From the NCBI GenBank assembly GCA_020444545.1, contig JAHLKT010000003.1, positions 186,001-250,000 of the forward strand: a stretch of 64,000 nt of DNA. The letters are read 5' to 3'. The notes below the pieces were generated by a model. The model did not search any database, was not told where the DNA came from, and saw nothing but the letters and a program-made list of their open reading frames with translations. Position 1 is the first letter of the stretch. Every line of letters starts with the position of its first letter. The position numbers and the translations under genes were made by a program. This stretch comes from Desulfarculaceae bacterium (GTDB taxonomy: Bacteria > Desulfobacterota > Desulfarculia > Desulfarculales > Desulfarculaceae). Shown here piece by piece: positions 1 through 64,000 of this stretch.

Positions 1-1211
1 GTATGCCCGGGGCCAGCGGCGAGGAGCTCTTGAACTACGTGGAAGAGCACCTGCCAGGCACCCCGGTGATCATGGTCACCGGCTACGGCTCGGTGGACGT
101 GGCCGTGCTAGCCATGAAGCGCGGAGCCTTCGACTTCCAGCAAAAGCCCTTGAACCTGGAGCATCTGCGCCTGACCGCCAAGCGGGCCCTGGCCAAGGCC
201 CAGCTCAACCACGCGGTGGACTATCTGCGCCACGAGCAGCCCTACATCTACCGCCTGGATTCCCTGGTGGCCCGGAGCCCGGCCATGCGGAAGGTGTTGG
301 CCAAGATCACCCGGGTGGCCCCCACCGACGTGACCGTGCTCCTAACCGGCGAGACCGGCACCGGCAAGAGCCTCTTGGCCGGAGCCATCCACGCCAACAG
401 CCCCCGCGAGGGGGCCAACCTGGTCACGGTCAACTGCGCGGCCCTCGCCGAGACCCTTTTGGAAAGCGAGCTGTTCGGCCACGAGAAGGGCGCTTTCACC
501 GGGGCCCACAAGGCCCGGGTGGGCCGCGTCCAGCAGGCCCACGGCGGCACCCTGTTCCTGGACGAGGTGGGCGACATGAGCCCGGCCACCCAGGCCAAGA
601 CCCTGAGGGCCATCGAGGACAAGGAGGTCCAGCCCATCGGCGGGTCCCGCACCATCCAGGTGGACGTGCGCATCATCGCGGCCACCAACGTGGACCTGGC
701 CGAGGCGGTGAGCCAGGCCCGCTTCCGCGAGGACCTCTTCTACCGCCTGTCCGTGGCGCCCATCCACATCCCGCCGCTCAGGGAGCGCGCCGAGGACGTG
801 GTGCCCCTGGCCGAGATGTTCCACCACAAGATCTGCCAGGAGAGCCGCTGCCAGGCCCGCCCCTTCTCCCCGGCGGCCATGGAGGCCATCCAGGAGTACC
901 AGTGGCCGGGCAACATCCGCGAACTGAGAAACTCGGTGGAGCGGGCGGTGCTCTTCGCCTCGGGCGACGAGATCGATCCCAGCGACCTGGGCCTGAGCCC
1001 CACCGTGTCGGGCAGGGAAAGCGGCAACGGCCTGCCCACCCTGGAGCTCAAGGAGCTGGAGCACCTGGCGGTGGAGCTGGCCCTTAAGCAAAGCGACTGG
1101 GTGCAGAGCCGGGCGGCCGAGCTTCTGGGCATCTCCCCCCGGGCGCTGTCTTATAAATTAGACAAGTTGGACATCAACCACCCCATGCTGGAAGCCCGCC
1201 GCCGCCGCTAG
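1..1211 (+). CDS. Sigma-54-dependent response regulator, 5' end outside window
   Basis: This is an NtrC-type transcriptional activator that binds upstream DNA and remodels sigma-54 polymerase using ATP. The visible part opens inside the receiver domain just after the expected phospho-Asp, at MPGASGEELL, and keeps the conserved Thr (VTGYG) and Lys (QKPL). The AAA+ domain follows, with Walker A GETGTGKS, the sigma-54 contact loop GAFTGA and Walker B LFLDEVGD. A Fis-type helix-turn-helix ends the protein (SRAAELLGISPRALSYKLDK). Roughly the first 50 residues lie before the window. It sits directly upstream of the Tad pilus locus, which has a sigma-54-like promoter, so it is the obvious candidate activator. 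Its cognate kinase is probably further upstream. Confidence 0.95.
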   Translation, partial: MPGASGEELLNYVEEHLPGTPVIMVTGYGSVDVAVLAMKRGAFDFQQKPLNLEHLRLTAKRALAKAQLNHAVDYLRHEQPYIYRLDSLVARSPAMRKVLAKITRVAPTDVTVLLTGETGTGKSLLAGAIHANSPREGANLVTVNCAALAETLLESELFGHEKGAFTGAHKARVGRVQQAHGGTLFLDEVGDMSPATQAKTLRAIEDKEVQPIGGSRTIQVDVRIIAATNVDLAEAVSQARFREDLFYRLSVAPIHIPPLRERAEDVVPLAEMFHHKICQESRCQARPFSPAAMEAIQEYQWPGNIRELRNSVERAVLFASGDEIDPSDLGLSPTVSGRESGNGLPTLELKELEHLAVELALKQSDWVQSRAAELLGISPRALSYKLDKLDINHPMLEARRRR

Positions 1212-1224
1212 GGCATTTCCGCCC

Positions 1225-1278
1225 TAATTACGCTTTCGTAATTACGATACCGTAATTGTAATCAATTTCGTAATTGAT
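1225..1278. promoter_or_regulatory. AT-rich CGTAATT repeat cluster, possible activator-binding sites
   Basis: An AT-rich patch in GC-rich DNA carries TAATTACG (1225-1232), the perfect palindrome CGTAATTACG (1237-1246), CGTAATTG (1251-1258) and CGTAATTG (1269-1276). The last copy lies inside an inverted repeat with arms ATCAATT and AATTGAT (1261-1278). The cluster lies about 130-180 bases upstream of a sigma-54-like -24/-12 element, the usual place for an enhancer of an NtrC-type activator. The repeats are seen directly; the binding role is inferred. Confidence 0.55.
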
Positions 1279-1406
1279 CGCGGCCTCTTGCATCGTCTTG
1301 CCCATCGCCTGCCCTTTTCAGGCCTTTCAGTTTATCGTATTGTTTTAATTGTCTTTTTTAGCATCAATCCAGTCCAAAACAATTTTTTTTGCCCTTTGCG
1401 GCCTCC

Positions 1407-1422
1407 TGGCACGCTTCCTGTA
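1407..1422 (+). promoter_or_regulatory. Probable sigma-54 promoter of the Tad pilus operon
   Basis: TGGCACGCTTCCTGTA matches the consensus TGGCACR-N4-TTGCW at 10 of 12 positions with correct spacing. The -24 element is perfect. The -12 element is CTGTA instead of TTGCA, which loses the conserved C. The start of flp lies about 70 bases downstream, and an NtrC-type regulator gene lies just upstream. Confidence 0.65.
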
Positions 1423-1494
1423 TCTGTATTGGGTCAAACGACAGATTTCAAACGGTCCTTAACGAATCGTATTCCCTAATCCAGGAGGAGAGTC

Positions 1495-1680
1495 ATGAAG
1501 GCCTGCCAGGCAATCAAGAGGTTGATCACGGATGACAGTGGTATCAGCGCCGTCGAGTACGCGCTGCTCCTGGCCCTGATCGGGGCGGCCATCGCCACCG
1601 CCGCTTATACCCTGGGCACCACGGTGACTTCCAAGATCACCGCGGCCACCACCGCCTTGAACACCTCGGGCGGCTCGTAG
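1495..1680 (+). CDS. flp: Flp/Fap-type pilin subunit
   Basis: This 61-residue prepilin would be the structural subunit of a Tad (type IVc) pilus. It has a short basic leader ending in Gly (DDSG), the processing region ISAVEYALLLALIG with the Glu-Tyr pair typical of Flp pilins, and one hydrophobic helix (about residues 23-45) followed by a Thr/Ala/Ser-rich tail. The ATG has a strong ribosome-binding site (aggagga). It is the first gene after the sigma-54-like promoter and is followed 31 bases later by its likely prepilin peptidase. Length and motif fit the family well. Confidence 0.93.
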   Translation: MKACQAIKRLITDDSGISAVEYALLLALIGAAIATAAYTLGTTVTSKITAATTALNTSGGS

Positions 1681-1711
1681 GACTCACTCAAGTGGGGATG
1701 AGGCAGAAACC

Positions 1712-2281
1712 ATGTTGGCGCGGGCGGAGAGCAGTGCACTTGCCCAGTTGAGCGGACCCAGCTGGGGCCTGCTCCCCGCCTGCCTTTTCTTGCCCTGGTT
1801 GGCCCTACACGCGGGGGCCAACCAGGGCAACCTTTTGGTCATGGTGCTCATGGCCATGCTAATGGCCAGCTACGACCTCATCTCTTACCGCATTCCCAAC
1901 CAGCTCAATGCCTTGGCCGCCCTGTGCGGCTTGGTCCTGGCCATTGGCCGGGGCGGCTGGTCCGCCGCGCCCGACGCCCTTCTGGGCGGTCTAGTGGCCG
2001 CCGGGCTCATGGCCATCTTCTTCTTTCTGGGCGCCGTGGGCGCCGGCGACGTCAAGGCCCTGGGCGCCTTGGGCGTCTTCCTGGGGCCCTGGGGCGCGGT
2101 TGAGCTGTTCTACCTGACTGTCCTGGCGGGCGGGGCCTTGGCCATCGTCCGCCTCTTTGCCGCCCACGGCCTGGCCGGAATCCGGGGCTGGCGGGTCTTT
2201 GCCCGCGGCCTCAAGCTACCCTACGGTTTGGCCATCTGTGCCGGGGCGCTCTGGCTGGCAGTCCTCAAGGGGGCTTACTAA
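1712..2281 (+). CDS. tadV: Prepilin peptidase CpaA/TadV
   Basis: This inner-membrane aspartic peptidase (A24 family) cleaves Flp and TadE-like prepilins. The 189-residue protein has about six hydrophobic segments. The two catalytic aspartates are in ASYDLISYRIPN (about residue 51) and GAGDVKALGALG (about residue 110). It lacks the N-terminal methylase domain of PilD, as expected for TadV. A GAGGC-type ribosome-binding site precedes the ATG, and the stop codon directly abuts the ATG of tadE. Confidence 0.92.
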   Translation: MLARAESSALAQLSGPSWGLLPACLFLPWLALHAGANQGNLLVMVLMAMLMASYDLISYRIPNQLNALAALCGLVLAIGRGGWSAAPDALLGGLVAAGLMAIFFFLGAVGAGDVKALGALGVFLGPWGAVELFYLTVLAGGALAIVRLFAAHGLAGIRGWRVFARGLKLPYGLAICAGALWLAVLKGAY

Positions 2282-2695
2282 ATGTCCATCGTCCGCAAGC
2301 TGCGCCGCTCCGAGCGAGGCTCGGTGGCGGTGGAATTCGCTCTTTTTCTGCCGGTGTTCCTGCTGCTTATCTTCGCGGTGGTGGAGCTGGGCTCGGCTTG
2401 GTACGCCAAGCAGATCATGGTCAATGCCTCCCGCGACGGAGCGCGCATGGCCAGCCTGCTCAACCCCGGAGACATCACCAACACCGACGTGGAAACCCAC
2501 GTGCAAACCCTGCTGACCACCTCCGGTTTCCCGGGCGCGGCATCGGTGACCGCCACCGGCGCCGACGGCGGCGCGGGGGACCTGGTCACGGTGCAGGTCG
2601 ACAGCACCTATCAGCTCCCGGTGCTGGGGGCTCTGGCTCCCGGCTCCCTGAGCTCAGTCAATTTGAGCGCCACCACGGTGATGCGCCACGAATGA
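2282..2695 (+). CDS. tadE: TadE-like pseudopilin
   Basis: This 137-residue minor pilin-like protein carries the TadE signature near its N terminus: a basic segment, RGSVAVEFALFLPVFLLL, and one transmembrane helix (about residues 14-38). GSVAVEF contains the Glu at the position used for processing by TadV. The rest is a small Ser/Thr/Gly-rich extracytoplasmic domain. The gene starts immediately after the tadV stop and ends 8 bases before cpaB, so it is in the same operon. Confidence 0.88.
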   Translation: MSIVRKLRRSERGSVAVEFALFLPVFLLLIFAVVELGSAWYAKQIMVNASRDGARMASLLNPGDITNTDVETHVQTLLTTSGFPGAASVTATGADGGAGDLVTVQVDSTYQLPVLGALAPGSLSSVNLSATTVMRHE

Positions 2696-2703
2696 GGTGA
2701 ACC

Positions 2704-3528
2704 ATGAACCGTAAGGCACCCCTGATATTCCTGGCACTGGCATTGATGCTGGCCGGGGCGGCCGCCTGGGGGGCCCACAAGTGGATCAACGCCCAGGCCC
2801 GGGCCGGCGACGGAGCCAAGAAGCTCCAGCTGGCCCCGGTCATCGTGGCCGCGCGGGTTCTGCCCGCCGGCCAGAGCCTGGCTTCCGGCGACCTGACCAT
2901 CATCAACTGGCCGGTGGGCGCCCTTCCCAAGGGCCGCTTCACCAGCGCCAAGGCGGTGGTGGGCCGGGTCACCAAGGGCCCCATGGTCAAGGGAGAGCCC
3001 ATCCTGGCCGCCAAGCTGGCCCCCAAGGGCGCGGCCGGCGGCCTCTCGGCGGTGGTGCCCCCAGGATACCGGGCCATGACCGTGCGGGTGGATGAAGTCA
3101 TCGGAGTGGGCGGTTTCGTGCAACCCGGCGACCGGGTCGACGTGCTGGTCACCCTGAGCGGCGGCAGGTTCAACAACGACCCCATCGCGCGCACCACCCT
3201 GGAGGACATCAACGTGCTCACCGTGGGTGAGAAGGTCCAGCGCGACAGCAAGCTACGGGGCCGCACCAACAAGGTGAAGGTGGTTACCTTGCAGTTGAAG
3301 CCCGAGCAGGCCGAGCGCCTGGCCTTGTCCTCCAACCAGGGCAAGGTGGTCTTGGCGCTCAGGAACCAGACCGACCACGACCCCAACCCCGGCAACGGGG
3401 TCACTCTGTCGCGCCTGGTGCCCCTGGCCGGAGCCAAGGCCCCCGCGGCCAAGGACGGCAAGGAGCAGCCCCAGGGAACCGTTATCGAAGTGCTAAAGGG
3501 AATAAAGCTGAGCCGTCAGATACTTTAA
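2704..3528 (+). CDS. cpaB: Flp pilus assembly protein CpaB/RcpC
   Basis: This periplasmic 274-residue pilus-assembly protein is anchored by an N-terminal hydrophobic segment (about residues 7-25) and would act with the secretin. The middle resembles an SAF/CpaB domain: VIVAARVLPAGQSLASGDL near residues 48-66, then VPPGYRAMTVRVDEVIGVGGFVQPGDRVDVLVT, the part typical of CpaB. A basic C-terminal region follows. A GAGGTGAACC ribosome-binding site supports the ATG. The spacing to cpaC is 12 bases. Confidence 0.9.
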   Translation: MNRKAPLIFLALALMLAGAAAWGAHKWINAQARAGDGAKKLQLAPVIVAARVLPAGQSLASGDLTIINWPVGALPKGRFTSAKAVVGRVTKGPMVKGEPILAAKLAPKGAAGGLSAVVPPGYRAMTVRVDEVIGVGGFVQPGDRVDVLVTLSGGRFNNDPIARTTLEDINVLTVGEKVQRDSKLRGRTNKVKVVTLQLKPEQAERLALSSNQGKVVLALRNQTDHDPNPGNGVTLSRLVPLAGAKAPAAKDGKEQPQGTVIEVLKGIKLSRQIL

Positions 3529-3540
3529 GGGAGATACGCC

Positions 3541-4917
3541 GTGCCTGCCCCGGTCCGCGCTATAAATCTTTTCCTGGCCATGCTTTTGGCTCTGGGCCTG
3601 GCCGCTTCGTCCGCCCCGGCGGCCGAAGTGCGCCGCGAGGTCATCCGCCTGGGCCACTCCCGCCTGCTCAAGCTGCCCATACCCGCCGGCCGGGTCAGCG
3701 TGGGCCGCTCCGAGGTGGCCGACGTGGTCATGGTCACCCCCCGCCAGCTCTACCTCAACGCCCGCCAGGTGGGCAGCACCAACGTGAGCCTCTGGGACCA
3801 GAAGGACCGGCTCATGGAGGTGTTCGAGGTGCAGGTGATCCGCGACCTCACCACCCTCAAGGAGCAGCTCTACAAGGTGCTGCCCGGCGAGCCGGTGGAG
3901 GTGCGGGGCCTGGGCGCCTCGGTGGTGCTCTCGGGCCAGGTGTCCAGCGACGAGGCCAAGAAGCGGGCCGAGGCCCTGGCCGAGGCCTATGCCCCCAAGA
4001 AGACCGCCAGCCTCATCGAGATCGGGGGCAACCAGCAGGTGCAGATTCTGGTGCGCTTCGCCGAGGTCAGCCGCAAGGTGACCAAGCGCATGAACATCAA
4101 CCTGTCCATCGTCAACCCCCTGACCGGCGACTTTTTGTTCACCATGATGGGCGCGCTGATCAAGCCCAGCAGCACCAGCGGCAGCTCCCTGACCCTTTCG
4201 GACCGGGTGAACGCCATGGGCGGCTTCCACACCGGCCAGACCAAGATCTCGGGCTTTTTGGACATCCTCAAGGAAAACGGCCTGGCCAAGATCCTGGCCG
4301 AGCCCAACCTGGTGGCCTCTAGCGGCCAGAAGGCCGAGTTCCTGGCCGGCGGCGAGTTCCCCATCCCGGTGCCCCAGCGCGAGAACATCACCATCACCTT
4401 CAAGAAGTACGGCGTGCAGCTCAACTTCGTGCCGGAGATACGCCCCGGCCGCCGCATCCGCATGACCGTGGCCCCGGAGGTGAGCGAGCTGGACTTCACC
4501 ACCGCGGTGGTGGTGCAGGGCTACACTGTGCCCGGCCTGACCACCCGCCGGGCCAAGACCCAGCTGGAGATGGCCGACGGCCAGAGCTTCGCCATGGCCG
4601 GCCTGTTCCGCAACGACATCACCCAGTCGGTGGCCAAGTTCCCGGTGCTGGGCGACCTGCCCATCCTGGGGGCCCTGTTCCGCAGCACCGAGTTCCAGAA
4701 GAAGAAGACCGAGCTTCTGATCATAGTGACTCCGCGCATCGTGCAACCCGGGCAAGAGAGAGTGGGACCGGCCCCGGCCGCCCACTTCACCGAGCCTGAT
4801 GATTTTTCCCTGTTCATGCTTGGCAAGATGGCCGTGCCTTCACCGGCGCGCGCCACGGGTCCGCCGGTCTCGCCCAAGGAACTGGAGGGGCATTTCGGAC
4901 ATGACCTGGCTTGGTAG
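3541..4917 (+). CDS. cpaC: Outer-membrane secretin CpaC/RcpA
   Basis: This secretin forms the outer-membrane channel of the Tad pilus. It has a GTG start with GGGAG upstream, a signal peptide to about residue 27 (ASSAPAAEV), an N-terminal pilus/BON-like part (residues about 30-165) and the secretin domain from about residue 175 to 405. The latter includes LAEPNLVASSGQKAEFLAGGEFPIPV and the end motif PVLGDLPILGALFRS, both hallmarks of the family. At 458 residues the length is normal. Its last 17 bases overlap the preferred start of the next gene. Confidence 0.95.
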   Translation: MPAPVRAINLFLAMLLALGLAASSAPAAEVRREVIRLGHSRLLKLPIPAGRVSVGRSEVADVVMVTPRQLYLNARQVGSTNVSLWDQKDRLMEVFEVQVIRDLTTLKEQLYKVLPGEPVEVRGLGASVVLSGQVSSDEAKKRAEALAEAYAPKKTASLIEIGGNQQVQILVRFAEVSRKVTKRMNINLSIVNPLTGDFLFTMMGALIKPSSTSGSSLTLSDRVNAMGGFHTGQTKISGFLDILKENGLAKILAEPNLVASSGQKAEFLAGGEFPIPVPQRENITITFKKYGVQLNFVPEIRPGRRIRMTVAPEVSELDFTTAVVVQGYTVPGLTTRRAKTQLEMADGQSFAMAGLFRNDITQSVAKFPVLGDLPILGALFRSTEFQKKKTELLIIVTPRIVQPGQERVGPAPAAHFTEPDDFSLFMLGKMAVPSPARATGPPVSPKELEGHFGHDLAW

Positions 4918-5959
4918 GCTACATAGGCTCTGCAAGCAGGACCGGGCGGGCATCGCCGCCGTGGCGGCCATCATGCTCACCTCTATGGTGGCTCTCACCG
5001 GCGCGGCCGTGGACATCGGCATGATGGCCTCGGTGCGCTCCGAGCTCCAAAACGCGGCCGATGCCGCGGCCCTGGCCGGGGCCGCCAGCATCATCGGCAG
5101 CGCGGCGGACAATTCCGTGGTGGCCCAGCCGGAATTGGCCTTGGCCGAGGCCCAGGCCATGGCCTATCAAAACACCTCGCAGGGCATCAACCTGCAACTG
5201 GCCCTGGAGGACATCACCCTGGGCTTGTGGCAGGAGGACGCCCACGCCTTTGACCCCGACCACATCGGGGCCACCAGCGACCCCAACAACCTGAGCGCCT
5301 GCCGGGTCATCATCCGGCGCGACATCACCATCAACACCCCGGTGCCCACCATCTTCCTGGGCATCCTGGGCATCGACACGGTCAACGTGTCGGCCATGTC
5401 CACCGGCCACCTGGGCTGGGCGGGCACGGTCAACAGCGGCCAGGTGGACCTGCCCATCGCGGTTAAGAAGGAGGCCCTCACCGGCAGCGGCCTTATCTGC
5501 GGCCAGCAGATCACCTTCCACGACGAGGGCAGCGAAAACAGCGAGTGGACCACCTTCTTCACCTACCCCACCAACGACCCCGCGGTGCGCGGCTACGTGG
5601 ATGGCAGCGAAGACGTGCCCGCCCTGGAGGTGGGTGATCAGATCAGCGTCACCAACGGCAACCTGAGCAACAACACCTTCGACGCCCTGGCCGACCGCTT
5701 CCAGGCTGAAGGCACCGACATCGACGGTGACGGCACCGCCGACTGGTGGCCGGTGCTTTTGCCGGTGATCGGCGACGACGGCTCCGGGGCCAGCACCGCC
5801 GAGATCGTGGGCTTTGCCAGCATGGTTATCCACGAAGTGCGCGACGCCCCCAACAAGGACATCGTGGCCAGCCTGCAATGCGGCATGGTGGTGCCCGAGA
5901 GCAAGACCGGCGGCGGCAACTTCGGCAGCCGCGCGGCCACCCCGGTGCTGGTCGAATAA
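4901..5959 (+). CDS. TadG-like pilus-associated protein, copy 1
   Basis: I place the start at the ATG at 4901, behind GGAGGGG and overlapping the end of cpaC, giving 352 residues; an upstream in-frame ATG at 4799 would lie wholly inside cpaC. The N terminus has the Tad/TadG membrane segment (residues about 17-40) followed by SELQNAADAAALAGA, typical of the TadE/G-like family. The long remainder is acidic and extracytoplasmic. It contains the calcium-loop-like DIDGDGTADW near residue 275. There is no von Willebrand A domain. The next gene is a clear paralogue. It is probably a minor pilus or surface component. Confidence 0.85.
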   Translation: MTWLGRLHRLCKQDRAGIAAVAAIMLTSMVALTGAAVDIGMMASVRSELQNAADAAALAGAASIIGSAADNSVVAQPELALAEAQAMAYQNTSQGINLQLALEDITLGLWQEDAHAFDPDHIGATSDPNNLSACRVIIRRDITINTPVPTIFLGILGIDTVNVSAMSTGHLGWAGTVNSGQVDLPIAVKKEALTGSGLICGQQITFHDEGSENSEWTTFFTYPTNDPAVRGYVDGSEDVPALEVGDQISVTNGNLSNNTFDALADRFQAEGTDIDGDGTADWWPVLLPVIGDDGSGASTAEIVGFASMVIHEVRDAPNKDIVASLQCGMVVPESKTGGGNFGSRAATPVLVE

Positions 5960-5981
5960 GAAAAGAGGTCATATCCCCACA

Positions 5982-7055
5982 ATGCGGTCCGCCCTGCCCC
6001 ATACCCCCCGAGCCGCTTCCCGGCTGCGCGCCCTTTGGCGCGGGAACCACGGAGCCATAGCTTCCGTCGCGGCCTTCATGCTCACCGCCGCGGTGGGCCT
6101 GACCGGAGCGGCGGTGGACGTGGGGCTCATAGCCAGCACCCACAACGAGCTGCAAAACGCCGCCGACGCCGCCGCCCTGGCCGGAGCGGGCACCATGCTC
6201 GCCTTTGCCGACGACGGCAGCCAGATAAGCGCCCAGACCACCACCGGCATCACCTCGGCCCAGCAGGTGGCCCTGGCCAACTCCGCCGCCGGAGTGAACC
6301 TGGCCCTGAGGACCGAGGACATAACCGTGGGCTACTGGGACAAGGACACCGACACCTTCGACGCTTCCAAGAGCGGCAGCAGCGACCCGGACGACATCAC
6401 CGGCTTCCGGGCCGTCCTCCGGCGCGACGCCCTGGCCAACGGCCCCCTGGGCACCTATTTCGCGGGCATCGTGGGCCTAAGCTCCGTGGACTTGAGCGCC
6501 ACCTCCACCGCCTATCTGGGCTGGACCGGGAGGGTGGACCCCTCCTCGGTGGACCTGCCCCTGGCCATCCACGCCTCGGCCCTGCAAAACGCGGGCAGCC
6601 CCAATTGCGGAATCCCGCTCACCTTCAACAACGAGGCCAGCGAGACCGCCGAGTGGACCACCTTCTTCACCTGGCCCACCAACGACAACACGGTGCGCGA
6701 CTATTTGGACGGAGCCGACCAGACCCCGGCCATGCAGGTGGGCGACACCATCAACGTAATCAACGGCAATCTCAGCGTAGCCACCATGGAGGCCCTGGCC
6801 GGTCGTTTCCAGGCCGAGGGCAGCGACACCAGCGGCGACGGCATCGCCGACTCCTGGGAGGTGGTGGTGCCCGTGGTCACCCCGGGGGCCAGCTCCACCG
6901 TCTCCACGGTCACCGGCTTCGCCACCCTGGTGCTCACCGAGGCCGACGGGGCCCACGTGAACTTTTCCCTGCAATGCGACCGGGCCATCGTGGGCAGCAC
7001 CAGCGGGGGCGACAACTACGGCACCCGGGCCACCCTGCCCAGCTTAATTCAGTAG
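5982..7055 (+). CDS. TadG-like pilus-associated protein, copy 2
   Basis: This is a tandem paralogue of the preceding gene (357 residues from ATG 5982). It shares the N-terminal anchor (AAFMLTAAVGLTGAAVDVG), the element NELQNAADAAALAGAG, and a conserved distal stretch with EWTTFF, PTND, VGD, NGNLS and RFQAEG. In this distal part roughly 60% of residues agree by eye. The DxDGDG-like loop is weaker here (DTSGDGIADS). In-frame sequence upstream of 5982 lies inside copy 1, so the later start is preferred. Pilus-tip or matrix function is an inference from position. Confidence 0.85.
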   Translation: MRSALPHTPRAASRLRALWRGNHGAIASVAAFMLTAAVGLTGAAVDVGLIASTHNELQNAADAAALAGAGTMLAFADDGSQISAQTTTGITSAQQVALANSAAGVNLALRTEDITVGYWDKDTDTFDASKSGSSDPDDITGFRAVLRRDALANGPLGTYFAGIVGLSSVDLSATSTAYLGWTGRVDPSSVDLPLAIHASALQNAGSPNCGIPLTFNNEASETAEWTTFFTWPTNDNTVRDYLDGADQTPAMQVGDTINVINGNLSVATMEALAGRFQAEGSDTSGDGIADSWEVVVPVVTPGASSTVSTVTGFATLVLTEADGAHVNFSLQCDRAIVGSTSGGDNYGTRATLPSLIQ

Positions 7056-7065
7056 GAGGAGCCAA

Positions 7066-8205
7066 GTGTCCAGTCAAGATCCGCAAATACTGGCCCTCCA
7101 CCTCAGCAAGCCCGGGGGCGAGCGCCTGCGGGCCATGGTCCAAGGCGCCAGCCTGGGCAACCTGCTCGGCCTGGAGTCCGCCGCCGAGGAATTCGAGCGC
7201 AAGGCGGTTCAGCTTCAGCCCGAAGTGATGCTGGTGGAGTTCAATCCCGACGAGGCGGGCATGAGCGAGATGCTCACCCGGCTCCGGCGCCACGTGCCCC
7301 GGGGGTCGGTGGTGGCCTGGGCCCAGACCCTGGCCCCGGAGGCGATCCTGTTGGCCATGCGCCTGGGTGTGCGCGAATACCTGCCCACCGAGGCGGACGG
7401 CTCGTCCCTGGCCGAGGCGGTGCAGCGGCTCATGGCCAGCCAAGGCGCCGGTGAGCAGGCCCAGGGCCATCTGCTGGGGGTAATGGGCGTCAAGGGCGGC
7501 GTGGGCACCAGCTCCCTGGCCCTAAGCCTGGCCTGGGTGGCCAGCCAGAGCACCAGCGCCCGGGTGGCCCTGGTGGACCTGGACCTGGCCAGCGGCGACC
7601 TGGCCGCCCTGGTGGACCTGGAACCCACCCGCACCATGCTGCACGTGGCCGAGGAGTACGAGCGCCTGGACAGCCTGTTGATGGACAGCTTCCTGGCCGA
7701 GGTGGCCCCGGGGCTGCGCCTGCTGGCCGCGCCGGGCGACGCGGTGACCGCCGAGGAGGTCAAGGGCAGCCACGTGGAGCGCGCCCTGGGCTTCCTCCTG
7801 GCCGACCACTCCCTGGTGGTGGCCGACCTGCCCCCCCGGGTGGATGAGGCCTGCCTGGCCGCCCTGGACCGGGCCAAGCTGCTGCTGTTGGTCACCGAGC
7901 CCACCATCCTGGGCTTGCGGGCGGCCAAGCGCGCCCTGGAGCTGTGCCGCAGCCTGGGCCGCGAGGACGACAGCCTGGGCCTGGTGATCAACCGGGCCGG
8001 TTCCAAGCAGAGCGTGTCGGCCAAGGAAGTGGAGCACGTGCTCAAGGTGAAGCCCCTGGCCGTGCTGCCCAACGAGACCCCGGTCCTGTTGGAAGCGGCC
8101 AACTCCGGCCGCCCGGCCGCCCGCCACTGGCCCCGGGCCAAGTGGTCCAAGGCGGTGTCCGCCATGGTCACGGACCTGTTCAGCGGCAACGGAGATGAGC
8201 AATGA
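7066..8205 (+). CDS. cpaE: CpaE/TadZ-type pilus localisation ATPase
   Basis: This MinD/ParA-related protein is thought to position the Tad assembly machine at the inner membrane. Its GTG start follows a strong AGGAGG. The first about 125 residues form an atypical receiver-like domain, as in TadZ. The ATPase part starts at about residue 138 with the deviant Walker [16 protein letters not shown], which ends Gly-Thr-Ser, and continues with [16 protein letters not shown]. The stop overlaps the ATG of cpaF (ATGA), suggesting coupled translation. Confidence 0.9.
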
Positions 8206-9554
8206 GCCTGCGCGCCAGACTGGGAGTGGCGGCCATGAGCTCCGGCGGCCAGGAGCGCCAGCGGGACTATGCCCGCGAATCGGCCCTCCAGGAGCTGAAG
8301 GCCCGCATCCACTACAAGGTCATCGAGTCCCTGGACCTGTCCATCCTCACCAACACCGACGACCTGCAAGCCGAGGCGGACCTGGAAGAAGCCATTCGCC
8401 TGGTAGTGGCCGGCGAACCCGACCCCATGAGCGAGGTGGAGCGGGAGCTGTTGGCCCGCGAGATCAAGCACGAGGTCATGGGCCTGGGCCCCTTGGAGCC
8501 GCTGTTGGCCGACGACAGCATCACCGAGGTTCTGGTCAACAGCTTCGACCACGTGTTCGTGGAGCGGGGCGGCCGCCTGGAGCAGATACCCATCCGCTTC
8601 CGGGACAACGAGCACCTGCTCAAGATCATCGACAAGATCGCCAGCGCGGTGGGCCGGCGCATCGACGAGTCCAGCCCCATGGTGGACGCCCGCCTGGCCG
8701 ACGGCTCCCGCGTCAATGCCATCATCCCGCCCCTGGCCCTGGACGGCCCGGCGCTGAGCATTCGTAAGTTTGCCCGCGACCCTCTCAAGGTGGACGACCT
8801 GGTGCGCCTGGGCTCCTTCAGCGCCCAGACCGCCAAGTTCCTGGAGGCCTCGGTCAAGGCGCGGCTGAACATGCTCATCTCCGGCGGCACCGGCACCGGC
8901 AAGACCACCTTGCTCAACGTGCTCAGCTCCTTCATCCCGCACCACGAGCGCATCGTGACCATCGAGGACTCGGCCGAGTTGCAGTTGCAGCAGGAGCACG
9001 TGGTGCGCCTGGAGACCCGCCCGCCCAACATCGAGGGCATGGGCGAGGTGGCCATGCGCGACCTGGTCAAGAACAGCCTGCGTATGCGCCCCGACCGCAT
9101 CGTGGTGGGCGAGGTGCGCGGCGGCGAGGCCCTGGACATGATGCAGGCCATGAACACCGGCCACGACGGCAGCCTGACCACGGTGCACGCCAACAGCGCC
9201 CGCGACGCCATCAGCCGCCTGGAGACCATGATCTCCATGGCCGGCCTGGACATCCCGGACAAGGCCATCCGCCAGCAGGTCGCCAGCGCCATCCAGATCG
9301 TCATCCAGGTAAGCCGCCTGGCCGACGGCTCCCGCCGCGTCACCAGCGTGCAGGAGGTCACCGGCATGGAGGCCGACACCCTGACCATGCAGGAGATCTT
9401 CCGCTTCAACCAGACCGGCATCGACGAGCGCGGCCGGGTGACCGGATACTTCGGCCCCACCGGCATCCGCCCCCGCTGGAGCGACCGCATCGCCAGCTTC
9501 GGCATCGGCCTGGACGCCGAGCTCTTCGGCGAGGAACCGCGAGGCGCGGCATGA
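8202..9554 (+). CDS. cpaF: Tad secretion ATPase CpaF/TadA
   Basis: This type II/IV secretion-family hexameric ATPase powers pilus extension, and in Tad systems also retraction. The 450-residue protein has an N-terminal domain (about 1-180), Walker [14 protein letters not shown] at about residues 226-238, an Asp box ([12 protein letters not shown]), Walker B ([16 protein letters not shown]) and a His box ([13 protein letters not shown]). All expected motifs are intact. It overlaps cpaE and tadB by 4 bases each. Confidence 0.96.
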
Positions 9555-10519
9555 TCTGGGGATTCACCGCCCTGATTTTCCTGAGCCTCTTGGGCGCGGC
9601 CTGGGCGGTGTTCAACCTGGTCTACGCGGGCAAGACCGGGCGCGAGGAGGCCTTCCGCCGCCGCCTGGCCGCCCTGGAGACCGACGAGACCGCCGCCACC
9701 GCCGCGGCCCGGGTCTATTTCCGCGACACCGCCTACAGCACCATCCCCTACCTGGACCGGCTGCTGGCCAGCCTGCCCAACGTGAGCGACCTCCAGCTGC
9801 TGCTCCACCAGGCGGGCACACCCTGCAACCTGGGCACCCTGGTGCTGGTCAGCGGGGTGCTGTTCAGCATCGGCCTGCTGCTGGGGCTTATGGACGGCTC
9901 CCTGGGCATGGGCCTGCTCTTGGCCGTGGGCGGGGGTCTGCTGCCGGTGTTGTGGCTGCGTTTTCTGCGCAAGCGTCGCCTGGCCGCCTTTGAGGAGCAG
10001 TTCTCCGAGGCGGTGGACTTGATGGCCCGGGCCCTTCGCGCCGGCCACTCCTTCGGCTCGGGGCTCAAGATGGCCTCTCAGGAGATGGAGAACCCGGTGG
10101 CCGAGGAGCTGGCCCGCACCTTTGAGGACTACTCCTTCGGCAAGGGCATGGAGGACGCGCTGAGCGACCTGGTGAAGCGGGTGGGCCTGCAAGACGTGAA
10201 GTTCTTCGCCACCGCGGTGGCCCTGCAACGCGAGATCGGCGGCAACCTCACCGAGATCCTGGACAACATCGGCCATATCGTGCGGGGCCGCTTCGCGCTC
10301 AAGCGCCAGGTGAAGGCGCTGTCGGCCGAGGGCCGCATCAGCGCGATCATCCTGTGCCTCATGGCCCCCGGCCTGCTGGGGGCCTTGTGGTTTTTGAGCC
10401 CCAACTACCTGAGCCTGTTGTTCGAGCATCCCATGGGCAAGACCCTGCTCATCACCGGCGGCGTGTTCCAGGGCATGGGCATCCTGGTGATCAAGAAACT
10501 CATCAACCTGAAGGTGTGA
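9551..10519 (+). CDS. tadB: Tad inner-membrane platform protein TadB
   Basis: This GspF-family integral membrane protein (322 residues) forms, with TadC, the platform on which the CpaF ATPase acts. It has a hydrophobic N terminus, a pair of transmembrane segments around residues 95-140, the T2SS-F cytoplasmic domain ([22 protein letters not shown] through [14 protein letters not shown]) and a C-terminal hydrophobic pair. It starts inside the last codons of cpaF. Confidence 0.93.
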
Positions 10520-10521
10520 GC

Positions 10522-11475
10522 ATGGAACAGGCAAGCAACCTGAGCGGCAATACCCTGGCCATCGTCATCGGCCTGGGCTTCGGCCTGGCCGTGCTGCTGG
10601 TGCTGGCCGCGGTGGGCTCGGTGGTCATGCGCCGCGAAGAGCCCACCCAGCGCCGCCTGCGCGGCATGCTGGGCAGCGAGCCCAAGCCCAAGAACTCCCC
10701 GGCCAAGCGCCAGCTCAAGCAGGTGATCATGGGCCTGCTGGGCCGCCTGGCCAAGCCGGCCCGGCCCCGCCAGGACTGGCAGGCCAACCAGATCCGCACC
10801 AAGCTGTTGCAGGCCGGCTTTCAGGCCCCCAATGCGGTGAACACCTTCCTGGGCTTCAAGGTGGCCCTGTTGATCGTCTTCCCCCTGGCGGTGCTCATCA
10901 GCCCCATCACGGGCAAGGTGGGCAACCTGCAACTCATGCTCTCGGTGGTGGGCGCGGCTTGCCTGGGCTTTTTCCTGCCCCAGTTCATGCTGGAAAGCCG
11001 CATCCGCTCCCGGCGCAAGGCCGTCACCCGCGAGCTGCCCGATGTCCTGGACCTGCTGGTCATCGCGGTGGAGGCGGGCCTGGGCCTGGACCAGGCCATC
11101 CGGCGGGTGGCCGACGAGGTCTCGGTGTCCAGCCCCACCCTGGGCTCGGAGTTCAACCTGGTCTCCCTGGAGATGCGCGCCGGCATCCCCCGCCCGATGG
11201 CGCTTCGGAACCTGGCCCAGCGCTGCGGGGTGGAGGAAGTGAGCAGCCTGGTGGCCATGCTCATCCAGGCCGACCGCTTCGGGGTGAGCGTGGGGCGCTC
11301 GCTCCGGGTGCATTCGGACACGGTGCGCACCAAGCGCCGCCAGCAGATGGAGGAGGCCGCGGCCAAGATTCCTCTCAAGCTGCTGTTCCCGGTGCTTTTC
11401 ATGATCTTCCCGGCAATCATGGTGGTTATGGCGGGTCCGGCGGTTATCCGCGTAAGCCAGAACCTGCTGAATTAA
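10522..11475 (+). CDS. tadC: Tad inner-membrane platform protein TadC
   Basis: This is the second GspF-family platform protein (317 residues from ATG 10522, three bases after the tadB stop). It has an N-terminal transmembrane segment ([19 protein letters not shown]), a middle hydrophobic pair, and the T2SS-F domain with [24 protein letters not shown] and [42 protein letters not shown], as in TadC. An ORF extending further upstream in this frame lies inside tadB and was rejected. Confidence 0.93.
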
Positions 11476-11486
11476 GGAGGGCGGTC

Positions 11487-13079
11487 ATGCCCAAGAACAA
11501 GCCGATACTGTTCCTCGGCGCGGCCCTGGCCGCGGGAGCCCTGATGCTGGCCACGGGTTGCGCCTCCACCAAGGACCCGGGCGCGGCCCGCTGGCTGCAA
11601 CGCGGCGAGGCCGAGCAGCTCCTGGCCGCCCAGGCGGCCCGGGCCGAGATCGACCCCGACCCGGACAAGGTACCCATGGAGGCAAGCGCCATGGAGGCCC
11701 AGGGCGACGTGATGGCCTCCCAGGGCGCGCCCTGGACCGCCATGAACCAGTACCGCCTGGCCCTCCGGGAAGCCAAGGGCAAGAGCAAGACCCGCCTGGA
11801 AGGCAAGATCGCGGGTCTGGACCTGCGCACCGGGCGCTTCGAGGTGGCCCGCGACGGCTTTGCCAAGCTGACCAAGGCGCATCCCGGCCAGGCGGTGTTC
11901 TGGCAGGGGCTGGGCCTGGCCCAGATCGGGCTCAAGGAAATGCCCGCGGCCGAGGCCTCCCTCACCCGCGCGGTGAACCTGGACCCCTCCCTGTGGCGGG
12001 CCCAGAACCTCCTGGGCGTGATCTACAACCAGGCCAAGCAGCCCAAGAAGGCCGAGGCCGCCTTCCGGGCCGCCCTGGTCAGCAAGCCGGGTAACCCGGC
12101 CCTGTTCAACAACCTGGCCCTTTCCCAGATCATGCTGGGGGACTATCAGGGCGCCGAGGCCAGCCTGCGCCGGGCCCTGTCCCTGAACCCCGAGCACAAG
12201 AAGGCGGCCAACAACCTGGGGCTCTTGCTGGTGAGCATGGGGCGCAACCAGGAGGCCTTCCAGACCTTCGCCTCGGCCGAGGGCGTGGCCCAGGCCCACA
12301 ACAACATGGGCGTGCTCCTGGCCTGGCGGGGAGAGCCCATGCAGGCCCAGCACCAGTTCAAGGCCGCCTTGCAGGCCCTGCCCCGCTACTACCCCATGGC
12401 CGCGCGCCATCTGGACCAGCTGGGTGAGCGTCCCGAATCCCCGCCCAGCCGCATGAGCGCCCGGCCCATGGTGCCCCTGGCCGGCCGGAGCAGCTATAAG
12501 GCCCGCGCCTCGGCCAAGCCCAAGGCGGCCAAGCCCAAGCGCCGCGCGGCCGCCAAGCCCAAGTCCAAGACCGTGGCCAAGGCCACCGCCCCGGCCAAGC
12601 CCGCTCCCAAGCCCGTGGCCAAGTCCCCGGTCAAGCCCGCTCCGGTCAAGCAGGCCAATGGCGCTCCCCAGGCCGCGGCAGCCCCCGCCCCCGCGGTTTC
12701 TGGCGCCAAGCCCGCGCCCGTTCCCAAGCCCGCGCCCCTGACCAAGGAGCAGCGCATCGCCCGCGACAAGGCCCAGGCCCAGGCGGAAGCCAAAGCCAAG
12801 GCCAAGGCGGCGGCCGAGGCCCGAGCCAAGGCCCAGGCCCAAGCTAAGGCCAAGGCGGAAGCGGCGGCCAAGGCCAAGGCCGAGGAAGAGGCCAAGGCCA
12901 AGCCCACGGCCCCGGACCAGGGCGTGCGCTCCGGCCGGCCGGCCGTGGCCCAGCCCAAGGCCACCGCCCGCGCGCCCCAGGGCCTGTGGATCCAGCCCGA
13001 CGGCACCATGGCCTACGGCGCCGCCCCCAGCGGCACCCAGGGCTACGGCGTGGTCTTCGGCGCCTCTCCCCGCGACTGA
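11487..13079 (+). CDS. tadD: TadD-like TPR lipoprotein with long Ala/Lys/Pro-rich tail
   Basis: This is the last gene of the pilus operon; its ATG at 11487 follows TAAGGAGGGCGG. The 530-residue product has a lipoprotein signal peptide (lipobox LATGC, Cys about residue 26), then several tetratricopeptide repeats (about residues 85-300) typical of TadD, which helps place the secretin. From about residue 330 the sequence is low complexity: Pro/Lys/Ala, then a KAKA/QAQA helix-like stretch (about 430-475). It ends with QGLWIQPDGTMAYGAA. The tail is unusually long for TadD and could bind cell wall. Confidence 0.85.
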   Translation: MPKNKPILFLGAALAAGALMLATGCASTKDPGAARWLQRGEAEQLLAAQAARAEIDPDPDKVPMEASAMEAQGDVMASQGAPWTAMNQYRLALREAKGKSKTRLEGKIAGLDLRTGRFEVARDGFAKLTKAHPGQAVFWQGLGLAQIGLKEMPAAEASLTRAVNLDPSLWRAQNLLGVIYNQAKQPKKAEAAFRAALVSKPGNPALFNNLALSQIMLGDYQGAEASLRRALSLNPEHKKAANNLGLLLVSMGRNQEAFQTFASAEGVAQAHNNMGVLLAWRGEPMQAQHQFKAALQALPRYYPMAARHLDQLGERPESPPSRMSARPMVPLAGRSSYKARASAKPKAAKPKRRAAAKPKSKTVAKATAPAKPAPKPVAKSPVKPAPVKQANGAPQAAAAPAPAVSGAKPAPVPKPAPLTKEQRIARDKAQAQAEAKAKAKAAAEARAKAQAQAKAKAEAAAKAKAEEEAKAKPTAPDQGVRSGRPAVAQPKATARAPQGLWIQPDGTMAYGAAPSGTQGYGVVFGASPRD

Positions 13080-13094
13080 CCCCCACCCCGCCCC

Positions 13095-13125
13095 AAAAAA
13101 GCGGCGGGCCCCCTAAGGGGCCCGC
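13095..13125 (-). terminator. Rho-independent terminator of the btuB-like gene
   Basis: A perfect 9-bp stem (GCGGGCCCC, 13104-13112, with 13117-13125) is followed on the minus strand by six U residues (A-run 13095-13100). It lies just after the btuB stop. The same hairpin also faces the end of tadD, but it has no U-tract on the plus strand. Confidence 0.85.
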
Positions 13126-13153
13126 CTGGGGTTGCCGTGGAGCCTTACAATAC

Positions 13154-14998
13154 CTAGAACTCTGCCCTGAGGCCCAAGAAGCCGGACAGACCCAAAGTGT
13201 TGTAGCCCTGTATCTCCACGTAGTCCTCGTCGAAGAGATTGATGACGTTGCCGTAGACGCTCAGCCACTTGGTGAGCTTGTAGGTGGCCGTGGCGTTCAC
13301 CGTGATGTAGGAGTCCACCTGGCTGGTGTTGGCAGCGTCGGTGTAGCGGTCGCCCACGTACAAGGCCCAGACCCGTATGTTGAGCCTGTCGTTCATCAGG
13401 GGCAGGCGCACGCCCAGGGTGCCCTTGTCGCGGGGGTTGTAGGCCAGCTCCTTGTCGGTGCTCTCATCCTGGGCGTCGGTGTAGGTCCAGGAGCCGTTCA
13501 CCTCCAGCCAGGAGCAGATCATGGCCGAGGCGAAGAACTCCAGGCCCTGGCTCTTCACCTCGTCCAGGTTCTCGTACTTCCAGGTGTTCATATCGAAGTT
13601 GATCAGGTTGTCGGTCTGGATGTTGAAATAGGTCAGCCCCAGCTTGACGCGCTGGTTCCACAAGGTCTGGGTAACGCCCAGATCCCAGCCCTTGCTCTTC
13701 TCGGGCTCCAGTTTTTGGCTGCCGTAGGGGCTGTAGCGCTGGTAGAGGCTGGGCGCCTTGAAGCCGGTGCCGTAGGTGCCTTTGAAGGTGGTGCCGCTGG
13801 CCGCGATGGTGTAGGAGGCCCCCGCCCGCCAGGTCACCTGGGCGTCATAGTCGTCGTTGTTGTCGTTGCGCACCCCGCCCAGCAGGTAGAGCCCGTCCAG
13901 GATCTTGAGCTGATCCTGCAAGTACAGGCTCATGGTGTCCGCGGTCTTCTTGCCCACCGAGTCATAGGTGGTGGTGTAGTCGCCCTGCTCCTGCTGCCAC
14001 TGCGCCCCCACGGTCACCGTGTTGATGTCCTTGTAGAGCAGGTTGTGCCGCCACTCGGCGGTGGTCAGGTAGGAGTTGTAGTCCGAGCCGTCCTGGTAAT
14101 CGTTGGCCACCGAGCCGTAGGACACGGTGAACTTTTGGTTCCACCAGGAGAAGGGCGCGTTGGTCACGCCCAGGATGCTGGTGTAGGAGGTGGTCTTCAC
14201 GTTGTCGTTGGTGTCGCCCTGCTTGCCGTTCACATAGCCGTCGTAGTCGCTCTTGGCCTGGTTGTAATAGCCGATGAAGTAGATCTCGGTGTTGTCGTTG
14301 ATGTCGAAGCCCACCCGGCCGTTGAACTGGTAGGAGTGGTAGGCGTCGTCCTCGCTGCCCGCCTTGATCTTGGAGATTCCATCGGTGTTTATGCCGGTGC
14401 CGGCCACCATGAAGTTGAAGCGGTCGATCTGGCCCTGGGCGCCCGCGTTGCCCTGGAAGGTGTTGTGCGAGCCGTAGCCTACCGTGGCCCAGCCGGTGGG
14501 GTCGCCCTGGCCGCGCTTGGTGATGATGTTCACCACGCCGGCCATGGCGTCGGAGCCGTAAAGGGTGGACTGGGGCCCCTGCACCACCTCCACCTGGCCG
14601 ATGCCGCCGGTGAGCAGGTTGGCGATGTCAAAGGCGCCGTTGGTGGAGATGGGGTCGGCCATGCGCACCCCGTCCAACATGAGCATGGTCTGCCCGGACT
14701 GGGTGCCCCGCATGGTCAGGCTGGTGGTGCCGCCAAAGGGGCCGTTACTGCGAATGTACACGCCGGGCACGTCGCGCAGGGCGTCGGCCAGGTTGAACTG
14801 GGCCTTTTCCTTGATCTCCTGGTCGCTGACCACGAAGGTGGTGGAGGGGACCTGGTTCATCTCCTCCTCGGTCATGGTGGCGGTGACCACCACATCGCTT
14901 TGGTGCACCGTCTTTTTCTTGGCCTTGTCTTCCGCCCCGGCCAGGGCGGGGGCCACACACATGAGGCCCGCCAAAATGGGAACCAGAATCTTACGCAT
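13154..14998 (-). CDS. btuB: TonB-dependent vitamin B12-type receptor (BtuB-like)
   Basis: This outer-membrane TonB-dependent transporter probably takes up cobalamin or another corrinoid. The 614-residue protein has a signal peptide (about 1-22), a TonB-box-like segment (DVVVTATM), a plug domain (residues about 45-155, with ALRDVPGVYI and GPQSTLYGSDAMAGVVNI), a beta-barrel, and ends in aromatic Phe. Length matches BtuB. The substrate assignment rests on the two cobalamin riboswitches upstream and the corrinoid synthesis genes cbiA and cobQ. A terminator follows. The start has a good site, GGAAGGACATAACC. Confidence 0.92.
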   Translation of the reverse strand: MRKILVPILAGLMCVAPALAGAEDKAKKKTVHQSDVVVTATMTEEEMNQVPSTTFVVSDQEIKEKAQFNLADALRDVPGVYIRSNGPFGGTTSLTMRGTQSGQTMLMLDGVRMADPISTNGAFDIANLLTGGIGQVEVVQGPQSTLYGSDAMAGVVNIITKRGQGDPTGWATVGYGSHNTFQGNAGAQGQIDRFNFMVAGTGINTDGISKIKAGSEDDAYHSYQFNGRVGFDINDNTEIYFIGYYNQAKSDYDGYVNGKQGDTNDNVKTTSYTSILGVTNAPFSWWNQKFTVSYGSVANDYQDGSDYNSYLTTAEWRHNLLYKDINTVTVGAQWQQEQGDYTTTYDSVGKKTADTMSLYLQDQLKILDGLYLLGGVRNDNNDDYDAQVTWRAGASYTIAASGTTFKGTYGTGFKAPSLYQRYSPYGSQKLEPEKSKGWDLGVTQTLWNQRVKLGLTYFNIQTDNLINFDMNTWKYENLDEVKSQGLEFFASAMICSWLEVNGSWTYTDAQDESTDKELAYNPRDKGTLGVRLPLMNDRLNIRVWALYVGDRYTDAANTSQVDSYITVNATATYKLTKWLSVYGNVINLFDEDYVEIQGYNTLGLSGFLGLRAEF

Positions 14999-15028
14999 GG
15001 TTATGTCCTTCCCGCGAAGTTCACGGGC

Positions 15029-15178
15029 GGGATGGGTCTTCCGGCTCGGGGCATCCTACCGGCCCGCCTTCCCACCGTCCGCCGGGACGGCAGTGGCTTG
15101 CTAATGGGCTTTCGTTCCCCTCACGGCTGCGGGGCAGCGGGCGAATCTCACGCCACTTCCTGTGACATCCCACCTGGG
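15029..15178 (-). ncRNA. Cobalamin riboswitch, proximal copy
   Basis: On the minus strand the btuB leader contains the B12-box core: CGCTGCCCCGCAGCCGTGAG, AAGCCACTGCC, GGTGGGAAGGCGGG, AGGATGCCC and GAGCCGGAAGACC, in the right order. Just after the aptamer, CCCGC (15027-15031) can pair with GCGGG (15011-15015), which touches the ribosome-binding site. This suggests control of translation initiation, which is inferred from the fold. Confidence 0.92.
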
Positions 15179-15232
15179 TTGTACGAGGCTCGCGCCTCCT
15201 TTTTGGATTGGAGCCCACGCCGGGGCGGGCCC

Positions 15233-15268
15233 GAAAATAAAAAACCCCCGTCCAATCATGGACGGGGG
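15233..15268 (-). terminator. Intrinsic terminator after the distal cobalamin riboswitch
   Basis: The minus strand reads CCCCCGTCCATGATTGGACG plus four more G, then TTTTTTATTTTC: a 10-bp GC-rich stem (15245-15268) and a U-tract. It lies about 100 bases downstream of the distal aptamer and upstream of the proximal one, so it can serve as a transcriptional expression platform or a plain terminator. Confidence 0.9.
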
Positions 15269-15365
15269 GATTGCACCCAGCTTTCTTGGTCTCCCCTTCG
15301 GAACTCCGGTCCGCGAAGGGCGGCCGCCACCGGTCACAGGCCGGTGATTAAGCTCCGGGCGGAGT

Positions 15366-15525
15366 CGGCAGGTCTTCTGGCTCCCGGTTCATCCTCTGGC
15401 CGCGCCTTCCCACCGCGCTTAGGCGCGGCAGTGGCTTTAGTGCAGCCTTTGTCCCCGGTCACAGCGGCGGGACCGCGACGGTTTCGCACCGTCTTCCCAT
15501 ATTAAGCCACAGTGGCACCGGCTCC
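15366..15525 (-). ncRNA. Cobalamin riboswitch, distal copy
   Basis: This is the second, upstream cobalamin aptamer on the minus strand. It has GGTGCC near the 5' end, GGGAAGACGGTGCGAAACCG, GGTCCCGCCGCTGTGACC, AAAGCCACTGCC, GGTGGGAAGGCGC, AGGATGAACC and GAGCCAGAAGACCTGCC, which is a near-textbook match. A sigma-70-like promoter lies just upstream. Between it and the terminator are several competing short hairpins, such as CACCGG/CCGGTG. Confidence 0.94.
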
Positions 15526-15540
15526 GCATATGTAGCCTCC

Positions 15541-15569
15541 TTCCTATCCCAACCGGCAAATGGAGTCAA
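15541..15569 (-). promoter_or_regulatory. Sigma-70-type promoter driving the riboswitch-btuB leader
   Basis: On the minus strand TTGACT (15569-15564) and TAGGAA (15546-15541) are separated by exactly 17 bases, placing transcription start near the 5' end of the distal aptamer. It lies in the 55 bases between the cobQ stop and the aptamer. The -35 box is strong; the -10 box is only moderate. Confidence 0.6.
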
Positions 15570-15580
15570 GCCCTATATGA

Positions 15581-17089
15581 TTAGGCGCGGGGCTCCAGGA
15601 GGCCGTCCAGATTCAGATGGGCCTCCAAATGGTCGGCCAAGAGGTCGAACTGCCTCTCGCGGAAGGCGGCGTAGTCGCCGGACAGGGGCGCGTCCCCGCC
15701 CCGGGCCCAGGCCAGGAGCGCGGCGCGCAGGGCGTCGTTGTCCAGGATGCCGTGAAGGTAGGTGCCCACCACCCGGCCCTCGGGGCTCACCGAGCCCTCG
15801 TCCTGGTCCACGGCATTGCCCAGCACGCTGGCCAGGCGGAAGGCGGGACGCGGCGCGGCCAGGGCACGGGTGAGGCCCATGTGGATCTCGTAGCCCCGCA
15901 TCTCGCCGGGCGCGGCAAAGGGCAGGCCGTCGGCGCAGCGGGCCAGCACCCGGGTGGTGGTTTTGTCGCCGGCCATGGTGGTGGCCACGGGCAGCAGGCC
16001 CAGGCCGGGCTCATCGCCGGGCGGGCCCTCCACCCCGTCCGGGTCGGCGATGCTCTCGCCCAGGAGCTGGTAGCCCCCGCACAGGCCCAACACCTTGCCC
16101 CCCAGGGAATGGAAGGCCTTCACCGCCTGGTCCAGGCCGCAAGAGCGCAGCTTGGCCAGGGCGGCCAGGGTGTTTTTGGTGCCGGGGAGTATGAGCAGGT
16201 CCAGCCCGGCCAGCTCCTCGGGCCGCTCCAGCCAGGAGAGCTCCACCCCTTCGGTGGCGGCCAAGGCGTCGAAGTCGGTGTAGTTGCTTATGTGGCTGAG
16301 CCGCACCACCCCCACCCGGACCGCCCCGGCCCGCGCGGCCAGCTCGCCGCGCTCCAGGGCCACGCCGTCCTCCTGGGGCAAGAGGATGTGCTCGAAGCGC
16401 GGCACCAGGCCCAACACCGGCACCTTGCCCTTTTGGGCGATGTAGTCCATTCCCTCGCGGAAAAGCTCGGGGTCTCCCCGGAACTTGTTGATGATCACCC
16501 CGCCCACCAGGGAACGCTCGGCCGGGGTCATCAGGTCCAGGGTGCCCAGCACCTGGGCGAAGACCCCGCCGGTGTCGATGTCCGCCACCAGGATCACCCT
16601 GGCCCCCACCCGCTCGGCCAGGGGCAGGTTGACCAGGTCGCTTTTCTTCAGGTTCACCTCGGCGCAGGAGCCCGCCCCCTCCATGACCACCACCTGGTGG
16701 GCCGCGCTCAGGCGATCGAAGGCCTGCGTCACCGTGTTGAGCAGTTGGGGCTTGAGGGCGTAGTAGGCCTTGCCCGCGTAGTTGCCCATGGGCTTGCCCA
16801 TGAGCACCACCTGGGAGTTGGTCTGGCCGCCCGGCTTGAGCAGGATGGGGTTCATGTCCACCGAGGGGGCCAGCCCGGCCGCCTGGGCCTGGGCCACCTG
16901 GGCCCGGCCGATCTCCAGCCCCTCGGGGGTGATGCCCGAGTTCAGGGCCATGTTCTGAGCCTTGAAAGGAGCCACGTCCACGCCGCGTTGCTTGAGCCAG
17001 CGGCAGATGCCCATGGTGATGACGCTCTTGCCCACGTGGCTGCCGGTGCCGGCCACCATGATGGGGCGGTAGAGGGGGCGCTGGTTCAT
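15581..17089 (-). CDS. cobQ: Cobyric acid synthase CobQ/CbiP
   Basis: This enzyme amidates the b, d, e and g carboxylates of adenosylcobyrinic acid a,c-diamide using glutamine and ATP. The 502-residue protein starts at ATG 17089, which overlaps the cbiA stop (ATGA); a longer frame reaching 17197 lies in cbiA and is rejected. It has a dethiobiotin-synthetase-like N domain with GTGSHVGKS (about 14-22) and DPGGQTNSQ-like substrate residues (LKPGGQTNSQ). The C-terminal glutaminase domain has the nucleophile in LGLCGGYQLLG (Cys about 337) and the catalytic His in GTYLHGIL (about 446). Confidence 0.96.
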   Translation of the reverse strand: MNQRPLYRPIMVAGTGSHVGKSVITMGICRWLKQRGVDVAPFKAQNMALNSGITPEGLEIGRAQVAQAQAAGLAPSVDMNPILLKPGGQTNSQVVLMGKPMGNYAGKAYYALKPQLLNTVTQAFDRLSAAHQVVVMEGAGSCAEVNLKKSDLVNLPLAERVGARVILVADIDTGGVFAQVLGTLDLMTPAERSLVGGVIINKFRGDPELFREGMDYIAQKGKVPVLGLVPRFEHILLPQEDGVALERGELAARAGAVRVGVVRLSHISNYTDFDALAATEGVELSWLERPEELAGLDLLILPGTKNTLAALAKLRSCGLDQAVKAFHSLGGKVLGLCGGYQLLGESIADPDGVEGPPGDEPGLGLLPVATTMAGDKTTTRVLARCADGLPFAAPGEMRGYEIHMGLTRALAAPRPAFRLASVLGNAVDQDEGSVSPEGRVVGTYLHGILDNDALRAALLAWARGGDAPLSGDYAAFRERQFDLLADHLEAHLNLDGLLEPRA

Positions 17090-18450
17090 GCGGCATACTC
17101 CCGGGCCTGAGCCACCAGGGCCGGGGCCAGGGCGGGGTTGGAGCCGAAGTGCAGGTGCAGGTAAGAGGCCAGGACGTTGCCTTGCGTCAGGCCCCAAGGC
17201 TGGCCCGCGCCGTGCCCCGGGCTCTCCACGGCGTAGGAGTCGGCCAGGGCCTCCGCGCCGGAGATGATCTCAGAGTAGTGGAACTCGTGGCCCCGGGCCT
17301 CGCTTCCGGCCGGGCCCAGGACGGTGTCTTGCTTGAAGCGCAGGGCGCGGTAGCCCAGGGAGGCCAGGCGGGGCAACATGCGGGTGCGGATGGGCAGCAG
17401 CCCGGCCATGGGCCAGGCGCGTCCCTGAAGATCCTCCAGCTCTTGCCCCAGATACATCATGCCTCCGCACTCGGCGTAGATGGGCAGGCCCGCCCGCCCG
17501 GCCTCGGCGATCTCCATGGCCAGGGAGCGGTTGGCCGCCAGGGCCTCGGCGGCCAGCTCGGGATAGCCCCCGCCCAGATAGAGCCCGCCCAGGTTGGGCG
17601 GCAGGGCCGCGTCGCCCAGCGGCGAGAAGAAAACCAGCTCCGCCCCGGCCGCCTCCAGGCGGCGCAGGTTCTCGGGGTAATAAAAACAGAAAGCGCGGTC
17701 GCGGGCCACCCCCAGGCGCACCGGCGGCCCGGCGGGGGCGGGCTCGGGCATGGGCGGCGTCAGGGCCAGCTCGGGCAAGCCGTGGATGAGCGCCGTGAGG
17801 TCCAGGCCCTCCTCCAGCCAGTCGGCCAGGGCGTCCAGCTCGCTTGGCCCCAAGCCGTGCTCCTCCGCGGTGACCAGGCCCAGATGGCGCTCGGGCAGGC
17901 CGCCCTCCGCGCGGCGCAGCAGGCCCCCGGCCCAGGGCAGCGAGGGCGCGGCCTCCAAGGCGGCGCGGGCCAGCTCGCGGTGGCCCGGTCCGGCCAGGTT
18001 GTTGGCCAGGAGCCCGGCAAAGCCGAGGCCGGGATCGAAGCGGGCGAAACCCAGGGCCAGGGCCGCGATGCTGCGGGCCATGGCCGAGGCGTCGGCCACC
18101 AAGAGGATTGGCAAGCCCAGCAGCTTGGCCAGCTGGGCGCTGGAGCCCTGTTCCGTGGCCGGGCCGCTGCCGTCGAACAGGCCCATGGCCCCCTCCAGCA
18201 CCGCCACCTCGCCGCCGGCGGCGTGGCGGGCGAAAACGGCGCGGTTCTCCGTGGGCGAGAGCATCCAGGTGTCCAGGTTGTGCGAGGGGCGGCCGCAGGC
18301 CAGGGCGTGGTGGCCGGGGTCGATGAAGTCCGGGCCCGCCTTAAAGGGCCGGGCGTCCATGCCCCGGCGCTTGAGCGCGGCCAACAGAGCCAGGGTCACG
18401 CTGGTCTTGCCCACCCCGCTGGAGACGCCGGCGACGCAGATTCCCTTCAT
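17086..18450 (-). CDS. cbiA: Cobyrinic acid a,c-diamide synthase CobB/CbiA
   Basis: This enzyme amidates the a and c carboxylates of cobyrinic acid, the step before CobQ and adenosylation. The 454-residue protein begins with the P-loop region VSSGVGKTSVTLALL (about 9-23) and FKAGPDFIDPGHH, and has a C-terminal class I glutaminase-like domain with AECGGMMYLG (Cys about 328) and a family-typical HFHYSE-like segment (GHEFHYSEI). It overlaps cobQ by 4 bases and lies 13 bases after the preceding sensor-like gene, so the three may be one transcription unit. In anaerobes this is the cobalt-early pathway. Confidence 0.95.
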   Translation of the reverse strand: MKGICVAGVSSGVGKTSVTLALLAALKRRGMDARPFKAGPDFIDPGHHALACGRPSHNLDTWMLSPTENRAVFARHAAGGEVAVLEGAMGLFDGSGPATEQGSSAQLAKLLGLPILLVADASAMARSIAALALGFARFDPGLGFAGLLANNLAGPGHRELARAALEAAPSLPWAGGLLRRAEGGLPERHLGLVTAEEHGLGPSELDALADWLEEGLDLTALIHGLPELALTPPMPEPAPAGPPVRLGVARDRAFCFYYPENLRRLEAAGAELVFFSPLGDAALPPNLGGLYLGGGYPELAAEALAANRSLAMEIAEAGRAGLPIYAECGGMMYLGQELEDLQGRAWPMAGLLPIRTRMLPRLASLGYRALRFKQDTVLGPAGSEARGHEFHYSEIISGAEALADSYAVESPGHGAGQPWGLTQGNVLASYLHLHFGSNPALAPALVAQAREYAA

Positions 18451-18463
18451 GACGGCGGGAGCC

Positions 18464-19774
18464 CTAGGGCTGGGGCGCGGCCAGGTCCATGGTGGCCAGT
18501 TGATCGCGGGCCACGCCGTAGCTCTTTTTCAGGCGCTCGGGGTCCAGCTTGACCAGCAGCCAGCCGATGGGCTTGCCGTTGTTTTCCAGGCGATAAGCCA
18601 GGGCGGTCACCGGGCGGCTGCCCCCTTGGCTGCGGTCCTGCTGGAAATAGTTGAGCACCGCGTGGTCGCCCTGTCCGGTGCGCAGGAAGGTGATGTGTCC
18701 GAAGCTGGTGCCCACCCCCTGGGTCACCATGTCGTTGAACGGGGAGTAGGCCTCCAGCACCCGCTTATCCGGGCCCAGGATCACCAGGCCGGTGTAGGGC
18801 AGGCTCTTGGCCTGGGGCATCTTGAAAAAGCGGGTGAGCACCTCGTGGCTGCGCTCGATGCGCCCTTCGGCCACCGGCTCGGCCAGGAGCGAGGTGAGCA
18901 ACATGCGGTCGCTGATGAGCTGGGTGCGCACCTTTTCCAGGTTTTCGCCGCCGCCGGTCATCTGGCTGCTGAGCTGGGGATAGAACACCAGGGCTGCCGC
19001 GCAGATCAAGAGCCCCAGGCTGGCCGCGATGAGCCAGCGGCGCAAATGGGTGAAGCGGCGCTTGAGGCGGTGGGTGTTGGTTTCGTCGCGCCCCACCACC
19101 AGCAGGCCCTTGAACTCCTGGCGGGCGTCGTAGAGCCCGCTGACGCTCAGGGCCACGTAACGCTTGCCGTTGACCGGGTGCTCGATGGCCACCGTCTTTT
19201 CCTGGGTGTTCTGGCCCGAGGCGGCGGCGCGGGCCAGGGCGCGCACCTCCTCCCCCTTTTCGAACAGGCCCTCCAGAGGGCGCTGGCCCACCTGGCGCCA
19301 CTGCCGCCCGAACAAGCCGGTGGCCGCCTGGTTGAAGGCCACGATCTTGCAATTGACGTCGGTGAGCACCACCGCGTCGGGCAGCATGTCCGAGAATTCC
19401 TTGAGCCCGAAGAGCACCTGGCTGGCGTCGTCCAGGCGGTGGGCCAACAGGCGGGTCATCTGGCGGGCCAGGTCCGGGAACTGCTCCAGGAAGTCGTTGA
19501 TCTCCTCGCGAGGGATGGAGACCGCCCGGCCCTCTTGGGTGGCCTTTACCGTGGCGGTGCGCCGCGAGCCCAGGAGGAAGGACATCTCGCCGAAGACCGC
19601 GCCGGGCTCCTGGATGGCGCTGATCACCTGCTGGCCCTTGAGCACGTCCAGCTTGCCCTCCAGCAGGATATAGAGGTTCTGCGAGTCCTCGCCTTCCAGG
19701 AACAGGGTCTGCCCTTGGTGGAAGGAAACGACGTACCGGCTCAGTTTGGGGTCGCTGGTAAATTGCTCGATCAT
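18464..19774 (-). CDS. Membrane sensor with cyclic-nucleotide and PAS domains, no output domain
   Basis: The 436-residue protein begins with a cNMP-binding (cupin-like) domain (about 10-115; GEDSQNLYILLEGKLDVLKG, GAVFGEMSFLLGSRRTATVKA), then a PAS domain (about 125-235; DAVVLTDVNCKIVAFNQAATGLFG). One transmembrane helix follows (about 245-267), then a C-terminal extracytoplasmic part of about 165 residues that resembles the distal half of a Cache-like sensor (YTGLVILGPDKRVLEAYSPFNDM). I see no kinase, cyclase, GGDEF or DNA-binding domain. It lies 13 bases upstream of cbiA on the same strand. Domain assignments are by eye; the function is unknown. Confidence 0.75.
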   Translation of the reverse strand: MIEQFTSDPKLSRYVVSFHQGQTLFLEGEDSQNLYILLEGKLDVLKGQQVISAIQEPGAVFGEMSFLLGSRRTATVKATQEGRAVSIPREEINDFLEQFPDLARQMTRLLAHRLDDASQVLFGLKEFSDMLPDAVVLTDVNCKIVAFNQAATGLFGRQWRQVGQRPLEGLFEKGEEVRALARAAASGQNTQEKTVAIEHPVNGKRYVALSVSGLYDARQEFKGLLVVGRDETNTHRLKRRFTHLRRWLIAASLGLLICAAALVFYPQLSSQMTGGGENLEKVRTQLISDRMLLTSLLAEPVAEGRIERSHEVLTRFFKMPQAKSLPYTGLVILGPDKRVLEAYSPFNDMVTQGVGTSFGHITFLRTGQGDHAVLNYFQQDRSQGGSRPVTALAYRLENNGKPIGWLLVKLDPERLKKSYGVARDQLATMDLAAPQP

Positions 19775-19890
19775 GGCTCGCCTTCGCTCCGAGGGGCTGC
19801 CGGGCTCCGGGCGCGGCTATGGCCCGCTGTCAAACGCGGACCTGCCTTATTTTATAACAAAGCCCGGCGCATTGTTAGCACCGGCACGGC

Positions 19891-20232
19891 CTAGTCGCTG
19901 AGCCAGGAGCCCTCGCCCTGGCGAATAAGCGCCTTGGACACGATGCACCCCACCTCCATGACTCGCCAGGTGGGCACGCAGCCGTACTTCTCGGGGATCA
20001 CCTTGTTCCAGCGGTCCGAGGCGAGGTATTCATCCAGCTCGGCCACGGAGCGGAACACGTAGAGCGCGCCCCAGCGGCCCGCCTCCTGCTCCACCCACCA
20101 GCACTTGTACTCCACCGGGTCCATGTCGTTGAACACCGGATAGGAGGCCAAGAACAGGGCCCGCATCTGATCGGTGGACGGCAGGGTGTCGGGCGCGAAC
20201 TCGACCCACAGGGCGCGCTTTTCCTGGGACAT
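19891..20232 (-). CDS. YdhR-like putative monooxygenase (ferredoxin-like fold)
   Basis: The 113-residue protein resembles small YdhR/Dabb-type alpha-beta barrel proteins: a beta strand start (ALWVEFAP), a central CWWVEQEAGRWGALYVFRSVAELDEYLAS stretch typical of the family, and a GCVPTWRVMEVGCIVSK end with three Cys residues in total (CWW, GCV, GCI). Enzymatic activity has not been firmly shown for this family. It stands alone between a terminator upstream (20290-20321) and the sensor gene, and may have its own promoter in 20233-20289. Confidence 0.6.
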   Translation of the reverse strand: MSQEKRALWVEFAPDTLPSTDQMRALFLASYPVFNDMDPVEYKCWWVEQEAGRWGALYVFRSVAELDEYLASDRWNKVIPEKYGCVPTWRVMEVGCIVSKALIRQGEGSWLSD

Positions 20233-20289
20233 GGCTACTCCTTATGTTGAGGGACGGCGGCCAGGCCTCAGCATAACACCATGCGCGCC

Positions 20290-20321
20290 AAAAGAAAGGG
20301 CCCGCCCCTGGGGGCAGGCCC
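20290..20321 (-). terminator. Rho-independent terminator closing the Liv/acyl-CoA operon
   Basis: A GC-rich stem (20298-20308 with 20311-20321, one mismatch) is followed on the minus strand by TTTCTTTT. It lies 30 bases after the nitroreductase stop and before the YdhR-like gene. Confidence 0.8.
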
Positions 20322-20351
20322 AGAAAATCCACCGGGGCGGACCCGGGTTGC

Positions 20352-20924
20352 TTACTGGTCGTAAGCCTCCGAGAACACCTTGGGCGCCTTGCGGGGCGGG
20401 GCCTTCACCTCGCCGGCGGGCACGCCCAAGGGAATCACCCCGGCCACTTGCAGGCCTTGGGGCGCCCCCAGTGCGCTGGCCAGGGCGTCGGGGTCGAAGA
20501 AGGTGAGCCACAGGCTGCCCAGGCCCTTTTCGGCCGCGGCCAGCATGAGGTTCTGCACTGCGGCCGAAGCGCCCTGCAAGGCGCCCAGGGGCTGGTTGAA
20601 GTAGCCGCCCAGGCCGCCCTTTTTGGGATCGGCGAAGACCACCACGATCACCGGGGCCTGGTCCAGAAAACCGAAGCCGTACTTATTCACCCAGTCCGGC
20701 CCTTCGGCGTCGATCACCGCCTGTTTGGCCGCCTCGCACACCGACTTGATCTTGCCCTTGGCCTCGGCCCCGCGCACCACCACAAAGGACCAGGGCTGCA
20801 AATGCAGCGGGCTGGGGGCCCAGGTGGCGGCCTGGATCAGCTCGGCCACTGTCTCGTCGCTCACCGGGGCCTCGCTGAAGGCGCGCACGCTGCGCCGCCC
20901 TTGAAGCACATCTTGAAATTCCAC
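20352..20924 (-). CDS. Nitroreductase-family FMN oxidoreductase
   Basis: This 190-residue protein belongs to the FMN-dependent nitroreductase family, which reduces nitro groups, quinones or flavins with NAD(P)H. It has the start motif RRSVRAFSEAPVSDETV, the FMN-binding WAPSPLHLQPWSFVVV region, and AAAEKGLGSLWLTF with GVPAGEVKAPPRK at the C terminus. It follows the acyl-CoA synthetase by 17 bases and precedes a terminator, so it is probably the last gene of the operon. Substrate unknown; a role in acyl-CoA or aromatic metabolism is only suggested by position. Confidence 0.88.
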   Translation of the reverse strand: MEFQDVLQGRRSVRAFSEAPVSDETVAELIQAATWAPSPLHLQPWSFVVVRGAEAKGKIKSVCEAAKQAVIDAEGPDWVNKYGFGFLDQAPVIVVVFADPKKGGLGGYFNQPLGALQGASAAVQNLMLAAAEKGLGSLWLTFFDPDALASALGAPQGLQVAGVIPLGVPAGEVKAPPRKAPKVFSEAYDQ

Positions 20925-20941
20925 GCTCGTCCCTCCCTGGG

Positions 20942-22597
20942 TTAACTGGCCCGCTTCTCTTTTTCTAAACGGCGGCGCTCCTCGTCGCGGATCTCGCGCC
21001 TGAGGAGCTTGCCCACCTTGGACTTGGGCAGCATGTCCCGGAACTCGATATAGGACGGCACCTTGTAAGGCGCCAGGCGGTCGCGGCAGAAGCGGATGAG
21101 CTCGGTGGCCCCCACTCCCTTGGCGTCCTCCTTCATCACCACGATGGCCTTGATGCGCTCGCCGACTTTCTTATCCGGCACGCCCACCACGCAGGCCCCC
21201 ACCACGATGGGGTGATCTTGCAACACCGCCTCGATCTCCGAGGCGCTGACCCTATAGCCCTTGTGCTTCAGGATATCAGCCGAGCGCTCCACATAGAACA
21301 GCTGGCCGCTCTCATTCATCTTAAGGTAGTCGCCGGTGCGGTAGTAGACGACGCCCTCGATCTCCACGAAGGCGGCGGCGGTCTCCTCGGGCTTGTTCAG
21401 GTAGTTCTTCACCGCGAAGGCGCTGGTCACCAGCAGCTCGCCCAGCTCGCCCACCGGCGATGCTTGCAAGGATTCGGGGTCCACCAGCTTGACCTCGCGG
21501 CTGGCCAGGGGCTCGCCGATGCTCATGGGCTCGGGCTCGCCCGCGTCGATGCGGCTGTAACTCACGTGACCCGCCTCGGTGGAGCCGTAGACCTGGTAGA
21601 TGGGCACCCCCACCCGCTCTTTCCAGCGGGCCAACACCTCCCGGGGCAGCACATCGCCGCCGCAGTAGCAGTACTTCAGCGAACTGAGGTCGTAGAAGTG
21701 CTGGCGGTCGTTCTCCAGGATCATGCGGTATAGCGCGGGCACTCCCAGCATCCATCGCACCTTGTAGCGCTGGATGCTGTCCAGGATGGCGTCCACCTGG
21801 GGCTGGGGCATCAAGACCGTGGTGTTGCCCAGGTTGAGCCCCACGGCCATGAATAGGCCCAGGGCCATGATGTGGAACAGGGGGTTGATGGCGATGTAGG
21901 AGTCCTTGCCCGGCAACACGTGCCCGGCCAGCACCTGGTCCATCACGTCGGCCACGTAGGAGCAGTGGCCCCAGTGGTTGCCCGGCACGCCCTTGGGGAA
22001 GCCGGTGGTGCCGCCGGTGTAGAGGATGTAGGAGAGGTCCTCCACCGGGTCCAGATCCACCTGGGGCGGGTCGGGCGGGGCGGAGAGGATCTTCTTGAAC
22101 CACACCGTTTCCTCGCCGCCCTTCACCGTGCCGGTGGGCGCCTTGTCGAACATGGCCGCCACCACCCGCTTTAAGGGCGAGACCAGGTCCAACAGGCTGG
22201 TGACGATGACCAGCTCCAGGCTGCTGCCCTCCAGGATCTCGCTGACATAGCCGTAGTTGGTGTCGTGGCACACGATGGCCCGGGCATCCGAGTCCTCGAC
22301 CATGTAGGCGATCTCGTGGCTGGTGTAGATCGGCGAGACCAACACCACCACCGCGCCGATCTTTTGGCAACCCAGCCAGGCGATGACCAGCTGGGGGCTG
22401 TTGGACAGATACAACAGCACCCGGTCGCCCTTGGCGATGCCCCGTTGGGTAAGCCCCGTGGCGAAGCGGTCCACCATATCCTTGAGCTTGGCGTAGCTGA
22501 TGCGCTGGCCCAGGAACAGGATGGCCGTATTGGCGGGATACTTGGCCGCCGCTTCCTCGAAGCGGGTGAAGCTCAGTTCGCTGCGATAGTCGGCCAT
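20942..22597 (-). CDS. AMP-forming acyl-CoA synthetase
   Basis: This ANL-superfamily ligase activates a carboxylic acid with ATP and CoA. The 551-residue protein has the P-loop motif YILYTGGTTGFPKGV (about 178-192), YGSTEAGHV, the hinge-region motif YRTGDYLK and a C-terminal lid domain with SAD(I)LKHKGYRVSASEIE and the catalytic Lys near the end (PKSKVGKLLRRE). Its stop-start spacing to the LivF-like gene is 4 bases. Location in an ABC transporter operon suggests it activates the imported acid. Substrate cannot be read from sequence; medium-chain or aromatic acids are possible. Confidence 0.93.
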   Translation of the reverse strand: MADYRSELSFTRFEEAAAKYPANTAILFLGQRISYAKLKDMVDRFATGLTQRGIAKGDRVLLYLSNSPQLVIAWLGCQKIGAVVVLVSPIYTSHEIAYMVEDSDARAIVCHDTNYGYVSEILEGSSLELVIVTSLLDLVSPLKRVVAAMFDKAPTGTVKGGEETVWFKKILSAPPDPPQVDLDPVEDLSYILYTGGTTGFPKGVPGNHWGHCSYVADVMDQVLAGHVLPGKDSYIAINPLFHIMALGLFMAVGLNLGNTTVLMPQPQVDAILDSIQRYKVRWMLGVPALYRMILENDRQHFYDLSSLKYCYCGGDVLPREVLARWKERVGVPIYQVYGSTEAGHVSYSRIDAGEPEPMSIGEPLASREVKLVDPESLQASPVGELGELLVTSAFAVKNYLNKPEETAAAFVEIEGVVYYRTGDYLKMNESGQLFYVERSADILKHKGYRVSASEIEAVLQDHPIVVGACVVGVPDKKVGERIKAIVVMKEDAKGVGATELIRFCRDRLAPYKVPSYIEFRDMLPKSKVGKLLRREIRDEERRRLEKEKRAS

Positions 22598-22601
22598 GGG
22601 C

Positions 22602-23340
<739 letters not shown>

Positions 23341-23348
<8 letters not shown>

Positions 23349-24117
23349 AGCTGTATACCTCCTCGGAGCCGAAGTAGGCCTCCTTGACCTCCTTGTTGGC
23401 CATCACCTCGTCGGCCGTGCCCTCGCAGATCTTGGCCCCGAAGTTGAGCACCATGACCCGGTTGGCCAGGCGGAACAGCTCGCGCAGGCGGTGCTCCACC
23501 ATGATCAGGGTGATGCCCTCCATCTGGAGCTTTTCCATCAAGGGCACCATGGAGGCCATCTCGCTCATGGACAGGCCGGAGAAGACCTCGTCGCAGATGA
23601 TGATCTCGGGCCGGAGGGCCAGGCAGCGGGCCAGCTCCAGGCGCTTCAAGTAGCCGGTGGGCAGGCTGGAGGCCGTCTTGTAAGGCACGTAGGACTCGCG
23701 CTCAAAGCCGATCTCCTCCAGGATGTCCACGGCCACCGTGTCGCGCGATCCCATGCGCCCGCCACCCCGCCAGCCCCCGGTACGCCGGGCCCGCCGGCTG
23801 AACATGGGCACGATGAGGTTCTTGTAGGCGGGCAGGCTGTAGTAGGGGCGCATCACCTGGAAGGTGCGGGTCAGGCCCCGGTCGGCGATCTTGTGCGGGG
23901 CCAGGCCCATGATGTTCTTGCCCTTGTAGATGACCTCGCCGCTGTCGGCCTTCACGAACCCGCTGATGGCGTTGACCAGGGTGGTCTTGCCGCTGCCGTT
24001 GGGCCCGATCACCCCCAGGATGTCTCCCGGGGCCAGATCGAAGCTGACTTCGGTGAGCGCCTTGACCCCGCCGAAGGTCTTGTTCACGTCGCGTACGGAT
24101 AGGATTGACTCGGCCAC
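23341..24117 (-). CDS. livG: Branched-chain-amino-acid-type ABC ATPase LivG
   Basis: This is the second ATPase subunit (258 residues). It has Walker A GPNGSGKTT (about 37-45), an ISGF insertion with GLTRTFQVMRPY typical of LivG, and Walker B EIIICDEVFSGLS. The signature region is SLPTGYLKRLELAR, which departs from the common LPYGxQR. A C-terminal extension of the LivG type (VKEAYFGSEEV) is present. It begins 4 bases after the livM stop. Confidence 0.92.
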
Positions 24118-24121
24118 GGCG

Positions 24122-25144
24122 CTATATCTCCACCCAATGTTCGAACTGGTTGTACTTGCGCGACCCGTAGCTCATCAGCCCCTCGCTCTTGAACACGATG
24201 AAGGCCATGAGGATGAGGGCGTAGACCGCGATGCGCAGGGTTCCGAAGTCCCGGAGCAATTCGCTGACCGGCACCAGGATCAGGCAGCCGATAACCGGCC
24301 CGGCCAGGGTGCCGCCGCCGCCCACCACCGTGGCCGCGATGGGGATGATGGAAAAGTCCAGGGCGAACTGGCTGATGCCCGCCCACATGTAGATGTGGGC
24401 CAACACCGCCCCGCCCAGGCAGCCCAGGGAGGCGGCGATGAACACCCCGATGGCCTTGTAGTAGGTGATGTTGATGCCCGAGGCCTTCACCGCCTGGTCG
24501 TTGTCCTTGACCCCCCTGAAGACCAGGCCCATGTCCGCGTTGACCAGGCGCCTGAGGGCGAACAAGGCCAAGAGCATGCAGATGATCACCACGTACATCT
24601 CGACCCACTTGTTGGGGAAGCCGTCCAGGCCCATGACGCCGTCGGTGCCGCCGAAGACGTCCAGGGCCTCGATGACCCGCGCGGCCAGCAGGGGAAACAT
24701 CAGGCTGACGATGGCGAAGTACACCCCCCGAAGCGGCAGGCAGGGCCAGAGCAGCAGGGTGCACAGCGCCCCGCCCAAGACCGTGGCCGCGGGGATGGTG
24801 ACCCAGATGGGCAGGCCGAACTCGGTGTTCAAAAGGGCCGAGACATAGGCCCCCACCCCGATGTAGAGCGCCCCGCCCAGGCTGACCAGGCCCACGTAAT
24901 GGGCCAGGAAGTCGAAGCCGATGGCCAGCAGGGCGTAGATGCAGATGATGGTGAGCACCTTCTGCCAGTAGGGCACGCCGCCCAGGATCAGGGGCATGGC
25001 CAACAGACCCACGATCAACAGCAGGCGCGGGCCCAAGAGGAACATCATCTCCCGCCAGGAGCCCACCGCGTAGACCCCGTCGGAGCGCACCTTGATGCCG
25101 CGGTCCAGCCGTTCCCGGCGCCTTTGCTCATGTTGCTTGGCCAT
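24122..25144 (-). CDS. livM: Liv-type ABC permease LivM
   Basis: This is an integral membrane permease subunit (340 residues), with a charged N terminus (MAKQHEQRRRERLDRG) and about nine or ten hydrophobic segments. It contains VSLGGALYIGVGAYVSALL and the inner-membrane coupling region (GVKDNDQAVKASGINITYYK) of LivM. It lies 3 bases after livH. The other genes of the operon define a full five-part importer. Confidence 0.92.
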   Translation of the reverse strand: MAKQHEQRRRERLDRGIKVRSDGVYAVGSWREMMFLLGPRLLLIVGLLAMPLILGGVPYWQKVLTIICIYALLAIGFDFLAHYVGLVSLGGALYIGVGAYVSALLNTEFGLPIWVTIPAATVLGGALCTLLLWPCLPLRGVYFAIVSLMFPLLAARVIEALDVFGGTDGVMGLDGFPNKWVEMYVVIICMLLALFALRRLVNADMGLVFRGVKDNDQAVKASGINITYYKAIGVFIAASLGCLGGAVLAHIYMWAGISQFALDFSIIPIAATVVGGGGTLAGPVIGCLILVPVSELLRDFGTLRIAVYALILMAFIVFKSEGLMSYGSRKYNQFEHWVEI

Positions 25145-25147
25145 GGG

Positions 25148-26014
25148 CTAGACCCTCTCTTCCAGTTCTTTTTGTTTGCCGAACAACCCCGAGGGCTTGA
25201 TGATCAGGGTGAGGATGATGGCCACCAGGGCCACCACCACCGAGAAGTGCGCCCCCAGATAGACGGTGGTGAGGATCTGGGCGAAGCCGATGACGAACGC
25301 GGCCAGGATGGCTCCGGTCCAGGAGCCCAGGCCGCCGACGATGCACACCGCCACGGCCATGATCAACACGTGATAGCCCGCCTCCACCACGATGCTCCCC
25401 AGGGGCAGCAGAATGATGGCGGCCACCGCCGCGCTCAGCGAGCCCAGGGCCATGGAGGCGATGGCCATGCGGTCGGAGTCTATGCCCAGGGTAAGGGCGG
25501 CGCGCTCGTCCTGGGCCATGCCCTTCAAAGCCAGGCCCAGGCGGGTGCGATTGACGAAAAAGTACAAGAGCCCCACCAGCACCGCCCCCAGGCCGACCAC
25601 CAATAGGCGCTGGTAGTCCACCGTCACCCCGAAGATGTCCACGCTGCCTTCCACGAAGGAGTCCAGGGTGAAGGTGCCGCCCTTGAGGCCGCCCCAGCGC
25701 AGGCCTTCCAGAATGGCCAGGCCGATGGCGTAGGAGGCGATGATCTCGCTGATGGACATGCCCCGGATGCGCACCAGGATGAAGGAGTACATGGCCCCGC
25801 CCACCACGGCCAAAAAGGCCAGGGACAAGGCTATGGCCAGCACGTAGGGCAGGCCCAGCTTGTGCAGAAGTATCCAACAGATGTACCCGGCCAGAACGTA
25901 GAGCGCGCCATGGGCGAAGTTGGGCAGGCGGCTGACCCCGTAGACCAGGGTGAAGCCCAGGGCCATCAGGGCCAGGGTGGCGCTGTTGATGATGCCGTAG
26001 ATAATTATGTCCAT
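25148..26014 (-). CDS. livH: Liv-type ABC permease LivH
   Basis: This is the partner permease (288 residues), starting MDIIIYGIINSATLALMALGFTLVYGVSRLPNFAHGALY, a typical LivH N terminus, with about eight transmembrane segments and the cytoplasmic loop GLALKGMAQDERAALTLGID that contacts the ATPases. A strong hairpin lies just upstream, between livK and livH. Confidence 0.93.
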   Translation of the reverse strand: MDIIIYGIINSATLALMALGFTLVYGVSRLPNFAHGALYVLAGYICWILLHKLGLPYVLAIALSLAFLAVVGGAMYSFILVRIRGMSISEIIASYAIGLAILEGLRWGGLKGGTFTLDSFVEGSVDIFGVTVDYQRLLVVGLGAVLVGLLYFFVNRTRLGLALKGMAQDERAALTLGIDSDRMAIASMALGSLSAAVAAIILLPLGSIVVEAGYHVLIMAVAVCIVGGLGSWTGAILAAFVIGFAQILTTVYLGAHFSVVVALVAIILTLIIKPSGLFGKQKELEERV

Positions 26015-26043
26015 CGCTTAAGCCTCGTAGTCCGTGGTGAGGG

Positions 26044-26084
26044 GGCGGACCGGCCGGAACAGGGAGCTGCCCGGCCGGTCCGCC
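26044..26084 (-). repeat. 14-bp perfect stem-loop between livK and livH
   Basis: GGCGGACCGGCCGG (26044-26057) is perfectly complementary to CCGGCCGGTCCGCC (26071-26084), with a 13-base loop. There is no U-tract on the minus strand, so it is not a standard terminator. Such hairpins after a solute-binding gene often protect the upstream mRNA and raise binding-protein yield. Confidence 0.85.
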
Positions 26085-26109
26085 AGGTCGGAATGGATTC
26101 GGACTACGC

Positions 26110-27390
26110 CTACTTGCCGGCCTTCATCCAGGGAGGCAGCAGGATCTTGCCGGTGGCGATCTTGGGCGGGAACACCACCACGCGCTTGCCCTTCTGCCAC
26201 TGGAACACGGTGCCCACCGCGCCTTCCTTGGGGTCCAGGCTGGGGATGATCTGGTTGGTCTTGGGATCGAAGCGGATGCGGCCGTACACGCCCATCATGT
26301 CGGTGGCCTTCAACGCGGCCACCACCTTGTCCGGGTCCAGGCTGCCGGCGCGCTCGATGGCGTTTTTGAGCACGTACACCGCCATGTAGGAGCTGGAGGT
26401 GCCGTAGCCCTCGGGCTCCATGCCGTACTTCTTCTGGTAGGCCTTGACGAACTTCATGGTCCAGGGAGTGGCGTCGGAGGGAGCGTTGCCCGCGTTGACC
26501 ACGTTGGCCAGGCAGTACTCGCCCTTGCCGTCGGTGGCCTTCCAGAAGCCGGGCTGCTCGGCGGCGGCGATGATGGTGCCGAAGGGCAGCGCGGGCACCT
26601 TCATGTCATACCACTGCTTGAGCAGGATGGCGCTCTCGGGCATGTCCATCCAGATGATGATGACCTGGGCGCCCTTCTTTTTGGCGTCCAACAGGCCCAT
26701 GGAGAAATCGGTGGAGCCGGTGGGGTAGACCACCGGGTCGGCCAGAACCTTCCAACCCTTCTTGCCCATCACCTTTTTCAGAATCTTGCCGCCGGTGCGG
26801 GCGTGGGCCACGTCCTGCACCATGATGTAGAGCTTGTCCAGCTTGAACTGCTTGCCGATGTCCATGAGGCAGGGCACCAGCTCACCCAGCACCATCCACT
26901 TGGCCTCGCCGGAGATGCGGAAGAGATACTTGAACTTCTCGGGGTTCTTGCCCACCACGGCGTGATACTTGGGGGTCAGGGACCCGGTGGTGAGGATGGA
27001 AATCTTCTTGTGCTTGCTCAGCAGGGCCATGGCCGCCAGGGCCGCCTCGGAGCGCACCGGTCCGCCCACGATGAAGTCGGCGTGCTTTTCCAGGATCAGC
27101 TTTTCCACCGCCAGGAGCGCCTCGCTCACCGGCACCCCGGGCTCCAGGTCGCGGGTGTCGATCACGTCCAGCTCGAAGGGACGCATTTCGCCGCCCACCT
27201 TCACGCCGCCGGCCGCGTTGATCTCCTCCACGGCCAGCTTCATGGCCCGCTCCGCGTCCCAGCCGTAGAGGAAGGCGGTAGACAAGGGCGCGCCGATCAC
27301 GATCGGCTTGGCCGCCAAGGCGCCTCCCGCCGGCAGCAACAGCGCCAGCAGGGAAAGCGCCACCACGAACAACCTAACTTTTCTGGTCAT
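26110..27390 (-). CDS. livK: Liv-type ABC substrate-binding protein
   Basis: This periplasmic binding protein of the type I (Leu/Ile/Val) fold has a signal peptide (residues about 1-27, ending GGALA). Of two close ATGs, 27390 is chosen because its GAGGGG site is 7 bases away; ATG 27396 would sit against the site. Family features include PIVIGAPLSTAFLYGWDAERAMKLAVEEINAAGGV and VGGPVRSEAALAAMALLSKHKK. At 426 residues it is long for an amino-acid binder, and with an acyl-CoA synthetase downstream the ligand may be an organic acid. It overlaps the small Fis-like gene by 17 bases. Confidence 0.9.
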   Translation of the reverse strand: MTRKVRLFVVALSLLALLLPAGGALAAKPIVIGAPLSTAFLYGWDAERAMKLAVEEINAAGGVKVGGEMRPFELDVIDTRDLEPGVPVSEALLAVEKLILEKHADFIVGGPVRSEAALAAMALLSKHKKISILTTGSLTPKYHAVVGKNPEKFKYLFRISGEAKWMVLGELVPCLMDIGKQFKLDKLYIMVQDVAHARTGGKILKKVMGKKGWKVLADPVVYPTGSTDFSMGLLDAKKKGAQVIIIWMDMPESAILLKQWYDMKVPALPFGTIIAAAEQPGFWKATDGKGEYCLANVVNAGNAPSDATPWTMKFVKAYQKKYGMEPEGYGTSSSYMAVYVLKNAIERAGSLDPDKVVAALKATDMMGVYGRIRFDPKTNQIIPSLDPKEGAVGTVFQWQKGKRVVVFPPKIATGKILLPPWMKAGK

Positions 27391-27598
27391 GCTCATACCC
27401 CTCTTTGAGTGTCGACTCGGTCTGGTTAAGTTCCGTGTCCGGCGAGGCAGGTTGTTCTCGCAAGATGCCGCGCAAAGTCGCCGGGGTAATGCCCAGGATG
27501 CGGCTCGCCTGTTCCAGGTCGCCCTTGGTATGGGCCAACACCTTTTGGATGTATTCTCTGCGGGCTTGATGCAAAGTGCCGACGCGATCCATGGCCAC
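27374..27598 (-). CDS. Small Fis-type helix-turn-helix protein
   Basis: This 74-residue protein consists almost only of a Fis/HTH_8-type DNA-binding domain: REYIQKVLAHTKGDLEQASRILGITPATLRGILRE (about residues 14-48), as in the C terminus of NtrC activators, followed by an acidic-polar tail. It has no receiver or AAA+ domain. It is the first gene after a sigma-54 promoter, and its 3' end overlaps the start of livK. It may bind the same upstream sites as the neighbouring activator and modulate it. Confidence 0.8.
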   Translation of the reverse strand: MAMDRVGTLHQARREYIQKVLAHTKGDLEQASRILGITPATLRGILREQPASPDTELNQTESTLKEGYEHDQKS

Positions 27599-27635
27599 TC
27601 ACAGGCTGGAGCTAAAGCGGTCCCAGTGGATACGC

Positions 27636-27651
27636 TGCAAGCACCATACCA
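27636..27651 (-). promoter_or_regulatory. Sigma-54 promoter of the Fis-liv-acyl-CoA operon
   Basis: On the minus strand TGGTATGGTGCTTGCA matches TGGCACR-N4-TTGCW at 10 of 12 positions. The invariant GG and GC are present at exact spacing and the -12 element is perfect. The first gene starts about 40 bases downstream. The neighbouring genes upstream encode a sigma-54 response regulator and its kinase. Confidence 0.8.
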
Positions 27652-27797
27652 GGGCCTTCCCGGCGGGGCTCTCCGGCCTAATTCGCTTTAATCGCTGACA
27701 AATTCAAGATGGGCCCCGAGCGGGGCATGGCCGGGAGGCCCAGGCGCCAGAAAGCTATTTACCAGGGGCGTGCCAAGGATGTTTCCAGCCCCCGGGG

Positions 27798-29143
<1,346 letters not shown>

Positions 29144-29147
<4 letters not shown>

Positions 29148-30736
29148 TGCCGGCATGGCAGCCTCAGGGCGAAGGTGGCCCCCAGGCCGGGGCGGCTCTT
29201 GACCACCACCCGGCCGTCATGGGCCTCCACCACCCGCTTTACGTTGCTCAGTCCCAGGCCGGTGCCCTGGGCCTTGTTGGTGGCGAATGGCGCGAAGAGC
29301 CCGGCCCGCACCTTGGGGGAGATGCCCGGCCCGTTGTCGTGCACCCCCAGCTCGGCCCAGGCGCCCTGCTGGTCTTGGAACCGGCGGGTCCAGACCATGA
29401 TGCGTCCGCCCGCGTCCACCGACTCGATGGCGTTGAGCAGCAGGTTGAGTAGCGCCTGCTCGATGCGGGCCGCGTCGCCCATGACCGGGGGCATGTCCGG
29501 GGCATGGCGCTGGCGCAGGCTTATGCCCTTTTCGGCCACCTTGCCGGCCAACAGGTCCACGCAGTCCTCGGCCACCGCGCCCAGGCCCACCGCCTCGGTC
29601 TCCAGGCTCAAGGGCCGGGCCAGGTCCAACAGCTGCTTGAGGATCTCCTCCAGTCGGGTGAGCTCGCGGACGGTGATCTCCAGGCGGCGGCGGTCGAAAC
29701 CGCTCAGGTCCAGCTTGTCGTTCAAGATCATCATGTTCAGGGTGCAGGTGGACAGGGGGTTTCTTATCTCGTGCGACAGGCTGGCGGCCACATGGCCCAC
29801 GTAGGCCATGCGCTCGTGCTCACGGATGGTGGCCTCCATGGCCACCCGCTGGCTGATGTCGCGGCAGATGCCGATGGTCACCGGCCCCTGCCCCAGGTCC
29901 ACCACCTTGTAGCGGATCTCGGTGACCGCCTCCTCCGGGGAGCGGCCGGAGCGGGAGTATTCCAGCTGGCCCTCGGGCGCGCGCTTGGCCAGGGCCTCCC
30001 ACAGCGCCTCCATGACCCGCTGGCGGTCGGCCGGGGCCACGAAATGGAAGAAGGGGCGGCCCAGCACCCCTTCCTCGCTGGCCCCGTGCATGGCGCAGAA
30101 GGCGCGGTTGGCGAAAACGATGCGCTCGCCCTGCACCACGAAGTAGCCGTCGTTGATCTCGTTGACCAGGGTCTTGTAGCGCTTCTCGCTCTCGGCCAAC
30201 TCCGCGGTGCGGGTGCGCACCTTGCGCTCCAGGTTGGCCGCGTGGCGGCGCAGGGAGCGCTCGTGCATCTTCTGGAAGTAGTCGGAGAAGCGGTGGATGG
30301 TGTAGGCCAGGCAGGCGTTGATCTGGGGCACGCTCTCGGCCAGCAGGTCGCTGAGGGCCGGGGCGCACAGCCGGGCCACCACGATCTCGCGGAAAAGCTC
30401 GAAAGCCCGCTGCACGTCGGACAGGGGGAAGCCGGCTTGCAGGCGCTTTTGGGTGATGTAGTCGATGAAGCGCTCGATCTGGCCCAGGTCGCCGTTTTCC
30501 AGGGCCAGGGCGTTGGCCCGGAAGGCATTGATCACCGTGCCGTAGAGTTCGGCGGTGGGGCGGCGGCGATAGGCGGGGGAAAGCTGGCCCAGGCGCTCCA
30601 CCCACTCGTCGATGATCTCGTCCTGGTTGTTCTTGAGCCAGGCCAAAAAGCGGCCGTAGGGGGTGAAGGGATAGGCCTCCGGCCAGGGCGCCAGGGCCGT
30701 GATCGCGGTGGGGACCGGCGCGCCCGAATCAGGCAT
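29144..30736 (-). CDS. Sensor histidine kinase with RsbRD-like N-terminal domain and PAS
   Basis: This is the partner kinase of the sigma-54 regulator (530 residues; no transmembrane segment seen, so likely cytoplasmic). Order: an RsbRD_N-like helical domain (about 25-165; WLKNNQDEIIDEWVERLGQLS), a short coiled segment, PAS domain (about 185-300, VNEINDGYFVVQGERIVFANRAF), DHp with the phospho-His in LSHEIRNPLSTCTLN (about 322), and HATPase with N box (NLLLNAIESV), G1 (VHDNGPGIS) and G2 (GTGLGLSNV). The stop overlaps the next gene. GGAGGGGCGCC precedes the ATG. The signal is unknown but presumably intracellular. Confidence 0.93.
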
Positions 30737-31044
30737 GGCGCCCCTCCGGGGTCGGTCCGGGTCTGGCAGCCGTGGATCGCATGAGCCTCGCTCCCTGCTG
30801 CAAAAAAGGCACGGATGGGGCTGGGGCTCCGGCGGACCGCCCGCGGGCGGACGGAGGATGGAGCACGATCGATGGCAGGTATGCGAATCCGCCGGGAAAA
30901 CTTTACGGCGCGGCCTGGGGATGGGAGATCAGGCTGATAATCTCTGCCGCGCCGCTTGGCCCGCGCGAAAGCTGTTCGGCGCGAGCCGGTGACGCCTCTT
31001 TGTAGCACATGCGGGCACGAGGGAACAAGATGGGGGGCGAAGGG
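30737..31044. other. 308-base intergenic region, no clear feature
   Basis: The region separates the kinase gene from the nine-cysteine protein. It must hold the kinase promoter on the minus strand, but I see no convincing -35/-10, sigma-54 element or terminator. It holds short palindromes such as GCCCGCGGGC. Frames that cross it are shadows with random-looking composition. Confidence 0.5.
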
Positions 31045-31575
31045 CTAGAGGGAGACGGCCGTTCCCCGCGCCCGGAACCAGCGCAACAGGGCCCCTTCCA
31101 GGGCCTCCCCGGCGTTCAGCTCCCGGCCGATGACTCGGCGCAGCTCGGCCAGGCGCTCCTCGCCCAGGCGCTCGCAGAGCTCGGGGCAAAAGAAGTTCAG
31201 GCAGATGGCGAAGTGGGCGGTGAGGCGGCAGCCGGCGGGGCTGTTGAAAAAGCAGTCCTGGCCCCCGTCGTCCTCGCCGGGGAACTCGGCCCCCAGCATC
31301 AGGTTGATCAGAAGCAGCAGTTCGCCGTACCATTCCTCGGCCCCGGCAAAGCAGCAGGAGGCCCCGCCGTCCTCCCCGGCGCAGATGGCGCAGGCCTCGA
31401 AGGCATTCTCCGAGCGCATCAGGCCCTGAGAGCGCAGGATGGCCTGGTGATACTCGCCCAACAGGCGGGCGATATCCGGCTCCCCGGCCAGGGCGGCCCG
31501 GTGCTCTTCCCACAGGGCCCGGGCAGCGGCGGCGCGGCGGGCCCGGGCGGGGGCTATGGGTTGATTACGCAGCAA
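31045..31575 (-). CDS. Hypothetical nine-cysteine protein
   Basis: I do not recognise this 176-residue protein. It has nine Cys clustered in the middle and C-terminal half: CAIC, CC (within ASCCFAG), QDCFF, AGCRL, AICLN and CPELC. There is no signal peptide or membrane helix. The N terminus is Ala/Arg-rich and looks helical. Metal or Fe-S binding is plausible but unproven. The frame opens with a weak TTG (31575) that lies 10 bases after the preceding stop; the first ATG is far inside, so the true start is uncertain. It probably shares a transcript with the C39-like gene. Confidence 0.6.
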   Translation of the reverse strand: MLRNQPIAPARARRAAAARALWEEHRAALAGEPDIARLLGEYHQAILRSQGLMRSENAFEACAICAGEDGGASCCFAGAEEWYGELLLLINLMLGAEFPGEDDGGQDCFFNSPAGCRLTAHFAICLNFFCPELCERLGEERLAELRRVIGRELNAGEALEGALLRWFRARGTAVSL

Positions 31576-31585
31576 TTCAAGCTCG

Positions 31586-32017
31586 CTATACCAGCTTCCA
31601 GTGCTGGTACTTGGCCAGGTCGGTGGCGTATTCCTCCAGGAAGCGGCGGATGGTCACCACCTCCACCAGGGCCGAGGTCTCCATATTGGAGTTGACCGCG
31701 TAGGCATGGCCGTTGCCGCGGAAAAAAAAGGCGGAATGGTTGGTGTAGCGCCGGGTGCAATAGGTGATGATGCCCGCGCCCTTTAGCACTTCCTTGGCCT
31801 CGGCCCGGCGGAAGTGCAGGCCCCGGACGCTCCTCAGGAGCTTGACCTTGTCAATGCGGCCCCGGAGCACCTCGCACTGGCTGCGGGCCACCAACTGCTC
31901 CGGGTCCGGCGGGGTCAGCTCCATGTAGTGGAAAGCATTGACCACCGCGGTGGGAAAACAGCCGTAGGGCGACACCTGGGTCGAGAACTTACGCCTTTTG
32001 TACAAAGCGCCTGCCAA
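31586..32017 (-). CDS. Small C39-like cysteine-peptidase-fold protein
   Basis: About 143 residues, 139 if the TTG at 32005 is used. SPYGCFPTAVVNAFHYM resembles the catalytic Cys helix of papain-like/C39-like proteins, and NHSAFFFRGNGHAYAVNSN resembles the His-containing strand (His in GHAYAVN). The family includes true peptidases and peptide-maturation domains. There is no leader or ABC domain. Both start candidates are TTG, and the first sits in the U-tract of a terminator, so the start is unsure. Activity is inferred from motif only. Confidence 0.55.
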   Translation of the reverse strand: MAGALYKRRKFSTQVSPYGCFPTAVVNAFHYMELTPPDPEQLVARSQCEVLRGRIDKVKLLRSVRGLHFRRAEAKEVLKGAGIITYCTRRYTNHSAFFFRGNGHAYAVNSNMETSALVEVVTIRRFLEEYATDLAKYQHWKLV

Positions 32018-32044
32018 AAAGCCGGGCCCGCCGGGCGGGACGGC
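32016..32044 (-). terminator. Probable terminator after the stand-alone receiver gene
   Basis: On the minus strand a GC-rich stem built around CCCGC-CCG-GCGGG with flanking GCCG/CGGC (32021-32044) ends in five U residues (A-run 32016-32020). It lies 190 bases after the receiver gene and abuts the start of the C39-like gene. Confidence 0.6.
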
Positions 32045-32234
32045 CGGGTGAGATTGTGGCGGTTGCGGCGCGGGCGCGGGGCGGGAAACGCCGCGCCGGG
32101 GAACCTGCGCCGGGCATCAAGAGAAGGCCAGGACATCTTACCGGATGGGGCCCAGGCGGTCACCAAAGAGTTGGAGCCCGCCGTCCCGGGGACGGAGGGC
32201 CCAACCAAGCTATCGTATTAATTGAACTAAGCCG

Positions 32235-32666
32235 CTACCAGCCGTACTTTTGCAGGGCGGCGCGCACCGCGTTTTCCCTGACCTGCTCGTCCATCTCTAT
32301 GCGCCGCTCGCGGCCCTCGTTGATCTTGGCGGCCAGGGCGTCGATATCAGCCGGTTTTTCCATGAAATCCAGGGCGCCCAGCTTGATGGCCTCGATGCCG
32401 GTTTGCAGGGTGGCGTGGCCGGTGAGCAGGATGATCTGCAAATCGGGTTTCTTGGTCAGGGCCCGCTTGAGGGTTTCCATGCCGTCGATCTCGGGCATCA
32501 TCAGGTCCAGCACGATGGCGTCGAAGATCTGATTGCTGATCTTTTCCAGAGCCGCGGCCCCGTTTTGGGCGGTCTCCACGCTGAAACCACGGTTGGCCAG
32601 CCGCTCGGCCACGGTCTCCAGGAATTCGGGCTCATCATCCACGATCAACACGTTAGGCTGCAGCAT
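32235..32666 (-). CDS. Stand-alone response-regulator receiver protein
   Basis: This 143-residue protein is a receiver domain only: acidic pair in LIVDDEPEFL, phospho-Asp in AIVLDLMMPEIDG (about 54), Thr in LLTGHAT and Lys in FMEKP. The C-terminal 25 residues are charged and helical (ERRIEMDEQVRENAVRAALQKYGW). No output domain is present, so it acts by protein contact or as a phosphate sink. A good GAGGAG site precedes ATG. The DHp-only protein lies 66 bases upstream and is the likely partner. Confidence 0.92.
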   Translation of the reverse strand: MLQPNVLIVDDEPEFLETVAERLANRGFSVETAQNGAAALEKISNQIFDAIVLDLMMPEIDGMETLKRALTKKPDLQIILLTGHATLQTGIEAIKLGALDFMEKPADIDALAAKINEGRERRIEMDEQVRENAVRAALQKYGW

Positions 32667-32731
32667 TTCATCTCCTCGCTGGCTCTGGGGCGGTCCCCCG
32701 GCACCCCGTTTTCTTCCGATTATAACCTTTT

Positions 32732-33358
32732 TTACTTGAGCAGGCTAAGGCGCAGTTCTTGCCGGTCCGCGCTGAAGGCCGCGCCCATGGCCTCAAGAAT
32801 GGCCGCCTGAGGCGGTTCGGGCTCGCGGTTGAACTCGCCGCGCAGCCAAAACACCAGGCCCTCGTCGTTCCTTTCCAGGCCCGCCCGGAGCACCGCTCCC
32901 TTGTCCGCCGCCTCGGAGGCGCTCACCAGGCAGTACCACATGGCCGCTTCCAGGAGGAACATGTCCGCCCAGGGCGGCAGGTCGATGTTGTCCGAGCCCG
33001 TTTCCACCGTGATGCCCTTGAGGGCGGCCCGGCGGGCGAACATCTCCAGGGTCAGGGGCAAAAGCCCCTCGGCGCGCAGGGCGCCGGGCTTCAGGTCGGC
33101 CGAGTGGGCAAAGGCGTTGAGCCGCTTGACCACCTCGTCGGCCTGGCCCACCCGCGCGATGATGCGCTCCACCAGGGTGTGCAGGCGGGCCGGGTCCACC
33201 GGCCTGCCCTTATCGGCCATGACCAGGAACTCCTGGAGCAGATGGCTCTGCTCGTTCATCACCGCCAGCTCGTTTTTTATCTCATGGGTGGCGTTGGCGG
33301 TCACCTGGGCCAGGAAGTCCAGGGACAGGCGCCGCAGCTCGTCGTGGTTGTCGCTCAT
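32732..33358 (-). CDS. DHp-type histidine phosphotransferase-like protein lacking a kinase domain
   Basis: The 208-residue protein starts with a DHp-like helical hairpin whose His is in ATHEIKNELAVMNEQ (about residue 25), like a kinase H box. The second half (residues about 105-208) keeps the size of a HATPase domain but lacks the N, G1 and G2 boxes. It therefore resembles ChpT/Spo0B-type phosphotransferases rather than an autokinase. It lies directly upstream of a stand-alone receiver. No signal peptide or membrane helix. Assignment is by motif pattern; a degenerate kinase is the alternative. Confidence 0.65.
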   Translation of the reverse strand: MSDNHDELRRLSLDFLAQVTANATHEIKNELAVMNEQSHLLQEFLVMADKGRPVDPARLHTLVERIIARVGQADEVVKRLNAFAHSADLKPGALRAEGLLPLTLEMFARRAALKGITVETGSDNIDLPPWADMFLLEAAMWYCLVSASEAADKGAVLRAGLERNDEGLVFWLRGEFNREPEPPQAAILEAMGAAFSADRQELRLSLLK

Positions 33359-33540
33359 CGAGAATGTCTCTCCCCCGCCCGCCGGAAGGCCCGGGAGCCC
33401 GGCCGCCGCGCGACCGCCGCCCCGGAAGGGCGGCCCCAGCCTCGGATGCCCTCAGCCATGGTGAATAGTCTGGCTAAGTATGTCACAAAAACGCCCCAAG
33501 CGGGAAAGGATGAGGCCTTCTTTTTTTGGTGGAAGCGGGT

Positions 33541-34785
33541 CTAGAGGTGGAAGACCGTGGGCACGTTCTGCTCGTCCACCTCGATGCCCACGTAGTCGCC
33601 GGTGGAATAGCCGAAGTCGCGGAAGGCGGCCACCACCTCGGCGTTGCGCGCGGCGCTCCAATAGGCGGTCCACAGGGGGTTGCGCACCGTGGATACCCCG
33701 TAGGCGTCGTGGCTGCACAGGTTGCGGTGGAAGCGGCCCTGGCAGATGAGGGTGTCGGCCTCGGAGAGGAACTGGTCCACCTCGTAAAGGTTGGCGTAGA
33801 GCGCCCGGCTCAGCTTGGCTTGCAGCTCCGGGGTGTCGTCCAGGTAGTGGTTGGCCACCTGGTAGAGCTCCTCGGGCACCTCGATGGACAGGCCCAGCAC
33901 CCCGAAACGCTCGTAGCTCAGGGCGAAGCGCTCCATCTCGCGCTTAAAGGAGCGCACCATGCCCACCACCTCCTCCACGCCCTCGGGGGTGGCGCCCTCG
34001 CCGTGGATCATGTCCTCGCAGCGGCCGATGATCCGGAGGTAGCGTTCCTGGCTGTCCATGAGGTAGATGGGGCGCTCGCGGTAGTTGCGCCGCCGCCGGA
34101 TGCGGTCCAGCCCGTCCAGGACCACGGACCGCTCCCGCTCCTTGAACTCCAGGGTGTCCAGCTTGGAGATGTCGGTGGCCTGCACCACGTGGATCACCCC
34201 GTCCGGGCCGATGACGTACTCGATCTCGCAGGCGAAGCCGAGCTGCTGCTGGATGGCCTCGGAGAGCTTGAGCAGCTTGCGGTCGTGGGGGGTCTTGGTG
34301 ATGTAGGGCTCGCTCTGCACCCGCTGCGCCCGGTTGCGGCAGTAGCCGAACTCCCACTGGTCGCCCAGCATCTTGGCCATTACGTTGGTGCCCTCGATGA
34401 AGGGCATCACGATCAGCCCCAGCTCGTCCATGTCCAGCTCCGGGGAGTGCTGGAACTTTTGCTGGCGCATGATGCTCAGGCGCTTGGCGGTGCCGGCGGC
34501 CTTGATGATGCGCTTGCGGGCGTAGAGCACCCCGCCCACGTCGGCGTAGGTCTCCAGGGACTCGAAGGTGCCGCCCTTGTAATTGGCCTCCTGGGGGTGG
34601 CAGGAGCGGGCGATGACCTTGTAGTCCGGGCAGTGCTGGCCCAGGAACTTCTCCAAGGCCTCGAAGGTCTCGTTCTCGAAATCCTCGGCCGGCATGTAGA
34701 GAAAAGGCGGCACGTTGAAGCGAGTTGAGCGCAGAAGGCCCAGCAGCCGCGCCTTTTCCGGTATTTGTATGCGGGAGCCAGCCAT
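33541..34785 (-). CDS. PEP-synthase/PPDK-like ATP-grasp domain protein
   Basis: The sequence resembles the N-terminal nucleotide-binding domain of pyruvate phosphate dikinase or PEP synthase: VIARSCHPQEANYKGGTFES and YADVGGVLYA at about residues 55-90, and a later IEYVIGPDGVIHVVQATDIS that ends the ATP-binding fold. The phospho-His and PEP domains are absent. The rest (about 260-414) is helical and unrecognised. I use ATG 34785 (414 residues); a TTG at 34905 would add 40 residues of unlikely composition. It may phosphorylate a metabolite or ligate. It follows the LarA-like gene on the same strand. Confidence 0.6.
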   Translation of the reverse strand: MAGSRIQIPEKARLLGLLRSTRFNVPPFLYMPAEDFENETFEALEKFLGQHCPDYKVIARSCHPQEANYKGGTFESLETYADVGGVLYARKRIIKAAGTAKRLSIMRQQKFQHSPELDMDELGLIVMPFIEGTNVMAKMLGDQWEFGYCRNRAQRVQSEPYITKTPHDRKLLKLSEAIQQQLGFACEIEYVIGPDGVIHVVQATDISKLDTLEFKERERSVVLDGLDRIRRRRNYRERPIYLMDSQERYLRIIGRCEDMIHGEGATPEGVEEVVGMVRSFKREMERFALSYERFGVLGLSIEVPEELYQVANHYLDDTPELQAKLSRALYANLYEVDQFLSEADTLICQGRFHRNLCSHDAYGVSTVRNPLWTAYWSAARNAEVVAAFRDFGYSTGDYVGIEVDEQNVPTVFHL

Positions 34786-34920
34786 GAACAACACGCCCGA
34801 ATCGCCTGAGGTATGGGTCAAAGACGCGGCTCCCGGATACCGGGCGCCGCGTTCAGTTTCAATAATACATCCTGGCCGCCGCGCTTCAAGCCCGGCCGGT
34901 GACAATCAGACGAATTGGTT

Positions 34921-36186
34921 CTAGGGCTCCAGGAGCCCGAAAGGCAGGTTGCCCCGCTCGTCAAAGGGCATGGCCTGCTCCGGGCCCTCGCCGGCCAGCT
35001 CGCCCAGCTCGGCGGCCTCGGCGGCCAGGGCCGGGGAGATGAACATGCGCTCCAGCTCCAGGGTGTTCTTGATCCACACCACCCGCGCCTGGGCGGTGTC
35101 CTCCAGGCCCACGCTGTTCAGGGCGTCGGCGATGGCCTCGTCGTCGCGGTCGTAGGTGAAGGGCACCCGGCCCTTTTCGGGCACCGCGGCGGTCAGGCAG
35201 TTCACCCGGGTCTTGTGGGAGTCGATCTTGGCGGCCAGGCGCTGGTGCACGAAGTCGGCCGCGCCCACCCCCACCGCGTTGCCCAGGCTCTGGTCGGTGA
35301 GGTCGCGCACGTAGATGCGCCGGAACTGGATCTCGTCGGGCTCGGGACTCACCTGGTTCATCACCCGGCCGACTACGTTGGAGTCCATGCCCGCCCCGCT
35401 GATGTTCTTGCCCATCTCGTCCACGATCAAGAGATCCACGTCGCTGAAGGGCACCCGGCCCATGAGCTCGCGGGCGCGGATAAGCAGCTCGGCGTCGCTT
35501 TCGATAAAACGCTCGGGCGCGCAGACCCGCACCTCGGCGGTGCGCTCCTGGTGGTTCTCCACCAGGCCCACCCCGGCCAAGAGCGGCAGGCGCTCCAGGA
35601 TCACCTCGATGATGGCCATGATCACCGCCTCGAAACCGAAGCGGTAGAACTGGGCGTGGGCCATCTTGGCCCCGGCGTGCTTGCCCGCCCCGATGGTGAG
35701 CATCTTGCACAGCCCGCTCTCCACCTTGCCCCGAAAGCTGGTGTGCGGCTTCACCCGGTTGACCACCACCACGCCGTCGGCCGAGGTGAAGTCCGTGCCG
35801 ATCAAGACCGGACGGCCCATGCGGTTGAGGCCCAGCTCCTCCACCTCCATGGAGGCCTGGATGGGCGCACCCACCGTATCCAGGGTGATGCCCAGCTCGG
35901 CCAGCATGGCCTTCTGGCCCTCGGCGCTGCCCCCGCCGTGGCTGCCCATGGCCGGGGCCACGTAGGGCTCGGCCCCCAGGGCCTTGAGGTGGGCGGCCAC
36001 CGCCGCGATGGCCGGGACCATGTCGCGCACGCCCCGGCTGCCCGCGGTGATGGCGATGCGGGCTCCGGGCTTTATCTTGGCGCCCAGGTCCAGGGCGCTC
36101 AGGCCGCGCTCCACCTCGGCGGGAACCTCCTCCACCTGGGGAGCAATGCGGCGGCTGCGCAGAGGGATCATGCTGGGATAGTTCAT
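34921..36186 (-). CDS. LarA-like (DUF2088) protein
   Basis: The 421-residue protein resembles the nickel-pincer lactate racemase LarA family: an N-terminal domain with AMGSHGGGSAEGQ (about 84-96) and GADDGVVVVNRVKPHTSFRG-like text (ADGVVVVNRVKPHTSF, about 147-162). LarA needs LarB, LarC and LarE for its cofactor, and none are in view. Family members with no racemase activity also exist, so I give no symbol. It starts behind AGGAGCACCGC, 49 bases after the molybdopterin oxidoreductase gene. Confidence 0.7.
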   Translation of the reverse strand: MNYPSMIPLRSRRIAPQVEEVPAEVERGLSALDLGAKIKPGARIAITAGSRGVRDMVPAIAAVAAHLKALGAEPYVAPAMGSHGGGSAEGQKAMLAELGITLDTVGAPIQASMEVEELGLNRMGRPVLIGTDFTSADGVVVVNRVKPHTSFRGKVESGLCKMLTIGAGKHAGAKMAHAQFYRFGFEAVIMAIIEVILERLPLLAGVGLVENHQERTAEVRVCAPERFIESDAELLIRARELMGRVPFSDVDLLIVDEMGKNISGAGMDSNVVGRVMNQVSPEPDEIQFRRIYVRDLTDQSLGNAVGVGAADFVHQRLAAKIDSHKTRVNCLTAAVPEKGRVPFTYDRDDEAIADALNSVGLEDTAQARVVWIKNTLELERMFISPALAAEAAELGELAGEGPEQAMPFDERGNLPFGLLEP

Positions 36187-36235
36187 GCGGTGCTCCTATT
36201 AAAAACAGAGGAACACTTTATCACGGCCGTGGGAT

Positions 36236-38248
36236 TTAGGCCGGGCTGATCTCCACCGCGTTGCAATGGAAGGCGCAGGTATTGCCCATGTCGGTCAGGC
36301 GCTGGCTGGTGAGCTGGTTGGCTCCGCCGGCGGCGAAGAACCGGGGCCAGTGGATGCCCTCCAGAACCAGCAGCTCGGGGCGGGTGTCCTCGGTGATTTG
36401 GGCCCACAGGCGGCACTCGCCCCGCTGGTTGAACACCACCACCTCCTGGCCGTCGCGGATGCCGCGAGGGGCGGCGGCGCTGGGGTGGATCATCACCACC
36501 GGCCGCCCGGCTTCGGTGCGCAGGGCCTCGATCTCGTTGAAGGCCGAATTGAGCATCAGGTGATGGGGAGGGGTGATCAGCTCCAGGGGGTAGTCCGCGC
36601 CGCCGGGATCGCGCACCATCTCGCCGCTGGGCAGGGGGTCCAGCCCCTGCTCGGCCAGGGTTTGGCTGTAAAGCTCCACCTTGCCCGAGGGGGTCTTGAA
36701 GCCCTCGGCGTAGGGGTTGGCCGGGATGTTCAGGCGCACCGGCTCTCCCCGCCACAGGGCGTCCATGTCCACCCCCTCCAGGCCTGGCTCAGGCTCGGCC
36801 AGGAAGGCTCGCATGAACCAGTCCTCGTCGTGGCTGAACACCTCGTCCGTAAAGCCCAGGCGCTGGGCCAGCTCCTGGAAGATGCCCAGCATGGGGCGGC
36901 TGTCGCCCACCGGCGGAATCACCGGCCGGGCGATTTGCAGGTAGTTGTGGCCATAGGCGCGGTACAGGTCCGTGACCTCGAAGGAGCTGGCCCCGGGCAG
37001 GATGATGTCGGCCATGCGGGCGCTGTCGGTGAGAAACATCTCGTGCACCACGGTGAACAGGTCCTCGCGGGCCAGGCCGGCCATCACCGCGCGCGACTGG
37101 GGAGCCACCGCCGCCGGGTTGCACAGGTACACGTAGAGCGCCTTGATGGGCGGGTCTTCCAGGCTGGTGAGCGCCTCGCCCAGGCGCACCATGTTCACCG
37201 AACGGAGGCCGGGCGGGCAGAGGTCGGGCCGCAGCAGGGCGTTCAGGTTGGCGGGCGAACCGCCCAGGGAGCGGGTGAGGCCGCCACCCTTTTTGGCAAA
37301 GGCCCCCACCAACGCGGGCAAGAGCGCGATGGCCCGCATGGCCATGCCTCCGGCCAGCTGGCGGGCCGGGCCGCAGCCGGTGCGGATGTAGGGCGCGCGG
37401 GCCTTGCCGTATTCCCGGGCCACCTGGGTGATGACCTCCTCGCTCAGGCCGGTGAGCTCGGCCGCGCGCGAGGGCGGGTACTCCGCCGCGCGGGCGGCCA
37501 GGGCCTCGAAGCCCACGGTGTGCTCATCGACGTATGCGCGGTCGACGAGCCCCTCGCTGATCAGCACCTGCATCATCCCCAGAGCCAAGGCCGCGTCCGA
37601 GCCCGTCTTGAGCATGAGGTGCTGGTCCGCTTCTTGCGCGGTGCGGTTGCGGTAGGGGTCGATCACCACGATCTTGGCCCCGGCCTTCTTGGCTTTTTGG
37701 AACCAGGGCCAGGCGTGCAAATTGGTGGTGAGGGTGTTGGAGCCCCAGATGAGGATGTAGTCCGAAAACGCGGCGTATTCGAGGTCCGTGCTGGGGCCGG
37801 AGCCCAGCCCCGCGCTGACGCCCGCCGAGGCCGCCGGGCTGCAAATGGTGTAGAGCAGGCGGCTGGCCCCCATCTTGTGGAACAGGGCGTGGCCCGCGTG
37901 GCGCTGCACCAGGCCCATGCTGCCCGCGTAGGAATAAGGCAGGATGGCCTCGGAGCCGTGTTGGGCGGCGATGTCGCCCAGGCGGGCGGCCACCTCGCCC
38001 AGGGCCTCGTCCCAGGAGATGGGCTGGAACTGCCCCGAACCCTTGGGCCCGCTGCGCTTGAGGGGGGTGGTTATGCGTCCGGGGTTGTGCACATGGGCGG
38101 GGAAGTGCCCCGCCTTGCGGCAGAGAAAGCCTTGGGTGTAAGGGTGCTCCGGGTCGCCCTTGACCGCGGTTATGCGGCCGTGCTCAACCTTGGCCAACAG
38201 GCCGCAGGAGTCGGGGCAATCCTTGCAACAAACCGAACGATGCCACAT
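36236..38248 (-). CDS. Molybdopterin oxidoreductase with one [4Fe-4S] cluster
   Basis: This 670-residue protein is a DMSO-reductase-family enzyme with bis-MGD cofactor. The N-terminal cluster motif is CKDCPDSC (CxxCxxxC) followed by a fourth Cys in GFLCRKAGH. It has MoCo-binding blocks WGSNTLTTNLHAWPW and IDPYRNRTAQEADQHLMLKTGSDAALALGMM, and a C-terminal molydopterin-dinucleotide-binding domain (MIHPSAAAPRGIRDGQEVVVFNQRG). No Tat signal, so cytoplasmic. There is no separate FeS or membrane subunit nearby. The substrate is not predictable; the PaaK-like ligase and the TRAP transporter suggest an aromatic or related acid pathway. Confidence 0.9.
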   Translation of the reverse strand: MWHRSVCCKDCPDSCGLLAKVEHGRITAVKGDPEHPYTQGFLCRKAGHFPAHVHNPGRITTPLKRSGPKGSGQFQPISWDEALGEVAARLGDIAAQHGSEAILPYSYAGSMGLVQRHAGHALFHKMGASRLLYTICSPAASAGVSAGLGSGPSTDLEYAAFSDYILIWGSNTLTTNLHAWPWFQKAKKAGAKIVVIDPYRNRTAQEADQHLMLKTGSDAALALGMMQVLISEGLVDRAYVDEHTVGFEALAARAAEYPPSRAAELTGLSEEVITQVAREYGKARAPYIRTGCGPARQLAGGMAMRAIALLPALVGAFAKKGGGLTRSLGGSPANLNALLRPDLCPPGLRSVNMVRLGEALTSLEDPPIKALYVYLCNPAAVAPQSRAVMAGLAREDLFTVVHEMFLTDSARMADIILPGASSFEVTDLYRAYGHNYLQIARPVIPPVGDSRPMLGIFQELAQRLGFTDEVFSHDEDWFMRAFLAEPEPGLEGVDMDALWRGEPVRLNIPANPYAEGFKTPSGKVELYSQTLAEQGLDPLPSGEMVRDPGGADYPLELITPPHHLMLNSAFNEIEALRTEAGRPVVMIHPSAAAPRGIRDGQEVVVFNQRGECRLWAQITEDTRPELLVLEGIHWPRFFAAGGANQLTSQRLTDMGNTCAFHCNAVEISPA

Positions 38249-38290
38249 GGCCGGGCCATCCTTGCCCCTCCCGCCCGGGCCGCGCGGCTG

Positions 38291-38491
38291 CTAATCCTCC
38301 GGCTGCGTCTCGACCGGCTCTCCCGAGGCGGTGAGCCCCAGGCCCATGCAGATCATGGCCAGGCTGGCCCGGATGCGCTCGGTGTTGCGGGTCATGGCCG
38401 GAAAATCGCCGGCCTCGCGGCTCAGAGCCTCCAGCTCCCGCCCCAAACGGCGGGCCCGGTCTTGGAGGGCGTTGAGAGTCTTGTTGTCCAT
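38291..38491 (-). CDS. Small hypothetical helical protein
   Basis: This 66-residue protein (from ATG 38491, which is 6 bases after GGGGG; ATG 38497 would be too close) is charged and helical (ALQDRARRLGRELEALSREAG) with a hydrophobic helix (ASLAMICMGLGL) and acidic end. I do not recognise it. It fits between the PaaK-like ligase (19 bases away) and the molybdopterin enzyme (42 bases), in the same operon. Confidence 0.6.
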   Translation of the reverse strand: MDNKTLNALQDRARRLGRELEALSREAGDFPAMTRNTERIRASLAMICMGLGLTASGEPVETQPED

Positions 38492-38509
38492 GCTCATCCC
38501 CCTTCGGGT

Positions 38510-39844
38510 CTAGTGCTTGGGACGCAGGTCCTTGAAGCGCCGCGCCTTGACTTCGTAACGCGTCAGGCTGCCCAGGGGGTGCACCTCTATAGCGTATCCC
38601 AGGTTGGTCTTGAGGCGAAGCTCGTTTTTGAGCGAGGCCAGGGTCTCCTCCTGGCCGCCGGCGGCCGGGTCGGCGAACTCGATCTTCAGGGTGAGGCGCT
38701 CGCTGTCGCCCAGGCGCTCCACCACCACCTCGTACTCGTCGGCCAAGGCGTCGAAGCCGCGCACCACCTCCTCGATGGCCGAGGGCGAAAGAAGCACCCC
38801 CTTGACCTTGGTGATGTCGTCCGCCCGGCCCTGCACCCCGCCCTTGATCAGCCGGAAGGTCCGGCCGCAGGGACAGGGATCGGGGTCCCACTCGATGATG
38901 TCCTTGGAGTCGAAACGGATGCAGGGCTGGGCCTGGCGGTCCAGGGCGGTGATGATCATCTTGCCCTTTTTGCCCGGCTCCTCGATGAGCTCGCCGGTCA
39001 CCGGGTCCTCAATCTCCACCAGGAACAGCGCCTCGTTCACATGCATGCCGCCGGGCTGCTCGGCGCACTCGAAGCTCCAGGCCCCTATCTCGGTGGCCCC
39101 GGCGTGGTCGAAGAGCTTGGCTCCCCACACGTTTTCGATGCGCTGCTTGGTGCTGGGGATGCTGGCCCCCGGCTCCCCCGCGCAGGTGATGCGCTGGATG
39201 CTCATCTCGGCGGGCTCCAGGCCCAGCTTGTTCTTGGCCACGTCGGCCATGTTGAGCATGTAGGTGGGCGTGCCCATCATGGCCGTGGCCTTAAGCTCCT
39301 GAACCTTGAGCACCCGGGAGGCCGTGTCCAACACCCCGCCGGGCACCACCTCGCAGCCGATCTTCTCGCAGGCGTAGTGGCCCGCCCAGAAGGCAACGAA
39401 GATGTTGTAGCCAAAGGGGATGAACACCCGGTCGTGGGGGCGGTAGCCCTGGGACCAGAGAATGTAGCTCCAGGCCTCGGCCCACCACTCCCAGTCCTGC
39501 CAGGTGTCGGCCTGGTACACCGGGGTGCCGGTGGTGCCCGAGGTCTGGCGGAACTCGGCAACTTGCTCCAAGGGCACGCACAGGCGGCTGCCGTAGGGGA
39601 AGGGCTCCTGCTCCTGGGCGCCCTTTAGCGAAGCCTTGTCCACCTGGGGCACCCGGCGCACGTCGTCCCAGGTCTTTATGTCTCCCGGCTCCAGGCCGGC
39701 TTGGGCGTAGAATTCGCGGTACCAGGAGGAGTTGTTCCAGGCCCAGGCGACCAGCTTCTTGAAGCGGGCGAGCTGAGCCGCCCGGAGAAGCTCCAGGGGC
39801 ATGGTCTCCAGGTACGGATTCCAATAGGGGCTCTGGTCAGGCAT
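38510..39844 (-). CDS. Phenylacetate-CoA ligase family protein (PaaK-like)
   Basis: This AMP-forming aryl/acyl-CoA ligase (444 residues) has PaaK-type features: FRQTSGTTGTPVYQAD (P-loop, about 88-103), AYHSP-like YGYNIFVAFWAG, and the C-terminal GRADDITKVKGVLLSPSAIEEV that matches PaaK. I choose ATG 39844 behind GGGAGCGGCC; ATG 39883 would overlap the preceding gene. The stop-start gap to dctM is 14 bases, so it is in the TRAP operon. Substrate not readable; phenylacetate and related acids are the family norm. Confidence 0.9.
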   Translation of the reverse strand: MPDQSPYWNPYLETMPLELLRAAQLARFKKLVAWAWNNSSWYREFYAQAGLEPGDIKTWDDVRRVPQVDKASLKGAQEQEPFPYGSRLCVPLEQVAEFRQTSGTTGTPVYQADTWQDWEWWAEAWSYILWSQGYRPHDRVFIPFGYNIFVAFWAGHYACEKIGCEVVPGGVLDTASRVLKVQELKATAMMGTPTYMLNMADVAKNKLGLEPAEMSIQRITCAGEPGASIPSTKQRIENVWGAKLFDHAGATEIGAWSFECAEQPGGMHVNEALFLVEIEDPVTGELIEEPGKKGKMIITALDRQAQPCIRFDSKDIIEWDPDPCPCGRTFRLIKGGVQGRADDITKVKGVLLSPSAIEEVVRGFDALADEYEVVVERLGDSERLTLKIEFADPAAGGQEETLASLKNELRLKTNLGYAIEVHPLGSLTRYEVKARRFKDLRPKH

Positions 39845-39858
39845 GGCCGCTCCCGGGG

Positions 39859-41160
39859 TCAATACATTAAGTTGGGTAGCCACAGGGCGATCTGTGGGAA
39901 CAACACGATGAAGCCGGTGCCCACGATGAGGGCCAGCAGGAAGGGCAGCGCGCCCTTGAAAATCTTCTCCAGGGGAACGTCCTGGGCGATGCCGTTGACC
40001 ACGTAGACGTTAATGCCCACCGGAGGGGTGATGACCCCCATCTGGGTGACCAGCACGATGATCACCCCGAACCAGACCGGGTCGTAGCCCAGGTCCATGA
40101 TGATGGGATAGAAGATGGGGATGGTCAGCATGATCAGGGCCAGGGCGTCGATGAAACAGCCGCCGATCAGGTAGACCAGCACGATCATGGCCACCACCAT
40201 GAAGTCGGGCATGTTCAGCGCGGCCACCCATTCGGCCACGTCGAAGGTGATGCGGGTGACCGCCAGGAAGTGGCCGAAGACCGTGGCCCCGGCCACCAAG
40301 AGCAGCACCATGCACGAGGTGCGCAGCGTCTCGTAGATGCTCTTCTTGAAGCCCGCCCAGGTGAGCTGGCGCCGCACCAGGGCCACCAGGCACACCGCCG
40401 CCGCGCCCACCGCGCCGGCCTCGGTGGGGGTGAAGACCCCGGCGAAGAGACCGCCCATGACCAGCAGGAACACCAGCATGGTCTCGCCGGTCTCGCTCAG
40501 CGAGAGCAGGCGCTCGCGCCAGGTGAAGGCAGAGCAGGCCGGGCCCTGCTGGGGCGCGAAGTAGCAGTAGACCCACACCGCCACCGCGAACATGAAGGTG
40601 ATGAACACGGCGGGCATGATGCCGGCCACGAACAGCTTGCCGATGGACTGCTCGGTGAGGATGCCGTAGACGATGAGCACCACGCTGGGGGGCATGAGCA
40701 TGCCCAGCCCGCCGCCCGAGGCCACCGAGCCGGTGGCCAGCTCGTCGCCGTAGCCGTAGCGCTTCATCTCGGGCAGGCCCACCGTGGCCATGGTGGCGGC
40801 GGTGGCCGGCGAGGAGCCGCACACCGCGCCGAAGGCGGTGCAGGCGCAGACCGTGGCCGTGGCCAGGCCGCCCCGGTAGCAGCCCACCATCTTATAGGCC
40901 GAATCGTACAAGCGCCGGCTGATGCCCGCGTTGAAGGCGATCTGGCCCATGAAGATGAACAGGGGAATGATGGTCAGCCCGTAGGAACTGTAGACGCTGT
41001 AAAAGTCGCGGGCCAGGAGCTTGAGGGCCGCCTCGGGGTTCACCTGCACCGCGAAGCCCACGAAGCCCACCAGGGTCATGACGTAGGCCACGGGCATGCG
41101 GGAGAAGATGACCACGATCAGGACCAGGATGCCGATGACGCCGATTACGGTGGGGCTCAT
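39859..41160 (-). CDS. dctM: TRAP transporter large permease DctM
   Basis: This 12-TM-type ion-driven permease (433 residues) pairs with DctQ. It has typical DctM text: MPVAYVMTLVGFVGFAV, FIFMGQIAFNAGISRRLYD, SGGGLGMLMPPSVVLIVYGILTEQSIGKLFVAGIMP and GCFIDALALIMLTIPIFYPI. Start ATG 41160 overlaps the dctQ stop (ATGA); upstream in-frame sequence lies within dctQ. Confidence 0.95.
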   Translation of the reverse strand: MSPTVIGVIGILVLIVVIFSRMPVAYVMTLVGFVGFAVQVNPEAALKLLARDFYSVYSSYGLTIIPLFIFMGQIAFNAGISRRLYDSAYKMVGCYRGGLATATVCACTAFGAVCGSSPATAATMATVGLPEMKRYGYGDELATGSVASGGGLGMLMPPSVVLIVYGILTEQSIGKLFVAGIMPAVFITFMFAVAVWVYCYFAPQQGPACSAFTWRERLLSLSETGETMLVFLLVMGGLFAGVFTPTEAGAVGAAAVCLVALVRRQLTWAGFKKSIYETLRTSCMVLLLVAGATVFGHFLAVTRITFDVAEWVAALNMPDFMVVAMIVLVYLIGGCFIDALALIMLTIPIFYPIIMDLGYDPVWFGVIIVLVTQMGVITPPVGINVYVVNGIAQDVPLEKIFKGALPFLLALIVGTGFIVLFPQIALWLPNLMY

Positions 41161-41633
41161 TTGCCGGCCGCCTTTTTCAGGTAGTTCACGCTGTCGTTGA
41201 AAATGACCAGGCTGAGCACCCCGAAGGCCACCGCCACCGCGTAGATGAGGACGTAGTCCGGGAACTGGAGGCTCATGGAGACCTCGCCGGAATCCTTGAC
41301 CGTGTTGCCGTAGAGGAACATCTGCCAGCAAACCAGGCCGAACAGGGTGCCGGCCACCAGGTTGCCGATGCCGCTGTACCAGGCCTGGGTGCGCGGTTTG
41401 AACTTCCTGACGAACAGGTCCACGCCCACGTGGCCGTGCTCGTGGTCGGTAAGCGGCATGGCGCAGGCCAGCACCAGGGTGGCCATGAAGCTCACGATCT
41501 CCACCGCCCCGAAGATGGGGTGATCGAAGGCGCGGAAGATGACGTCCACACAGGTGATGACCATCATCCCCGTGAGGGCGATGCCCCCGATGCGTTTAAG
41601 CAGGTTGATTAGCTGATCCACAGCCTTGTCCAT
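41157..41633 (-). CDS. dctQ: TRAP transporter small permease DctQ
   Basis: This four-helix membrane subunit (158 residues from ATG 41633, with GGGAG eight bases upstream; a TTG at 41657 is not favoured). Family text: GMMVITCVDVIFRAFDHPIFGAVEIVSFMATLVLACAMPLTDHEHGHVGVDL. It overlaps dctM by 4 bases. A hairpin separates it from the binding-protein gene. Confidence 0.94.
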   Translation of the reverse strand: MDKAVDQLINLLKRIGGIALTGMMVITCVDVIFRAFDHPIFGAVEIVSFMATLVLACAMPLTDHEHGHVGVDLFVRKFKPRTQAWYSGIGNLVAGTLFGLVCWQMFLYGNTVKDSGEVSMSLQFPDYVLIYAVAVAFGVLSLVIFNDSVNYLKKAAGK

Positions 41634-41665
41634 GGTTGACTCCCGACCCCTCCCCAAGAATTGAG

Positions 41666-41692
41666 GGAGGGCGGCCGCGCGGGCCGCCCTCC
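41666..41692 (-). repeat. 11-bp perfect stem-loop between dctP and dctQ
   Basis: GGAGGGCGGCC (41666-41676) pairs with GGCCGCCCTCC (41682-41692), loop 5 bases. No U-tract follows on the minus strand. It lies 11 bases past the dctP stop, in the same place as the hairpin after livK, and may raise the binding-protein:permease ratio. Confidence 0.8.
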
Positions 41693-41702
41693 GGATGGAT
41701 GA

Positions 41703-42728
41703 CTACTTGTTGACTTCGGCCAGCTTCTTCTGGGTGTACTCCAGGGCCTCCTTGGCGGGAACGCCCTTGGCGCTGGTCTGCTTGACGTACTCGCCCAGCA
41801 CCGGGTCGGTGGCCTTTTTCCAGCGAGCCGCCTCTTCGGGGGTCAGCGACAGGAACTTGCGTCCCTTCTTGAGCATGAACTCGCGACCAACTTGGTCGGA
41901 CTTGTCCCAGGCCGCGCCGTGCTTGGGGATCCATTCCTTGTTGATCTGGATGATGGTCTCCTGCACGTCCTTGGGCAGGGAGTTCCACTTGTCCTTGTTC
42001 ATCACTACGTAGAAGGTGGTGGTGTAGGCGTTGGCGTAGTTCTGGGTGCAGTACTTGACCACCTCGGCCATGCGCCAGCCCTTGTTGGTCTCCACCGGGT
42101 ACATGCCGCCGTCCACCACGCCGCGTTGCAGGGCCTGGTAGAGCTCGGGCATGGGCATGGCCACCGGGGTGCCGCCCAGGGCCTCGACCACCTTGGCGGT
42201 GGTGCCGTGGGAGCGGATCTTGAGGCCCTTAAGGTCCTCCATCTTGGTGACCGGCTTGTCCTTGGTGTGCAGCAGTCCTGGCCCATGAGCGTGGAGGTAC
42301 ATCACCTGGACGTCGTCCAGCTCCTTGGGCTTGAACTTCTCATAGACCGCGTTGGCCACCTGGGTGGCCGCCTTGCCGCTCTTGTAGCCCAGGGGCAGGT
42401 CCACCACCTCCATCAGGGGGAAGCGGCCCCGGTTGTAGGCGAACAGGCAGAAGCCCAGGTCGCTCATGCCCTGGACCGTGCCGTCATAGACCTGCTTGGC
42501 CTTGGTAAGGGTCTGGCCGGGGAAGTATTGCACCTTCACCTTGCCCTTGGTGCGCTTCTCGACCTCTTTGCACCAGGCGTCGGCCAATTTGGACTGGATG
42601 TGGCTGGGCGGGAAGAAGCAAGAGTAGGTAAGCTTGATCTCCTCCGCCGCGGCCGCCGGCAGGGCAGTGATGGTGAATGCCGCCATCAACGCTGCTGCCA
42701 GAACTAGCACCATGAACTTTTTGGACAT
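41703..42728 (-). CDS. dctP: TRAP transporter solute-binding protein DctP
   Basis: This periplasmic binding protein (341 residues; ATG 42728 behind GGGAGG) has a signal peptide (about 1-25, ending AAA) and the DctP-family body: IKLTYSCFFPPSHIQSKLAD, MKVKGLKIRSHGTTAKVVEALGGTPVAMPMPELYQALQRGVVDGG-like text including the conserved Arg in LKIRSHGT, and a helical end. The Arg binds the carboxylate ligand in this family. First gene of the TRAP-PaaK operon. Confidence 0.94.
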   Translation of the reverse strand: MSKKFMVLVLAAALMAAFTITALPAAAAEEIKLTYSCFFPPSHIQSKLADAWCKEVEKRTKGKVKVQYFPGQTLTKAKQVYDGTVQGMSDLGFCLFAYNRGRFPLMEVVDLPLGYKSGKAATQVANAVYEKFKPKELDDVQVMYLHAHGPGLLHTKDKPVTKMEDLKGLKIRSHGTTAKVVEALGGTPVAMPMPELYQALQRGVVDGGMYPVETNKGWRMAEVVKYCTQNYANAYTTTFYVVMNKDKWNSLPKDVQETIIQINKEWIPKHGAAWDKSDQVGREFMLKKGRKFLSLTPEEAARWKKATDPVLGEYVKQTSAKGVPAKEALEYTQKKLAEVNK

Positions 42729-43153
42729 GATTCCCTCCCGTGTGCGGCGGCCTGCCCAAAGGCCGCGCAAGTAACCTTGTTTCCAGCCGCAGCCGGACAT
42801 CCTTCAGATGTTCAAGCAAGGTTGCGAATCTGCGAGAAGGATAATATACGCGCGTACGCGGTTGCAAACGCGGCCTGCCCCCCGAGGCCGCGATTATTAT
42901 CAGGTCCCGAGGGGGATGGCGTCTTGCCGGGCGGCGAAACCGCCCCCAGGGGCCGCTGGGCCGTGGGGCGCGCCGTACGTCCGGCCGGAGCAGGTGCTTT
43001 TCTCGGAGGTGTGGTTCGCGGGGATGATCATGAGCCGATCATAGAGACCCGGCCTCGCGCCAAACCATGACGGCGGTCATGTAGCGCATTTTTCCCGCTG
43101 GGGCCGCAAAGGGCCCTTGGCAACGCCGTATGCCGGCGCCCGGCGACGCCGAG
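42729..43153. promoter_or_regulatory. 425-base regulatory region of the TRAP operon
   Basis: On the minus strand a TATTAT-type -10 (42841-42846) is adjacent to overlapping palindromes TACGCGCGTA (42847-42856) and CGCGTACGCG (42851-42860), a plausible operator over the promoter. No good -35 box is seen. Further upstream CATGAC-GGCG-GTCATG (43066-43081) is a palindrome with Fnr-family spacing, 73 bases after the stop of a Crp/Fnr gene. ATGATCAT-like repeats lie at 43024-43043. There is no convincing gene. Confidence 0.5.
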
Positions 43154-43858
43154 CTAAACCCAGAGGGGGTCGTCTTCCAGATTTTTGAGCGAGGTGGGGG
43201 AGATGATGCGCACCTGGCCCCGGCGGCTCTCCACGATGCCCAGGCTCCTGAGGCGGCCCATGGTGCGCAGGGTGGATTCGGTGGTGGTGCCGGCCAGCTC
43301 GGCCAGCTCGCCGCTGGTCAGCTTTATCTCGGAGCCGAACTTATCGAAAAGGGTGGTGAGCACCCGGACCAGGCGCTGCTCCACCCGCTTTTCCACCATG
43401 TCCACGATGCGGCTGTTGGCGCTGTCGATGGCCTTGCCCAGGATGGTCATGATGTTGGCCAGGAGCAGGGGGTTGGCCAGGGCGAAGGCCACGAACTCGG
43501 TGCTGGGGATGCAGGCCACCACGCTTTCCTGCATGGCCTCGGCCGAGAGGATGCGGGGGCTGCCGGTGAAGGGACCGATGAGGTTGAGGGGCTCGCCGCG
43601 CTTGGCCAGAAGGTAGGTGACGCAGATGCCGCTGGAGGAGGAGATGAAGACCTTCACCAGGCCCTCGGCCACCAGGTAGAAGAACTCGCAGGGGTCCTCC
43701 TGCAAGAACACCGGCGCGCCCTTGGCGTAGTGGGCGTAAAAGGACATCTCGGCGATCGCCGCGATCTGCTCCGGCCCCAGGCCCTCGAAGCCCATGGCCC
43801 GCCCGAACAGCTCCCTGCGCTGCTCCGGTGTGCTCTCCAGCACCGTCCCCCGCGCCAT
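43154..43858 (-). CDS. Crp/Fnr-family transcriptional regulator
   Basis: The 234-residue protein (ATG 43858, behind AAGGGG) has an N-terminal cNMP-like sensor domain (about 25-130, PVFLQEDPCEFFYLVAEGLVKVF), dimer helix and C-terminal winged HTH (IKLTSGELAELAGTTTESTLRTMGRLRSLGIVE). There is no N-terminal [4Fe-4S] Cys cluster of Fnr. The recognition helix has TTESTLR, similar in pattern to the ExxSR of Fnr. An upstream in-frame ATG at 43915 adds an unlikely Arg-rich stretch. It lies upstream of the TRAP operon and may regulate it. Confidence 0.9.
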   Translation of the reverse strand: MARGTVLESTPEQRRELFGRAMGFEGLGPEQIAAIAEMSFYAHYAKGAPVFLQEDPCEFFYLVAEGLVKVFISSSSGICVTYLLAKRGEPLNLIGPFTGSPRILSAEAMQESVVACIPSTEFVAFALANPLLLANIMTILGKAIDSANSRIVDMVEKRVEQRLVRVLTTLFDKFGSEIKLTSGELAELAGTTTESTLRTMGRLRSLGIVESRRGQVRIISPTSLKNLEDDPLWV

Positions 43859-44051
43859 GACCACCCCTTGCCGCGACAGGCCCTCGCCCCGCCGCTCAAC
43901 GCCCCTCGATAGCATTCGGCTGTAGGGGCCCAGAATATCCGAGCCTCCCCGGGCCAGTCAAGGCGCGCCCGGGCTTGGCCCGCCGCCCGGCCCGGCGGTA
44001 AAATTAGAGCAGGAGGATCGCGGGAGAGCATTCAACCATTGGGGAGAGCGT

Positions 44052-44528
44052 ATGGCCTTGACGAAGAGCAAGCGGGCGCGGGGCATGGCCCTGCTGCTGG
44101 CCGGTCTGATCCTGCTGGGGGCCGCGGCCTGCGGCGAGTATTACCTGGACCCCGGCCCCAACCCGGCGCGCATCCGGGTGAAGCTGTGGGCCATGGTGCC
44201 GGCCAGCCTGAAACAGACCCCGGGCGAGTGGATCTACTGGGACTGGAGCCTCAGGCTGGTGGCGCCCCAAGGGCCCTACCCCATGCTGCCGCCCACCACC
44301 AAGCAGGACTTCTACACCATCCCCAACACCAACCCCCTGGTGCGCGACGTGACCTTCCTGGCCCCGCCGGGCAAGCACAAGTACCTGCTGGAGGTGTACG
44401 GCTACGCCATCCGCCAGCGGGGGGAGCACTCCGGGCCCAAGGTGCTCACCGCCCTGCAACAGACCATCGAGCTGGATCTGGCGCCCGGAAGCAGCACCAC
44501 CCTGGAACGCAAGGTGGGCGGACAATAG
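44052..44528 (+). CDS. Predicted lipoprotein of unknown function
   Basis: The 158-residue product has a lipoprotein-type signal (basic start, hydrophobic helix, LLGAAACG with Cys about residue 27). The body is Pro-rich with many aromatic residues (YYLDPGPNPARIRVKLW, GEWIYWDWSL) and one repeat-free beta-rich domain. The terminal part includes KYLLEVYGYAIRQRG. I do not recognise the family. It has its own site (GGGGAG) and lies 123 bases upstream of the PAS kinase on the same strand. Confidence 0.6.
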   Translation: MALTKSKRARGMALLLAGLILLGAAACGEYYLDPGPNPARIRVKLWAMVPASLKQTPGEWIYWDWSLRLVAPQGPYPMLPPTTKQDFYTIPNTNPLVRDVTFLAPPGKHKYLLEVYGYAIRQRGEHSGPKVLTALQQTIELDLAPGSSTTLERKVGGQ

Positions 44529-44658
44529 GGACGGGGGTGGTTCCCGGCTGAACCCGGCCGGGAGCTGCCTTATAATGAAACTATAGGGATGTCTGCCTGG
44601 TGGAGCCGCAGGTGGCTCCGCCCAGCCCGCCGTCCGGGCCAGGGAAAGGAGGCGCGCC

Positions 44659-46617
44659 ATGGTGCCGAAGCATCCCCCGCCGAGCCAGGCGCAGCAGGAG
44701 ATCGAGGCCCTGGAGAGCCGCCTGCGCGAGCTGCGCGGCGACGGCATCGCCAGCCGCCTGGAGCAGAGCGAGGCCAAGTTCCGGGCCCTCACCGAGACCG
44801 CGGCCTCGGCCATCTTCATCATCCAGGACGGCCGCTTCGTGTACATGAACCCGGCCGGGCAGAAGCTGGGCGGCTACGGCATGGACGAGCTGGGGGCCAT
44901 GGACTCCCTGGCCATCGTGCACCCGGAGCACCGCGAGCTGACCGGCCGCTACGCCAGAGACTTGCTTGAGGGCCGCCAGGTCCCCGCTCATTACCAGATC
45001 AGGATCCTCGCCAAGGACGGCCGCGAGCTGTGGGCCGAGCTGACCGCCGCCCACTTCGAGCACCAGGGGCGGCCGGCCATCATCGGCACGGCCACCGACA
45101 TCACCGAGCACAAGCAGGCCCAGGAGTCCTTGCAGGAGTCGCAAAAGCGCCTGGCCGACATCATCAACTTTTTGCCCGACCCCACCTTTGCCATTAACCG
45201 TGCGGGCCAGGTGATCGTGTGGAACCGGGCCGTCGAGGAGCTCACCGGCATTGCGGCCGAGGACATCGTGGGCAAGGGCGACTACGAGTACGCCCTGCCC
45301 TTCTGGGGCGAGCGGCGGCCCATCCTGGCCGACCTGGCCATGGAGTGGGACCAGAGCTACGAGGACCGCTACCCCTTTGTGAGCCGCCAGGGCCACACCC
45401 TGCTCACCGAGGCCTTCGCGCCGGGCATCCCGCCCGACGGGGCCTACCTCTGGGGCAAGGCCTCGGCCCTGTTCGACAGCCAGGGACAGGTGGCGGGGGC
45501 CATCGAGACGGTGCGCGACATCACTACCCGCCGCGACATGGAAGAGGCCCTGCGCGAGTCGGCCGCGCACCACCTGGCCCTGGTCAACAGCCTGCCGGTG
45601 GGGGTGATCTCGGTGGACCCGGATTTCCACATCACCGAGATAAACCCCCAGGGTCTGGCCATCCTGGGCTACGGCCCGGAGGAGGTGTTGGGCCTCCCCT
45701 GCGGCGAGGTGCTGCGCTCCGAGGCCTGCCACGGCACCTGCCCCATCCGCCAGTCCCTGCTGAGCCGCCTGCCCACCGGGCCGGTGGACACCAGCTTCGT
45801 GAGCAAGCACGGAGTGCGCAAGGCGGTGCGCCTGAGCGCCTCGGGGCTCTACAACGCGGCGGGCGAGCTGGTGGGCGGGGTGGAGGTGTTCCAGGACGTG
45901 AGCCAGCTCAAGGCCCTGGAGCGGGAGCGGGCCAACCTGGTGTCCATGTTCGCCCACGACATGAAGACCCCCCTGGTGGGCATCCAGGGCTTTGCCCTGC
46001 GCCTAATCAAGCGGGGTGAGCAGACCGAGCCCGCCAAGCAGCGGCAGTATCTGGAGGTGATCCGCCGCCAGGCCGAGCAGCTGGAAAAGATCATCAACGA
46101 CTTTTTGGATTTCGCGCGCCTGGAGACCGGGCGGCTCAAGCTGAACTTCAGCGCGGTGGACCTGGAAAAGGAGGTCACCGAGCTGATGGAGGACTTCTCG
46201 CCCCGCTACGCCCAGAAGGGCCTGGAGCTGGTGCTGACCAGCGGGGAGAAGCTGCCGGTGATCGAGGCCGACCCGGTGCACCTGCGCCGGGCCCTGGGCA
46301 ACCTCTTGGACAACGCGCTCAAGTATTCGGACCAGGGCGGCACGGTGAGCATCGAGTTCCAGGACGAAGGGCCCAAGGTGACCCTCAGGGTGCGCGACCA
46401 GGGGGCGGGCATCCCCCCGGCGGACCTGCCCTACATCTTCGACATGTTCTACCGCTCGGAAAGTCAGGGCAAGAAGGCGGGCCACGGCCTGGGCCTGGCC
46501 GGAGTGGAGGCCATAGCGCGGGGCCACGGCGGACGGGTGTTGGTGACCAGCGAGCCGGGGAAGGGCTCGGTTTTCAGCGTGGAGCTGCCCAAGCAGCAAC
46601 CCCTGGAACAGGAGTAA
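44659..46617 (+). CDS. Multi-PAS sensor histidine kinase
   Basis: This 652-residue cytoplasmic kinase has an N-terminal coiled segment, then three PAS domains (about 35-150, 155-290, 300-420). The third has several Cys (LGLPCGEVL, ACHGTCPIRQ), as in redox- or Fe-responsive PAS. The DHp has the phospho-His in FAHDMKTPLVGIQGF (about 435), and the HATPase domain has NLLDNALKY, VRDQGAGIP and GHGLGLAGV. No partner receiver lies next to it. Strong AAGGAGG ribosome-binding site. Confidence 0.93.
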   Translation: MVPKHPPPSQAQQEIEALESRLRELRGDGIASRLEQSEAKFRALTETAASAIFIIQDGRFVYMNPAGQKLGGYGMDELGAMDSLAIVHPEHRELTGRYARDLLEGRQVPAHYQIRILAKDGRELWAELTAAHFEHQGRPAIIGTATDITEHKQAQESLQESQKRLADIINFLPDPTFAINRAGQVIVWNRAVEELTGIAAEDIVGKGDYEYALPFWGERRPILADLAMEWDQSYEDRYPFVSRQGHTLLTEAFAPGIPPDGAYLWGKASALFDSQGQVAGAIETVRDITTRRDMEEALRESAAHHLALVNSLPVGVISVDPDFHITEINPQGLAILGYGPEEVLGLPCGEVLRSEACHGTCPIRQSLLSRLPTGPVDTSFVSKHGVRKAVRLSASGLYNAAGELVGGVEVFQDVSQLKALERERANLVSMFAHDMKTPLVGIQGFALRLIKRGEQTEPAKQRQYLEVIRRQAEQLEKIINDFLDFARLETGRLKLNFSAVDLEKEVTELMEDFSPRYAQKGLELVLTSGEKLPVIEADPVHLRRALGNLLDNALKYSDQGGTVSIEFQDEGPKVTLRVRDQGAGIPPADLPYIFDMFYRSESQGKKAGHGLGLAGVEAIARGHGGRVLVTSEPGKGSVFSVELPKQQPLEQE

Positions 46618-46626
46618 GGCTCGAAG

Positions 46627-47418
46627 CTAATCCAGGACCGGCAGGGTCTTGGGCCGCAGGGTGGCGCCGAAGGCTTTTTCCAGCAGATCCTTGCTCTCGG
46701 CGCGCCCGGCGGCCTTGGCCGGCTCGTGGGGCGTGTCGTAGGAGATGCTGGCCTTGCTCGGCGGCAGCTTGCCCCGGCCCAGGGAGTAGTCGATGCCCTG
46801 CAAATGGCGGGGCCGCCGGCGGCGTTCGCCCTTGGCCTGGGGCACCGGCTCCTTGGGCTCCAGGCGCCGGAAGCGGCGCAGGTTGTGCTTGAGGTTGGTG
46901 GCGCCCATGCGCTCCAGCACCGGCAGAATCTGGGGCCGGGCGAAGAGGAACAAGTTGAGCACCCGGGGGGAGAACTGGTCGGTGTTGCCCAACAGCTCCA
47001 GCTCCTGGAGCATCTCCTCGCTGAGCAGGTGGGCGTCCTTGACCAGGAGCAGAATCTTGCGGCAGTCGCGGTGGCAGGTCTCGATCTGGGCCCGGAGGTC
47101 CAGGAGGAAGCGGGCCTTGTAGTTGCACTCCGGGATGTCCAGGCTGGGGCCCAATTCGCGGCAAAGGTCCATGGGCGAGTGCACCTTCTGGGCGGTGACC
47201 ACCACGGTGAGGTACTGCGGGCCCAGGGCGGCCTTGAGGCAGTCGATCAGCTCGCCCTTGCCGCTGCCCGCCTGCCCCACCACCATGGCCCAGCCCTCGC
47301 TGCGCTCGGCGGACACGATGAGCGTGGCCAGAGCCTCCCGCTGGCTGGGGGTCAGGTCGCAGTCTTCCCAGTTGAGGGCGCCTTCGGGCTTGTTGTCGCT
47401 AGGGCGTGATGGTGCCAC
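46627..47418 (-). CDS. ExeA/MshM-like AAA ATPase with altered Walker motifs
   Basis: The 263-residue protein resembles the GspA/ExeA ATPase family: N-terminal PSQREALATLIVSAERSEGWAMVVGQAGSGKGELI (Walker A) and a Walker B-like KILLLVKDAHLLSEEMLQELELLGN. Both are unusual: Walker A ends Lys-Gly rather than Lys-Thr/Ser, and the Asp is followed by Ala rather than Glu. The C-terminal third is basic and disordered. GTG start with GGGAG upstream. Likely an ATPase homologue of unknown role; nucleotide hydrolysis is doubtful. Confidence 0.65.
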   Translation of the reverse strand: MAPSRPSDNKPEGALNWEDCDLTPSQREALATLIVSAERSEGWAMVVGQAGSGKGELIDCLKAALGPQYLTVVVTAQKVHSPMDLCRELGPSLDIPECNYKARFLLDLRAQIETCHRDCRKILLLVKDAHLLSEEMLQELELLGNTDQFSPRVLNLFLFARPQILPVLERMGATNLKHNLRRFRRLEPKEPVPQAKGERRRRPRHLQGIDYSLGRGKLPPSKASISYDTPHEPAKAAGRAESKDLLEKAFGATLRPKTLPVLD

Positions 47419-47548
47419 GGCTAAAGTTCTCCCGGCATGAATGCCAGTCCCAACTTTGCGCGGCCGGGGGGCGGGATTCCGGGGAAACTCGGTTAGCGCA
47501 TCAAGTCAGGGTGCCAAGGGTCGAAGCTGTCAATCGTCTATCTATATC

Positions 47549-47577
47549 AGGATACTGCCGGATTTCCTCTCCGGCAA
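47549..47577 (-). promoter_or_regulatory. Possible sigma-70 promoter of the ExeA-like gene
   Basis: On the minus strand TTGCCG (47577-47572) and TATCCT (47554-47549) are 17 bases apart, about 130 bases upstream of the GTG at 47418, in an AT-rich 284-base gap. Four of six bases match at each box, so it is only a candidate. Confidence 0.4.
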
Positions 47578-47702
47578 CTCTAATCCAGCACGGATGCTTA
47601 CTAATAATGATAATCAGCTTTGGAGGTCCTGCAAACTCTCCGTGGCCGATGCCACACAAATGTAACTATTTTAGTGGGAAATGATTCCCCCACGCCTACG
47701 CT

Positions 47703-48497
47703 TCAGCGAATATAGCGCTCCCGGATGCGCTGGATCTCCGCGCCCGAGACCAGGGCCAGGCCCTTGTTGAGGATGGACAGGAGCACCTCGTTGCCTTTTT
47801 TCACCGGCAGGGCCAGGTCGCTGCGCTCCACCACCGCGTTGCCCGGGGCCCAGGAGATGCGGTCGCCCAGCTTGAGGCGGTCGCGCCAGTAGAGCATCAC
47901 CGGATCGTCCATGACCGCCGCCTCCACCCGGTTCGCGCCCAAGGCCTGCACGCAGGCCTCGTAAGTGTCGTAGAGGATCGGCTTGATGCCCGCCTTGATC
48001 AGCGCGGCCGCGCCGGAGTCGCCCTTGACCGCGCCGGTGGGCACCCCGTGCAGGCCGTCCAGCCCGCTCGCCGGCCGGCTGCCGATGTTCAAAAAGATGG
48101 CGGTGGTCACCGGGTAGAAGGGGTTGGAGAAATCCAGGTACAGCCGGCGCTCGGGCAGGGGGAACATGCCGGTGCTGGAGTCCAGGGTGCCCTGGCGCAG
48201 ATCGGCGATCTCCTTGGAGTCGGCCATGGTCAGAAACTTGACCTGGAAGCGCAGCTTCTCGGCCATGACCTTCCACATGTCCACGCAGATGCCCTCGGGC
48301 TGGCCCGTGTTGCTCACGAAGGAGAAGGGGTGGTAGGAGAAATCGGTGGCCACGCTCACCGGACCGTGCTCCTCCAACCAGGAGCGTTCCTTGTGGCTCA
48401 GCGGGTCCTGGGCGTCTATCTGGCCACAGGCCGCGGCCAGGAGCAAAAGGACCAGCAGGCAGGCTGTCCGGGTGATGGGGCCGGGTTTTTTTATCAA
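47703..48497 (-). CDS. Orphan extracellular solute-binding protein (family 3)
   Basis: The 264-residue protein has a signal peptide with lipobox-like LLAAACG (about residue 24) and the bacterial SBP_bac_3 body: VSVATDFSYHPFSFV, ICVDMWKVMAEKLRF, GMFPLPERRLYLDFSNPFY, AVKGDSGAAAL. No permease or ATPase genes are next to it. The start is a TTG overlapping the korB stop (TTGA), so it is coupled to korAB. A paralogue occurs at 60918-61712. It may be a sensor or scavenging protein. Confidence 0.85.
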   Translation of the reverse strand: MIKKPGPITRTACLLVLLLLAAACGQIDAQDPLSHKERSWLEEHGPVSVATDFSYHPFSFVSNTGQPEGICVDMWKVMAEKLRFQVKFLTMADSKEIADLRQGTLDSSTGMFPLPERRLYLDFSNPFYPVTTAIFLNIGSRPASGLDGLHGVPTGAVKGDSGAAALIKAGIKPILYDTYEACVQALGANRVEAAVMDDPVMLYWRDRLKLGDRISWAPGNAVVERSDLALPVKKGNEVLLSILNKGLALVSGAEIQRIRERYIR

Positions 48498-49348
48498 GCG
48501 TAGCTCTCCAAGATTCCCTTGAGCTTGCCGTAATCGGTGCCCTGTCCCGCCAGGGGGCCGTCTTTGAGCACCGGGAAGAACTCCTGGAACGAGGCGCGCT
48601 GATTCTCGTAGATGACCCCCAGGGGGATGCTGTCGCCGAACTCGTAGCTGAGCTTGATGGCCGCCTCCCAGTCGGTGGGGTCGTGCTCGCCTTTTTCCAG
48701 CTTGCGCACCCTCTGTTTATACCACTCATAGGTGTTGAGTTTGTTGAAGGAAACGCAGGGTTGCAGAATATCCACCAGGGCCAGGCCCTTGTGCTCCAGG
48801 GCCTGGGCGATGAGCCCGGCCAAATGCTCCAGCTCTCCGGCGAACCCCCGGGCCACGAAGCCCACGTGCAGGCTGACCGCCACGGCCACCGGATTGAAGG
48901 GCACCAGGTGCACCCCGTGGGGCTGGGCCTTGGTGTGCATGCCTTCCAGGCTGGTGGGGCTGGCCTGGCCCTTGGTCAGGCCGTAGATCTGGTTGTCGTG
49001 CACCAGCATGGTCAGGTCCACGTTGCGCCTGAGCCCACCCAGGAAATGGTTGCCGCCCTCGCCGTAGTTGCAGCCGTCGCCGCTGGTGAGGATCACCTTG
49101 AGCCCGGGATGGGCCAGGGCCGCGCCGGTGGCCGCGGGCAGGCCCCGGCCGTGCAGGCCGTTGAAGGCGTTGCAGGGGATGTAGTGCGGGGTCTTGGCCG
49201 CCTGGCCGATGCCGCTGACCAGCAGGATGTCCTGGGGCGCCAGGCCCTTGTCCACCAGGGCCCGGATCAGGGCGTTCCTGATGCCGAAGTTGCCGCAGCC
49301 GGGGCACCAGGCGGTTTCGATCTCGCCGTAATCTTCTATCTTGACCAT
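48494..49348 (-). CDS. korB: 2-oxoacid:ferredoxin oxidoreductase beta subunit (KorB-like)
   Basis: This TPP-binding subunit (284 residues) of a 2-oxoacid:ferredoxin oxidoreductase, which makes acyl-CoA and reduced ferredoxin, starts with the cluster-associated AWCPGCGNFGIRNAL (about 14-28) and has the TPP motif TSGDGCNYGEGGNHFLGG (about 88-105). Subunit order is alpha then beta, 10 bases apart. 2-oxoglutarate is the usual substrate for this type; pyruvate or another 2-oxoacid cannot be excluded. Confidence 0.9.
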   Translation of the reverse strand: MVKIEDYGEIETAWCPGCGNFGIRNALIRALVDKGLAPQDILLVSGIGQAAKTPHYIPCNAFNGLHGRGLPAATGAALAHPGLKVILTSGDGCNYGEGGNHFLGGLRRNVDLTMLVHDNQIYGLTKGQASPTSLEGMHTKAQPHGVHLVPFNPVAVAVSLHVGFVARGFAGELEHLAGLIAQALEHKGLALVDILQPCVSFNKLNTYEWYKQRVRKLEKGEHDPTDWEAAIKLSYEFGDSIPLGVIYENQRASFQEFFPVLKDGPLAGQGTDYGKLKGILESYA

Positions 49349-49358
49349 GACGGCCCTC

Positions 49359-51041
49359 CTAGTTGGCCAGTTGGCGCAGGATGTATTCCGGGGTGAGGTT
49401 CAGTCCGTCGAAGCGCCCGATGAAGCGCTGGGCGATGATGCCCGCCTCTTTCTTGAGCAGGCCCGCGAACTGGCCGGTGGCGTTGCCTTCGATGACCACC
49501 ACCGAGCCCGCCCGGGCCATGCGCGGGGCGAACTGCTCCGGGTCCAGCGGCCAGACCTGGCTGAAATGGCAGGTGCCCACGGACTGGCCCTCGTCGCGCA
49601 AACGGCGGGCCGCCGCGGCCACCGGCCCCTGGCTGCTGCCCCAGCTCACCAAAAGCGTCTCGGGCTCCTCGGGACCGGCGAAGCTGGGCGGGATAGTCTC
49701 GGCCTTGAGACCCTTTTCCTTGAGCATGCGCTTGTGCTGCATGCGCACCCGGAGCTCCAGGTCCTCGGTGATGTGGCCCTGTTGGGTGTGCTCGTCGCTG
49801 TCGGCCACCACCAGCTCCGGGCCCATGCCCGGCAAACGGCGGGGGGAGATGCCGTCGGGGGTGATTTCGTAGCGCCGGTAGTCCGCGCCCTCTTTCCCCT
49901 GTCCTCCTGGGCGCACCGCCTCGCGGCCCTCCAGGCCGAAGGGCTCCAAGGCCCTGAGGCTGTCGGCCAGGAACTGATCGGTGAGGATAAACACCGGACC
50001 CTGGTATTTCTCGGCCAAATGCAGGGCGCGGTAGCCCGCCTCGAAGCACTGCTTCACGTCGCCCGGAGCCAGGATGGCCCGGGGGAACTCGCCGTGGCCG
50101 CCGTGCAGGGCGAACAAGAGGTCGCCCTGCTCGGTGCGGGTGGGCAGGCCGGTGGCCGGGCCGGGGCGCATGGCGATGGCGATGACGATGGGGGTCTCGG
50201 TCATGCCCGCCAGGGAGAGGCCCTCGGTCATCAGGGCATAGCCCCCGCCGCTGGTGCAGACCAGGGCCGGGGCCCCGGCATAGGACGCGCCCAGGGCCAT
50301 GTTGATGGCCGCGATCTCGTCCTCGGCCTGCTCGTAGACCACGCCCAGTTCGTCGGCGTGGGCGATGATGGTGAGCGCGATGGAGGTGGAGGGGGTCATG
50401 GGGTAGAAGGCCAGGAACTTGAGCCCCGCGGCCAGGGCCCCCAGGGCAATGGCCTGGTTGCCGCCCAGCATCATGCGGGGCGGCGCCTCCTGGGGCTTGG
50501 GCAGCACCCCGCAGTCCGCCTCCTGCTTGGCCAGCCAGTCAAAGCTGGCGGCCAGGCCCTCGCGGTTGGCGGCCACCACCTTGTCGTCTTTCTTTTTGCC
50601 CAGGGCGGTGGTCAGGGTGTCGGCCACCAGCTCCTGGTCCAGCCCCAGCAGCCCGGCGGTCACCCCCAGGGCGATGGTGTTCACGTGGCGTCCCTCGGCC
50701 AGCTCTTTGTAGGGCACGCCCAGGCAGCGGGCCCCGGCGCAGGTCAGATCCTGGCCGGCCACCACCACCGCGCCGGAATTGAGCTCCTTGCCGTGCAGGT
50801 CCAGGGTCTCTTGGTTCAGGGCCACCAAGAGATCCACTCCCTCGGTGGGGCTGTCCAGCTCGCGGGCCGCAGCGCGGATGGTGAAGGTGTTGTGCCCTCC
50901 CCGCACGCGGGACATGTAGTCCTGGGTGACCAGGATGTGGTAGCCGCTTTTTATGAGGCACTTGCTCAGGACCTGGCCGATGGTGACCAGGCCTTGGCCG
51001 GCCTCGCCGCCGATCATGATGTTAAGGCTGTCACGGGACAT
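49359..51041 (-). CDS. korA: 2-oxoacid:ferredoxin oxidoreductase alpha subunit (gamma-alpha fused)
   Basis: The 560-residue protein fuses the gamma domain (about 1-180; GGEAGQGLVTIGQVLSKCL, TQDYMSRVRGGHNTF) with the alpha TPP-pyrimidine domain (about 190-560; GNQAIALGALAAGLKFLAFYPMTPST, LVCTSGGGYALMTEGLSLA). ATG 51041 has the GAGGGG site; a frame up to 51104 is less likely. It is the first gene of korAB-SBP. No ferredoxin (delta) subunit is adjacent. Confidence 0.93.
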   Translation of the reverse strand: MSRDSLNIMIGGEAGQGLVTIGQVLSKCLIKSGYHILVTQDYMSRVRGGHNTFTIRAAARELDSPTEGVDLLVALNQETLDLHGKELNSGAVVVAGQDLTCAGARCLGVPYKELAEGRHVNTIALGVTAGLLGLDQELVADTLTTALGKKKDDKVVAANREGLAASFDWLAKQEADCGVLPKPQEAPPRMMLGGNQAIALGALAAGLKFLAFYPMTPSTSIALTIIAHADELGVVYEQAEDEIAAINMALGASYAGAPALVCTSGGGYALMTEGLSLAGMTETPIVIAIAMRPGPATGLPTRTEQGDLLFALHGGHGEFPRAILAPGDVKQCFEAGYRALHLAEKYQGPVFILTDQFLADSLRALEPFGLEGREAVRPGGQGKEGADYRRYEITPDGISPRRLPGMGPELVVADSDEHTQQGHITEDLELRVRMQHKRMLKEKGLKAETIPPSFAGPEEPETLLVSWGSSQGPVAAAARRLRDEGQSVGTCHFSQVWPLDPEQFAPRMARAGSVVVIEGNATGQFAGLLKKEAGIIAQRFIGRFDGLNLTPEYILRQLAN

Positions 51042-51269
51042 GAGTTCCCCTCTTCCTGCCGTAAACAAGCAAGGCGGCCCGCCCGGCGTGGGCGATCCGC
51101 GCACATGGTGCTTTCATGGTAGCAAAGGGGCGGTGGCCCAACCAAGCCCGGCCTTTGAAGGCCCTGTGGCGGCGGACGTGGCACAAAAGGCGCGGGCGTG
51201 GGAAAATAGGGGCGAGCAAGAAAAGCACAACCCCGGCCCCGGCCGGGACACGCGCGCGGGAGGCGAATG

Positions 51270-52154
51270 ATGAAATACCTGATTGCCCTGTTGATGGCCC
51301 TGACGCTTCTGTCCGCCGCGCCGGCGCTGGCCGCCTGGCACGTGGTGTCCGACAAGCAGCTGACGCTCCAAGGCCACCCCGAATCCGTGGCCTACGATGC
51401 CGCCGGCAAGGTGCTCTACGCCAGCAACTTCGGCGACGCCTTCAAGCCCGCCCTGGCCGACGGGGAGGGCTTCATCAGCAAGCTGGACCTCAGCGGCAAG
51501 GTGCTGGACAAGCATTATTTGCCCGGGCCGGGCCAGAAACTGAACAAGCCCAAGGGAATGTGGGTGGAGAACGGCCGCCTGTGGGTCACGGACATCGACG
51601 CGGTGTGGTGCTTCGACCTGGCCAGCAAGCAGGGCAAGCGCCTGGTCCTGCCCGGGGCCAAGTTCCTTAATGACCTGTGCGTGGGCGAGGGCAAGCTCTA
51701 CGTGAGCGACACCGCCGCGGGCAAGATTTTCCTCATCGCCCCGGCCGACTTCCTGAAGGCCGAGCCCGCGGTGCGGGTGATGCTGAGCCCGCCGGGCTTC
51801 CACCCCAACGGCCTGTGGCCCCAGCCCGGCGGCGGGGTGATCATCGCCGCGCGCAGCGATATGAAGGGCCCGGGCGGCCTGTTCAAGGCCCGCGACGTGG
51901 GCCAGATGCAGCAGATACGGGGCGGTATGGGGCGGCTGGACGGCGTGGCCCTGTTGCCCGATGGGGCCATCCTCTACACCGACTGGGCCAAGGGCGGCCT
52001 GTTCCTTTTGCAGGGCGAGGCCGCCCCGGTGCAACTGGCCGGCGGCTTCGGCGGTCCGGCCGACTTCGCCCTGGTGCCCCGGGACAAGGGCTTCTTGGTG
52101 GCCGCCCCGGATTTGGTCACCGGCAATCTGCGCCTGATCGAGATAATGCCCTAG
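51270..52154 (+). CDS. Secreted beta-propeller (SMP-30/gluconolactonase-like)
   Basis: This 294-residue protein has a signal peptide (about 1-22, APALAAW) and propeller-type repeats: ESVAYDAAGKVLYASNF, FLNDLCVGEGKLYVSDTAAG, DGVALLPDGAILYTDW. It resembles SMP-30-like NHL/six-bladed propellers of unknown substrate. ATG 51270 has GGGAGG 6 bases upstream; 51267 is a second ATG. It ends in CTAG, which also ends the HdrB-like gene on the other strand. Confidence 0.75.
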   Translation: MKYLIALLMALTLLSAAPALAAWHVVSDKQLTLQGHPESVAYDAAGKVLYASNFGDAFKPALADGEGFISKLDLSGKVLDKHYLPGPGQKLNKPKGMWVENGRLWVTDIDAVWCFDLASKQGKRLVLPGAKFLNDLCVGEGKLYVSDTAAGKIFLIAPADFLKAEPAVRVMLSPPGFHPNGLWPQPGGGVIIAARSDMKGPGGLFKARDVGQMQQIRGGMGRLDGVALLPDGAILYTDWAKGGLFLLQGEAAPVQLAGGFGGPADFALVPRDKGFLVAAPDLVTGNLRLIEIMP

Positions 52155-53023
52155 GGCCGGGGCAGGAAGCTCAGAAGATATTCCGCACTGGGGATGTTTT
52201 GGGTCAGGGCCAGCTCATCCGGGCCCAGGCCCATGCTCAGGCCCAATAGCTGGGGATAGAGCACCGGCCCCTGGATCAACTCCCGCTGGGGCTCGGGCCC
52301 GGCCAGGGTGTAGGCCCACTCGGCCTGCATCTGGGAGTAGGGGCAGGCGATGACCAAGATATGGGCCCCGGCGTCGCGGGCCTCGCTCAGGCGGTCCCGG
52401 ATCATGGCCAGGGACAGCTCCTCGTTGCGCTCGCGCACCGGCGCGCCACAGCAGTTGAGCCGTCCGGCATAGGGCACCGGCCGCGCCCCGGTGAGGCTCA
52501 CCAGCTGGTCGATGATATGGGGCCGGGCCGGGTCGTCGAAGCGGGTTATCTTGCTGGGCCGCACCAGATGGCAGCCGTAGAGCACCGCCGCGTCGAGGCC
52601 CTCGAAGGGCCGCACCACCCGCTCGCGCAGGGCCGGGGCTCCCAGCTCATCGTGCAGCACCTGCAAAATATGCAGCACCCTCGCCGCGCCGGTGTAGGCC
52701 AGCCCCTCTTCGGCCAGCTCTTGGTTGATCTCCTCCCGCAGCTCCGGACGCTCTTCCAAAAAGGCCCGCACCCGCTGGAGGCTGCCGAAGCAGCACTTGC
52801 AGGGCGTCACCAGGTCCAGGCCCCGGGCCTCGCTCAGGGCCATGGCGCGGGCCCCGGCGAGCAGATAGGAGCGGAAGTAGAGGTGGCGCAGGGGGTAGCC
52901 GCAGCAGGGGAACTCCACGTCCACCAGCTCCACCCCCAGCTCGGCCATCACCCGGCGGGTGGCAATCTCGTAATGCGGCACGTAGGCGGGAATCTTACAG
53001 CCCAAAAACAGCGCAAAACGCAT
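52151..53023 (-). CDS. hdrB: Heterodisulfide-reductase subunit B-like (HdrB) protein
   Basis: This 290-residue CCG-domain protein binds the unusual non-cubane iron-sulfur clusters of HdrB. First repeat: FLGCKIP, FPCCGYP and TPCKCCFG; second: YGCHLVR, LNCCGAP and IACPYSQ. Its ATG at 53023 overlaps the stop of the fused HdrC-like gene, so it is translated with it; a GTG at 53026 is one codon earlier. No HdrA is near. Members of this family take electrons from low-potential carriers or disulfides. Confidence 0.88.
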   Translation of the reverse strand: MRFALFLGCKIPAYVPHYEIATRRVMAELGVELVDVEFPCCGYPLRHLYFRSYLLAGARAMALSEARGLDLVTPCKCCFGSLQRVRAFLEERPELREEINQELAEEGLAYTGAARVLHILQVLHDELGAPALRERVVRPFEGLDAAVLYGCHLVRPSKITRFDDPARPHIIDQLVSLTGARPVPYAGRLNCCGAPVRERNEELSLAMIRDRLSEARDAGAHILVIACPYSQMQAEWAYTLAGPEPQRELIQGPVLYPQLLGLSMGLGPDELALTQNIPSAEYLLSFLPRP

Positions 53024-54684
53024 CACACCGCCTCCCCCTGCCCCTGATCCCGGGCGGCCAGGTTCCTCAGCTCATAAAGAATGTCGGTCACTCGGACTCC
53101 CATGGGGCAGGCCTCCTGGCAGCGGTAGCAGGTGAGGCAATGCCAGGTCATGCGCGCGCCCATGGCCTCCTGGGCCATGCCAAGGCCCAGGCTGTGCATG
53201 ATCTGGTGGGGCAAGAGGTCCAGGGCCTTCATGGGCTCCTCGTGCTGGGCCACCACCGGGCAGGCCACGCTGCAAGTGGTGCAGCAGTAGCAGGCGCGGA
53301 AGGTGTCGGCCTGGGCCGAATGCAACAGCCCCTGCTGAAAGCCGTTGGCCTTGGGCACCACGGGCTCTTGGCTTCGCTGGGCCTCGGCCTGGGCGTGGGC
53401 CTGGCTGCCCACCGCCAGGGTGGTGGGGCCCAGGCCCAGGGCGGCTAGCTCCTCCTTGAGGGCCAGCCAGAGGTCTTGCAGATCGATGCCCACCGGGCAC
53501 AGGCGGGTGCAGCGCAGGCAGCTGGTGCAGATGTAGGCCCCCTGGCGCGTGGCCTGGGCCGCCTCGGACTCGGGGCGCGGCCTTTGGACCAGGGCTTTGA
53601 GGGCGGCCAGCTTTTCCGAGGGCAGCAGGGCCAGGTTGGGCACGTGGCGCAGGGCCGGGGCCACCGAGCAATGGGCCGAGCAAGCCCCGCAACGGGTGCA
53701 CACGTCCAGCTCCAAGGCCCGGAGCAGGGCCAGGGAGGCGGGGCTCAGGGACTCGCGGGGCCGGCCCGCCCGGGCCATGAGCAGCAGGGGCCCGGTGAAC
53801 AGGTGCAAAAACTTGGTAAAAGGCAACAGAGCCAGGGCCAAGAAGGCGGCCAGATAGTGCAGGTGCCACAGCGCCTGCTCGGCCAAGGCGCCGCCACCCA
53901 GGCGGGCCAGGGGGGCCAAGGCCCGCGACAGGGGCCAGGACGCAAAGGCCCATTGGGGCCGGGCGTGGCAATCCAGGCAGCTCTCGGCGTTGAGCTCCTC
54001 GCCCCGCGCCATCAGCTCCGGGGTGGGCGCCGCCTGGCCGGAGGGGAAGACCACGCCGTAATGCTCTTGCCAATAGACGGCCAGGGCCCGGCGGTCCGGG
54101 GCCTCATCCAGCAGGCCGTATTCCTCCACCATGCGCTGGTAGCTGGCCGCCGAGGTGATCTTCAGCCCTTGCAGGCCAAAGCCGGAGAGCACCAGCAAGG
54201 CCAACAGCCCCAGGGCCAGGCGGTCCGGCCAGCGGGTGACCCGCCCCAACAGGGGCAGCTTGCGGCGGCGGAAGATCACCAGGGCCACCCCGGCCAGGAG
54301 CATGAGCCCACCCAGGTCGCGCAGGAACAGCCAGGGGTTCAGGGTGGCGGTGAAGTCGGGGATGAGCACGGGGCCCAGGGCGTGCAAAAAGATCAGGCCC
54401 ATCATGCCCCAGAACATGAGCAAGTGGGCGATCCAGGCCAGGGGGCTGTGGGTCCGGGAGCGGGCCTGGAACAGGCCGTCCCTGACCAGGGCCCAGAGCA
54501 TGGCCCCGCCCCGGCGGCTGAGCAGGGCGCGGCCGAATCCCCCGGCTCCGGCCCGCAGGCGGCGCAGGGGCGGAATGTCCCGGCAGGCGGGCCCGATGTC
54601 GATGCGCGGCCAGGACCAGAGTTTGTAGGCCAGGCCCAGCAGCAGGGCGGCCAAGGAGAGGTGAAGGCTCCAGGTGAACAACAT
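53023..54684 (-). CDS. Fused cytochrome-b-like membrane and double HdrC-like Fe-S protein
   Basis: The 553-residue protein from ATG 54684 starts with a membrane part of about five or six helices of NarI/HdrE type (His in WIAHLLMFWGMM, LHALG, WHLHYLA). A c-type heme motif CLDCH (residues 236-240) lies in a loop between helices. Four four-Cys Fe-S motifs follow: CTRCGACSAHC (329), CTSCLRCTRLCP (386), CYCCTTCSVACP (465) and CLTCYRCQEACP (516), that is, two HdrC-like modules. Electron transfer between membrane quinone and HdrB is the likely role. HdrB overlaps the stop. Confidence 0.85.
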   Translation of the reverse strand: MLFTWSLHLSLAALLLGLAYKLWSWPRIDIGPACRDIPPLRRLRAGAGGFGRALLSRRGGAMLWALVRDGLFQARSRTHSPLAWIAHLLMFWGMMGLIFLHALGPVLIPDFTATLNPWLFLRDLGGLMLLAGVALVIFRRRKLPLLGRVTRWPDRLALGLLALLVLSGFGLQGLKITSAASYQRMVEEYGLLDEAPDRRALAVYWQEHYGVVFPSGQAAPTPELMARGEELNAESCLDCHARPQWAFASWPLSRALAPLARLGGGALAEQALWHLHYLAAFLALALLPFTKFLHLFTGPLLLMARAGRPRESLSPASLALLRALELDVCTRCGACSAHCSVAPALRHVPNLALLPSEKLAALKALVQRPRPESEAAQATRQGAYICTSCLRCTRLCPVGIDLQDLWLALKEELAALGLGPTTLAVGSQAHAQAEAQRSQEPVVPKANGFQQGLLHSAQADTFRACYCCTTCSVACPVVAQHEEPMKALDLLPHQIMHSLGLGMAQEAMGARMTWHCLTCYRCQEACPMGVRVTDILYELRNLAARDQGQGEAV

Positions 54685-54788
54685 CCGAATGCTTACTCCG
54701 TGCCGAACTGGGTGGCTGGTGCCCCACGGGGCGGCCTGGCCATCGGGGACGGCGCGGGGCCACATACACCACCGCGCCGCTAGGTTTT

Positions 54789-54816
54789 AATATATCACGA
54801 ACGCACAACCAGACAA
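54789..54816 (-). promoter_or_regulatory. Possible sigma-70 promoter of the HdrC-like/HdrB operon
   Basis: On the minus strand TTGTCT (54816-54811) is followed 16 bases later by TATATT (54794-54789). The gene starts about 100 bases downstream. It faces the DJ-1 promoter. Confidence 0.5.
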
Positions 54817-54827
54817 GCCCCGGCAGC

Positions 54828-54856
54828 TTGACTGGGGCGGCGGCTGCCTTTTTAAT
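54828..54856 (+). promoter_or_regulatory. Sigma-70 promoter of the DJ-1-like gene
   Basis: TTGACT (54828-54833) and TTTAAT (54851-54856) are 17 bases apart, five of six bases matching in each box. The start codon is about 50 bases downstream. Confidence 0.7.
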
Positions 54857-54906
54857 GGAACAAAAGGCCGCCCCTTTTCATTTTCCACGACCATGAGGAG
54901 AGAGAA

Positions 54907-55422
54907 ATGCCTCTTGACGGCAAAAGCATCGCGGTGCTTATCGAGGATTTGTTCAATGAATTCGAGCTAATCTACCCCTTCTACCGCCTGCAGGAGGCCG
55001 GGGCCAAAGTCACGGTGGTGGGCACCCAGGGGCAGCACACCTATCACGCCAAGAGCGGCCTGGGCTTTGCCAGCCACAAGGGCATCGGCGAGGTGAGCGC
55101 GGCCGAGTTCGACGGCCTGGTGATCCCTGGCGGCTACGCCCCGGACTTCATGCGCCGCCATACGGCCACGGTGCAGCTGGTCAAGGACATCTTCGGCGCG
55201 GGCAAGCCGGTGGGCACCATCTGCCACGCGGGCTGGATGCTGGCCTCGGCCGAGGTGGTGAGCGGCAAGCGCTGCACCAGCTTCTTCGGCATCAAGGACG
55301 ACCTGATCCACGCCGGGGCCGACTGGGAAGACGCCGAGGTGGTGGTGGACGGCAACTTGATAACCAGCCGCACTCCGGACGACCTGCCCGCCTTTATGAA
55401 GGCCTTCATCGCGGCGTTCTAG
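54907..55422 (+). CDS. DJ-1/PfpI-family protein
   Basis: This 171-residue class I glutaminase-like protein has the nucleophile elbow PVGTICHAGWMLASA (Cys about residue 106) and the upstream Glu/Asp site (IEDLFNEFELI). Close relatives are PfpI-type proteins with peptidase, deglycase or stress functions, which the sequence cannot decide. A strong GAGGAGAGAGAA site precedes the ATG. A BASS-type transporter gene starts 16 bases after it. Confidence 0.88.
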   Translation: MPLDGKSIAVLIEDLFNEFELIYPFYRLQEAGAKVTVVGTQGQHTYHAKSGLGFASHKGIGEVSAAEFDGLVIPGGYAPDFMRRHTATVQLVKDIFGAGKPVGTICHAGWMLASAEVVSGKRCTSFFGIKDDLIHAGADWEDAEVVVDGNLITSRTPDDLPAFMKAFIAAF

Positions 55423-55438
55423 GCTGGGCCGGACCGTC

Positions 55439-56371
55439 TTGCCTCTGCCCATCCCCCAGCGGTTGCAGCGCAGCCAGGAGTTTCTTCTGGCCTGCGCCGT
55501 GGCCCTGGGCCTCGCCCTGCCCCAGCCCGCCGAACTGCTGCGCACGGTCATGCTGCCCGCCCTGGGCGGCATCCTTTTCTTTTCGTTTTTGGCCGCGCCC
55601 GGGGACATCTTCACCCGGCCCCGCCTGCTCTTGCACGCGGGGCTCCAGGCGGTGTTGCTGAGCTTCGTGCTATTGGGCGGGTGCATCCTGGGCCTGAGCC
55701 AGCTTCTGTTCAGCGATCCCCACTTTCGCACCGGGTACGTCTTTTTGGCCGCCGCGCCCCCGGCCAGCGCGGTCTTCGCGGTCACCTACTCCCTCAGGAG
55801 AGAGGCGGACCACGCCCTGCGCGCGGTGCTGGGGGCTTATCTGGCTTCCCTGATCATCACCCCCCTGCTGATTCTGTTTTTCCTGGACCAGCGTTTGGCC
55901 CTGGAGCCCCTGGCGGTGTTCGGGCGGGTGGCCCTGGTGATCCTGTTGCCCCTGGCCGCCTCGCGGGCGGCCCATGGCCTGGGCTGGCAGGCCCGGCTGG
56001 ACCCCATCAAGGGCAAGGCCATAAAATGGCTGTTCTTTTTGGTGTTTTTCATCCTGGCTGGGGTGAACCGGGGAGTGCTGCTCCACGAGCTACTCCTGTT
56101 GTGGCGTTCGGCCCTATTGGCCACGGGCTGTTTCCTGGGCCTGGGCGGGACGGTGTTCCTGCTTAACCGCAAGATGGGGGCCGGACCGGCGCGCGTTGCG
56201 GTGCGCACCCTGCTGGCCACCTGCAAGAACACCGGCCTGGCCGGCGGCCTGGCCCTCAGCCTGGCCGGGGCGCGGGTGGCCGCGCCCAGCGTGGTGGCGG
56301 TGGTGTTCATGCTGGCCTTCCTGGCCCTCATGAAGCTATATCTCCGCCGCCATGGCCGCCAGCCGGCCTGA
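55439..56371 (+). CDS. Sodium/bile-acid symporter-like (BASS) membrane transporter
   Basis: The 310-residue membrane protein has about ten hydrophobic segments and resembles the BASS/arsenite-transporter superfamily (GYVFLAAAPPASAVFAVTYSLRREADHALRAVLGAYLASLIITPLL). A clear family-specific signature is not seen, so substrate is unknown. The start is a TTG after the DJ-1 stop, with a weak site (GGGCCGGA). It is probably co-transcribed with the DJ-1-like gene. Confidence 0.7.
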   Translation: MPLPIPQRLQRSQEFLLACAVALGLALPQPAELLRTVMLPALGGILFFSFLAAPGDIFTRPRLLLHAGLQAVLLSFVLLGGCILGLSQLLFSDPHFRTGYVFLAAAPPASAVFAVTYSLRREADHALRAVLGAYLASLIITPLLILFFLDQRLALEPLAVFGRVALVILLPLAASRAAHGLGWQARLDPIKGKAIKWLFFLVFFILAGVNRGVLLHELLLLWRSALLATGCFLGLGGTVFLLNRKMGAGPARVAVRTLLATCKNTGLAGGLALSLAGARVAAPSVVAVVFMLAFLALMKLYLRRHGRQPA

Positions 56372-56395
56372 GGCTCGTGTGTTAGAGTTGCGGCC

Positions 56396-57313
56396 ATGAC
56401 CGCGCCCTACCTATCGCTGGCCCCCTTGGTGCCCTGGAAGCAGCTGCCCCGCCCCCTGGATTGGACCGGGCTCTTTGGGCGGGAGGCGCCCCTGGAGCTG
56501 GAGATCGGCTGCGGCAACGGCGAGGTCTTGGTGCGCCGCGCCCTGGCTAAGCCGGGGGTGAACCTGGTGGGCCTGGACCACGACTGGCCCTCGGCCCGGC
56601 GGGCGCTACGGCGCATCAACCTGGCCGGGGTGCTCAACGCGCGCATCTTGCAGACCGAGGCCCGCCTGGGCCTGGAGCGGCTGTTCGTGGAGAACTGCCT
56701 CTCTCGGGCCTGGTGCTTTTTCCCCCGGCCCTGGCCCAAGCCCCGCCACGAGCCGCGCCGTCTGCTCTCGCGCCGCTTCTTGCGCCTGCTTTGCAGCCGC
56801 CTGGCCCTGGGCGCGGCCTGCACCATGGTCACCGACCACCGGCCCTATCTGGAGTGGTCCCTGGCCCAGGCCAAAGACACCGGCCTGGCCGCGAGCTGGC
56901 AGGAGCGGCCGCCCGGCCTGGACAGCAAGTACGAGCGCAAGTGGCAGGGCGAAGGGCAGGAGGTATTCTATGAGCTCACCCTGGTCAAACGGGAGCACGT
57001 GGCCTGGCCCGTGCCCGAGGAGCCCGAGTTGCACTACCCCCTGATCGCCAAGCTGGACCCAGCGCGCCTGGAGACCTTCGAGCACTGGGGAGAGACCCCG
57101 GTGCTGTGCAAGGACGTGCTCTTCGACGCGGCCTCGGGCCGGGGCATGCTGCGCATGGTGGTCTTGGAAGACGGCCTGGAGCAGGCCTTTTATCTGGAGC
57201 TCTTGCCCAGCGAAGGCGGCCACATCCTGCGCCCCGCGCCGGGCTGCGGGGTGCTGCCTTCCTTGGGGGTGCTGGCGGCCATGGAGATGGTGGCCGCGCG
57301 GCTGGAGCGCTAG
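56396..57313 (+). CDS. trmB: tRNA (guanine-N7-)-methyltransferase TrmB-like, C-terminally extended
   Basis: This SAM-dependent enzyme methylates G46 of tRNA. The first ~200 of 305 residues match TrmB: LELEIGCGNGEVLVRRAL (SAM site), VGLDHDWPSARRALRR, FFPRPWPKPRHEPRRLL and SKYERKWQGEGQEVFYEL. The central motif is FPRPWPK where the family has FPDPWPK. A C-terminal extension of about 100 residues is unrecognised. The stop overlaps that of truD on the other strand (CTAG). Confidence 0.85.
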   Translation: MTAPYLSLAPLVPWKQLPRPLDWTGLFGREAPLELEIGCGNGEVLVRRALAKPGVNLVGLDHDWPSARRALRRINLAGVLNARILQTEARLGLERLFVENCLSRAWCFFPRPWPKPRHEPRRLLSRRFLRLLCSRLALGAACTMVTDHRPYLEWSLAQAKDTGLAASWQERPPGLDSKYERKWQGEGQEVFYELTLVKREHVAWPVPEEPELHYPLIAKLDPARLETFEHWGETPVLCKDVLFDAASGRGMLRMVVLEDGLEQAFYLELLPSEGGHILRPAPGCGVLPSLGVLAAMEMVAARLER

Positions 57314-58371
57314 TCCTCGCCCGGCAGGGCGGCCTCGTTCTTCATGAACTCGCGCATCACCACCGTGGCGTAAGAGCCCTTGGGCAGGCTGAAGGAGAAG
57401 CTTAGGCCCTGGGGCGCGGGCTCGATGGCCAGGTCTTCCAGCAGCAGGCGGGCCACGCGGCGCGAGCCCATGAGCCGCGCTTTTTTCAGATCCCCCTCGC
57501 TCACCTCCTCGTCGGCCAGGACCTCCCGTTCATAAGAAGCGGCCGGCTCGTTGGGCCAGCGCATCTTCTTGCCGAACATGGGTCCGGTGTAGGTGATGGC
57601 CCCCGCGTCCAGGCGGGGCTGCTCCACGGCCAGATCCTCGGCGGTGAACATGCCGCCGGTGTCGGTCTTCTTGGCCAGGTCGCCCTTGATGAGCTTGGCG
57701 AACTCACCGCGCACCAGGCGGCGGGTGAGCCAGGCGTTGAACAGGGCCGATTGCCAGGCGCTCAAGAGCAGCTTGCGCAGCCACTTGTCGCGCGGGCCCC
57801 GGCCCAGCAGGGCCGCCCGGCCCTGGATGGCATTGTCGCCGTCCATGCCGAAGCGCTGCGCGCCGTAGAAGTTGGCCACCCCGCGCTCGGCCAAGGCGGC
57901 GGCCACCGCCTGGGCGGGCTCCAGGGCCGTTGGTTCCACCCCGCTGAGTAGCAGGGTGAAGCGGTTGCCCAGCAAATGGCCGGTCTTGAGCTTGTTGGGG
58001 TGTGGCGCGGCCTCCAACACCTCCAGGCCCAGCTCGCCGCTCACCCGTTTGGCCGCCTCATCCGGCGCGATGCCGGTGAGCGGCAGGGAGAAATACTGCA
58101 CCGCGCGGGCCTGCTTGTCCTTGAGCCCGGCAAAGCCCACCTCGCCGCGCTGCAGGCCGAAGAGGCGGGCCAAACCGTCGGCCACCTGGCGGGTGGTCAT
58201 GCCCTCGCGGGCCAGGCGCAAATAGAGATGCCCGCCCACGCCCTCGGGCAGATACAGGGGAATCTCCTCCACCACGAAATGGTCGGGCGAGGCCTTGAGC
58301 GCGCCGCCGGTGCCGGGCAGCTCCGGGGTGATGAAAGGCAGGGCCGTTTGCCGGCTGGGCAGCTCGCTCAT
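57310..58371 (-). CDS. truD: tRNA pseudouridine(13) synthase TruD
   Basis: TruD isomerises U13 of tRNA(Glu). The 353-residue protein from ATG 58371 has the catalytic Asp in GFAGLKDKQARAVQYFSL, the family element FYGAQRFGMDGDNAIQGRAALL, GNRFTLLLSG, and the C-terminal LPKGSYATVVMREFMK. Its ATG overlaps the photolyase stop (ATGA). A longer frame reaching 58956 lies inside the photolyase gene. Confidence 0.95.
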   Translation of the reverse strand: MSELPSRQTALPFITPELPGTGGALKASPDHFVVEEIPLYLPEGVGGHLYLRLAREGMTTRQVADGLARLFGLQRGEVGFAGLKDKQARAVQYFSLPLTGIAPDEAAKRVSGELGLEVLEAAPHPNKLKTGHLLGNRFTLLLSGVEPTALEPAQAVAAALAERGVANFYGAQRFGMDGDNAIQGRAALLGRGPRDKWLRKLLLSAWQSALFNAWLTRRLVRGEFAKLIKGDLAKKTDTGGMFTAEDLAVEQPRLDAGAITYTGPMFGKKMRWPNEPAASYEREVLADEEVSEGDLKKARLMGSRRVARLLLEDLAIEPAPQGLSFSFSLPKGSYATVVMREFMKNEAALPGED

Positions 58372-59840
58372 GCGCCGCGCTTCCCGTTGTAGCGGGCCAT
58401 GTATTCCTTGAGCCTGAGCTTGGCGCGGGCGCTGCGGCTGGTCATGCAGCGCACCTTGCCGAACACCGGCCGCTGGGGCCAGGGATGGTCGAAGCGGCCC
58501 AGCACCCAGAAGATGCCGCCGATGCTGTTGGGGTCGCGGCCGTCCAGGGCGTAGCGGTCGTTCAGCTCCAGCATGGCTCCCAGGGCCTGCTTGGCCGAGG
58601 AGCTCCAGGCCAGGATGTTCTTGCCCCAGAGCATGCGCAGGTAGTTGTGAATGGCGCCCTCGGTGAGAAGCTGACGCTGCGAGGCGTTCCACAGGGTGTC
58701 GTGGGTCTCGGCCCGGCGCAGCCAGTCGCGGCCGTAGACGTAGGCGCGCTCGTCCTCGGCGTGCTCGGCCAGGGTTTCGCGGGCCCAATCGGGCAAGGAC
58801 TCGTACTGGTCGTAGTCCGAGCGGAAGCGGCAGAAGGTGTAGCACAGCTCCCGCCAGGTGATGAGCTGGTCCAGAAAGGCCTCGGCCCCAGGGCTCATGC
58901 CCCACCAGCCTTCGCGGCGGCCTCCCGCGCCCTTGCCCAGGCGGGCGGGCGACCACTCTTCATGCTCGGCCACGGCCAGGAAAATTTCGTGGGCCGAGAT
59001 GTGGCCGAAGTGCAGATAAGGGCTCAGGTGGCTGGTGCCGTGGAAGGAGTCGGGCTGGCGGCATTCCTCGGGGTAGTCGGCCAGGCCCTCGGCCACGAAG
59101 CGCTTCAAATGGCGCAGGGCCTGGGGATGGCCACCCTTGGCCGGGGCCGGGGGCACGCCATGGTCGATGGGCAGGCGGGCCAGGGCCTCGGGCTTGGCCG
59201 CCAGCAGGGCGGCGGTGGCCGCGGGCCACTTCTTGCTTATCTCCCCGGCCAGGCGGCCCGCGCCGGGCAGCTCCCCGGCCAGGGGGTCGGCCTGGGGCGG
59301 CTCGGCCAGGTGCACCGGCAGCAGGCGCTGCAACAGGCTGCGAAAGGCGCGGGCCGTGGCGTGGTCCCCGCCCGCCGCGCACAGGGGCAACAGGCCGCAA
59401 GAGTCCACCGCCTCCAGGCGCACCTTGAGCTTGGCCCCGGCGGCCGCCACCATGCGGGGCAAAAAGAACGAGGGGAAATCATCGGTGACCACCAGGCAGG
59501 CCTTGGCGGCCATAGCGGCCAACAGCCCCTTGCCCTGGCCCTTGGCCCGCTCCACGTAGGGGTGGTAGCGCACCCCCTTGGCCTTGAAGGCCTTCTGGTT
59601 GGCGGCCATGCCTTGCAGCACAAAGGCGTGCAGCCGGTCGCTGGCATAGGGGTAGTCGCAGCGCAGGGCCTCCAGCACCACCAACGGCTTGCCCAGGCGG
59701 CGGGACTCGGCGGCCGCGCGCTCCAGGGCATAGTTGTAGTTGGTCCGGCGGGTGGCGATCATCCAATAGAGGACATAGTTGCCTGCTGAATTAACTGGGC
59801 GGTCGTTGACCGCTCTGATGCGCACACTCTTTACGGGCAC
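58368..59840 (-). CDS. Class II deoxyribodipyrimidine photolyase
   Basis: This FAD-dependent enzyme repairs cyclobutane pyrimidine dimers with light. The 490-residue protein has the N-terminal alpha/beta antenna-type domain (ATRRTNYNYALERAAAESRRLGKPLVVLEAL) and the class II C-terminal FAD domain, with HNYLRMLWGKNILAWSS, LNDRYALDGRDPNSIGGI and DHPWPQRPVFGKVRCM. GTG 59840 has GGAGG 6-7 bases upstream and is preferred to the ATG at 59930. It overlaps truD by 4 bases. It is divergent from the TudS-like gene. Confidence 0.92.
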   Translation of the reverse strand: MPVKSVRIRAVNDRPVNSAGNYVLYWMIATRRTNYNYALERAAAESRRLGKPLVVLEALRCDYPYASDRLHAFVLQGMAANQKAFKAKGVRYHPYVERAKGQGKGLLAAMAAKACLVVTDDFPSFFLPRMVAAAGAKLKVRLEAVDSCGLLPLCAAGGDHATARAFRSLLQRLLPVHLAEPPQADPLAGELPGAGRLAGEISKKWPAATAALLAAKPEALARLPIDHGVPPAPAKGGHPQALRHLKRFVAEGLADYPEECRQPDSFHGTSHLSPYLHFGHISAHEIFLAVAEHEEWSPARLGKGAGGRREGWWGMSPGAEAFLDQLITWRELCYTFCRFRSDYDQYESLPDWARETLAEHAEDERAYVYGRDWLRRAETHDTLWNASQRQLLTEGAIHNYLRMLWGKNILAWSSSAKQALGAMLELNDRYALDGRDPNSIGGIFWVLGRFDHPWPQRPVFGKVRCMTSRSARAKLRLKEYMARYNGKRGA

Positions 59841-59944
59841 AGCTTCCTCCAATGGGCCCAAGCTTATGACAGGCGGGCGCCCCCAGGCAAGGGCGTTGAC
59901 ACCGGGAAAGGCATCCCGGGAAAATGACACAAAGGGAGGTGTTT

Positions 59945-60913
59945 ATGGGGGAATTTGCCCGTCCCCTGGTGGTGGCCAGCCGCTGCCTGGGTTTTGCGCC
60001 CTGCCGCTGGAACGGCGAGGCGGTGCACGAGGAATTCGTGGACAAGCTGGGCCCCTTTGTCACCTGGCGCCCGGTGTGCCCGGAGGTGGAGATCGGCCTG
60101 GGGGTGCCGCGCGATCCGGTGCGGGTGGTGGAAGCTAAGGGCTGCGCCCGCCTGGTGCAGCCGGCCACGGGCCGCGACTGCACCCCGGAGATGGAGGCCT
60201 TTGTGCGGGGCTATCTGGACGCCCTGCCCCCGGTGGACGGGTTCCTCCTGAAAAGCCGCTCGCCCTCCTGCGGGCCTCTGGACGTGAAGATATACTCCAG
60301 CCCCAAGCCCGGGGCCTCCTCCCGGCGGGGGGGCGGGTTCTTCGGCGGGGCGGTGGCCGAGCGCTTCCCCGGCCTGGCCGTGGAGCACGAAGGGCGGCTG
60401 AACAACTTCATCTTGCGCGAACGCTGGCTGACCCGGCTGTTCACCCTGGCCGAGTTCCGCGCCCTGCCCCGGAACCGGGGCCTGGGGCCCCTGGTGGCCT
60501 TTCACAGCCGCCACAAGCTCTTATTGATGGCCTACAACCAGCGCCGCTTGCGCCTCATGGGGCCCATGGTGGCCAACCCGGACCAGCGCCCGGCGGCACA
60601 GGTGTGGGCCGCCTACGGCCAGGAGCTGGGCCTGGCCCTGGCCCGCTCGCCCTCGGCCGGGGCGGTGATCAACGTGCTCATGCACGCGGAGGGCTATTTC
60701 AAGAAGCAACTCAACCCGCGGGAGAAGAAGCTGTTCAGCGAGAGCCTGGAGGAGTACCGGGCCAGGAAGCTGCCCCTTTCGGCCCTGCTAACCCTGCTGC
60801 GCTCCTGGATCGCCCGCTTCGGCCAAGACTACCTGGCCGGGCAGAGCTTCTTCGCGCCCTATCCCCCGGAGCTCAGCGAGATCAGCGACTCGGGCAAGGG
60901 CCGGGACTACTAG
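59945..60913 (+). CDS. TudS-like (DUF523) plus DUF1722 protein, YbgA-type
   Basis: Two domains are fused in 322 residues. The N-terminal DUF523 part (about 1-150) has RCLGFAPCRWNG, WRPVCPEVEIGLGVPRDPVRV and KSRSPSCG, the Cys pattern of the [4Fe-4S] thiouracil desulfidase TudS. The C-terminal DUF1722 part (about 170-322) includes LVAFHSRHKLLLMAYNQ. E. coli YbgA has the same architecture and sits beside phrB. ATG 59945 has GGGAGG 6-7 bases upstream; ATG 59924 does not. Activity not shown by sequence. Confidence 0.88.
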   Translation: MGEFARPLVVASRCLGFAPCRWNGEAVHEEFVDKLGPFVTWRPVCPEVEIGLGVPRDPVRVVEAKGCARLVQPATGRDCTPEMEAFVRGYLDALPPVDGFLLKSRSPSCGPLDVKIYSSPKPGASSRRGGGFFGGAVAERFPGLAVEHEGRLNNFILRERWLTRLFTLAEFRALPRNRGLGPLVAFHSRHKLLLMAYNQRRLRLMGPMVANPDQRPAAQVWAAYGQELGLALARSPSAGAVINVLMHAEGYFKKQLNPREKKLFSESLEEYRARKLPLSALLTLLRSWIARFGQDYLAGQSFFAPYPPELSEISDSGKGRDY

Positions 60914-60917
60914 GCCC

Positions 60918-61712
60918 CTAGCGCCCCAGCCAGCGCTTCTGGATGGCCTTGATCTCCGCCGGGCTGATGGCGGCCACGCCCTGATTCAGGATATCCAGGA
61001 GCATGGCGTTGCCCTTTTGCACGGGCAGGCACATACGGCCGCCGTCCACCGCCGCGCCGCTGTGGCGCACCATGCCCTCCAGGTTGCGCTGCTTCAGGTA
61101 ATAGGCGGCCACCAGCTCGTCCATGACCATGGCCTGCACCTGGTCCTTGGCCAGCGCGTCCACCACCTCGGGATAGTTGGCAAAGGCCTTGGGGCTAAGG
61201 CCGTTGCGCTGGGCCAAGACCTGGCCCGAGTCGCCCTCCACCACCCCGACCTTGAGCTCCTTGAGCCCGGCCCAGCCCTGCACCTCGGGCTGGCCGGGGC
61301 CCACCCAGATGTAGGTGTTGATGGCGTAGTAGGGCTTGGTGAAATCGAAGGTCTTGCGCCGGGAAGGCAGGTCGAAGATGCCGGCCAGGGAGTCGAAGCG
61401 GCCGGATTTGAGGCCCTTGAGCTGCTCGGCGAAGCCCACGCACTCGAAGCTCACCGGCACGAATATCTTTTCAGAAAGCTTGCGCCAGAAGTCGATGGAC
61501 ATGCCCCGCACCTTGCCCTGGCCGTCCACGAAGCCGAAGGGCGGGTAATCCTTGAACGCGCCCACCTTGATGGGCCCGTGCTTTTTCACCCAGGCGCGCT
61601 GGGCCGGGGTCAGGGGGTCGCCACCGGCCAGGGAGGGCAGGGACCAGGCCAGGAGCAGGGCCAGGGCCGCGAAGGCCACGATGAGTTTCCGGAGGCTGCC
61701 TGATCCGCGCAT
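60918..61712 (-). CDS. Orphan extracellular solute-binding protein (family 3), second copy
   Basis: The 264-residue protein starts at ATG 61712 behind GGGAGA, with a signal peptide (about 1-28, PSLAGG). Body: IKVGAFKDYPPFGFVDGQGK, MSIDFWRKLSEKIF, LAGIFDLPSRRKTFDFTKPYY, VGVVEGDSGQV, MVMDELVAAYYLK. It matches the 47703-48497 protein in size and layout (GDSG, AVxMDxxV, conserved Cys differs), and no permease is near. Terminator-bounded on its upstream side. Confidence 0.86.
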   Translation of the reverse strand: MRGSGSLRKLIVAFAALALLLAWSLPSLAGGDPLTPAQRAWVKKHGPIKVGAFKDYPPFGFVDGQGKVRGMSIDFWRKLSEKIFVPVSFECVGFAEQLKGLKSGRFDSLAGIFDLPSRRKTFDFTKPYYAINTYIWVGPGQPEVQGWAGLKELKVGVVEGDSGQVLAQRNGLSPKAFANYPEVVDALAKDQVQAMVMDELVAAYYLKQRNLEGMVRHSGAAVDGGRMCLPVQKGNAMLLDILNQGVAAISPAEIKAIQKRWLGR

Positions 61713-61786
61713 GGGTTTCTCCCGGGTGACAGGGATGAAAAGTGTCGCTTTTTTAAAGAGTAGCACTCCGGTTGGATCGAGCCCAC

Positions 61787-61817
61787 AAAATCGCCCCGCC
61801 CGGAGTCCGGGCGGGGC
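61787..61817 (-). terminator. Rho-independent terminator after the cytochrome c3 gene
   Basis: An 11-bp perfect stem (61793-61803 with 61807-61817, loop of 3) is followed on the minus strand by GATTTT. It lies 24 bases beyond the cytochrome stop and ends the Tmc-like operon. Confidence 0.85.
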
Positions 61818-61840
61818 GCTGGCTGGCTAGCGGGAGGCGG

Positions 61841-62245
61841 CTACTTTTTGGCCGCCAGCTTGGCGCCGCGCTTGTGGCAGTCGCCGCACATGATGGGCCC
61901 GGTCTTGGGGGCCTTCAACTCCAGAAGATTGGCGTGGCAGCGCTTGCACTGCTGGTGGAAGGCCTGGGTGAGGGTGGTGGGGTTCTTGGCCGTGGCCGAG
62001 ACCTGGTGGCAGTCGGCGCACTTGCCCCCATCGCCGCCGGTGTTGTTGAAGTACTCGTCGTACTCGTGGTGGCAGGCGGTGCACTCGTAGAGCTCGGAGT
62101 GCTTGGCGTGGCTGAACGCCACCGCCGGGCGCTGGGTCAGGCCCTGCTCGGCGCTGGAGAGCATCATGGTGTCGTCCTGGCCCACGGCCGGCACGGCCAG
62201 GGCCATGACCAGCAAAAGGGCGCAAATTAGCATCACATATTTCAT
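61841..62245 (-). CDS. Tetraheme cytochrome c3 (TmcA-like)
   Basis: This periplasmic 134-residue cytochrome has a signal peptide (about 1-22) and four CxxCH motifs: CTACH, CADCH, CKRCH and CGDCH, with additional His for axial ligation (FSHAKHSELYECTACHH). It carries electrons between periplasmic hydrogenases or formate dehydrogenases and a membrane complex. It is the last gene after the HdrD-like and NarI-like genes. Size agrees with class III c3. Confidence 0.92.
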   Translation of the reverse strand: MKYVMLICALLLVMALAVPAVGQDDTMMLSSAEQGLTQRPAVAFSHAKHSELYECTACHHEYDEYFNNTGGDGGKCADCHQVSATAKNPTTLTQAFHQQCKRCHANLLELKAPKTGPIMCGDCHKRGAKLAAKK

Positions 62246-62294
62246 GGGACCACTCCCGGGGTCGCGGGCTCGGGTTGGGATGGCCGGGGCCGGG

Positions 62295-63740
62295 CTAGTT
62301 GCCTTCGACCTCGCTGGCCTCCTTGTTGGCCTCCTCGGAGACCTCTTCCATGGCCTCTTCCTGGGCCAGGGCCTCTTCCTCGTCCTCCTCGGGCGGAATC
62401 ATGCTCTCGGGGATGACCATGAGCTCGGTTATGATTTCCTTGAACGACACTACCTTCACTCCCAGTTCGTATTCCTTGTTCAGGTCGTTGATCTGGTCGA
62501 AGCAGTTGTGGCAGGGAACGATTACGTAATCGGCGCCGGTGGCCTTGATCTGGTCGGCCTTCACCTTGCCCGAGATCATGCGGCGTTTCTTGAAGGGCGG
62601 GCCCATGGGGATGTAGCCGCCGCCCCCGCCGCAGCAGTGGTTCAGCTCGCGGTTGGGGCTCATGTCCACGAAGTCCTCGCAGAGCAGGTTGACCAGCTCG
62701 CGCCCCACGTCCCAGAGGCCGCCGTTGCGGCTGACGTTGCAGGGGTCCTGGTAGGTCACCTTGTGCTTGAACTTGTGCTTCAGCTTGATCTTACCGTCAC
62801 GCATGATGTCGCGGAACAGCTCCACCGAGTGGATCACCGGCACCGGCGGCTTGCCCCCGGGGATGCCCAGGAAATAAGGCCCCTCGAACTTGGCCGAGCG
62901 GAAGGCGTGGCCGCACTCGGTGATGACGATGGCGCCCACCCCCAGCTTCACCGCCGCGTCGTACATGTTCTTCACCGGGATGGCGGCAACCGCCTTGTTG
63001 CCCGCGAACATGGCCAGGTTGGTGGCGTCCCAGCCGGTGGAAGGCACGGTCCAGTCGAGGCCCGCGAGGTGGAAGATTTCGGCGGCCATGCCCACGTCCT
63101 GGGGATAGTACATGGGCTCGCGGGGGTTGACCGTGTACATGTAGTCGGCCCCCTGTTTGTCCACCGGAATCTCCAGGCCGTAGATCTCCTCGCCGTACTC
63201 CTCGGCCATCCAGTTGCAGGTCTCGATCCATTCCTCGTCGGGCATCTCCATTTGGTTGCCGGTGCGCAGGATGTTGTCCGTGGTGCGGGCCAGGCCGTCG
63301 GGCACGATGCCCTGGGAGTAGCACACCGCCCGGGCCACCGCGATCATGGAGGCGATGTCGATGCCGAAAGGGCAGTACATGGAGCAGCGCTTGCAGGTGG
63401 TGCACTGGCCCCAGATCACGTCCTCCAGGCTCTCCAAAAACTCGCGGCTCACCTCGCCCTTGGCGCGGTAGAGCTTGCCGATGCTGTTGATGGCCTTGTA
63501 GGCCGGGCTCAGCTTGGGGTCCTTGTTGTTGGCCAGGTAGAAGAAGCAGCTCTCGGCGCAGAGCCCGCAGCGGGAGCAGATGCTCAGCCACATGCGCATG
63601 CGGGCGCTGTCGTTGGCCTCCAGGATGGCCTTTATCTTGCCCACGTCCACCGGCTTGGGGGCCTCGGGGGCCTCGGCCGGAGCGGGGGGTGCCGCGGCGG
63701 GGGTTGCTTCCTGCCCGGCGTTTTGGCTCTGATCACTCAT
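62295..63740 (-). CDS. HdrD/DsrK-like Fe-S protein of a Tmc/Hmc-type complex (TmcB-like)
   Basis: The 481-residue cytoplasmic-side subunit has a Pro/Ala-rich N terminus, two [4Fe-4S] motifs (CSRCGLCAESC at about 55-65, CTTCKRCSMYCPFG at about 113-126) and a C-terminal CCG domain (DPCNVSRNGG, NHCCGGGGG, VPCHNCFD). One further CCG copy is degenerate (only Cys in ITECGHAFR). An acidic tail follows. It lies between the NarI-like gene and the cytochrome c3 gene, as in membrane complexes that link periplasmic cytochromes to the quinone pool or cytoplasm. Confidence 0.9.
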   Translation of the reverse strand: MSDQSQNAGQEATPAAAPPAPAEAPEAPKPVDVGKIKAILEANDSARMRMWLSICSRCGLCAESCFFYLANNKDPKLSPAYKAINSIGKLYRAKGEVSREFLESLEDVIWGQCTTCKRCSMYCPFGIDIASMIAVARAVCYSQGIVPDGLARTTDNILRTGNQMEMPDEEWIETCNWMAEEYGEEIYGLEIPVDKQGADYMYTVNPREPMYYPQDVGMAAEIFHLAGLDWTVPSTGWDATNLAMFAGNKAVAAIPVKNMYDAAVKLGVGAIVITECGHAFRSAKFEGPYFLGIPGGKPPVPVIHSVELFRDIMRDGKIKLKHKFKHKVTYQDPCNVSRNGGLWDVGRELVNLLCEDFVDMSPNRELNHCCGGGGGYIPMGPPFKKRRMISGKVKADQIKATGADYVIVPCHNCFDQINDLNKEYELGVKVVSFKEIITELMVIPESMIPPEEDEEEALAQEEAMEEVSEEANKEASEVEGN

Positions 63741-63781
63741 TTATCTCGCTCCCATGAAGATGGGGTCGTAGCTCGTTTGCC

Positions 63782-64000
63782 CTACCAGACCCTGGCGCCG
63801 CGGCGGGTGCCGAAGTCGTATCCGATGCTGGCCCGGCTGACGAAGAACAGAACCAGGTGCCCCAGCTTGGAGAAGGGGATGATCACCAGGAGCACCTCGG
63901 CCAGGAAGATGTGCAGGTTGAGCATCAGGCCGTAGGGGCCGACCTGGTGATAGGCCAGCCAGCCGGTGGCAAAGGGCGACAGGGCCAGGAGGATCAGGAA
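63782..64000 (-). CDS. NarI-like membrane subunit of the same complex, 5' end outside window (TmcC-like)
   Basis: The 72 C-terminal residues of an integral-membrane protein end at TAG 63782. They hold ATGWLAYHQVG, LMLNLHIFLAEVLLVIIPFSKLGH and FFVSRASIGYDFGTRRGARVW, that is, two helices with His residues (heme b ligands) and a basic tail, as in cytochrome-b subunits of the Tmc/Hmc type. The gene continues past the right edge. It is 41 bases upstream of the HdrD-like gene start. Confidence 0.8.
   Translation of the reverse strand, partial: FLILLALSPFATGWLAYHQVGPYGLMLNLHIFLAEVLLVIIPFSKLGHLVLFFVSRASIGYDFGTRRGARVW

Follow-up and report, generated by a model that had tools for sequence, protein, structure and literature searches.

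Two cobalamin aptamers with different expression platforms in the leader of a btuB-like gene of Desulfarculaceae

The leader and its genes

The window, which is the whole stretch of 64,000 nucleotides (64 kb) of a Desulfarculaceae bacterium analyzed here, carries on its minus strand two full-length cobalamin aptamers (Rfam RF00174) in one leader 5′ of a btuB-like gene. An Rfam scan of the 64 kb gave no other RNA-family match. A preliminary description made from the letters alone had proposed two tandem cobalamin riboswitches before btuB and had named a covariance search on both arms as a check. Both aptamers pass that search, scoring 116.1 and 69.2 bits (the gathering score is 31.5) and aligning to model positions 1-189 including the accessory domain. 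The order on the minus strand is promoter, aptamer 1, terminator, aptamer 2, a hairpin holding the Shine-Dalgarno (SD) sequence and btuB, with cobQ in front, and the gap of 162 nt between the aptamers consists of the terminator platform and spacer only, with no gene inside. The features are the following.

17086..18450, minus strand: cobB/cbiA (NF002204, 483 bits)
15581..17095, minus strand: cobQ, cobyric acid synthase, directly upstream of the leader (NF001989, 594 bits)
15541..15569, minus strand: sigma-70-like promoter TTGACT-N17-TAGGAA, with conserved hexamer positions and 17-base spacing
15350..15537, minus strand: cobalamin aptamer 1 (RF00174, 116.1 bits, E 2e-28)
15328..15346, minus strand: P13-like hairpin CACCGG-CCUGUGA-CCGGUG after aptamer 1 (-9.9 kcal/mol, z -2.6)
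15266..15296, minus strand: candidate antiterminator, GGGGA (15296-15292) with UCCCC (15270-15266), a putative pairing
15239..15268, minus strand: intrinsic terminator CCCCCGUCCAUGAUUGGACGGGGG followed by U6, stem 15268-15245 (scan and folding)
15014..15187, minus strand: cobalamin aptamer 2 (RF00174, 69.2 bits, E 5e-15)
15174-15166 and 15034-15026, minus strand: P1 arms of aptamer 2 (Rfam fold)
15008..15019, minus strand: SD-sequestering hairpin CUUC[GCGG]GAAG, found in 8 of 8 species, with a compensatory change
15006..15010, minus strand: Shine-Dalgarno AAGGA, 7 nt 5′ of the ATG (read from the sequence)
13154..14998, minus strand: btuB-like gene for a TonB-dependent receptor of 614 aa, ATG at 14998 (family models)

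The interval 15029-15569, to which the leader had been assigned, is too short, as aptamer 2 continues for 15 bases past its end, and the SD hairpin, the SD sequence and the ATG also fall outside it. For the downstream gene, the highest-scoring family is TIGR01779, whose 295 bits fall short of the cutoff of 599.7, and PRK10641 gives 248 bits; we call the gene BtuB-like on the cobalamin switches and the cobQ neighbor beside its best family match. The proposed position of the leader just after cbiA and cobQ agrees with the family models listed above. The further claim that the switch controls uptake and not synthesis is right for the btuB leader itself and needs two qualifications. First, a ThiC-like gene elsewhere in the genome, maybe of Bza type, also has a cobalamin switch in front of it. 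Second, no further terminator was found in the window sequence or by the scan between cobQ and aptamer 1, and cobQ transcription would therefore enter the btuB leader.

The product of the ThiC-family gene behind this switch (locus L005, 1792-3099, on contig C2) scores above the ThiC cutoffs and also matches BzaB, of B12 lower-ligand synthesis, below cutoff; the gene may encode ThiC (thiamin) or a lower-ligand (Bza-type) enzyme. On contig C4 of the same genome (L002, 1836-3185), a cobalamin switch with a terminator lies 5′ of a gene for a periplasmic substrate-binding protein with weak BtuF/IsdE similarity. In the window, a gene run on the plus strand at 8202-13079, convergent with btuB, is of Tad pilus type by appearance (CpaF-like ATPase, TadB/TadC-like proteins and a TPR protein).

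Two platforms kept across one genus

The leader was compared in eight species of the genus, the window and seven further genomes with a btuB-like orthologue of 66-84% protein identity. All eight have both aptamers, a terminator following aptamer 1 and the end of cobQ ahead of the leader; in one genome (G007), the leader spans two contigs, whose shared overlap of about 50 bases reads through both aptamers. The separate expression platforms that had been proposed, with a terminator after the first aptamer and a ribosome-site hairpin at the second, are seen in the anatomy of 8 of 8 species, and the proposed order from promoter to btuB is likewise conserved in all of them. In a sister genus (G008), only one aptamer, with a terminator, lies 5′ of btuB. 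Outside the genus, no other tandem, defined as two hits on the same strand less than 500 nt apart, was found in the same family or order; this comparison covered 14 genomes with 80 RF00174 hits.

Aptamer 1 has a mean pairwise identity of 75% in the genus and scores 110-123 bits in the members scored. Its terminator has 10 pairs followed by U6 in the scan, folds with -22.2 kcal/mol (z = -4.6 versus shuffles) and is kept in all genus members of the alignment. The platform runs from the P13-like hairpin, whose stem pairs are conserved in the orthologues, through a variable second hairpin to a conserved block, GGGGAGAYCAAG...GGGUGCARUCCCC, that leads into the terminator, and from GGGG up to the terminator the mean pairwise identity is 81%, compared to 51% for the preceding part. 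Judged by eye, GGGGA is able to base-pair with UCCCC in the 5′ arm of the terminator, and this makes it a natural antiterminator candidate.

Two side observations concern this first platform. The GGGUGCARUCCC block is present in several switches of the family (15296-15245 in the window; L045, L006, L019 and other family loci), is nearly invariant and resembles the aptamer's own L4 T-loop (GGUGCAAAUCC); it may act as a T-loop decoy or form an antiterminator hairpin. The L13 loop of aptamer 1 (15349-15328) reads CCUGU in the window, and the genus, as judged by eye, departs from the CGNGG of other switches of the family. This loop has drifted in the tandem genus although its aptamer and terminator remain conserved, and its kissing contact may thus be weak.

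Aptamer 2 scores far below aptamer 1 on the Rfam model and has a mean pairwise identity of 78% across the genus. Its covariation was assessed in the eight-species alignment over 36 pairs picked from the SD hairpin and the fold given by Rfam, where 98.9% of the cells are paired and nine pairs, including one of the SD hairpin, show double changes. None of 500 shuffles reached the observed covariation, and sliding the structure by 1-3 columns gave at most three double-change pairs versus nine in register, controls that are supportive and are not probabilities because the structure was picked with the sequences in view and the species are related. Compensatory changes fall in P1, P4, P6, P7 and the P11-like stem. 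P1 departs from the consensus of Rfam, with CAUCCCGCC where UGCC... is usual, yet it covaries (U-A/G-C, G-C/A-U). By these compensatory changes, aptamer 2 is a folded RNA under selection.

By anatomy, the second platform is a ribosome-site hairpin without a terminator, and the first is a terminator. The hairpin, CYUC[NNGG]GARG with 4 bp, holds most of the Shine-Dalgarno sequence and can form in all eight species, compared to 11% of shuffled tails. Most species have CCUC[GAGG]GAGG or CCUC[GCGG]GAGG and one has CCUC[UAGG]GAGG; the window's own CUUC[GCGG]GAAG represents one compensatory change from C-G to U-A, the single such change among these related species. An "RBS-adjacent hairpin" had been proposed with its bases unnamed, and the proposal stands for this conserved SD-pairing stem. 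It does not stand for the GC hairpin CCCGUGA/UCGCGGG (-14.5 kcal/mol in the window), which is stronger than the SD hairpin, competes with it and is the best-folding one in the window; it is absent beyond the nearest relatives and was rejected as a regulatory element. By eye, GCGG in L13 of aptamer 2 can pair with a C-rich L5 (CCGC; CCCC) in the window, and in several relatives only two or three pairs, GG(G) with CC(C), can form.

Origin of the two halves and recurrence in the phylum

Aptamers 1 and 2 share 55-60% identity. In trees built on short alignments of about 190 positions, with some weak support values, aptamer 1 groups with terminator-type paralogues from its own genome and family, and aptamer 2 groups with translational btuB switches of Nitrospirota, Nitrospinota and Desulfuromonadia, with a support of 0.96-0.99 for the wider clade. 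A tandem duplication was rejected on the low identity and the different clades. These clades, together with the single terminator-type aptamer of the sister genus, indicate assembly from two lineages. As read from the trees, the tandem is put together by recruitment and not by duplication.

Recurrence was sampled in 395 genomes of the phylum and by a scan of GTDB contigs. Among 30 btuB loci scanned in the phylum, 27 have at least one cobalamin aptamer and six have two. Four of the six (L165, L180, L182 and L192) clearly have tandem leaders, in which a terminator occupies the gap and no terminator is seen 3′ of the second aptamer; L165 is identical in sequence to L090 (Geobacter sp.), and the two are one genome. 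The contig scan added a fifth such leader, L096 (Desulfuromonadaceae), so that tandem leaders in total are found in five numbered families, including the genus studied, plus L096. A good SD hairpin is present in L180, L165/L090 and L096; that of L182 is A/U-rich and further from the start, and L192 has a weaker one, a CGAGG loop motif without a clear stem. The second aptamers of these tandems fall into at least three clades in short trees, which suggests that the layout probably had several independent origins.

Three other loci were left out as tandems. An ORF resembling tonB sits between the two cobalamin switches of L101, a gene-sized stretch separates those of L177, and in L178 the first match is partial and the gap has no terminator. 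In L101 (1521-2834), the two switches have similar scores and flank the TonB-like ORF, the second lying 5′ of a btuB-like gene; energizer and receptor each have their own cobalamin switch. Of the two cobalamin switches 5′ of btuB in L177 (3440-4429), one is of terminator type and the other has an SD hairpin; with the gene-sized stretch between them, the arrangement is possibly an intermediate of tandem assembly or loss. In L166 (916-1174), the cobalamin aptamer upstream of btuB lies 10 bases 3′ of the end of a tRNA gene.

A proposed two-step OFF switch and its alternatives

The directly observed aptamers, terminator and SD hairpin, in an order that is conserved and recurs, make it probable that the leader of btuB acts as a bi-mechanism OFF switch built of two cobalamin riboswitches in tandem. 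The ligand, the OFF direction, the kissing loop and the antitermination in this proposal are drawn from known cobalamin riboswitches. Transcription from the promoter between cobQ and aptamer 1 would give a leader RNA in which aptamer 1 folds first. With adenosylcobalamin (AdoCbl) or a related corrinoid bound to aptamer 1, the terminator at 15268-15245 would form and transcription would stop, while in the ligand-free state GGGGA/UCCCC would hold the 5′ arm of the terminator and transcription would continue. Aptamer 2 would then fold in the read-through transcripts, and when bound, kissing of L5 with L13 (GCGG) would hold CUUC[GCGG]GAAG, hide the SD sequence and leave btuB untranslated. An L5-L13 kissing loop has been described for cobalamin switches (PMC9600662), and SD sequestration upon AdoCbl binding is the mechanism of E. 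coli btuB (PMC11162775).

The preliminary description had expected two sensors in series to steepen or broaden repression. The simplest model, with two OFF switches acting independently one after the other, narrows the response range (10-90%) from 81-fold to 40-fold at equal affinities and gives 75-fold when the affinities differ 100-fold; the steepening would thus be modest. Larger gains are expected from multiplied, deeper repression and from silencing of mRNA already made, which would give two control times, an argument that has been made for SAM-II/SAM-V tandems (PMC9481103).

The two aptamers might instead sense different corrinoids or very different concentration ranges, so that the leader would be a NOR gate over two forms of B12. 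The distinct lineages and the identity of only 55-60% speak for this, as does the fact that cobalamin switches vary in corrinoid selectivity and can be semiselective or promiscuous (PMC9600662). Yet both aptamers align to the full RF00174 model with its accessory domain, no sequence feature predicts a different ligand and a broad response is common among cobalamin switches (PMC9600662); we consider this reading decidedly unlikely. A wider form, which we hold to be rather unlikely, is that two independently evolved sensors differing in corrinoid selectivity or affinity give NOR-like control of the importer and were assembled repeatedly in the phylum, always with the terminator first and the ribosome site second. 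If true, such two-input control would save transcription first and then silence mRNA already made.

The TTGACT and TAGGAA hexamers keep their position and 17-base spacer in seven aligned genus members, and in the eighth by contig reading; a strict promoter scan did not report them because the -10 element is weak. No consistent promoter was found in the spacer between the terminator and aptamer 2 of the aligned genus members, where the best matches have 6-7 of 12 positions at unrelated places, and the spacer itself has a mean pairwise identity of 39% with 33% gaps, compared to 78% in aptamer 2. A promoter of its own for aptamer 2 was therefore rejected, and the simplest transcript most likely has its start just 5′ of aptamer 1, so that aptamer 2 is transcribed only by read-through past the terminator. 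It is accordingly quite improbable that aptamer 2 alone regulates btuB from its own promoter, with aptamer 1 and its terminator mainly ending or controlling cobB-cobQ transcripts: cobQ read-through would indeed end at that terminator, as no other was found before it, but the conserved promoter sits between cobQ and aptamer 1.

It is also very improbable that aptamer 2 controls the amount of mRNA, through Rho-dependent termination or decay after a translation block, more than translation itself. AdoCbl-dependent Rho termination does follow SD sequestration in E. coli btuB (PMC11162775), but it would be a possible consequence of such sequestration and no alternative to it. That one aptamer is a functionless relic, as the low RF00174 score of aptamer 2 and the drifted L13 of aptamer 1 might suggest, is almost certainly wrong given the 78% identity and compensatory changes of the aptamer 2 core and the 110-123 bits of aptamer 1 in the genus.

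Tandem AdoCbl riboswitch doublets were reportedly described by Sudarsan in 2006. Sherlock 2022 counted 26 of them (PMC9481103), and they make up under 1% of leaders (PMC2258182). Like the btuB leader, they are two same-class cobalamin riboswitches in series that are expected to be independent, and they were listed among pseudo-cooperative systems in a review in which not every tandem was classified by mechanism (PMC9481103); unlike the doublets so listed, the btuB leader has a translational second platform. SAM-II/SAM-V and SAM-II/SAM-II tandems share with it the terminator first, the ribosome site second and the same ligand for both halves (PMC9481103), but differ in ligand and aptamer class, the btuB leader having two cobalamin aptamers of distinct lineages. 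The E. coli btuB AdoCbl riboswitch resembles the platform of aptamer 2, with the SD sequence in a stem-loop before btuB, but has a single aptamer without an upstream terminator switch (PMC11162775). Same-ligand tandem OFF switches are also known for TPP, in thiSGHFE of Desulfovibrio (PMC545781, noticed in deltaproteobacteria) and in tenA of B. anthracis (as cited in PMC12121620); both copies there act via terminators and on that other ligand, unlike here. A literature text search for a bi-mechanism tandem together with cobalamin returned only PMC9481103; subscription papers lay outside its scope and an earlier mention there is possible.

Both kinds of switch, AdoCbl doublets and the bi-mechanism principle (for SAM) are already known. 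With the btuB leader, the bi-mechanism layout known from SAM switches would extend to cobalamin, in a form that is conserved across one genus and recurs 5′ of btuB in several families of the phylum. Furthermore, it indicates that the halves of a tandem need not be duplicates. Since btuB has single-switch and tandem leaders in related organisms, what is gained by a tandem OFF switch, an old question, becomes directly testable.
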